Source: Candidatus Doudnabacteria bacterium RIFCSPHIGHO2_02_FULL_43_13b (GTDB lineage Bacteria; Patescibacteriota; Doudnabacteria; UBA920; O2-02-FULL-48-8). From it: a DNA stretch of 33,778 nucleotides. Below the pieces are notes generated by a model that was given only the letters and a program-made list of their open reading frames with translations, searched no databases and was not told where the DNA came from. The stretch spans positions 60,723 through 94,500 of the forward strand of contig MFER01000012.1 in NCBI GenBank assembly GCA_001777655.1, in the 5' to 3' direction. Below are positions 1 to 33,778 of the stretch, piece after piece (the first letter of the stretch is position 1; the number at the start of each line of letters is the position of its first letter). The position numbers and the translations under genes are program-made.

Positions 1-1
1 C

Positions 2-3000
2 TTCTCCAATATTCAATCTGCTCCTGCCAATACGTTTGCTGATCTGCCGACAGGTGCCAATCTAGACAACGCGACCGAGCGCCATGGCGCCGGAGTGTTA
101 GTCAATGCTTCTGGTACTATCTGGAAGATGACAGCAACAGGAAGAATGGGCGTGCCTGATATGACCGTCTTTAATTCCTATGGTTGGAGTTTCGCGAAAG
201 TAATCGCAGCAAATAGCGCTGACACTGCTGCTGCCAACGAAGGCGTAGTAGCTGCCCGCGCGGGTTGTGCGCAAGCACCGACCCCAACAGGTAGCATCAA
301 CGTTACCTTAGCTGGCCCTGCCTCTACAACCTTGATCAACGACGAGTCACAAGCCGTTCTTGCAAACTTCGTGTTTACAGGATCAGGCATTGTAACCGCC
401 GTTACTATGCAGCGAACCGGCATTTCAGCTGATACTTCACTTTCAAACGTTTATCTGTTTGATGGCGATGTAAGAGTCACTGATGCCGCCTCTGTCACCT
501 CCGGAAGCATGATCAATTTCAGCAATTCAAGCGGTTTGTTTTCAGTAAGCGGCAGCAAGACTATTTCTGCCCGAGCTGATATGGCCGCTACTGCCGGTGA
601 AACTATTGGTGTTAGGCTGACTGCCGTGACTCTCTCGTCCGGTTCTGTTGGCGGGTTGCCAATATCTGGCAACAATCACACGATCGCCACAGCCACTTTG
701 GCAGGCGCTGACTTAAGCACTGCTCCTACCGGCTCTGGTGATACAGATCCAGGCACAGACATCAATGTCTGGCAGGGAACGATATCTGTTACCACCCGTG
801 ATGTCGTTCTGACCCGTTTGGCCCTGCGCCAAATCGGTTCCATACAATCAGTAGACATTAAGAATTTCCGATTGTTTGTTGATGGCGTGGAAGTAGCCTC
901 CCAAGTATCCTTGGATGCCAATGGTTACGTTACCTTCGTTCTAAGCAAAACTTTGGCTACCGGTTCCCGTGTGCTTAAAGTTATCGCTGACGTAATTGGC
1001 GGATCCGGACGTACAGTCCAGATGTCGCTGCGCGGCGCTTATGACGTCAAGGTTATCGACAGCCAATACAATGCCGCTCCAGTGGTTACGGCCACGGGCG
1101 ATGCCTTCCCATACGATCCAGCTGCCTTTACGGTAAACGCAGGCACTGTGACTGTGGTTAAGGCCTCAACCTCACAAGCAAACAACGTAACAGTTGGCGG
1201 ATCCGATGTCTCATTGGGCACCTGGACCGTCACGGTCTACGGTGAAGCAGTGAAGATCGAAACCCTGACTGTTGGTATTGATGTCAACGGCACTGATGCC
1301 GACAATACCTTCCGCAACGGCCGCGTGATGATTAATGGCGCGCAATATGGGTCAACCACCCATGTGGCTGCTGTTGACTCCGCTGCTACCGGACAGAGCT
1401 TCACGGTTAACTTCATGGTTAACCCAGGAAGCCCGGCCACCGTGGAATTCCGCTCCGACATCTTTGACAATGAAGACACCAACCAAGTCGCGCTCTTAAC
1501 CACGACAACCGTTCAGGCTACTTTGGTTGCAGGTTCAGGCAATGCCGTGCCACAAGTGTCTTTGGGCACCCTGGCTGTTCCTTCGGCGGAAGTCGATGCC
1601 AACAGCTTAACTATTGCTTCCGGTTCGATCGCCTTGGCTTCAACTCCAAGCTATCCTGCCCAGAGCACAGTTGCTCCTCAGAGCTCTTACAAGCTGGCCT
1701 CGTTTGACTTAACTGGCAATGCCACCGAAGCTGTGAACCTCAACACTATCGCCATCGGCTTTGCCGGTAACGGTACGTTTGATCCTTCAAGCGATCTTAG
1801 CAACGTATTTGTCAAATACGGCAGCAAGACCACTTCCATCAAAGGAACGGTTGCTGACGGTTCAATCACCTCGTTGGCCAATTCTTGGTCAATCAGCGAA
1901 ACGCTTCCGATAGATGGAAGCTTAACGGTTGAAGTTTGGGCCACCCTCGGCTCAAGCATTGCTGCCGCCGGCAGCGATGACACCATGATTACTTACATGC
2001 GTGTCACCGGTATTACCGCAGGATCCGGCACTACTGTCTATGCGGACGTTGACTCTGATACCGTTGCTACTGACAACGGCGCTACCGGACAAACCATCAC
2101 CATCGAAGATGGCACTCTGACAGTCTCTCTAGACGCGTCAGCCCCAGCATCTATTTTGGTTGATGATTCCGGCACAAAAGTCACCGGCGCTTGGAAGTTT
2201 GAATCACTCTATGACAGTTTTACTGTCACAGATATTATCTTCACAATTGCTAATGTTTCAGCTGTGAGTACCGTTACTCTTAAGAATGGTTCTACGGTAG
2301 TTGCTAGCAAACCCGCAGCCGCTACCACAACCTTCAACAATGTGTCAGTCCCTGTTGCTGCCAACAGCAATGCCGTGTTGACAGTTGAACTTACCATGGC
2401 AAGTGTTGGAGTAGGCGGGGGAACTTCTGCTTCATCGCTTTTGACTACCTTGACTTCTGCCACTCGCAGAAATTCACAAGGCACGTCAGCTGCGGTCACC
2501 GAAGCTTCAGCCGATCCCGCAGGCAATGTCATGTATGTTTACAAGGCAATTCCAACCATTACTTACGTGAGCTTGGCTGATACACTCTTGGCCGCAGGAA
2601 CCAGGGTGATTGCTAAGTTTACTGTGAACACCAATGGCACAGGAACTATTGCTTGGAAGCAGGCAATGGTAGAGATTACCATGTCAGGTGCTACAGGCCC
2701 AGCTTTATCTGCGTTCAGCATTTGGGATGTCACAGGCGGCGCTAACAATCAAGTTACAGCCGCTGAAACAATCCAAAATGCCGATAATAGCGGAACTGCT
2801 ACTACTTGCGATACCGAGGATGAGACTTGCGAATTGCTGATTCTAGTTGGCGTCACTATTGACGACAACGTCGAAGAAGCTATAAGTAGCTCTAAGACTT
2901 ACGAGATTCGCGCAACAGTCGGTGGAACTATCGGCACCGGAGACTTCGTCTCTGCAAGTATCGAGACCTATCTGGCTCACGCTGCAAATGACATTGCGGA

Positions 3001-3154
3001 TACTCGTGAGAACGATACTACAGTCAATGATACGGCGTTCCTCTGGAGTGATAGGTCTGCGTCAAGCCATGACACTGGCACAGCAGATTGGACAAACGAC
3101 AATCTGTTGAAGTTCTTGCCAACTGCCACATGGACTTTGCTACCTCCAACCTAA
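2..3154 (+). CDS. Large secreted/surface (S-layer-like) repeat protein, 5'-truncated by the window edge
   Basis: Frame open from base 2 (FSNIQSAPANTFADLPTGANLDNATERHGAGVLVNASG...), so the GTG at 95 is probably not the true start. Thr/Ser/Ala/Val-rich beta-type repeats. N-terminal motif GRMGVPDMTVFNSYGWSFAKVIAANSADTA resembles repeats in the 6857-8056 protein. Confidence 0.75.
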   Translation, partial: FSNIQSAPANTFADLPTGANLDNATERHGAGVLVNASGTIWKMTATGRMGVPDMTVFNSYGWSFAKVIAANSADTAAANEGVVAARAGCAQAPTPTGSINVTLAGPASTTLINDESQAVLANFVFTGSGIVTAVTMQRTGISADTSLSNVYLFDGDVRVTDAASVTSGSMINFSNSSGLFSVSGSKTISARADMAATAGETIGVRLTAVTLSSGSVGGLPISGNNHTIATATLAGADLSTAPTGSGDTDPGTDINVWQGTISVTTRDVVLTRLALRQIGSIQSVDIKNFRLFVDGVEVASQVSLDANGYVTFVLSKTLATGSRVLKVIADVIGGSGRTVQMSLRGAYDVKVIDSQYNAAPVVTATGDAFPYDPAAFTVNAGTVTVVKASTSQANNVTVGGSDVSLGTWTVTVYGEAVKIETLTVGIDVNGTDADNTFRNGRVMINGAQYGSTTHVAAVDSAATGQSFTVNFMVNPGSPATVEFRSDIFDNEDTNQVALLTTTTVQATLVAGSGNAVPQVSLGTLAVPSAEVDANSLTIASGSIALASTPSYPAQSTVAPQSSYKLASFDLTGNATEAVNLNTIAIGFAGNGTFDPSSDLSNVFVKYGSKTTSIKGTVADGSITSLANSWSISETLPIDGSLTVEVWATLGSSIAAAGSDDTMITYMRVTGITAGSGTTVYADVDSDTVATDNGATGQTITIEDGTLTVSLDASAPASILVDDSGTKVTGAWKFESLYDSFTVTDIIFTIANVSAVSTVTLKNGSTVVASKPAAATTTFNNVSVPVAANSNAVLTVELTMASVGVGGGTSASSLLTTLTSATRRNSQGTSAAVTEASADPAGNVMYVYKAIPTITYVSLADTLLAAGTRVIAKFTVNTNGTGTIAWKQAMVEITMSGATGPALSAFSIWDVTGGANNQVTAAETIQNADNSGTATTCDTEDETCELLILVGVTIDDNVEEAISSSKTYEIRATVGGTIGTGDFVSASIETYLAHAANDIADTRENDTTVNDTAFLWSDRSASSHDTGTADWTNDNLLKFLPTATWTLLPPT

Positions 3155-3166
3155 TGTTGTAAGTTC

Positions 3167-3201
3167 GTCCCAGTAGTAGAAACTTCGTTTCACTACGGGA
3201 C
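3167..3201. repeat. Hairpin gtccc-a-gtagt-a-gaaac ttc gtttc-actac-gggac
   Basis: Directly read inverted repeat downstream of the surface protein stop. Confidence 0.7.
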
Positions 3202-3274
3202 AGGCAATTACGACCGTCTCGGCTATGCTCGAGGTCGTCTTGAGCAAAGTCGAAAGACGAGAATAATTGTCCTA

Positions 3275-3302
3275 GTAGTATCCCGCCTCGGGCGGGAACT
3301 AC
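3275..3302. repeat. Hairpin gtagt-a-tcccgcc tcg ggcggga-actac
   Basis: Inverted repeat with one unpaired A. Confidence 0.7.
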
Positions 3303-3315
3303 CGGGTAAACCTAA

Positions 3316-3343
3316 CCCCTCCACAGCCAGTGGAGGGGTTTTG
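3316..3343 (+). terminator. Rho-independent terminator
   Basis: cccctccac agcca gtggagggg followed by tttt. Confidence 0.75.
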
Positions 3344-3400
3344 GTTTGGTATAATTTAGGGAAGCGTTATCCTGCGGTTGTTCCTCCCCTGGAACAGAAA

Positions 3401-3447
3401 TCCCCTCCCTCACCGGCCACCGGGGGCTGGAGGTTAGGAGGGGTAGA
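3401..3447. repeat. Degenerate/partial copy of the DUF559-flanking repeat
   Basis: Ends ggttaggaggggtaga, matching the right end attaagaggggtaga of the complete copies. Confidence 0.5.
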
Positions 3448-3452
3448 GTAGT

Positions 3453-3573
3453 TCTACCACCCCGCCTTGCCTGACCCTTAAGTTCCCCTCCTATTCTAGG
3501 AGGGGAAGAACTGCAACCCAAACTAAAGCGCTAGGATTTCTCCCCTAGAATAGGGGAGATTAAGAGGGGTAGA
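3453..3573. repeat. 121-bp structured direct repeat, copy 1 (left of DUF559 ORF)
   Basis: tctaccacccc...gaggggtaga with internal hairpins cccctccta-ttc-taggagggg and ctccccta-gaa-taggggag. The last ~91 bp differ from copy 2 at about 3 positions. Confidence 0.9.
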
Positions 3574-3578
3574 GATAC

Positions 3579-3938
3579 ATGCCATATTTATATAACAGTC
3601 AACGATTGAAGCTTAGGCGCAAGAGCTTTCGTAATAATATGCCACAATCCGAGCAAGTACTCTGGTATTATTTGAAAGGCAAGAATCTTAAGGATTATAA
3701 GTTCCGGAGGCAATACAGCGTTGGGAAATATATACTCGACTTTTTCTGTCCTAAGCTAAGATTGGCTATAGAATTGGATGGTGATTCTCATTTTATTGAT
3801 GATAGGGCGAAAGTTTATGACAAAAACCGGCAGAAATTTTTATCTTCTCAAAATATTACAGTTATTCGATTTACTAATACAGAGATTTCAGAGAGCATAG
3901 ATGGTGTGATTGATAAAATTTCAAAGCATCTCCCTTGA
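3579..3938 (+). CDS. DUF559-type (Vsr-like/PD-(D/E)XK) endonuclease-like protein
   Basis: 119 aa with LRRKSFRNNMPQSEQVLWYYLKGKNLKDYKFRRQYSVGKYILDFFCPKLRLAIELDGDSH, typical of the DUF559 family (YKFRRQ, DF..P..LAIELDG..H). Confidence 0.85.
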   Translation: MPYLYNSQRLKLRRKSFRNNMPQSEQVLWYYLKGKNLKDYKFRRQYSVGKYILDFFCPKLRLAIELDGDSHFIDDRAKVYDKNRQKFLSSQNITVIRFTNTEISESIDGVIDKISKHLP

Positions 3939-3941
3939 GTC

Positions 3942-4062
3942 TCTACCACCCCGCTTGACCTTATTCTCAAGTTCCCCTCCTATTCTAGGAGGGGAATAAC
4001 TGCAACCTAAACTAAAGCGCTAGGGTTTCTCCCCTAGAATAGGGGAGATTAAGAGGGGTAGA
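3942..4062. repeat. 121-bp structured direct repeat, copy 2 (right of DUF559 ORF)
   Basis: Same length and orientation as 3453-3573, near-identical over the last ~91 bp. Confidence 0.9.
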
Positions 4063-4077
4063 TGATAGGGTCTTGTC

Positions 4078-4133
4078 TCTACCACCCCGCTTAGCCTAAT
4101 TCTCAAGCCCCTCCTATTCCAGGGGGGAATAGC
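4078..4133. repeat. Truncated third copy of the DUF559-flanking repeat
   Basis: tctaccaccccgcttagcctaattctcaagcccctcctattccaggggggaata matches the left half of copy 2. Confidence 0.75.
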
Positions 4134-4146
4134 TGCTGCTTAATGT

Positions 4147-4175
4147 TTGAAAGGCTTTGGTTTTTTTGCTAAAAT
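4147..4175 (+). promoter_or_regulatory. Putative sigma70 promoter for the TPR gene
   Basis: TTGAAA (4147-4152), 17-bp spacer, TAAAAT (4170-4175) with TGC before the -10. Confidence 0.5.
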
Positions 4176-4222
4176 TTACAGGCAAAAGATTCCGGATCGT
4201 CCGGAATGACAAAGGAGATTCT

Positions 4223-4888
4223 ATGAACAAACAGCTTATATTCGGGATAATAATTTGTCTAATTTTAGTCGGGGCAATAGTGGGCTATTTGACTTGGCAA
4301 AACCAGAAACAAGAAGCAAATTTTATTGAGGAAGTGGACCGTAAGCTTAGTGATGAAGACCGAAAAATTTATGAGGACAGACTCATTGAAGCCAAAAAAT
4401 TTATCGCCGAAGCACAAGACAATCAGGCCAAATCCGATGCTTTGATTTACAAAGCAGTTCAGCTTTCTGGACTGGGCAAGTTGGCTTTTGCCCGCGATGT
4501 TTTTTTGCAAGCGGCAGATGTAAACCCGGAAAATTTTAATATTTATATCCATTTGCATCTAGTATATTTTGAGATGGAGGATTTTAAGAGCGCCGAAAGC
4601 AGTATCCGGGAATCACTGCGGCTGAATGCCAATAACCCGGATGCCTGGAAGAAATATATTCTTTTGGAAATTGAGAAATTTGATCGGCCAGAGTCGGAAA
4701 TCCGAGAGTTATACGGTCAAGCCGAAGGAGCAGTCAGAGAAAAAACGGATATTTATACGGATTACGCCAGGTATTTAGAAACAATTGGGGATAAAGCCGG
4801 AGCTATTCAACAATGGCAAAAAGCCGCGGAAAGCTACCCGGAAAATAAGGATCTTTATGAAGGAGAAATTGAACGGCTGAGTTCCTAG
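4223..4888 (+). CDS. TPR-repeat protein with N-terminal membrane anchor
   Basis: ATG at 4223 preceded by AAAGGAGA. MNKQLIFGIIICLILVGAIVGYLTW anchor followed by TPR-like helices. The ORF track extends the start to 4157. Confidence 0.75.
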   Translation: MNKQLIFGIIICLILVGAIVGYLTWQNQKQEANFIEEVDRKLSDEDRKIYEDRLIEAKKFIAEAQDNQAKSDALIYKAVQLSGLGKLAFARDVFLQAADVNPENFNIYIHLHLVYFEMEDFKSAESSIRESLRLNANNPDAWKKYILLEIEKFDRPESEIRELYGQAEGAVREKTDIYTDYARYLETIGDKAGAIQQWQKAAESYPENKDLYEGEIERLSS

Positions 4889-4917
4889 TTCTATGTTTTC
4901 AAAAATATTCACATGTT

Positions 4918-4946
4918 TTGACTCTTTTTACCTTTTATGTTAGGAT
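4918..4946 (+). promoter_or_regulatory. Putative sigma70 promoter upstream of the 5152 gene
   Basis: TTGACT (4918-4923), 17-bp spacer, TAGGAT (4941-4946). Confidence 0.5.
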
Positions 4947-5151
4947 ATTTGTGGATTGTGGATAATTATTACGGATGAAAACAAGACAAAAACGTGAGAT
5001 ACCCCAAGCTCATTTAATTTTGGCAATTAACCATGCCATTGTTTTGGCATGTTAATAAAATAAATAATCCCTAATTTTTTTAAGGTCGATTTAGGGAGAT
5101 ACCTAAAAACAAGCTACATAAGTAAATAAACAATTAACTAAACTAAAAAAT

Positions 5152-6783
5152 ATGACAAAATTAGTTTCTTTTTTAAGAACCCAACAACAGAAAATTTTGA
5201 TGGTTTCTGTTTTGGTGTTTGCGTTCGCGTTGGTGGCGACTTCGGCCTTGGCGGCGCTGACTTTCGGCGCTCTTACTCAGACTAGCGACGGCGCATTCAC
5301 TCTGACGGCGGTTGATGATACGTTATTAACCCTAACGTCAGGCTCGGATGCGGAAGACTTCACAGTTTCAGTTACTGGCGCTACTGACTCCAGCTTAATC
5401 CTTGCATCATCCGGAACCGAAGCTGACGCTCTGCAAATCACAGCTTCAGCCGGCGGCATAGACATTGCCGCAACTGGCGCGGCAGCCCAAGACATTGATG
5501 TTACTAATACTGGTGGTTCAGTAAATATTACAGCCACCGAAGCCGCTGCCGATGCTATTGTTTTGAGCGCTTCAACTGCTGCCGGTGGTATTGACATCAC
5601 ATCTAATGCTGATGTTGACATAACCACAACTGGCGCTGCTGGTGAGGACATCAGCCTAACAAACACTGGTGGTTCGATCATACTTAACGCCACGGAATCT
5701 GCCGTTGATTCAATCGTGATTGAATCAACTCTTGGTGGAATTGACATCTTGGCTTCTGGCGCAACCGCCGAAGACATCGATGTAATTAATACTGGTGGTT
5801 CAGTAAATATTACTGCCACCGAAGCCGCGGCCAACGCAATCGTTTTGAGTGCTTCAACTGCGGCTGGTGGTATAGACATCACATCTAATGCTGACATCGA
5901 CATCTCAACCACTGGTGAGGCTGGTGAAGACATCTCCATCACTAACACAGGCGGTTCAGTGAATATCGATGCAACTGAAGACGCGGCACTCGCTATTACC
6001 CTTACCTCCAATGGTGGCACTTCCGAAACCATCGTTGTCACCAACACTCTGGGTACTGCTGTTGGTGCTATTGCTTTAACCTCCAGTGCTGGCGGAATAA
6101 CCCTGACATCCAACTTGGCGACTGCTGATGGCATCAACCTGGTTGCCACTGGCGGCGGATTAGACTTAGATGCGACGTTAGGCGCCACTCTTGATGCTGT
6201 GACCTTCCTTTCCGTTGATGTTACGGGGGCAACAGCTGCTTCCAACATTTCAGTTGCGGCTAACGCTGATGCGGAAGACTTAACGATCGCAGTTACAGGT
6301 ACCGATGGAGATCTTATCCTGACCACAGGAGATGACTTCACTCTAACTGGCGCCGCAGGATCAATACTCTTGCTTGGTAACGCAACAGCCGGTATTCGTC
6401 TGTTTGAAGAAACCGAGACGATAACAGGCGTTCAAGCATTAGGTATTAACGAATCTGGTAAAACATTCTACATTTCAACTACTGGCGCTGCCTACACCCT
6501 TCCGGATGTAACTACAGCTAATGGTGTTAACTATAGGTTTGTGGTGTCTGTTGCATTCGGTACGGATGCAGTTATCACCGCCGCGGAGGAAGGTGCCATT
6601 GAAGGCAGTCTGATTGTTGAAGGCGCGGTTGTTGATTGCGACGACGAAGACAATATCACATTCGAAGATGGTGTGGAAGATTTGGGTGACTTTGTTGAAA
6701 TTCGTTCCGACGGTGTTCAGTGGTATATTGGCTCAAGCAACGGAGCGGCGGCCGTTTCGCTTACCTGTAACGATCCTGCCTAA
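5152..6783 (+). CDS. Secreted beta-solenoid-like repeat protein
   Basis: Signal peptide (QQKILMVSVLVFAFALVATSALAA) followed by repeated NTGGSVNITATEAA / GGIDITSNADIDI motifs. Confidence 0.8.
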   Translation: MTKLVSFLRTQQQKILMVSVLVFAFALVATSALAALTFGALTQTSDGAFTLTAVDDTLLTLTSGSDAEDFTVSVTGATDSSLILASSGTEADALQITASAGGIDIAATGAAAQDIDVTNTGGSVNITATEAAADAIVLSASTAAGGIDITSNADVDITTTGAAGEDISLTNTGGSIILNATESAVDSIVIESTLGGIDILASGATAEDIDVINTGGSVNITATEAAANAIVLSASTAAGGIDITSNADIDISTTGEAGEDISITNTGGSVNIDATEDAALAITLTSNGGTSETIVVTNTLGTAVGAIALTSSAGGITLTSNLATADGINLVATGGGLDLDATLGATLDAVTFLSVDVTGATAASNISVAANADAEDLTIAVTGTDGDLILTTGDDFTLTGAAGSILLLGNATAGIRLFEETETITGVQALGINESGKTFYISTTGAAYTLPDVTTANGVNYRFVVSVAFGTDAVITAAEEGAIEGSLIVEGAVVDCDDEDNITFEDGVEDLGDFVEIRSDGVQWYIGSSNGAAAVSLTCNDPA

Positions 6784-6800
6784 GCTTAACTAATCCTTAA

Positions 6801-6840
6801 CCCCGTTAGAGGTAATCTCTCTAACGGACCTCTAACGGGG
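6801..6840. repeat. Inverted repeat ccccgttagaggt ... acctctaacgggg with an internal second right arm
   Basis: 13-bp perfect arms (6801-6813, 6828-6840). Internal ctctaacgg at 6819-6827 also complements the left arm. Confidence 0.8.
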
Positions 6841-6856
6841 TAAATAATTAACTATT

Positions 6857-8056
6857 ATGCCTATGAAAAATACACTTAGGGCGAAGCTGATTGCACTGTC
6901 TACAGTGTTGGGATTAGGCATGAGCTTAGCCTTCGCAGGGACTGCATTTGGCGCTGCTCTGGAATGGACTGCTGACCAGCCCATCACATTCACTGATGGC
7001 ACGATCAACTTTGTCATCCAAAACGGCTCTTCGGCCACGACCCTGGTGGTCAACGCAACTACAGTTGTCGTGACTGTTCCTCTTAGCGACACCTTTACCG
7101 TGATCTCATCCAACAGGAGTTTGGCCACTACTGGAGAATCTGTTGACAGTGTTACAACTGCGACTTGTAATGGTGTGAATGCCCAAACCGTGGTTATTGC
7201 CGCTCCTGCTGGCGGTGCTGAGGTTATTACGATCACTCCTGGTTCTAGCGCTTGTTCTAGTGGCAGTGGCGGCGGCGGAGGCGGCGGTGGAGGCGGAGGA
7301 ACGCCACCACCACCCACACCACCAGTTTTGCCTCCCACGGCCAGCTCAGGACATCCCAATGGAACTTTGATTATAGATAATGGAACAGTTTATCTGATCA
7401 AAGATGGGACCCGATACGGATTCCGAGATGCGGCTGAATATCTCTCTCATGGTTACAGTTTTGGCCAAGCCGTAGCGGCTAATGCGCAAGACATGGCCTT
7501 GCCGCAATCAACTTTCGTCCAAAAAGCCTTGGAAGGAACTCTGGTCTTGGATCTTGCTGATAACCGGACAGTCTATATGGTTGGCACAGGAGCAACCAAA
7601 CGCGGATTTGTTTCCGCATCCGTATTTACAGCGTTAGGTTATAACTTTGCTAACTTGCCAAAAATCAACCTTTCAGATTATCCAAGCGGGGATCCGATTG
7701 GTGATGCCGCACTGGCTCACCCAGACGGCGCATTAGTTTTGGATGGTCAGACGGTTTGGTGGGTTCGCGGCAATACTCGCCAAGGATTTGAATCCATGGC
7801 AGTATTCAACACTTACGGATTTAATCTATCCAAAGTAGTCACCGCAAACGCGGCTGATAAAGCTTTGGCTGAAGGCGCTTTGGTGAAATTCCGCGATGGT
7901 ACATTGGTCTTAGATGGCGGAGTATATTACATCATTTCTGATGGCAAAAAAATGATGTTCTCTTCTGCCTCTGACTTAACTACCCGCGGATATAAAACTT
8001 CGAACGCCATCAATGTCAGCTTAAGCGCCTACGCATCAGGCGGCACTGTTCAATAA
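6857..8056 (+). CDS. Secreted protein: N-terminal domain, poly-Gly/Pro linker and four ~35-aa surface repeats
   Basis: Signal peptide, GGGGGGGGGGGTPPPPTPP linker, repeats such as GTRYGFRDAAEYLSHGYSFGQAVAANAQDMALP and GNTRQGFESMAVFNTYGFNLSKVVTANAADKALAEG. Confidence 0.8.
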   Translation: MPMKNTLRAKLIALSTVLGLGMSLAFAGTAFGAALEWTADQPITFTDGTINFVIQNGSSATTLVVNATTVVVTVPLSDTFTVISSNRSLATTGESVDSVTTATCNGVNAQTVVIAAPAGGAEVITITPGSSACSSGSGGGGGGGGGGGTPPPPTPPVLPPTASSGHPNGTLIIDNGTVYLIKDGTRYGFRDAAEYLSHGYSFGQAVAANAQDMALPQSTFVQKALEGTLVLDLADNRTVYMVGTGATKRGFVSASVFTALGYNFANLPKINLSDYPSGDPIGDAALAHPDGALVLDGQTVWWVRGNTRQGFESMAVFNTYGFNLSKVVTANAADKALAEGALVKFRDGTLVLDGGVYYIISDGKKMMFSSASDLTTRGYKTSNAINVSLSAYASGGTVQ

Positions 8057-8082
8057 GCTTCCATAAAACAAAAATTAATATT

Positions 8083-8116
8083 AAAACGCCTCCAATGTAG
8101 CGAGGCGTTTTAATTT
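8083..8116 (+). terminator. Rho-independent terminator
   Basis: aaaacgcctc ... gaggcgtttt followed by aattttt. Confidence 0.8.
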
Positions 8117-8145
8117 TTGACGAATTGGCCAGTTTTTGCTATAAT
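8117..8145 (+). promoter_or_regulatory. Strong putative sigma70 promoter upstream of the four-helix-bundle/pil operon
   Basis: TTGACG (8117-8122), 17-bp spacer, TATAAT (8140-8145) with extended-10 TGC. Confidence 0.65.
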
Positions 8146-8180
8146 AAATGCAAGTTTTTAGTCATTTGAAATAAATACCA

Positions 8181-8582
8181 ATGATCAATGTTCAAAATTC
8201 AAACAAAGTTCAATTGAAAAATGATCAAAAGTCAAATAAAAAATTTGATCTCGAAGATTGATGCCTTAAATTTAGTCAAGACATTATCGATTTCTTAAGA
8301 AAATTAAATAGAGACCCAATAAGTACCCCGATGATTAGCCAGTTAATCAGATCCGCAACGAGTATTGGCGCAAATGTATGTGAAGCTAACGAAGCGAACT
8401 CGAAGAAAGATTTTATAAACAAAATTGCTATCGCCAAAAAAGAAGCCAGAGAAACTAGGTATTGGCTAAAGTTAATACTGTATATGTTTCCTACAGATAA
8501 GCCGATAATTGAAAAATTGTTACAAGAAGGCCAAGAATTAAATCTAATTCTTGCGGCCATTATTCGCAATTCTAAAAATTGA
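8181..8582 (+). pseudogene. Four-helix-bundle (S23/23S rRNA IVP-like) protein with an in-frame TGA
   Basis: From ATG 8181 the frame reads MINVQNSNKVQLKNDQKSNKKFDLED*CLKFSQDIIDFLRKLNRDPISTPMISQLIRSATSIGANVCEANEANSKKDF... The stop is TGA 8259-8261. The paralog at 21095 has YDLEERTAKFGEEVIKF at this site. Confidence 0.7.
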
Positions 8583-8641
8583 GGTTTGATATTTATAATT
8601 TGTTTGAATATTGGATTTTGATAATTGAGATTTAATATAAT

Positions 8642-10393
8642 ATGGCTTTCGATCCCGAACAATTGAAAAAAGCTTTGATTGGCAAAAAAATTGTCACCGC
8701 CGCCAGTTGGACCGGGTTTTTAGACGAGGCCAAAAAGAAACGGGAAGCGGTCGAGGATTTACTCATTGATAAGAAAATTATTGATGAAGAAAAATTAACC
8801 CAGATTGCTTCAGCTTTTTTTGACGTGGAATATGTTGATTTGAAAAAGATGGGCCAGATTCCCAAAGAAGTTTTATTGTTGGTTCCAGAACCAATCGCCA
8901 GGCGGCACGAAGTGATCGCGTTTGGCAAAGAAAAAGACAAGTTGAATCTGGGGATGACAGACCCGAACGATTTGGAAACCCGGGACGCGATTAAGAAAAA
9001 AACTGACTTGCAAGTAATCCCTTTTTTGGTCAGTCGCAGTTCGTTGGAGCATGGGCTGAAACAATATCACACCAGCTTGGAAGCCGAATTTGCCAAAATT
9101 GTTTCCAAACAAGAAAAGGGCGAACTGACGGATTCCGCTTCGGTGACCGAGAAATTGAAGGAAATGGCCGAGGAAATCCCGGTAGTGCGCGTGGTGGACA
9201 CGCTTTTGGAGTACGCGATTTTCGAAAAAGCGTCGGATATTCACATCGAACCGCAAGAAAAAGAAGTCATGGTTCGTTACCGGATTGATGGCGTATTGCA
9301 TGATGTTATGACTCTGCCGAAAGTGATTCAACCGGCTTTGATTGCCAGAATTAAAGTCATCAGCAATCTTAGAATCGATGAGCACCGTTTGCCGCAAGAT
9401 GGGCGGTTCAAGGTTCAGAAAGACGAGTATAATATTTCTTTCCGCGTGTCCGTCATCCCGGTATTTGACGGGGAGAAAGTCGTCATGCGTCTGCTGGATG
9501 AATCAACGAAAGCGTTAACATTGGAAGAACTGGGGTTCATCCATCGAAACTACGAAGTGATTGTTCGTAATGTCAAAAAACCGCACGGCGCGCTTTTGGT
9601 CACCGGTCCCACCGGCAGCGGCAAATCAACCACGCTTTATACGATTCTTTCCATGCTCAACACCAAGGCCGTGAATATTTCGACGATCGAAGACCCGATC
9701 GAGTATCGGATCGAAGGGATCAACCAAATGCAGGTCAATCCTAAAATCGGTTTAACTTTTGCCATGGGTTTGCGCTCCCTCCTTCGTCAGGATCCCAACA
9801 TCATCATGATCGGAGAAATTCGGGATTCTGAAACCGCCGAAGAAGCGGTGCACGCAGGACTGACCGGCCACGTGGTGCTTTCCACCTTGCACACGAATAA
9901 TTCCGCCGGGGCGCTTCCCAGGCTTTTAGATATCGGAGTGGAGCCTTATTTGATTGCTTCAACGGTCAATGCCGTCGTCGGTCAGCGTTTGACCCGTCAA
10001 GTCTGTCAGGATTGCCGCGAAGAAATCAAAATCGAACCCGAATATGAGTCTGATTTAAAAAAAGAATATAACATCGATCATTTGCTGGAGGTCATGAAAC
10101 GGGAGAAATTTATCCCCCCCAAGACTAAAAGTTTGACGGAGCTGACTTTTTATCGCGGCGCCGGGTGTGATAAATGCGGCCATTCCGGCTATCGCGGACG
10201 GAAAGGCATATTTGAAGTGCTGGAAGTCAGTTTGTCCATTCAGGATTTGATCATGAAACGGGCGCCGACCAGTCAGATTCAGGACAAGGCGATTGAAGAA
10301 GGTATGATTATGATGTGGCAGGATGGATTTATCAAATGCATTCAAGGTAAAACCACGATTGAAGAGGTGGTGAGAGTAAGTAAGGACCAATAA
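8642..10393 (+). CDS. pilB: Type IV pilus assembly ATPase PilB/GspE family
   Basis: Walker A GPTGSGKSTTLY, EKASDIHIEPQ, LRSLLRQDPNIIMIGEIRDSETAEEAVHAGLTGHVVLSTLHTN, zinc-binding CQDC...CDKCG. Confidence 0.95.
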   Translation: MAFDPEQLKKALIGKKIVTAASWTGFLDEAKKKREAVEDLLIDKKIIDEEKLTQIASAFFDVEYVDLKKMGQIPKEVLLLVPEPIARRHEVIAFGKEKDKLNLGMTDPNDLETRDAIKKKTDLQVIPFLVSRSSLEHGLKQYHTSLEAEFAKIVSKQEKGELTDSASVTEKLKEMAEEIPVVRVVDTLLEYAIFEKASDIHIEPQEKEVMVRYRIDGVLHDVMTLPKVIQPALIARIKVISNLRIDEHRLPQDGRFKVQKDEYNISFRVSVIPVFDGEKVVMRLLDESTKALTLEELGFIHRNYEVIVRNVKKPHGALLVTGPTGSGKSTTLYTILSMLNTKAVNISTIEDPIEYRIEGINQMQVNPKIGLTFAMGLRSLLRQDPNIIMIGEIRDSETAEEAVHAGLTGHVVLSTLHTNNSAGALPRLLDIGVEPYLIASTVNAVVGQRLTRQVCQDCREEIKIEPEYESDLKKEYNIDHLLEVMKREKFIPPKTKSLTELTFYRGAGCDKCGHSGYRGRKGIFEVLEVSLSIQDLIMKRAPTSQIQDKAIEEGMIMMWQDGFIKCIQGKTTIEEVVRVSKDQ

Positions 10394-10488
10394 AAATTCA
10401 AAAGGCAAAATGCAAAAATCAAAATTGCAATTTAAAAATAAAAAGTTTTTAATTTTAACTTTTGACTTTTAACTTCTGATTTATTTAT

Positions 10489-11703
10489 ATGCCTGAGTAT
10501 AATTACATCGCCAGAAACCAAGCCGGGGCAGTTCAAAAAGATGTCATGTCTGCAATCAATGAACGGGCAGTGGTAGAAATATTGCGCGCCCAAGGCTTGA
10601 TTCCAACCTCGATTAAGCCAATCACGAAAAGCTTTGATCTGAAGGTTTTGACGGAATATTTCCGCCGGGTCAGGCTGTTGGATAAAATCACTTTTATTAA
10701 AAATTTGGGGGTAATGACCAAGGCCGGCTTACCATTGGCCCGTAGTCTGAAAATTTTATCCGTCCAAACGCCAAATCCGAAGTTTGCCAAGGTGGTTTCT
10801 GACATTGCTCGGACGGTTGAGGGCGGCACGGCCTTGGCTGATTCTTTGGCCAAATACCCGCATATTTTTTCCCCGATTTTCATCAGCATGGTTCGGGTCG
10901 GAGAAATGTCAGGCACACTCGACCAGAACCTAACTTATCTTGCTGATCAGATGCAGCGGGATTACGATTTAGTGTCGAAGGCCCGCGGCGCCATGACTTA
11001 TCCGATTATTGTTTTGGTCGCGTTGGGCATTGTTGGATTTTTGATGTTTACTTTTGTTTTACCCAAACTGACCGAAACCTTCAAAGATTTGAACGCGAAA
11101 TTGCCGCTCATGACTCGGATTGTCATCGGGGTGGTGGATTTGTTCGCACATTATGGAGTGATTGTTTTGCTATTAATAATTTTACTGCTGGCGATGTTCG
11201 TTTATTGGCGAACGACTGAAGCTGGAAAAAAAGTTCTACACAAAGTCGTTTTTTATCTGCCGGTTTTAAAAAATATCGTGATCAAGGTCAATTTAGCGCG
11301 ATTTACTCGAGTGCTTGCTTCTCTAATCAAAAGCGGCATGCCGATCGTGGAAGCGCTGGAAGTTTCCTCCCACGTGGTCGCCAATGTTTATTATCAAAAA
11401 ACTATCGCCGAAGCCTCGAATAAGGTAAAAATGGGATCGCCCCTAACCGCGGCGTTTGTGCGACAACCAAGATTATTTTCGAATTTGGTAATTCAAATGA
11501 TGGAGGTGGGCGAGGAATCAGGCACGACTGACGCGGTGTTGACCGAAGTGGCGAATTTTTATGAAGCGGAAGTTGACCAAACCATGAAAAATCTCTCGTC
11601 TATTCTGGAGCCGGTCATTATGATGGTTATCGGCGCGGTGGTCGGATTTTTGGCGATTGCCCTAATCTCTCCGATCTATAATTTAACCCAAAATATTGGA
11701 TAA
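10489..11703 (+). CDS. pilC: Type IV pilus inner-membrane platform protein PilC/GspF
   Basis: GspF-type domains, three TM segments, VGEESGTTDAVLTEVANFYEAEVD. Confidence 0.93.
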   Translation: MPEYNYIARNQAGAVQKDVMSAINERAVVEILRAQGLIPTSIKPITKSFDLKVLTEYFRRVRLLDKITFIKNLGVMTKAGLPLARSLKILSVQTPNPKFAKVVSDIARTVEGGTALADSLAKYPHIFSPIFISMVRVGEMSGTLDQNLTYLADQMQRDYDLVSKARGAMTYPIIVLVALGIVGFLMFTFVLPKLTETFKDLNAKLPLMTRIVIGVVDLFAHYGVIVLLLIILLLAMFVYWRTTEAGKKVLHKVVFYLPVLKNIVIKVNLARFTRVLASLIKSGMPIVEALEVSSHVVANVYYQKTIAEASNKVKMGSPLTAAFVRQPRLFSNLVIQMMEVGEESGTTDAVLTEVANFYEAEVDQTMKNLSSILEPVIMMVIGAVVGFLAIALISPIYNLTQNIG

Positions 11704-11706
11704 TTT

Positions 11707-12111
11707 ATGAAAAAGGGCAAAAAATTGTTACGCGAACAAAAAGGCTTGAGCCTGGTGGAGGTTGTTGTTAGTATGGGGGTGCTGGTGGCTTTGTTTGCCT
11801 TATATGCGGTTGCCTTAAATACTACCACGCTGACGAAAAAGCTCCGCTATCAGAATGTCGCTTATCATGTGGCCAACAAAAAAATCGAAGAATTGCGCGG
11901 CGTGGCTTTCGTTTCGCTTCCGCCTTCCGGCACGATCAGCGACTCTTTGCTTTCTCAAATTCCGGCCGGCTCCGGGAGTTTTACGGTTGTGGACTATTCT
12001 GAATTTTCGGGACTTAAGGAAATTACAGTTACCGTGACTTGGAACGAGGGCGCAATAGCGAAACAAGTGCTGGTCAAAACCCTGGCTGGCAGCGGAGGGA
12101 TAAACCCTTAA
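11707..12111 (+). CDS. Prepilin-like (PilV/GspI-like) protein
   Basis: Class III leader KGLSLVEVVVSMGVLVALFALYAVAL. Confidence 0.8.
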   Translation: MKKGKKLLREQKGLSLVEVVVSMGVLVALFALYAVALNTTTLTKKLRYQNVAYHVANKKIEELRGVAFVSLPPSGTISDSLLSQIPAGSGSFTVVDYSEFSGLKEITVTVTWNEGAIAKQVLVKTLAGSGGINP

Positions 12112-12680
12112 TGAAAATTCAAAATTCAAAAATCAAAAGTCAAAATTTCGGGTTTACCCTGATTGAAATGATTATTGTGGTGTTTTTGGTAGGTTCGCTT
12201 TCATTGGTGGTCGCCAGTTTGTTCTTTGGTCAGGACAAAATTTATCATACTCAAATGATGGAATTGGGGGTTACCAATGACGCGCGCATGGCCCTGGACG
12301 ATATTGACGCTTTTGTTCGAATGACCGATGTGCTTGTTTCTTCCCAAGGCGGTTACACGCTTGGGGCGCAGACCCTGATTTTGCAAATTCCTTCCATTAA
12401 CGCTTCCAGTCAGATTATCCCCGCCACCTACGATTACGTGGTGTATAGTTTAAGCGGATCGAATCTTGATCGGATAATCATGCCGGATGATGCCAGCAGC
12501 AGAGTGAGTACGACGAAAAGAGTTGCCTCCCGTGTTAACGGTCTGGTGTTTACTTATGACAACGCCAACCCTAATCTAGTGAAGTATGTAACCACTAATA
12601 TCACGACGCAGGAGGCTTATCCAGGCGTGCCCAACAAGTCAATCACTCTTTCGTCCAAATCAAAATTAAGGAACAACTAA
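12111..12680 (+). CDS. Prepilin-like (PilW/GspJ-like) protein
   Basis: TAATG overlap with the previous gene; FGFTLIEMIIVVFLVGSLSLVVASLFF. Confidence 0.8.
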   Translation: MKIQNSKIKSQNFGFTLIEMIIVVFLVGSLSLVVASLFFGQDKIYHTQMMELGVTNDARMALDDIDAFVRMTDVLVSSQGGYTLGAQTLILQIPSINASSQIIPATYDYVVYSLSGSNLDRIIMPDDASSRVSTTKRVASRVNGLVFTYDNANPNLVKYVTTNITTQEAYPGVPNKSITLSSKSKLRNN

Positions 12681-14161
12681 TGAAAATTCCAAATAACAAA
12701 TTTCGAATTTTAAATTCTGAACAAGGCCTGCCCGCCACTGCACCTGCCCGACATGCTTCGCAAAGCGAGGCAGGCGGGCGCAGGGCGTTGCAGGCGGGCC
12801 AAATGATTATTACCGTCGTTATTTTTGCGTTGATTGCCATGGTCGCCATTTCTTCTTTGGTCGGCTATATCATGCTGCAAGTCCGCGCTCAGCGGCAGGC
12901 GGTTGGCCAAGTGATGGGGCTAAACATCGCCGAAGCAGCGATCGAAACGGCAGTTTGGAAATTAAACAACCAACCGGGATACGACGGGGAAATTGGAATA
13001 TCCTATGCCGGCGGGGTTTATAATGTGACTATCTCCAGTCTTTCCGGAAGCAGCAAATTGATCCGGGCTGATGTATATGTTCCAAACGCCTTGAATCCGC
13101 AAGCCAGGCGCTCGGTGCAGGTACAAGCCACCATAGGGATAACGACCATCGGATTTAATTACGGCGTGCAGGTGGGCAATGGCGGCTTGGAGATGAGCAA
13201 TAGCGCCAAGATTATCGGAAATGTTTACTCAAACAGCAATATAGTGGGGACTAATTCCGCTCGCATCCAAGGGACGGCGATTGCAGCCGGAACCAGCCGG
13301 ATTGACGGGATGGATGTGGACAACAATGCCCAGGCGCGCACTATCCGAGGGAGCTCTAATATTACCGGCAACGCGACTGTTTCCGCATTGCAGAGTTCCA
13401 CCGTGACCGGCAACGTGGTGGCTGACAGCATTTCCAGTTGCACCATCGGGGGGACTGCCATATATGACACCAGGAGCTCCTGTTCCGTCGGCGGGGCGAC
13501 CACTACGCCTAACCCGAACCCTTACCCGCAGGCCTCGGTTCTGCCATTGCCGATTTCCGAGGCGCAGATTGCGACTTGGGAAAACGAAGCGGCCGCCGGC
13601 GGGGCTGTCGGGAATCAGATTTTCAGCAGCGGGACAAGAAACTTAGGACCGAAAAAAATCAATGGGGATCTAATATTGAGCAACACAGCCGAATTGGTTG
13701 TAACCGGGACGTTATGGGTCACGGGCGAGGTTCGTCTGAGCAATAGCGCTATTCTAAGATTATCCTCTGGTTTCGGCTCCCAAAGCGGAGCGGTGGTTGC
13801 CGGGATAAATGAAGATTCATCAGCCGGTTATATTGAAATTTCCAACTCTGCCCAGGTATTGGGTTCTGGAACTACCGGGAGTTATATCCTCATGCTTTCC
13901 CAAAGGGAAGGAGTAGGATCCACCGCAATCAAACAGGACAATAACCCGGGCACGCCAATTTTACACGCTATTTTATACGCCGGGGAGGGGATGATAGAAA
14001 TAGCTAACAGCGCCGCGATGAAGGAAATTACGGCAGAGAAACTCAAAATCAGCAACTCCGCAACCGTCACTTACGAATCCGGATTAGCAGACGCGAATTT
14101 TTCCTCCGGCCCGAGCGGCGGCTGGGAGGTCTTAGACGGCACATGGCAATTATTACAATAA
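12680..14161 (+). CDS. Large minor-pilin-like protein with beta-helix-like body
   Basis: N-terminal hydrophobic helix QMIITVVIFALIAMVAISSLVGYIML; body rich in SNSA motifs and Gly/Ser/Thr repeats. Confidence 0.7.
   Translation: MKIPNNKFRILNSEQGLPATAPARHASQSEAGGRRALQAGQMIITVVIFALIAMVAISSLVGYIMLQVRAQRQAVGQVMGLNIAEAAIETAVWKLNNQPGYDGEIGISYAGGVYNVTISSLSGSSKLIRADVYVPNALNPQARRSVQVQATIGITTIGFNYGVQVGNGGLEMSNSAKIIGNVYSNSNIVGTNSARIQGTAIAAGTSRIDGMDVDNNAQARTIRGSSNITGNATVSALQSSTVTGNVVADSISSCTIGGTAIYDTRSSCSVGGATTTPNPNPYPQASVLPLPISEAQIATWENEAAAGGAVGNQIFSSGTRNLGPKKINGDLILSNTAELVVTGTLWVTGEVRLSNSAILRLSSGFGSQSGAVVAGINEDSSAGYIEISNSAQVLGSGTTGSYILMLSQREGVGSTAIKQDNNPGTPILHAILYAGEGMIEIANSAAMKEITAEKLKISNSATVTYESGLADANFSSGPSGGWEVLDGTWQLLQ
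12728..12799. repeat. GC-rich palindromic insertion in frame in the minor-pilin-like gene
   Basis: 72 nt encoding LPATAPARHASQSEAGGRRALQAG, between SEQG and QMIITVV; nested inverted repeats (gcttcgc aaa gcgaggc; cctgcccg.../caggcgggc). Confidence 0.65.
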
Positions 14162-14263
14162 CTTAAAATATGACTAAACTTGCCGTAAAAATGGGATTTA
14201 TCCTGCACCACTTTTCAGGTTTATGTCGAATCCCCAAGAGAATTTTAAAATAAACTGTCTATT

Positions 14264-14809
14264 ATGCGAGAATTAAAAAAAAGAATCGGATTAGATAAAT
14301 CTGATAAAAGTGGTGCGGGATTTACCTTAATTGAACTACTGATCACGCTGGCGATCATCGGGGTCTTGGCTACCATCGTATTTTTAAACGTAAAAAATTC
14401 TCGAGAGAACACTTATTATTCCCGCGCATCGTGGGAAACCACCGAGATCGCGAAGGCGTTGTGGATCTATTTGCAAGAATACGGTGATTATCCATCTGAC
14501 GCGAATCGCGGGCTACCGCCCGGCTTGGAAGTTTATTTGCCCGCGGGAAATTGGCCCGATGGTCCGTGGCCAGGAAGTGTTTATGATTGGGATAATTGGG
14601 ATGATCCTGATCAGCCCGGCAAAAAAATTTATCAGATCAGTCTTCGTTTCTGTCCAATCGGCGGTCCTTTAAGCGCTTGTAATTTTCCGAAAGCCAGCTG
14701 GGCGCAGAATTTTAACATTAATAGCGCGTTGTATTATTGTTTGTCAGGATCATGTCGTTCACATGTTGCCAGCCCCCCTAGTTATCCGGGCAAATGTATA
14801 AATTGTTGA
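14264..14809 (+). CDS. Type IV prepilin with Cys-rich C-terminus
   Basis: GAGFTLIELLITLAIIGVLATIVFLNVKNSRENTYYSRA; six cysteines in the C-terminal half. Confidence 0.85.
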   Translation: MRELKKRIGLDKSDKSGAGFTLIELLITLAIIGVLATIVFLNVKNSRENTYYSRASWETTEIAKALWIYLQEYGDYPSDANRGLPPGLEVYLPAGNWPDGPWPGSVYDWDNWDDPDQPGKKIYQISLRFCPIGGPLSACNFPKASWAQNFNINSALYYCLSGSCRSHVASPPSYPGKCINC

Positions 14810-14833
14810 GATGTGTTATAATGAAGGTAAATA

Positions 14834-15928
14834 ATGTCAATATTTGGAAACAAAAAAATCAAAGTATTCGGCTTAGATATTTCTGATACGGCGATTAAAG
14901 TTATGGAGATTTCCAAGATCGGTGACAAGTTAGTGCCGAGTGCTTTTGCTAACGTACCATTGTCAGATAAGGTGATTAACAATCATATGATTATTAGCGA
15001 GGAGCGGCTGGCTGAGTACATTAGGCGGGCGATTGATAAGGCCGGTAAAGTTAATACTCGTTTCGTAGTCTGTTCTGTGCCGGAAGCTAAATCATTTGTC
15101 CGGGTGGTAACCTTGCCAAAGATGCCGGAAGACGAAATTGAGACTGCCATTCCTTATGAGTTGGAACAGGATATTCCCATCCCCATTGATCAGGTTTATT
15201 TGGACTGGCATATTTTAAAACAAACCGAAGAGAAAATGGAAATTTTGGTTACCGCTGCCCCCAAAGAATATATTGACGCATTAATCCAGACTTTAGAACT
15301 AGCTAAATTAACGCCCCTGGCCATGGAATTGGAATCACAGGCCACTGCCAGAGCGTTGATTGGATCTGAGGATATGAAAAAAACCCTTCTGATTGTGGAT
15401 TTAGCCACCCAGCAGACCAGTTTTATCATCGTTGATAAAGGGGGAATTGAGTATACTTCATCTGTGCCGATTGCCGGTAACGCCTTTACGGAAAGCATTG
15501 CCAGGAATTTAGGAATCAACAAGCCAGATGCTGAGAACGTTAAACGGGCGATGGGTTTAACTTCTGAATCTAAGCAAGGGAGCGTGCGAGATGCGATTTT
15601 GCCCATTTTGGATAGTATTATTGATGAAATAAAAAACGTGATTAAATTTTTTGAAAATCACGATATCGACAAAAGAACCATCGGCGATATCATTCTTTGT
15701 GGCGGGACCGCCCAGTTGTTGGGGGTGGCCGATTATGTTTCAACCAGAATTAATTTGGGTTCGACCAAATCCAACATCCGAGTAATTTTGGGTGATCCGT
15801 GGGCCAAAGTGAATGGCTATAATCACCCCAAAGCCGTTCAAATAAAAAAAGACGAGGTTTTAGGATACACGACGGTGATTGGTCTGGCTTTGCGCGATAT
15901 TGATTACCACCCGCGTTATCGTCTTTAA
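14834..15928 (+). CDS. pilM: Type IV pilus assembly protein PilM
   Basis: FGLDISDTAIKVMEI, ExPYELEQDIP, actin-like ATPase fold motifs. Confidence 0.92.
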   Translation: MSIFGNKKIKVFGLDISDTAIKVMEISKIGDKLVPSAFANVPLSDKVINNHMIISEERLAEYIRRAIDKAGKVNTRFVVCSVPEAKSFVRVVTLPKMPEDEIETAIPYELEQDIPIPIDQVYLDWHILKQTEEKMEILVTAAPKEYIDALIQTLELAKLTPLAMELESQATARALIGSEDMKKTLLIVDLATQQTSFIIVDKGGIEYTSSVPIAGNAFTESIARNLGINKPDAENVKRAMGLTSESKQGSVRDAILPILDSIIDEIKNVIKFFENHDIDKRTIGDIILCGGTAQLLGVADYVSTRINLGSTKSNIRVILGDPWAKVNGYNHPKAVQIKKDEVLGYTTVIGLALRDIDYHPRYRL

Positions 15929-15930
15929 TT

Positions 15931-16042
15931 TATTATGAATCCCGTTAGAAATACTCATAAGCATCTTGTCAGGGAAAATAATATTCAACGGGAATAATAT
16001 AATTAAATCGCATAATTAACTAATCAAAATTTCTAACGGGAT
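15931..16042. repeat. Intergenic inverted-repeat element, copy A (pilM/pilN)
   Basis: 14-bp perfect IR atcccgttagaaat (15939-15952) / atttctaacgggat (16029-16042); about 94% identical by eye to 17331-17443. Confidence 0.9.
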
Positions 16043-16604
16043 GAAAGTAATCAACCTTCTTCCTAAAAACGAACAAAAAGAAACTAAACTGCAGTTTTTT
16101 GCCCATTCCCAGTTGTCATTTTGGATTTGGACCATCATCAGTTTGACTATTTGTTTAATCCTGGTCTTGGCCGCCCGTTTCTATCTAAACAGCAGCCTAA
16201 CGGCCACTGCGAATGAAGTTGCCAATAAAAGAGAAATTTTAAAATCTTCAGACAACGAGTTATTAAAACAACAGGTTGAAGGTCTAAACCGAAAGATTGC
16301 AGGAATTAATAATTTGCAAAAAAATCATGTTTATTGGTCAACTGCATTAGCTGAATTGGCCCGGTTGTTTGCTTCTGATATCCAACTGGATTTTATCTTT
16401 GTTGATCGGCCAACCGGCAAGATTGAAGTGCAAGGAGTGGCAGCTAATCGAGACAGCGCCTTAAAATTTTGGGCAGACCTTCAAACTTCTTTATATTTTA
16501 AAGATATTAACTTTCCACTTTCTAACCTTGAACGCGCGACCAATGGCAGTTTTACTTTCACCTTTTTCGCCAGCATTGAGAATCTTAAACAACCACTTAA
16601 ATGA
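16041..16604 (+). CDS. pilN: PilN-like type IV pilus protein
   Basis: MKVINLLPKNEQKE, single TM, position after pilM. Confidence 0.85.
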   Translation: MKVINLLPKNEQKETKLQFFAHSQLSFWIWTIISLTICLILVLAARFYLNSSLTATANEVANKREILKSSDNELLKQQVEGLNRKIAGINNLQKNHVYWSTALAELARLFASDIQLDFIFVDRPTGKIEVQGVAANRDSALKFWADLQTSLYFKDINFPLSNLERATNGSFTFTFFASIENLKQPLK

Positions 16605-16605
16605 G

Positions 16606-16740
16606 TCGGGTAGTAGAAATTTGATATCTCGCCTGCGGCGGGATAAAAAACTAGCGCAAATAACTTAATTTATAATAATAAGCAAACATATGTTAATAGA
16701 CCCTCGATTGTTAATCATTAATCAAATTTTCACTACCCGA
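16606..16740. repeat. Intergenic inverted-repeat element B (pilN/pilO)
   Basis: Left tcgggtagtagaaatttgat (16606-16625), right atcaaattttcactacccga (16721-16740); 18/20 complementary. Confidence 0.85.
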
Positions 16741-17327
16741 TGAGAGCTTTGACGCAAAACATTATTATTCTAGTTTGTGGAATGGTAGTAAGTTTGTTAC
16801 TAGTGTTTTTTGGTATTCAACCAATCCTTGATAGTTTAAGCAACCTGCATGATGAAGTCAGGGCCCAGAAAACCGAAGTATTGACTTTAGATCAGCAAAT
16901 TCTTGCATTTAAGACCGCTCAGTCTGATTTATCGAAAGCGGAACGGAAAAGCGATATCGATCAGGCAATCGCTAAGCGCGAACAATTGGTGGAAGCAGTC
17001 AAGGATGTGGAAGCGGCAATTAGTCTGACTAACAGTCAACATACTCTCCAAATTTACGATCAGAATGAACCTGGATTTGCGAAAGAGGCCGCGGTTATTC
17101 CAAACCGCGTAGGTATTACTGAAATTCCTTATACCCTTAATGTTACTAATGATTTTGTGGGATTGTTAAATGTTCTCTCTTATCTGGAGCACTTACCCCA
17201 TTTTACTGAAGTTTCGAGGATTGATCTATCGTCCGAGACCATCCCGGCCGAAGGCGGCAGAGTTATTCGCACCGGTAAGGTTTTTGGCAGCATTAACGGA
17301 GTATTTTTTATGGAATCAGGACAATAA
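16740..17327 (+). CDS. pilO: PilO-like type IV pilus protein
   Basis: N-terminal TM, coiled coil, position after pilN. Confidence 0.8.
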   Translation: MRALTQNIIILVCGMVVSLLLVFFGIQPILDSLSNLHDEVRAQKTEVLTLDQQILAFKTAQSDLSKAERKSDIDQAIAKREQLVEAVKDVEAAISLTNSQHTLQIYDQNEPGFAKEAAVIPNRVGITEIPYTLNVTNDFVGLLNVLSYLEHLPHFTEVSRIDLSSETIPAEGGRVIRTGKVFGSINGVFFMESGQ

Positions 17328-17330
17328 AGA

Positions 17331-17443
17331 TATTATGAATCCCGTTAGAAATACTCATGAGCATCCTGTCAGTGAAATAATATTTAACGGGAATAATCTA
17401 ATTAAATCGCATAATTAACTAATCAAAATTTCTAAACGGGATG
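17331..17443. repeat. Intergenic inverted-repeat element, copy C (pilO/next gene)
   Basis: Same sequence as copy A with about 7 differences, including two compensating 1-nt indels. Confidence 0.9.
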
Positions 17444-17713
17444 AAGCAGTTTAAATTCAAAAGTTTAAAAATCAAATCCATTTATGCCGAACGTCTTCTG
17501 GCGCTGATTTTTATTATTATTATTTTGTTGGAAGCGCAGCTGCTTTATAGTAAAGTTTATAAGATCTTAGGCACGGAGCCAGATATGGTCCCGGCCGGCA
17601 ACGTGGTCAGAGTAGATCTTTCTGATTACAACCAAACCTTGCAACTTTTGGATCAATTAAAGAGCTTCGTGCCCAAACCTTGGGGGCTGGTTGATCCTAA
17701 CCCGTTTCAATAA
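17441..17713 (+). CDS. Small single-TM protein in the pilus operon
   Basis: 90 aa, TM LLALIFIIIILLEAQLLYSKVY. Confidence 0.65.
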   Translation: MKQFKFKSLKIKSIYAERLLALIFIIIILLEAQLLYSKVYKILGTEPDMVPAGNVVRVDLSDYNQTLQLLDQLKSFVPKPWGLVDPNPFQ

Positions 17714-17716
17714 TTT

Positions 17717-18397
17717 ATGACCCAGGAGTATCTTACTAAAGAACAGCAGGTTCAAAAAAAAATTAAACTTATCGCAACGATTACTGCGGTTTTAATCGTT
17801 GTCGCGCTCGCAGGTTTTGGCGTGGTTAAGTTGGCGCAAAAAAGTCCTACTGCCGGCGGTCCGTCCCCAACACTGGATCAAATTAATGACACTGATCACG
17901 TATTGGGCAATCGTGACGCGAAAATTGTCTTGATCGAATATAGCGATTTTCAGTGTCCGGCTTGTCGGGCATATTCCGCCCAAGTCGAAAAATTGCATCA
18001 GGATTTTCCCACCGATTTGGTTATCGTCTACCGGCACTATCCGCTTTCCCAGCACAAAAATGCTATCCCAGCGGCGCAAGCTTCGGAAGCCGGCGGGGTC
18101 CAGGGGAAATTTTGGGCAATGGCCAAGTTGATATTTGACGATCAACCGACCTGGTCGGGAATGAGCACTCCCATTCCAAAGTTTGTGGAATATGCGGGGC
18201 AACTCGGACTTAATCTTCCTGCCTTTGAATCTGATCTGTATTCAGCTAGTCTTGCTTCCAAAATTAACAATGATAAAACAAGCGGGGACCAAGTTTCGTT
18301 AACTGGCACGCCAAGTTTCTATTTGAATGGTCAAAAAATCGGCAATCCTTCCACCTACCAGCAATTCTATGATTTGGTAAAAAATGCAGTCAAGTAA
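17717..18397 (+). CDS. Membrane-anchored DsbA-family thiol oxidoreductase
   Basis: N-terminal TM, EYSDFQCPACRAYS active site, TGTPSFYLNG. Confidence 0.9.
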   Translation: MTQEYLTKEQQVQKKIKLIATITAVLIVVALAGFGVVKLAQKSPTAGGPSPTLDQINDTDHVLGNRDAKIVLIEYSDFQCPACRAYSAQVEKLHQDFPTDLVIVYRHYPLSQHKNAIPAAQASEAGGVQGKFWAMAKLIFDDQPTWSGMSTPIPKFVEYAGQLGLNLPAFESDLYSASLASKINNDKTSGDQVSLTGTPSFYLNGQKIGNPSTYQQFYDLVKNAVK

Positions 18398-18845
18398 GAA
18401 AAAGGTGTTGATTGTTTTAAGTTTGGTTTTGGCATTTATAGGATTTTTAGATGCCACTTACCTGACCGCGGTTCATTATACTGGTTCTAATTTAGTCTGT
18501 TATATCAGTACTGATTGTGATAGTGTTACTACCAGTAAATATGCCACGATTGGCTTTGTTCCGGTTTCTCTAATCGGGAGCGGTTATTATCTATTCGCGT
18601 TGGTCTTATTGCTTATTTATCTGATGGAAGGGTTTCGGAAAGTGCTTAGTTGGTTGCAATTGTTATTCGCCGTCGCCTTCCTATTCTCGTTATATTTTGT
18701 GTATCTACAACTGTTTGTTATTCACGCCCTTTGTTTTTATTGTGTAACCTCGGCAACAGTGACTACTTTATTATTAATTAGTTCCATAATATTAAAATTA
18801 CCGCCCAAGGCGGGGAAAGGAGAAAAAAATGACCAATTATTATAA
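18384..18845 (+). CDS. Vitamin K epoxide reductase (VKOR) family protein
   Basis: Multi-TM, CDSVTTSKYATIGFVPVSLIGSGYYL, ALCFYCVTSA. Confidence 0.88.
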   Translation: MQSSKKKVLIVLSLVLAFIGFLDATYLTAVHYTGSNLVCYISTDCDSVTTSKYATIGFVPVSLIGSGYYLFALVLLLIYLMEGFRKVLSWLQLLFAVAFLFSLYFVYLQLFVIHALCFYCVTSATVTTLLLISSIILKLPPKAGKGEKNDQLL

Positions 18846-19278
18846 ATGGTCAGTGTTTGTCTTAAGATTAACCACTGGATGGATGATGTTTTATGCTGGA
18901 ATTACCAAGATTTTGGATCCTAACTGGTCAGCGGCCGGGTATCTTACCCATGCCAAGAGTTTTCCGGGGTTGTTCGCTTGGTTCGCCCAACCTTCGATTT
19001 TGCCAGTTACGAACTTTGTGAACGAGTGGGGACTGACTTTGCTTGGGGTTTCTTTGATCTTAGGTATTGGGGTTAGATGGAGTGCGATTTTAGGAGCTTT
19101 TTTAATGTTGCTATATTATTTCCCGGTTCTAGACTTTCCGTATCCAAACGAACACTCATACATTATTGATGAGCACATTATTTATGCAGTTGTGTTGTTA
19201 GCTTTGGGTGCTTTGGGTGCGGGTAAGGTCATGGGGTTGGAGAGATGGGTTTGGAGTAAGGGCGCATTTAAGGAATAA
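18829..19278 (+). CDS. DoxX family membrane protein
   Basis: LRLTTGWMMFYAGITKILDPNW...; four TM segments. Confidence 0.8.
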   Translation: MTNYYKWSVFVLRLTTGWMMFYAGITKILDPNWSAAGYLTHAKSFPGLFAWFAQPSILPVTNFVNEWGLTLLGVSLILGIGVRWSAILGAFLMLLYYFPVLDFPYPNEHSYIIDEHIIYAVVLLALGALGAGKVMGLERWVWSKGAFKE

Positions 19279-19283
19279 AAAAG

Positions 19284-19305
19284 TCCGCCATCTTGGCGGA
19301 TTTTT
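19284..19305 (+). terminator. Rho-independent terminator
   Basis: tccgcca tct tggcgga ttttt. Confidence 0.8.
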
Positions 19306-19319
19306 ATAATATAGTTCTT

Positions 19320-19395
19320 TGGTGGAGTGGCTGGGACTCGAACCCAGAACCAATTGCTTAAGAGGCAACTGCTCTACCAGTTGAGCTACCACTCC
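19320..19395 (-). tRNA. tRNA-Lys(CTT), CCA encoded
   Basis: GGAGTGGTAGCTCAACTGGTAGAGCAGTTGCCTCTTAAGCAATTGGTTCTGGGTTCGAGTCCCAGCCACTCCACCA; anticodon loop CTCTTAA. Confidence 0.95.
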
Positions 19396-19465
19396 TCGTC
19401 GCAATCGGTCGACACTTCGCAATTTCGCTCCGCGAAATATGCTACGGTCGACATATTGCTCCTCT

Positions 19466-19510
19466 CAATTCAAAATGCGATAGATTGTTCTTATCCTGCA
19501 TTTTGAATTG
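19466..19510. repeat. Inverted repeat caattcaaaatgc / gcattttgaattg
   Basis: 13-bp perfect arms. Confidence 0.75.
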
Positions 19511-19563
19511 TAATTCTGAAAGCTTAGTCATTTTACTCTTTTTTGGGAAATACTCAAGGGATA

Positions 19564-19668
19564 TATCCAGCACCACTTTTGACGACAAAATAAATACTAG
19601 TCATTAAACCACTCTATAGATTAATCTAAAAATTAAATATTATTTCCAGACAAAAGTGGTGCTGGATA
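19564..19668. repeat. MITE-like element with 18-bp perfect terminal inverted repeats
   Basis: tatccagcaccacttttg (19564-19581) / caaaagtggtgctggata (19651-19668). Confidence 0.85.
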
Positions 19669-19691
19669 AAAAGAAGACCCAATCGGACAAA
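19664..19691 (-). terminator. Putative terminator for the 19712-19990 gene
   Basis: Minus strand aagacccaa...ttgggtctt followed by ctttttat. Confidence 0.6.
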
Positions 19692-19711
19692 TTTGGGTCT
19701 TGCCTCGTTGC

Positions 19712-19990
19712 TCAGCGTCTTGAGCGCATGAACAGATCGACTCGGTCCAAAATGCTCATGCTTGGCGCAATCGAACGAGCAAACGGAAGCTCTGCCAGTT
19801 TGAACGGCACATTGACTATGATCTCATCGGTATCTACGATCGAGGCACCGATGCCATCGTCGTCAACAATCCAGAATCTGGCGCGGCGTGGTTGCTCGAA
19901 GCGTTCGACTGTTGTGACGTTTCCTGTCTGGATGCCAGAAATCAGGATTTCAGTGCCCGGGGTCAGACGGAGCGCATCTTCGCGAGTCAT
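19712..19990 (-). CDS. Hypothetical protein
   Basis: 92-aa ORF with downstream terminator; no family recognised. Confidence 0.5.
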   Translation of the reverse strand: MTREDALRLTPGTEILISGIQTGNVTTVERFEQPRRARFWIVDDDGIGASIVDTDEIIVNVPFKLAELPFARSIAPSMSILDRVDLFMRSRR

Positions 19991-20051
19991 AAGCCCTCCT
20001 GATTGATACCCCGATTATAACAGTTTATGCGATTTAAGAAAACAGCCCATT

Positions 20052-20351
20052 TTAGGGCTGTTGGGAAAGTTCTAGAATTAGTTTAAAATTATCTTCTAAT
20101 ATGGCCTTATTTTTTCGAACCTTGTGACATTTCAGGCATTTATGGATGATTAGATATTCACCGTGGTTTTGTTCGACCCCAACAGGTTCCATGAGTCCTT
20201 GGCAGATTTCCGTCCGGTCGCCGGGGTTAACGTCGACATGCTTGCTATATAAACATTTGGGACAATGGTTGGTATAGCCACTACCCAATACTTGGTGGCC
20301 GCAATTTTCACATATAAAATCTTCGGTCTTTTTTTGAAAGAGCCTGCTCAT
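20052..20351 (-). CDS. RNHCP-domain zinc-finger protein
   Basis: FICENCGHQV...YTNHCPKCLYSKHVD...CLKCHKVRKNK. Confidence 0.8.
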   Translation of the reverse strand: MSRLFQKKTEDFICENCGHQVLGSGYTNHCPKCLYSKHVDVNPGDRTEICQGLMEPVGVEQNHGEYLIIHKCLKCHKVRKNKAILEDNFKLILELSQQP

Positions 20352-20575
20352 CTACTTTTTAACCACAGACTCAAAAAGAGGAAGAGATACATAAGGACTC
20401 CTGCAACCACAATGAGAATAATTAGTGTCAGGATAAAGCCGATAATGCTTCGCCATAATTTTCTCTTCTTGGCCTTCATTGTATCAACAACCGCTTCCGA
20501 TATTGAAAAGCCTAGGAAGCCTAAAATTGTATCAATAATTGTATCGATGATCATAGATTTAATTTTCTGGTGCAC
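20348..20575 (-). CDS. Small two-TM membrane protein
   Basis: Overlaps the RNHCP gene by 4 nt; hydrophobic segment SIIGFILTLIILIVVAGVLMYLFLFLSLW. Its start would overlap the outer tRNA 3' end. Confidence 0.45.
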   Translation of the reverse strand: MHQKIKSMIIDTIIDTILGFLGFSISEAVVDTMKAKKRKLWRSIIGFILTLIILIVVAGVLMYLFLFLSLWLKSR

Positions 20576-20772
20576 CCACCAGGAGTTGAACCTGGAACCT
20601 TGTGGTCCGAAGCCACACGCTCCCCGCCCGCCTGACTCGCTAAATTTTAAGTTGGTGACCCCGGTAGGATTTGAACCTACTACCTCCTGGTTCGAAGCCA
20701 GGCGCTCTATCCAAATGAGCTACGGAGTCTCGTCGGGCGAGTCGGGCGGGTATCCAATTGAGCTATGGGTGC
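20568..20772 (-). tRNA. Interrupted tRNA-Arg(TCG): halves 20751-20772 and 20568-20622, split at the D-loop/D-stem boundary by a 128-bp insert
   Basis: Joined halves give GCACCCA TA GCTC AATTGGATA GAGC G TGTGG CTTCGGA CCACA AGGTT CCAGG TTCAACT CCTGG TGGGTGC A CCA, with all stems paired. Confidence 0.85.
20653..20729 (-). tRNA. tRNA-Arg(TCG), CCA encoded, nested inside the interrupted tRNA-Arg
   Basis: GACTCCG TA GCTC ATTTGGATA GAGC G CCTGG CTTCGAA CCAGG AGGTA GTAGG TTCAAAT CCTAC CGGGGTC A CCA. Confidence 0.93.
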
Positions 20773-20841
20773 TCGTTTAGCCCAAAAATCATAACATTTT
20801 TGCTAGTTGAAATCAATGTCGCGGAGTGGTAAGCTAAGGGC

Positions 20842-21054
20842 ATGAAGACCAGCGATGATAAGATCTTAAATGTTCCGGCATTGGCCAAATTCTTTGGGGT
20901 TTCTAACCAAACGATTTGGCGGTGGTGCAAAAGTGGGAAACTGCCGGCTTTTAAAATCGGGGCGCAGTGGAAAATTCGCCAATCTGACATTAACAAAATT
21001 ATCAGTCAGAAAATCGAGAAGAAAAAGAGGGATAATCAAGCGAAGCTGTTTTAA
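20842..21054 (+). CDS. Excisionase/MerR-like helix-turn-helix DNA-binding protein
   Basis: LNVPALAKFFGVSNQTIWRWCKSGKLPAFKIGAQWKIRQSDINKII. Confidence 0.8.
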   Translation: MKTSDDKILNVPALAKFFGVSNQTIWRWCKSGKLPAFKIGAQWKIRQSDINKIISQKIEKKKRDNQAKLF

Positions 21055-21094
21055 AAATTGATCTAATTAGTCTAATTGACCTAATTTCTAAATA

Positions 21095-21460
21095 ATGAAC
21101 AATGATCAAACTCCAAACAAACGTTATGATCTAGAAGAAAGAACTGCAAAATTTGGTGAAGAGGTGATAAAATTTTGCAATGAGTTACCGAGAACTGATA
21201 TTACAAGGCCATTGATAAATCAATTAATTAAATGTGGAACTGCCGTAGGAGCAAATTATTGCGAGGCCGATGATGCTGAGAGTAAACTAGATTTCAAACA
21301 TAAAATAGGAATCTGCAAAAAAGAATCAAGAGAATGCAAACATTTTTTGCGAATGATCTGGGTGGCAGTCCCAGAAAAAAAAGAAGTGGCATTGAAACTA
21401 TGGAACGAGGCGAAAGAGCTAAATCTTATTTTCAATGCAATTAATAATAAGCTTAAATAG
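21095..21460 (+). CDS. Four-helix-bundle (S23/IVP-like) protein
   Basis: YDLEERTAKFGEEVIKFCNELPR...LINQLIKCGTAVGANYCEADDAESKLDFKHKIGICKKESRECKHFLRM. Confidence 0.88.
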   Translation: MNNDQTPNKRYDLEERTAKFGEEVIKFCNELPRTDITRPLINQLIKCGTAVGANYCEADDAESKLDFKHKIGICKKESRECKHFLRMIWVAVPEKKEVALKLWNEAKELNLIFNAINNKLK

Positions 21461-21529
21461 TTTGTTATTTAGAGTTTAGTAATTATTTAGGTCAATTAGA
21501 AATTAGAATAATTAGAAATTTTACCGTCT

Positions 21530-22603
21530 ATGGTTAACGTAAAGAATATTTACCTATTCTTCGGAGAAGACGATTTTTCGCTCAAACGGAAAATTGAGCT
21601 TTGGAAGGCCGAGTTCGCCAAAAAATACTCGCCACAAGCAGTGGTTTTTTTTGACGCGGCTGAATTTTCAGAGCTTGATCTGATTTCAAAACTAACAGCA
21701 GAACTTGCGCCATCCTTATTTTCGGCCAAAAAACTTTTGATCGTTCGTGACGGGTTGCCTAAAAAAACGGAACCCGCCCGCCTCGCAAGCGAGAGCGTTG
21801 CGGGCAGGCAAGAAAAATTGGCGGAATTTCTTTTAAAATTGCCACAAATCACGCCGAAGGATTTTTTTATAGTTTTTTGGCAAACATCCAAGATGGACGG
21901 CAGAGTAAAATTTTTTAAGCAATTTGTAAGCTTAGTCAATGTTACAGAATTTAACTTGCCGCATGGGCAAGCTTTAAATACTTGGATTAAAGCCACCAGC
22001 CAGACCCTGGACGTCCGGATTACTGACGAGGCCGTCGACCTTTTGGCCCAATACCTCGGCCGGGATTTGTTTGAAGAAAAAAAATTTGGCGGGAAAGTAG
22101 TGGATCGTAAAGAAGCCTATAATTTATGGCAAGTATATTCGGAATTATCCAAACTAGCCTCATCCACCACTGATCCGATTAGTCCTGATTTAGTCAAAAG
22201 TTTGGTCAAACCCAAGCTGCCCGATTCAGTGTTTAATCTCAGTGATAATCTAGCCTTGCACAACCAAGAGGCGGCTTTTCAATCCCTGGAAAATTATTTA
22301 GAAACAGCCACCGGTGATGAAAAATCAGCTTTTATTAAAATCACCGGGCTTTTGGCAGAACAGTTTCGGAGTTTGCTGCTCATTAATTTATTGCAAGCCA
22401 AACAGTTGACCAATGCTCAAATTGCAGAAAAATTAGGCTGGAGCAGCGGTCGGGTATTTATTTTAACCAAACATAGCAAGAACTTTTCGAAAGCAAGTCT
22501 GATCAAGCTCTTGGGGCAACTTCTGGTGGTTGATCAGAAAATAAAAAGCACAGACGCAAACCCTCGGTTGCTTTTAGATATGTTTATCCAGCACCAGTTT
22601 TAA
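21530..22603 (+). CDS. holA: DNA polymerase III subunit delta
   Basis: YLFFGEDDFSLKRKI, KKLLIVRDGL, ALHNQEAAFQSLENYL, LLAEQFRSLLLINLLQ, LLDMFI. Confidence 0.85.
   Translation: MVNVKNIYLFFGEDDFSLKRKIELWKAEFAKKYSPQAVVFFDAAEFSELDLISKLTAELAPSLFSAKKLLIVRDGLPKKTEPARLASESVAGRQEKLAEFLLKLPQITPKDFFIVFWQTSKMDGRVKFFKQFVSLVNVTEFNLPHGQALNTWIKATSQTLDVRITDEAVDLLAQYLGRDLFEEKKFGGKVVDRKEAYNLWQVYSELSKLASSTTDPISPDLVKSLVKPKLPDSVFNLSDNLALHNQEAAFQSLENYLETATGDEKSAFIKITGLLAEQFRSLLLINLLQAKQLTNAQIAEKLGWSSGRVFILTKHSKNFSKASLIKLLGQLLVVDQKIKSTDANPRLLLDMFIQHQF
21773..21808. repeat. GC-rich palindromic insertion in frame in holA
   Basis: 36 nt (cccgcccgcctcgcaagcgagagcgttgcgggcagg) encoding PARLASESVAGR in an AT-rich gene. 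Confidence 0.6.
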
Positions 22604-22630
22604 ATTTTGTCCAAACTGGTGCCGGATTTA
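22586..22630 (+). terminator. Inverted repeat/terminator at the holA stop
   Basis: atccagcaccagttt / aaactggtgccggat (14/15) followed by a T-rich tract; arm overlaps the last codons. Confidence 0.6.
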
Positions 22631-22710
22631 TTGCTTTTTACTAATTAAGCCTCCTTTGCGGCCGGCTCGCCTGGTTTTTTCTGGATGATTAGCAAAATTA
22701 GATGTTACGA

Positions 22711-22744
22711 GAAAAAAAGAAGCTCTAGAGAAAGCTCTAGAGCT
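22711..22744 (-). terminator. Terminator for the radical SAM gene
   Basis: Minus strand agctctagag cttt ctctagagct followed by tctttttttctc. Confidence 0.85.
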
Positions 22745-22753
22745 GGGATTGTT

Positions 22754-24316
22754 TCAGAAGCCGCTTGCCATCTTCCACGATTTGTCGTCAGCCAATTCGT
22801 TGAGTTGCGTGTCCTTGGCTGAAAGTCTGAGGTTTTGCGGCAGCGGGAAGTGCTCAAAGCCGTAAAACTCTCGACGTAGCGGGAGGTATTCGGAGACATG
22901 GTCTAGTTTTACGCGGTTGATTCCACCCGACATCGGATGTTCGCCTCGAGCGACCGTTGTCAGAGAAAATCTGGCGTTACTGATAGCCATGCTCCGTTGT
23001 CTGTCGTAATGCCGGCCGGAGGGCACCAGCTTTCCGAGAGTGGCCCAGACTTGGGGTTTGGAGTAAAATTCCCGGTAGCAATACTGGAACATCTCCAGCT
23101 GCTGCTGGTCCGTGAGTTGCTCGTGCCGCCAGGTCGGTCTCGTGCCGTTGAACCGGTCAAGGTTCGTTTCCGTGATGACGTTGCCAGCGGACAACACCTC
23201 AGCGTAACGATCCGTGCCCGGGATGTGGGTCAGGATCCAAAACGACGCGGTTAGCGGGCCAACCCCTTTGAGCTGTTCCACGCCATCCTTGATGCTCTCC
23301 ACCGTGTCCTCCTCAAACCCGACGATGTTGGAGAAGTGCGCCGTAATGCCCGATGCCCGGAGCAGCTCCACAAGTTCCGTGTAACGCTTGGGATTGTTAT
23401 GCCCCTTGCGCCGTTTCTGCAGGACCTTGCGGTCGAATGATTCTGCTCCGAGGAACACCTCGTAGCAGCCAGCCAAACCTAGTAGCTCGATCAGCTTGGG
23501 TTGGTCCACTAGGTCCATATCGCATTGGACCATGAAAGGGATCGTCACCCCGGCCGCGATCATGGCTTCAAGCAACTCTTTGCGCTCACCGTACTTGTTG
23601 AAGTTGTCGCACGTGAACATAACGAGTTTCACGCCCGCGGTTTGCGCCGCAAGAAGAGTCTGAACCGTGACCGAAATCGGTTGCGATCGTTCCAGCCGGC
23701 CAAAGATTTCCTTCACTGAGCAGAAGTTGCAGGTTTTCGGGCAGCCGCGCGCGGGTGTGACCCCTTGCATGGCGCCCATATACCGTTTTTGTTCTTCAGC
23801 AGTGAGAGGTTCCTGGATCGGCGGGTTTAGTGATTCCGCCCATCGGCTTTCAGCCCCATATACCGGGGCGAGCATGCCGTTGGTAGCATCGAAGAGAATC
23901 TGTGGCCAAATGACCTCTGCTTCGGCCTGGCTGAAACTCACGCCCCTGCCCTGCAACATGGACGTGTCGCAGGTCATGGAGTGGGGGCCACCGATGATGG
24001 CCATGCCACCGTTTCGGACCGCGATCGCGGCCAAATCTGCTGCCCGGTGGATCTGTTGGGTTTGTGTTCCCACCGCCGCAAACAACAGATGCTCACCAGC
24101 CTCAGGCTTAAGCCTTGATTGGTAGTTGGTGTCAGTGTGGACGTATTCGTCGAACGTTTCGACATTGATCGGCACACCGTTTACGTAAGATGGAGTCAAA
24201 CCACGCAGATGCAGCCGCGTGGTATTGGGCATAAATCCCACCTTGTAGCGTTGTACGAACCCGTCAAGGTCGTACGGCGACGGTTTGATCATGACAATAC
24301 GCAACGCGCGCTTCAT
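22754..24316 (-). CDS. B12-binding/radical SAM protein
   Basis: GCPKTCNFCSV cluster motif; IGGPHSM; radical SAM barrel motifs. Confidence 0.85.
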   Translation of the reverse strand: MKRALRIVMIKPSPYDLDGFVQRYKVGFMPNTTRLHLRGLTPSYVNGVPINVETFDEYVHTDTNYQSRLKPEAGEHLLFAAVGTQTQQIHRAADLAAIAVRNGGMAIIGGPHSMTCDTSMLQGRGVSFSQAEAEVIWPQILFDATNGMLAPVYGAESRWAESLNPPIQEPLTAEEQKRYMGAMQGVTPARGCPKTCNFCSVKEIFGRLERSQPISVTVQTLLAAQTAGVKLVMFTCDNFNKYGERKELLEAMIAAGVTIPFMVQCDMDLVDQPKLIELLGLAGCYEVFLGAESFDRKVLQKRRKGHNNPKRYTELVELLRASGITAHFSNIVGFEEDTVESIKDGVEQLKGVGPLTASFWILTHIPGTDRYAEVLSAGNVITETNLDRFNGTRPTWRHEQLTDQQQLEMFQYCYREFYSKPQVWATLGKLVPSGRHYDRQRSMAISNARFSLTTVARGEHPMSGGINRVKLDHVSEYLPLRREFYGFEHFPLPQNLRLSAKDTQLNELADDKSWKMASGF

Positions 24317-24348
24317 TGCAGTTCCTCCCTAGAGTTGTGGTTTACATG

Positions 24349-25092
24349 TTACTCTAACCACAAAAGAGCAAACATGATCGCAATTCCCAACAGCATGATT
24401 AGGAACTGAGACAATGCTTTCTCTTTTGATTTATGGATTTCGGGGATCAGATCCGCAACGGCGATATAAAGAAACGACCCAGTACCAATGGCGACCAAGA
24501 TAGGAGTAAAATTCTCAATCCGGCCAATACTTAAGGCGACAAAAACTCCCACCAACGCCATTAGAGCTGAGAGAAAATTGAAAAATAAAGCTTTCTTCCT
24601 GCTAAAACCGGCATAGATTAAGACGCCGAAGTCGCCAATTTCTTGCGGGATCTCATGAAGGATGACTGCCACCGTGGTGGCCAGTCCAACCCGCAAATCA
24701 ATTAAGTAAGCCCCACCAATAATTAATCCATCAATTAAATTATGCAGGCCGTCGCCAATTAAATTTAAAATCGCCACCGGGTGATAAGTCATCTTATTTT
24801 CTTCACTTTCGTTATGGTGGTGATGCCAATGGATGAATTTTTCGGTAACGAAAAACCCGACGACCGAGGCCAAAATAATTAAAGAGATGTTTAGGTTGAA
24901 GTTGTTGTTTTCGGCTAACTGGGGAAGCAAATGAATAAAGACGTCGCCTAATAGGGCACCGGCCGCGAAGCTAACCAGAAAATTCAAGAACGTTTTGCCC
25001 AAGCGGGAGTTTAGTGAAATAGCGAACAAACCAATTAGGGAAATTAGGCTGACAATGATAACGCTTAAAATAGCGAGGAATTCAGTGGTCAT
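24349..25092 (-). CDS. ZIP family metal transporter
   Basis: HWHHHHNESEE loop, NLIGDGLHNLIDGLIIG, ILHEIPQEIGDFGVL. Confidence 0.92.
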   Translation of the reverse strand: MTTEFLAILSVIIVSLISLIGLFAISLNSRLGKTFLNFLVSFAAGALLGDVFIHLLPQLAENNNFNLNISLIILASVVGFFVTEKFIHWHHHHNESEENKMTYHPVAILNLIGDGLHNLIDGLIIGGAYLIDLRVGLATTVAVILHEIPQEIGDFGVLIYAGFSRKKALFFNFLSALMALVGVFVALSIGRIENFTPILVAIGTGSFLYIAVADLIPEIHKSKEKALSQFLIMLLGIAIMFALLWLE

Positions 25093-25116
25093 ATTTGGTC
25101 TTTACAGTTTAGCAAA

Positions 25117-26349
25117 TTAACGTCTTTTCATGAAATAGCCCTGTCCATCTGAGAATCTCCGCTTGTTTCTGGGGCGCTCGTGCCGTCGGTTTGGTGGGGA
25201 TACTTCTCGGACATTACTAGCTGATGGGGTCGCAGAAGTTCTTAAGGTTTGTCTGATTAATCGTTCGATACTTCGAACTTCTCCTCTCTGGTCAGGGGTG
25301 GCGAAGGAAATCGCGTGCCCTGATCTGCCCGCTCTGGCGGTTCGGCCGATACGATGAACATAATCTTCTGCCATGGCCGGCAAATCGTAGTTGACCACCA
25401 CTTCAATTCCGGAAACATCAATGCCTCGGGCGGCAATATCAGTGGCAACTAGTACGCGATATTTTCCGACCTTAAATCCTTCTAGCGCGTGCAATCTTTG
25501 ATTGAGAGAGCGGTTTGAATGAATTTCAGTGGCAGAGTGGCCCATGTCCCGGACTGACCTGGCGAGTTTTTGCGCGCCGTATTTGGTTCTGGTAAAAACC
25601 AAAACGCTGCCTTTGTATTCAGAAAGCACCGAACGCAATTGTGATAATTTTTCTCCTCGATCAACAAATACGACCTCTTGGGTTACCGTACTGACAGCTG
25701 TTCCTGATGGCGCAACTTCTACCCGCAGCGGCAGTGACATATAGGAATGGGCGATTTTGACAATTTCGTTCGGCATGGTTGCGGAAAACAACAAGGTTTG
25801 CCGTTTTGTCGGCACTCTGTCTAAGATTTTTTTAATCTGCGGCGCAAATCCCATATCCAGCATGCGGTCAGCTTCGTCCAAAACCAAAATGCCGACTCGG
25901 CTTAAATTTAATTTGGTGTTTTCCAAATGATCAATCATCCGGCCAGGCGTGGCAATGATAATGTGGGGATTCTGCCGCAGTGATTTGATTTGCCGATTTA
26001 TCGATTCTCCCCCAATTAGGATGGCAGTTTTTAACCCAACGGATGAGCCGATTTTTTTTAGGGTCTCATCAACCTGCACCGCCAGTTCTCGCGTAGGAAG
26101 AATGACCAATCCTTTGATTTGTCCGCTACTTTTGGCTATTCTTTGCAGCATGGGAATTCCAAACGCCAAAGTTTTACCAGTCCCGGTTTGGGCGATGCCG
26201 ATCAAATCCTTGCCCTCAATCGCAATCGGAATGGATTGCTGTTGGATGGGGGTAGGATGGATAAATTTTTGACGATCTAAAATTTCAAGCAACTTTGGCG
26301 CGATACCTAAGTTGTTGAATGTGCCTAAGGAAACATTGGAAGGATTCAT
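25117..26349 (-). CDS. DEAD-box ATP-dependent RNA helicase
   Basis: AQTGTGKT, PTRELAVQ, DEAD, SAT, HRIGRTARAG. Confidence 0.95.
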   Translation of the reverse strand: MNPSNVSLGTFNNLGIAPKLLEILDRQKFIHPTPIQQQSIPIAIEGKDLIGIAQTGTGKTLAFGIPMLQRIAKSSGQIKGLVILPTRELAVQVDETLKKIGSSVGLKTAILIGGESINRQIKSLRQNPHIIIATPGRMIDHLENTKLNLSRVGILVLDEADRMLDMGFAPQIKKILDRVPTKRQTLLFSATMPNEIVKIAHSYMSLPLRVEVAPSGTAVSTVTQEVVFVDRGEKLSQLRSVLSEYKGSVLVFTRTKYGAQKLARSVRDMGHSATEIHSNRSLNQRLHALEGFKVGKYRVLVATDIAARGIDVSGIEVVVNYDLPAMAEDYVHRIGRTARAGRSGHAISFATPDQRGEVRSIERLIRQTLRTSATPSASNVREVSPPNRRHERPRNKRRFSDGQGYFMKRR

Positions 26350-26392
26350 GGATTGCTTGGAAAAAATAATTTTACCTTAAGTATCATAACAG

Positions 26393-26422
26393 AAAACCGC
26401 CGTTTTATAAAACGGCGGTTTT
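26393..26422. terminator. 30-bp perfect palindrome, probable terminator
   Basis: aaaaccgccgttttataaaacggcggtttt. Confidence 0.7.
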
Positions 26423-26436
26423 CTTTGCGAGAGATA

Positions 26437-26634
26437 TTACGCGCGCTTGACATTGATCGCGTTTGGTCCTTTTTGGGACTCCGCGATATCAAAGGTGACT
26501 TGATCGCCCTCTTTGAGTTCGTCAAATGTCACATCAACCAGCGAATTGCTGTGGAAAAATAAATCTTTTTCTTGACCTTCCACGGTAATAAATCCAAAAC
26601 CTTTGTCGGTTTTCTTCTTGATTACACCATTCAT
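26437..26634 (-). CDS. Cold shock domain protein
   Basis: GVIKKKTDKGFGFITVEGQEKDLFFHSNSL. Confidence 0.95.
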   Translation of the reverse strand: MNGVIKKKTDKGFGFITVEGQEKDLFFHSNSLVDVTFDELKEGDQVTFDIAESQKGPNAINVKRA

Positions 26635-26732
26635 AGACTTGGTTATTTAATGATTTTAGGTATTTGTAATTATAATATTTAAGCTCGACGATTTCTCAAA
26701 AAATAAATACACCCTAAGTATAGCACAATATT

Positions 26733-27896
26733 TTAAGCGCGTAAATGCCGGAATATTATAGCATTTTCATCCACTGCAATCACCGCTATTTTTACTGGCG
26801 ATGAACCACTCTCGAGTGATTGATCTTGTGCTAGTGCTGCTTCGTTTTTTGCTTGATCCAAAGCTATTCCCAAAAATTTTAACTTGTCGCAAACCCTGGC
26901 TCTGATGATAGAGGAGCGTTCTCCAATTGTCCCGGTAAAAACCAAACAATCTAACCCTCCCAAAACTGCGGTATAAGCTCCAATATATTTGACGATTCGG
27001 TAAACGAACGCTTCCACCGCGAGCTGATCGTTGGATTTTTCGGATCCCAACAACACGCGCAAATCAGAGCTGTGGTCAGATAAACCCAGCAAACCAGATT
27101 GTTGATACAGATAGCGCTCCAGTTTTTCCCAGTCAAGGCCTTTTTGTCTGCCTAAATAAATAATCGCGCCGGCGTCGATATCTCCCACTCGCGAGCTCAT
27201 CAATAATCCTTCCAAAGGCGAAAATCCCATGGAAGTGTCCAGACTTTTGCCATTTTTGAGAGCAGTGATGCTAGCACCGCTACCCAAATGGCAGATAATT
27301 GTTTTTTCCGGCATTTGGCCAAGCAGTCGGGGTAATTTTTCCGTTACTGATTCCAAAGACAAACCATGGTAGCCAAAGCGAAAAATTTCCAAAGCATCGG
27401 AGTCGGATTTGGGTAAACCATAATATTTAGCTGTTTTTGGCAACTTGGCGTGGAAATAACTGTCCGAGACACCCGTTAGTTGGGCGGCTGGCAGTATTTT
27501 TTTTATGTTTTCAATTGATAAAATCAGTCCTTGGCTGTGAATGGGATCATTTTTAGCAAGCGTATTCAAATGCTCTATAAAATCATGGTCAATCAGGCGA
27601 TCACGTTGGAAAAAAATTCCCGGACAAACCACGCGAATACCGACCGCGGCGATTTCCTCAATCGTTCGGAGCAGGTTGGCCGCCAGCACCTTGTTCAGAA
27701 AATGCTGAAGTAGAGCGTCGAACTCCGCCTTGGAGATCGTTAAATTTTCAACCTGATTTCCTAATCGGATCTGGGCAACAAATTGCTCTCCCGCTTCATA
27801 GTGTGCGTAGGCTAATTCTTTCTCGTTTGCGTATAACGAATATTTGCCAGAGGCACTGCCGGAATTGATAATTAAATATTTTTTTGCCATGTCCAA
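26733..27896 (-). CDS. ackA: Acetate kinase (start 27896 or 27890)
   Basis: INSGSASGKYSL, CHLGSGASITAL, DTSMGFSPLEGLLMSSRVGDID, VFTGTIGE. Confidence 0.9.
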   Translation of the reverse strand: MDMAKKYLIINSGSASGKYSLYANEKELAYAHYEAGEQFVAQIRLGNQVENLTISKAEFDALLQHFLNKVLAANLLRTIEEIAAVGIRVVCPGIFFQRDRLIDHDFIEHLNTLAKNDPIHSQGLILSIENIKKILPAAQLTGVSDSYFHAKLPKTAKYYGLPKSDSDALEIFRFGYHGLSLESVTEKLPRLLGQMPEKTIICHLGSGASITALKNGKSLDTSMGFSPLEGLLMSSRVGDIDAGAIIYLGRQKGLDWEKLERYLYQQSGLLGLSDHSSDLRVLLGSEKSNDQLAVEAFVYRIVKYIGAYTAVLGGLDCLVFTGTIGERSSIIRARVCDKLKFLGIALDQAKNEAALAQDQSLESGSSPVKIAVIAVDENAIIFRHLRA

Positions 27897-30244
27897 TTTT
27901 CGATTTCTGGCGGGTCTACGCCATACTCCAAAATATAGGCGGAGTGCCCAGTTAATTTTTTCCGATACTTATCCTGCATTTGCTTGGCCTCTGCTGGTTT
28001 CAGGACGCCGTTTACTCCCATCTTTTCGAATATCTCAATCGCCAAATGGTAACGGCTGGTTTGGTTACGCACGTGCATGTCGAATGGTGTGGTTGTGGAG
28101 CCATGTTCGATGTAGCCATGAACGCTAAATCGGTTTTTGTTGTTGCCATAATCAAACAAAATTTGTTTGAGCGTTTGCGGATAACCATGAAAATTAAAAA
28201 TAACTGGTTTATCGTGCGTAAAAAAGTCCTCAAAGTCATGGAACGGCACGCGGCAACTCATATCGCCCAATCCAAGCGCGGACAGAGCCAACACGTTGAT
28301 AAAACGAATTTTAACTTGCGGGGTTTCTTGCTTGACGATGGTGATTGCCGCCAGCGCTTCTTTGGTTAGATAATCGCCAACAGCGGAAACCACCACATCC
28401 GGCTGGTCATCAGACGCAAATTCCCAAATCATCAACCCGCGTTTGAGTTCTTGCCGGGCTTGATCCACCGTCAGCCAACGCGGCTCCAAAGTTTTGCCCG
28501 CCACAATCACGTTTAAGGACCGAGTGGAATTTAAGCACTGTTCCAATACGACCAGCGTCGTATTGCCGTCCGGTGGAAAATAAATATTGATAAAACATCC
28601 CGGTTTTTGCAGCATGTCGTCGATAAATCCAGGATTTTGGTGCGAAAATCCATTGTGTTCTTGGCGCCAGCCCGAGGAAGTGAGGATATAGTTGATCGAA
28701 GGAAATAAACCGCGCCAGGGGACCGTTTCTGCCACTCCCAAAAATTTGGTATATTGGTCAGCCATGCTGGCAATAATTTGAACAAATGCTTCGTAGGAGG
28801 CAAAAACCGCGTGTCGCCCAGTCAGCACGTAGCCTTGCATTAGTCCTTGTAAGCTATGTTCGGAAAGCATTTCGATCACACGACCCGAATGCGCCAAATC
28901 TTTATCCCAAGGTTTCAGTGGCCAGGTAAACACGCGTTTGGTTGCGGCAAAAATTTGGTCTAATTTGTTGGAATAAGTTTCATCCGGCGAAAAAAATCTA
29001 AAATTGTTTGTTTTATCGTTAAGTCGAAAAATTTTTTCCAGATAAGCTCCGGTTCGCCGCATACTGCTCGAACCAATTACACCAGGGTACTGTACTGCTT
29101 CAGCAAATTCTTCAACCTTTGGTAAATTTAATGACTGAAAGACCGCCTCTCCGCCAAAAGCATGTTTGTTGTTGCCCATGCGCAGTTCTTCCGGTGGGAT
29201 AATAGTCTGAATTTGTTCGTTAAATCCCAAGCGCGGATCGAATAGCTCCTCAAATTTATAAGAACGGAGCCATTGCTCCAAAGCTTTGAGTTCCACCGGA
29301 TCGGTTTTAGCCGCCTGGGCAACAACTTGATGGGCCAGAAAATTTCCTTCAATCTTTTGTCCCTTCAATTCCTGAATGCCGGTCCAGCCTTTAAGTGTCC
29401 TTAGAATAATCATCGGGAATTTGACGGGCAAACTGCCTCCTGCTCGAACCGCCGATTGAATCGATTTAATTTTCTGATAGCAGTTTTCCAGAGTCGTTAA
29501 CATTGAATTATAAATTTGATCATCTTCTCCTTCCACGATATAAGGCTGGTAGCCAAAGCCTGTGAACAGCGCAGTTAATTCTTCATTGCTCATACGGCCG
29601 TATATGGTTGGGCCAGAGATTTTGTAACCGTTTAAATGTAAAATCGGCAGGACGGCGCCAGAGCCGATTGGGTCCAAAAATTTATTCAAATGCCAGGCAG
29701 TGGCCGTGGGGCCAGTTTCCGCCTCACCATCGCCGATTAAGCAGGCCACTATCAAATCCGGGTTATCCAAGGCCGCCCCATAAGACGTGGCGAGGGAATA
29801 TCCCAATTCGCCGCCTTCCAAAATTACGCCCGGCGTACCCGGGCTGCTGTGACTTGGAAATCCGTAAGGCCAACTGAAATTTTTGACGATGTAGCCAATA
29901 CCGGCTTCGGTTATTTGAGCGTCCGGATAATACTTGGCCAAAGTTCCTTCTAAAAATAAGTTCGATTGCAAACCGGGAAAACCATGGCCAGGGCCGAGCA
30001 CGAATAAAATTTCTTGCCGGTGTTTAATTATTAGGTAATTTAAATGAGCGTAAACAAAATTTATTCCCGGACAAGTACCCCAGTGCCCAAGCAGTCGCAA
30101 CTTGATATCGTCGAAATTTAGCGCTTGTTTGAGTAAAAAATTACTGCGCAAATAGATTTGCGCTACGGTCAAATAATTCGCCGCGCGGACGTATTGTTTA
30201 ATCGCTCCCAGGTCTGTTTTGGTTTGGGTTTCGTCAGATTTCAT
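27872..30244 (-). CDS. xfp: Xylulose-5-phosphate/fructose-6-phosphate phosphoketolase
   Basis: GHWGTCPGINFVYAHLN, GPGHGFPGLQSNLFLEGT, IGDGEAETGP, HLNGYKISGPTIYGR, WRQEHNGFSHQNPG. Confidence 0.95.
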   Translation of the reverse strand: MKSDETQTKTDLGAIKQYVRAANYLTVAQIYLRSNFLLKQALNFDDIKLRLLGHWGTCPGINFVYAHLNYLIIKHRQEILFVLGPGHGFPGLQSNLFLEGTLAKYYPDAQITEAGIGYIVKNFSWPYGFPSHSSPGTPGVILEGGELGYSLATSYGAALDNPDLIVACLIGDGEAETGPTATAWHLNKFLDPIGSGAVLPILHLNGYKISGPTIYGRMSNEELTALFTGFGYQPYIVEGEDDQIYNSMLTTLENCYQKIKSIQSAVRAGGSLPVKFPMIILRTLKGWTGIQELKGQKIEGNFLAHQVVAQAAKTDPVELKALEQWLRSYKFEELFDPRLGFNEQIQTIIPPEELRMGNNKHAFGGEAVFQSLNLPKVEEFAEAVQYPGVIGSSSMRRTGAYLEKIFRLNDKTNNFRFFSPDETYSNKLDQIFAATKRVFTWPLKPWDKDLAHSGRVIEMLSEHSLQGLMQGYVLTGRHAVFASYEAFVQIIASMADQYTKFLGVAETVPWRGLFPSINYILTSSGWRQEHNGFSHQNPGFIDDMLQKPGCFINIYFPPDGNTTLVVLEQCLNSTRSLNVIVAGKTLEPRWLTVDQARQELKRGLMIWEFASDDQPDVVVSAVGDYLTKEALAAITIVKQETPQVKIRFINVLALSALGLGDMSCRVPFHDFEDFFTHDKPVIFNFHGYPQTLKQILFDYGNNKNRFSVHGYIEHGSTTTPFDMHVRNQTSRYHLAIEIFEKMGVNGVLKPAEAKQMQDKYRKKLTGHSAYILEYGVDPPEIENWTWQKNI

Positions 30245-30482
30245 AACAATTTAATTATACACCTTTTGTTCCAATCTGTAACCGAAAAAAATCGCCCAGA
30301 AGGCGGTTTATTTGTTAAGATCATGAGTGCTCCTGCTGATCTCCAAGCCCTTGACTTAATGCTTTGATTTGCTTACTCTGAAGAGTAATACTCGTCCTCT
30401 GGTAATGACAGTTTTCTGCAGATTGACAACCCTGCGGAGGATCATCGGAAACAGCAAAACTCAAACCAAGGAGTAGTTTGAC

Positions 30483-31499
30483 ATGACCCAGATGAAGACC
30501 GTCCTGTCCGGAATCCGCGCCACAGGAACGTCGCACCTCGGCAACTACATCGGCGCGATTGCGAGGTTCGCTCGCATGTCGCAAGATCCGCGATATCGTT
30601 GTCTGTTCTTCGTCGCGGACTTCCACACTCTCACCACGCTCAAAGAAGCGGAACAGATCAAAAAGCATCTGCCGAACATGGTGCTGGATTATCTGGCCGC
30701 CGGCGTGGATCTTTCACACTCGGCGATCTACGTCCAGTCGGACGTGCCGCAGGTCACCGAGCTGGCCTGGCTCCTTTCGTGCCTGACACCAGTCACCCAC
30801 CTGGAAGGTCTGCCGACCTACAAGGACAAAAGAGAAAAGCATCCGGAAGACATCAATGCTGGACTTTTCAACTATCCGGTCCTCATGGCCGCCGACATTC
30901 TTGGTCCCCGGGCTGATCTCGTGCCTGTCGGATCAGACCAAAAGCCCCACATTGAACTGACGCAATCGTTGGCGCGGAGGTTCAACAACCTCTACGGCCA
31001 CTACTTCCCAGTTCCAGGCGTATTGCCAGACATGGTTCTGGTTCCCGGCTTGTCGCCGATGGATGAGCGCGGTGGGTTTGCCAAGATGGGCAAAAGCGAC
31101 GGCAACACCATCAACTTGGGCGACACGCCGGAGCAAACCTGGGACAAAATTCGAGTCGCGCCGACGGATCCGCAACGAGTCCACCGGACAGACCCCGGTA
31201 ACCCGGATCACTGTTGCATCTTCGCCCTCCACCAATATGTGAGTACGCCGGAACAGCTGGCGTGGAGCAGGGAAGGGTGCATGTCGGCGGGAATTGGCTG
31301 CATGGACTGCAAGCGTGTCCTTGCCGACAACATCAACCACATGCTGGCCGAATTCCGCGAACGAAGGATGCAATTAGCCCAAAAACCAGACGTCATCCGA
31401 GATGTTCTGGTCGAGGGCAAACGGCAGGCCGAAGTGTTGTTCAATGAAACCATCGAACATGTGCGCGAGCGCATGGGAATCCGGAGATGGGGATCATGA
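30483..31499 (+). CDS. trpS: Tryptophanyl-tRNA synthetase
   Basis: SGIRATGTSHLGNYIGA (HIGH-like), KMGKSDGN (KMSKS-like), YPVLMAADIL, VGSDQKPHIELT. Confidence 0.92.
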   Translation: MTQMKTVLSGIRATGTSHLGNYIGAIARFARMSQDPRYRCLFFVADFHTLTTLKEAEQIKKHLPNMVLDYLAAGVDLSHSAIYVQSDVPQVTELAWLLSCLTPVTHLEGLPTYKDKREKHPEDINAGLFNYPVLMAADILGPRADLVPVGSDQKPHIELTQSLARRFNNLYGHYFPVPGVLPDMVLVPGLSPMDERGGFAKMGKSDGNTINLGDTPEQTWDKIRVAPTDPQRVHRTDPGNPDHCCIFALHQYVSTPEQLAWSREGCMSAGIGCMDCKRVLADNINHMLAEFRERRMQLAQKPDVIRDVLVEGKRQAEVLFNETIEHVRERMGIRRWGS

Positions 31500-31738
31500 C
31501 GTATATCCCAACGATCGAATCGATCAACGTCCTCTGCCCAAACTGCGGCATGATTTTCGGCAACATCCCGAAGGATGGCCCAATTCCTTGCCCCAGTTGC
31601 GGCAAAACGCAAGCCCGGCCGGTCATTCTGATCGGTCGAGACGAATACTCCTGCCTGGACTGCCGAACCAAGTTCGGCAGTCCGACCGCGGATGGGGCCA
31701 GATGCCCCGAATGCGGCCAGCAACCAGGTTTTAGCTAG
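31496..31738 (+). CDS. Small zinc-ribbon protein
   Basis: ATGA overlap with trpS; four CxxC pairs (CPNC, CPSC, CLDC, CPEC). Confidence 0.75.
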   Translation: MTYIPTIESINVLCPNCGMIFGNIPKDGPIPCPSCGKTQARPVILIGRDEYSCLDCRTKFGSPTADGARCPECGQQPGFS

Positions 31739-31751
31739 AGTCAGGTGGCCC

Positions 31752-33146
31752 ATGAAAACGAAGACTAACTGGGCATGGCCGAAGCGGGGTGTTCCTATGG
31801 CAGAAATCCGCCAGGCTTGGAATGACGCCAAGCGGAAAAACATCGACTACCGGACAGATCCGGTGTTGGGTTTTCCTGGGACAACCCCGCTTCCCGAAGC
31901 CGTAGCAGCGACCCGAGCGATGATTCCGTTGCAGCCCAATGGAATTGGAATCTACACGACCGGGGAAAGAACAGAGATGGGGTTTGAAGGCACCCAGGCT
32001 CTAGAAAAGGATTTCGTTTTGAGGCTGGCGAACCTGCTGGGGTCTGCCAAACCTGAAACAGAAGTTGACGGTTACCTCTGCAACGGCGGCAATGAAGGTA
32101 ATGACCACGGCACCTGGTTGGGCCGCAATTGGCTGTTGGAACACGTGCGACCCAAAGCACCTGGAGGGCGGGGCATCGCTTTTATGACCTCATTCCTAAC
32201 TCATTACTCGGCTGAGAAACAATTCAACCGATTCTTGAAGCAGGAAGCTGGATTGATCAAAAAACCGGCTGATCGGAACATCCTGAAACTCCTGCCGACG
32301 AATGCGCAAGGCCAGTTGGACGCCCAGATTTTGAATCAGGCGATTCTTCAGCTTTACGCCGTTGGCTACCGTAGGTTCCTGATTGTACTGACGGTTGGCA
32401 CGATCAATGTTGGCAGCATCGATGCGGTCGAGCAGATCGACGGTCTACTCGACAATCTGAAGACGAAGCTGAACCCGAAAGGCCGATCGGGCCTGGGGTT
32501 TTATGTTCACGTCGACGGGGCGTTCGGCGGACTCGTGGCGCCGTTTGTTCTGCCGGAAGTGAAATTTGGGTTTCAGAACCGATCCGTCATGTCCATCTCG
32601 GTGGATATGCACAAAATGGGCAGCGTTCCGTATCCGGCTGGAGTGTTTCTGTGCCGGAAGGGATTGCTTCAACATACCATCACTGATGCCCCTTACCTGT
32701 TCGGGCATAAAGACAAAACCGTGCCCGGATCGCGGAGTGGGACTTCCGCTGTGGCGTGCTGGAGCGTGATGATGAAGCAAGGGCGTGAAGGGTTTAGAAA
32801 ACGAATCCAAAAATGCCTAAATCTGACCGAATGGTTGCGGCTAGGTCTAATCAACCTGGAAGCAACTCATGGCCGGATTCGCTTCTACCCGACCCAAATG
32901 GATATCCTCACCGTTAGACTGCCTCCCAGCCTTCGCCGGGCGATGGAGAGCAAGGACCGGTCTAGAAAACCCCTGTGGGAACGCTACTGCGTGGTCAGAA
33001 TCAAGCACTTCCCCAAGGACTTGACGCGGCCGGTTCTGCGGGGTAAGATGAAGGGCTCAGTTGTCTATCGGTTTCTCATCATGCCGCATGATACGGTCGA
33101 GAAAATCGACCAATTCCTCTGCGAGCTTGCTGAGAAAACGAAATAA
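31752..33146 (+). CDS. Group II PLP-dependent amino-acid decarboxylase family protein
   Basis: GYLCNGGNEGNDHGTWLGRN, FYVHVDGAFGG, SISVDMHKMGSVPYPAGVFLCR. Start placed at ATG 31752; the ORF track starts at 31692. Confidence 0.88.
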   Translation: MKTKTNWAWPKRGVPMAEIRQAWNDAKRKNIDYRTDPVLGFPGTTPLPEAVAATRAMIPLQPNGIGIYTTGERTEMGFEGTQALEKDFVLRLANLLGSAKPETEVDGYLCNGGNEGNDHGTWLGRNWLLEHVRPKAPGGRGIAFMTSFLTHYSAEKQFNRFLKQEAGLIKKPADRNILKLLPTNAQGQLDAQILNQAILQLYAVGYRRFLIVLTVGTINVGSIDAVEQIDGLLDNLKTKLNPKGRSGLGFYVHVDGAFGGLVAPFVLPEVKFGFQNRSVMSISVDMHKMGSVPYPAGVFLCRKGLLQHTITDAPYLFGHKDKTVPGSRSGTSAVACWSVMMKQGREGFRKRIQKCLNLTEWLRLGLINLEATHGRIRFYPTQMDILTVRLPPSLRRAMESKDRSRKPLWERYCVVRIKHFPKDLTRPVLRGKMKGSVVYRFLIMPHDTVEKIDQFLCELAEKTK

Positions 33147-33167
33147 TTTCAAGGAGGTTTCTCCTGC

Positions 33168-33241
33168 ACCCGCGTGGTATAATGGCCGTGCCTCGGTCTC
33201 CAAAACCGATGACGGGGGTTCGATTCCCTCCGCGGGTGCCA
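33168..33241 (+). tRNA. tRNA-Trp(CCA), CCA encoded
   Basis: ACCCGCG TG GTAT AATGGCC GTGC C TCGGT CTCCAAA ACCGA TGACG GGGGG TTCGATT CCCTC CGCGGGT G CCA. Confidence 0.95.
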
Positions 33242-33249
33242 CTTTTCAC

Positions 33250-33286
33250 AGCGCGTTGACTTACTACAGTCACCGCGCTTTTTCTT
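33250..33286 (+). terminator. Rho-independent terminator after tRNA-Trp
   Basis: agcgcgttgact tactac agtcaccgcgct followed by tttcttttg. Confidence 0.75.
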
Positions 33287-33339
33287 TTGCAAAAGAAAAA
33301 GGCACACGGATGAAGTATTCGTCTGTCCGAATACTACAG

Positions 33340-33778
33340 TTATCTGTGCGCCAGTAAAAGAAAAGCGTCGAACGGCCCGAGGCGGGAAGTGAAAAAATCC
33401 GCAACCCAGGGAGTGTGACAGTTGAAATACCCTGTCCCTGACCGATCTATGCTGTATTCGTTCTTGATTACGAACGTTAGCGGATCAACCGGGTTACCAT
33501 GATCTCCCGACAATTCACTGGCGACCCTCTGAGCAGGTGCCGCTGGATCCTTTCCGGGATACGGAAGAAGTCTTTCCCCAAAAAGCTTAAGCCAGGTCAG
33601 ATAGACCCGGGGATTTTGAGTTTTAGTGGCAGACCACTCGGTTCGGTGCTTCCTTAGAGCCAACTCCACCAATGTTCGATAGAGTCCAAGTTCCCGATAC
33701 GCTGGTGCGACGACGATGCCGTTCCGCCACAAGCAGGTTTCGCCAGTGGAAAATGTCTTGATCGTGCAAACCGCAAAA
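33340..33778 (-). CDS. Hypothetical protein, possibly GNAT-like; 5'-truncated by the window edge
   Basis: Frame open to base 33778 (FAVCTIKTFSTGETCLWRNGIVVAPAYRELGLYRTLVELALRKH...). Confidence 0.5.
   Translation of the reverse strand, partial: FAVCTIKTFSTGETCLWRNGIVVAPAYRELGLYRTLVELALRKHRTEWSATKTQNPRVYLTWLKLFGERLLPYPGKDPAAPAQRVASELSGDHGNPVDPLTFVIKNEYSIDRSGTGYFNCHTPWVADFFTSRLGPFDAFLLLAHR

Follow-up and report, generated by a model that had tools for sequence, protein, structure and literature searches.

A tRNA-Arg gene nested in the D-loop of another tRNA-Arg gene, and its palindrome-flanked relatives in other genomes: candidate mobile cassettes that replace the gene they break

In the window, the whole stretch of 33,778 nucleotides analysed here and part of contig C12 of a draft Doudnabacteria genome (G000), a complete tRNA-Arg(TCG) gene lies within the D-loop of a second tRNA-Arg(TCG) gene, and nests built on the same plan recur in related genomes. 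The reading that best fits these sequences, and that we consider probable, is that the insert is a mobile cassette flanked by palindromes and that its tRNA has replaced the cognate gene broken by the insertion. The case is read from the sequences themselves: the anatomy of the locus, its recurrence, the matching of inner to outer gene, the empty orthologous sites, the foreign affinity of the inner gene and the redundancy of the outer one.

Anatomy of the nested locus and its genome

The outer tRNA-Arg(TCG) gene (20772-20568; this and all features described in this section up to the promoter are on the minus strand) is split between nucleotides 21 and 22 by an insert of 128 bp (20750-20623) that encloses the complete second tRNA-Arg(TCG). 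Its 5' half (20751..20772), identified from the sequence and joined-gene tests, holds nt 1-21 in 22 bases and ends in TTGGATA, and its 3' half (20568..20622; GAGCG...CACCA), identified from the sequence and the uninterrupted orthologue in G009 (locus L016), holds nt 22-73 plus CCA. The split gene was detected neither by ARAGORN nor by Rfam; once the halves were joined, they gave a 77-nt tRNA-Arg(TCG) with four fully paired stems (21/21 pairs) and CCA, and ARAGORN called a tRNA across the junction. The inner gene (20653..20729) is intact and encodes its CCA, as judged by ARAGORN (call at 20729-20653), the Rfam tRNA model (70.6 bits) and identity comparison. On its upstream side lies the left inverted arm, CCCGCCCGACTCGC (20737..20750), which was read from the sequence and is also found in G035, G029, G021, G393, G200 and others. 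On the other side, an AT-rich spacer of 12 nt (20641..20652), seen by alignment, leads from the inner CCA to the right inverted arm, GCGAGTCAGGCGGGCGGG (20623..20640; sequence, fold and alignment), which has an extra CGGG on the side adjoining the outer gene. The spacer is 12 nt in G035 too and is short or missing in most of the other aligned D-loop cassettes. These results bear out two claims of an earlier sequence-only reading of this DNA, namely that excising 20623-20750 restores a paired tRNA-Arg(TCG) with CCA and that the insert holds a second intact one. The arm pairing which that reading had proposed (8 bp, a 4-nt bulge and 6 bp) is possible as an alternative and was superseded, as the best pairing, by a predicted 6 bp + 1x1 mismatch + 7 bp (CCCGCC-C-GACTCGC / GCGAGTC-A-GGCGGG) with the CGGG unpaired. 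The inverted repeat is confined to the insert, and the arm stem pairs insert with insert.

A consensus scan placed a sigma-70-like promoter (20788..20816; TTGATT, 17 nt, TATGAT, extended TG) directly ahead of the outer tRNA, and this is the sole candidate promoter for the outer and the inner gene. The gap between the outer 5' half and the inner gene is only 21 bp long and consists entirely of arm and linker. A separate promoter for the inner gene would not fit there, and the cassette must therefore use that of the outer gene.

G000 measures 0.78 Mb in 17 contigs and is 99.7% complete, with a contamination estimate of 4.8%. In nearly all cases ARAGORN found a single standard gene per anticodon, one Arg-TCG included; besides the split outer gene, the inner gene is the sole Arg-TCG of the genome. 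With its small genome and one gene per anticodon, the organism is plausibly of a reduced lineage like those of the candidate phyla radiation. Four further nests are present in G000. On C11, an intact outer Ile gene holds Ile(GAT) in its anticodon loop; a Pro(TGG) nest on C12 has an outer Pro gene that lacks the anticodon arm and has complete acceptor and T stems; and the Arg(TCT) and Pro(GGG) nests, both on C6, have decayed outers. Rfam cmscan of the whole window returned three tRNAs only. Elsewhere in the window, GC content is 0.51-0.53 at 22001-24000 and 30001-32000, compared with about 0.40-0.43 around the nested tRNA (bin contamination, 4.8%); two ORFs (8331-8582 and 21095-21460, the latter some 320 bp away from the nest) belong to the 23S rRNA-intervening-sequence protein family (PF05635); and an ORF of the restriction-endonuclease-like DUF559 family (3579-3938) is flanked by larger genes.

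Nests in related genomes and the match of inner to outer genes

Nests in relatives occupy three sites: the D-loop, the anticodon loop and the T-loop. DNA searches revealed a D-loop nest in G008, where an inner Arg(CCG) lies within an intact outer Arg(CCG), and D-loop nests with decayed outers in G029, G035, G039 and G043; pattern and covariance-model searches added G021 (CCT) as well as G200 and G393 (both CCT), which belong to other orders of the phylum. Anticodon-loop nests, between positions 35 and 36, were found in G011 and G029 (TCT), G019 and G044 (Thr-TGT) and G000 (Ile), and T-loop nests in G027 and G017 (TCG), G045 (CCG), G037 (TCT) and G030 (CCT). The outer gene of G035 seems to hold two cassettes, both Arg-TCG, one in the D-loop and one in the T-loop, and in G029 the nesting is double: one Arg-TCT, a D-loop cassette, holds a further Arg-TCT in its anticodon loop. 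One D-loop site carries near-identical arms around varying tRNA-Arg isoacceptors in G008, G021, G029, G035, G039 and G043 of this order and in G200 and G393 of other orders. When eight D-loop cassettes were aligned, the arms were nearly invariant and had no compensatory change; the cargo varied freely with many compensatory changes, as would be expected for different tRNAs. The T-loop arms vary, and an exact-arm pattern for T-loop cassettes was too strict, matching only 1 of 384 genomes. Arms differ between sites and hosts, so that several unrelated element families may be involved. At one further locus (L312, G037:C81) a tRNA-Ala(CGC) stands between T-loop-type arms; there the pattern matched on the strand opposite the tRNA, which may reflect a reversed orientation, and the outer remnants are weak. 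The outer genes escape standard annotation, and with them a whole layer of these genomes goes unnoticed.

The match between inner and outer gene was quantified by a two-flank test, which looks for a single library tRNA, not the inner gene itself, whose consecutive halves account for the two flanks. It was applied to 231 distinct tRNA loci with a strict threshold of at least 13 net matches per half, and 17 loci in 13 genomes passed; the loci had been drawn by similarity to armed tRNAs, so the sample is biased to these and 17/231 is not a frequency. The inner tRNA was intact and isotype-matched in every strict case: inner and outer shared the amino acid in 17/17 and the anticodon in 15/17, and agreement of cargo and target had played no part in the selection of loci. 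For the Pro-TGG nest, whose outer gene lacks the anticodon arm, the best outer match was another Pro anticodon. When flanks were taken from different loci as a control, about 1-1.5% of trials passed the strict test, partly because one true half contributes. With a looser threshold of 10 matches per half, spurious outers appeared (4 of 30 were isotype mismatches), and we counted the strict set alone. Nesting exceeds chance, given the rate for mismatched flanks, the isotype agreement in all 17 strict cases and the presence of the same arms at the same nucleotide elsewhere.

Origin of the nests and fate of the outer gene

The site orthologous to the window's nest in G009 (L016) holds an uninterrupted Arg-TCG gene between the same neighbours, an RNHCP ORF and tRNA-Lys, and the orthologous Ile site in G008 is likewise uninterrupted. 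The broken outer Ile of G000 is identical (77/77) to the functional gene of five relatives. Because the orthologous sites are empty, and because of this identity in the case of Ile, the outer genes of the window and of the Ile nest are taken to be native genes that were recently broken. The nearest gene to the window's inner tRNA is one of G036, in a different family (74/77), the nearest to its outer tRNA is the G009 gene, in its own family (73/77), and the two are only 58/77 identical to each other; the affinities thus point to a foreign cassette that entered a native gene, and the window locus reads as a cassette transfer rather than an in-place duplication. The sequence-only reading had called for a search of relatives for the uninterrupted outer gene, found here in G009, and for the insert elsewhere, and the insert of G035, a genome of another family, matches the whole window insert at 112/128 positions.

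Given these data, we favour a model that joins two options of that reading, a palindromic mobile element with a passenger tRNA, in keeping with the insert's place in a recurrent palindrome-flanked family, and a young outer pseudogene, in keeping with a recently broken native copy made redundant by an inner gene of the same anticodon. The cassette would be a promoterless tRNA gene between GC-rich inverted repeats, one member of a mobile family, that inserts into one of the loops of a tRNA gene already present; the window would show the recent arrival of such a cassette, foreign and carrying tRNA-Arg(TCG), between nt 21 and 22 of the native gene for the same tRNA. The native outer promoter would drive a single precursor running through the inner tRNA, which RNase P and the 3' enzymes of ordinary tRNA processing would release; the outer halves, as leader and trailer, would be discarded, and the outer sequence would then decay. 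Matching of isotype would come about without targeting, as only those insertions that bring a replacement for the broken gene would leave a viable cell; with one gene per anticodon, only replacements would survive, and this would account for the matching of anticodons. In this scheme we infer transposition, its enzyme, the processing and the loss of outer function. The searches revealed no mobilising enzyme, and comparison with the empty site in L016 revealed no target-site duplication. A Y1 transposase (PF01797), present in 27 of 50 genomes of the order, is absent from the nested genomes G000, G008, G005, G027, G021 and G029, and was rejected as the resident mobiliser on account of its absence from G000 and the other nested genomes.

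Could the nests have arisen in place? A polymerase stalling in a cloverleaf might switch template and copy the gene, or an acquired relative, into its own loop together with palindromic filler; the nests would then need no transposon and the cargo match would amount to self-copying. Inner and outer are near copies in G027 and G017 (both Arg-TCG) and differ solely in two acceptor base pairs in the Ile nest of G000, and these three may have arisen locally; the position of the insertions in loops, the lack of target duplication and the piling up of palindromes in the same broken genes would fit as well. As a general account we nevertheless consider this unlikely, since conserved arms recur with different isoacceptors across families and orders, inner and outer are distant in the window and only distantly alike within the isotype in G008 (49 identities), and the window's inner gene is nearest to that of another family. 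In G002 and G003, inner and outer have the same native acceptor stem, indicating that not every nest needs a foreign cassette; these two cases led us to withdraw the idea of a constant difference between inner and outer acceptor stems that would avoid mispairing. Quite unlikely, in our estimation, is that the nests are by-products of homing by GIY-YIG nucleases, in which breaks in tRNA loops would be repaired from donor DNA with an intact tRNA and sometimes with the nuclease gene. A single query detected GIY-YIG ORFs in 41 of 50 genomes; many directly precede an intact tRNA gene that itself stands behind a 5' fragment of the same tRNA, and this fragment often has a palindrome at exactly the nested D-loop site. 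The free-standing homing nuclease SegB of phage T4 likewise sits between tRNA-Arg and tRNA-Ile genes (PMC2988022). Against this, no nest has such an ORF inside and none adjoins the nest of the window, G014 and G048 have a Val nest remnant and no match to the GIY-YIG query used, and the GIY-YIG units leave a 5' remnant only, whereas nests leave both halves. An artefact of assembly or binning, which a draft genome of 17 contigs with an estimated 4.8% contamination might invite, has a negligible probability: the same architecture turns up in numerous assemblies made independently, around intact as well as decayed outers and at loci that are orthologous as well as ones that are not, and this observation also disposes of the assembly chimera that the sequence-only reading had named as one possible refutation.

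Across the nests, outer genes are found in all stages of decay. Every stem is kept in the window Arg, the G000 Ile and the G008 Arg; extra palindromes lie in the D-loops of the outers of G021, G011 and G026; the anticodon or CCA is lost in G039 and G021; and at the end of the series, in G046 (L007) and G031 (L010), the tRNA has scarcely anything around it except the flanking arms, and no outer is clear. The intact stems of the first three are also what is expected under selection on the outer gene, and the third option of the sequence-only reading was that the outer tRNA is processed from two halves: the insert stem would hold the halves together, the inner tRNA would be cut out, and the outer would be ligated or work in two pieces, as 23S rRNA does once an intervening sequence has been cut out. 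Consistent with this are the complete stems and CCA of those three outers, the D-loop junction, which leaves the strands of the D-stem whole, and a paired change at 7:66 between the window outer and its G009 counterpart (A-U against G-C). We nonetheless judge it very unlikely. The outer gene has the same anticodon as the inner and is not needed; RtcB (PF01139) was absent from 8 of 8 nested genomes in a search that was positive in 9 of 14 controls; no group I or group II intron or other intron model in Rfam was matched; and the inverted repeat lies wholly within the insert. The predicted fold showed no bulge-helix-bulge between exon and insert, and in it the outer acceptor stem was kept (P 0.99) with the D-arm (P 0.05) and the anticodon arm (P 0.19) lost, whereas deletion of the arms gave a predicted structure with both cloverleaves, the outer D and anticodon arms being restored. 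Most of the other outers are decayed, and many lack the anticodon, CCA or whole arms. The same folds gave no support to the arms as insulators of the inner fold, since the inner gene paired equally without them (0.70 in both) and the outer folded better.

Known elements and the meaning of the nests

Two other kinds of sequence accompany the nests in these genomes. GIY-YIG ORFs stand directly before intact genes for tRNA-Asp, Phe, Ala, Val, Met, Leu and Cys, and in several cases the ORF is itself preceded by a partial tRNA, either the 5' part of that same tRNA or a stretch resembling one, in which a solo palindrome often sits at nt 21/22; these units are probable tRNA-restoring homing elements. 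Such loci include L077 and L078 (tRNA-Asp of G039 and G035), L248, L249, L251, L264, L255 and L263, and, in G000, C17:7331-7555, C8:60530-60754 and C13:77465-77689. At L258 (G000:C11:1100-2100), around locus position 780-960, the start of a 16S rRNA gene stands close behind a GIY-YIG ORF, and an AT-rich insertion seems to lie near the beginning of this 16S sequence. Palindromes of the form CCGCCCGA...TCGGGCGG were also seen in frame (PARxxDxxRSGG) at G000:C16:36502-36535, G004:C1:99015-99048 and G008:C31:16585-16618, within genes that, judging from the flanking peptide sequence rather than a family search, are presumably those for AlaRS, MurC and RecG. In G000 the dispersed palindrome occupies nine places (on C1, C5, C6, C12, C15, C16 and C17), with eight copies of CCGCCCGA(CTGATCGTCGGA)TCGGGCGG, mostly within a larger repeat whose ends resemble CATTGCGAGGAG...GCGAAGCAATCT. 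A crossing, pseudoknot-like layout of the palindromes, noted early, was no longer relied on after the predicted fold. Palindromes, GIY-YIG-tRNA units and nested cassettes may together make up a single community of elements that inhabit tRNA genes.

For integrative elements, phages and plasmids, tRNA genes serve as attachment sites, and the insertion of these elements restores a complete tRNA. The nests resemble them in having a tRNA gene as target and a complete tRNA, the inner one, after insertion, but integrative elements rebuild one gene end through identical att sequences, whereas the nests bring a whole second tRNA and keep both halves of the first; no integrase ORF would fit the 128-bp insert, and identity of the att type is absent, as the 58/77 of inner and outer indicates. 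In archaea such as Nanoarchaeum, split and intron-bearing tRNAs are rejoined by a splicing endonuclease and a ligase through a bulge-helix-bulge. Those genes too are broken in loops, the D-arm and the anticodon loop among them; here, however, the arms belong to the insert only, RtcB is absent and the insert carries a tRNA of the same anticodon. A closer parallel comes from Caldiarchaeum, in which a mobile element at a tRNA-Thr gene left a 5' fragment and the tRNA identity is still served by a complete copy (PMC3293823). Integration at a tRNA gene, a fragment left behind and the retention of a complete same-identity tRNA make this locus the nearest conceptual relative of the nests, by analogy; the element differs in being 1.8 kb long and recombinase-encoding, with archaeal introns, and has no tRNA between the two halves of another.

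Bacterial tRNA genes have been described as lacking structural diversity save for group I and II introns at position 37/38 (review, PMC4033280). These introns are likewise mobile inserts within a bacterial tRNA gene, but they are self-splicing and sit at 37/38, whereas the nests are at 21/22 (window) and at 35/36 or in the T-loop (relatives), and the window insert of 128 nt is mostly tRNA and matches no intron family; with no Rfam match, a self-splicing intron was rejected. The adjacency of GIY-YIG nuclease genes to tRNA genes in this lineage recalls T4 SegB, from which the nested cassette differs in having no nuclease gene inside or adjacent, and the stem-flanked insert of the window recalls the 23S rRNA intervening sequence. 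We know of no description of Rickettsia palindromic elements (RPEs) or REPs that carry a functional tRNA or replace the gene that they enter. As with RPEs and MITE/REP palindromes, short GC-rich palindromes are spread through this small genome and inserted inside genes. RPEs can occur within ORFs (PMC3767692), and dispersed palindromes, some in frame, are what we found here, in solo palindromes with related CCCGCCCGA...TCGGGCGGG ends; the window insert is at most a tRNA-bearing relative of such RPE-like palindromes. Y1-mobilised elements of the IS200/IS605-REP type have terminal or subterminal hairpins and no target-site duplication; the window insert has imperfect inverted arms and no duplication against the empty site in L016, but a single arm, unlike those of REPs, forms no hairpin of its own. 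A literature search of partial coverage returned no nesting of a tRNA in a tRNA, its only "nested tRNA" being a tRNA-Sec within the selB gene.

Taken with these comparisons, the nested cassettes look like a type of mobile element that has yet to be described, in which the cargo takes the place of the essential gene broken by the insertion. Such an element would survive in an essential single-copy gene by bringing the replacement with it, and recurrent, isoacceptor-matched nesting at defined loops would be a new gene structure and also, probably, a mobile element of a new kind. We lean toward the broader view that these are self-spreading replacement elements, promoterless tRNA cassettes that cross species, enter three loops, seize the resident promoter and make the cell dependent on them. 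The orthologous empty sites and the several independent cases make the idea directly testable. If it is true, foreign genes repeatedly replace essential decoding genes in small-genome bacteria that have one tRNA gene per anticodon, and nested cassettes would offer a way in which the decoding apparatus of reduced genomes can be replaced horizontally.
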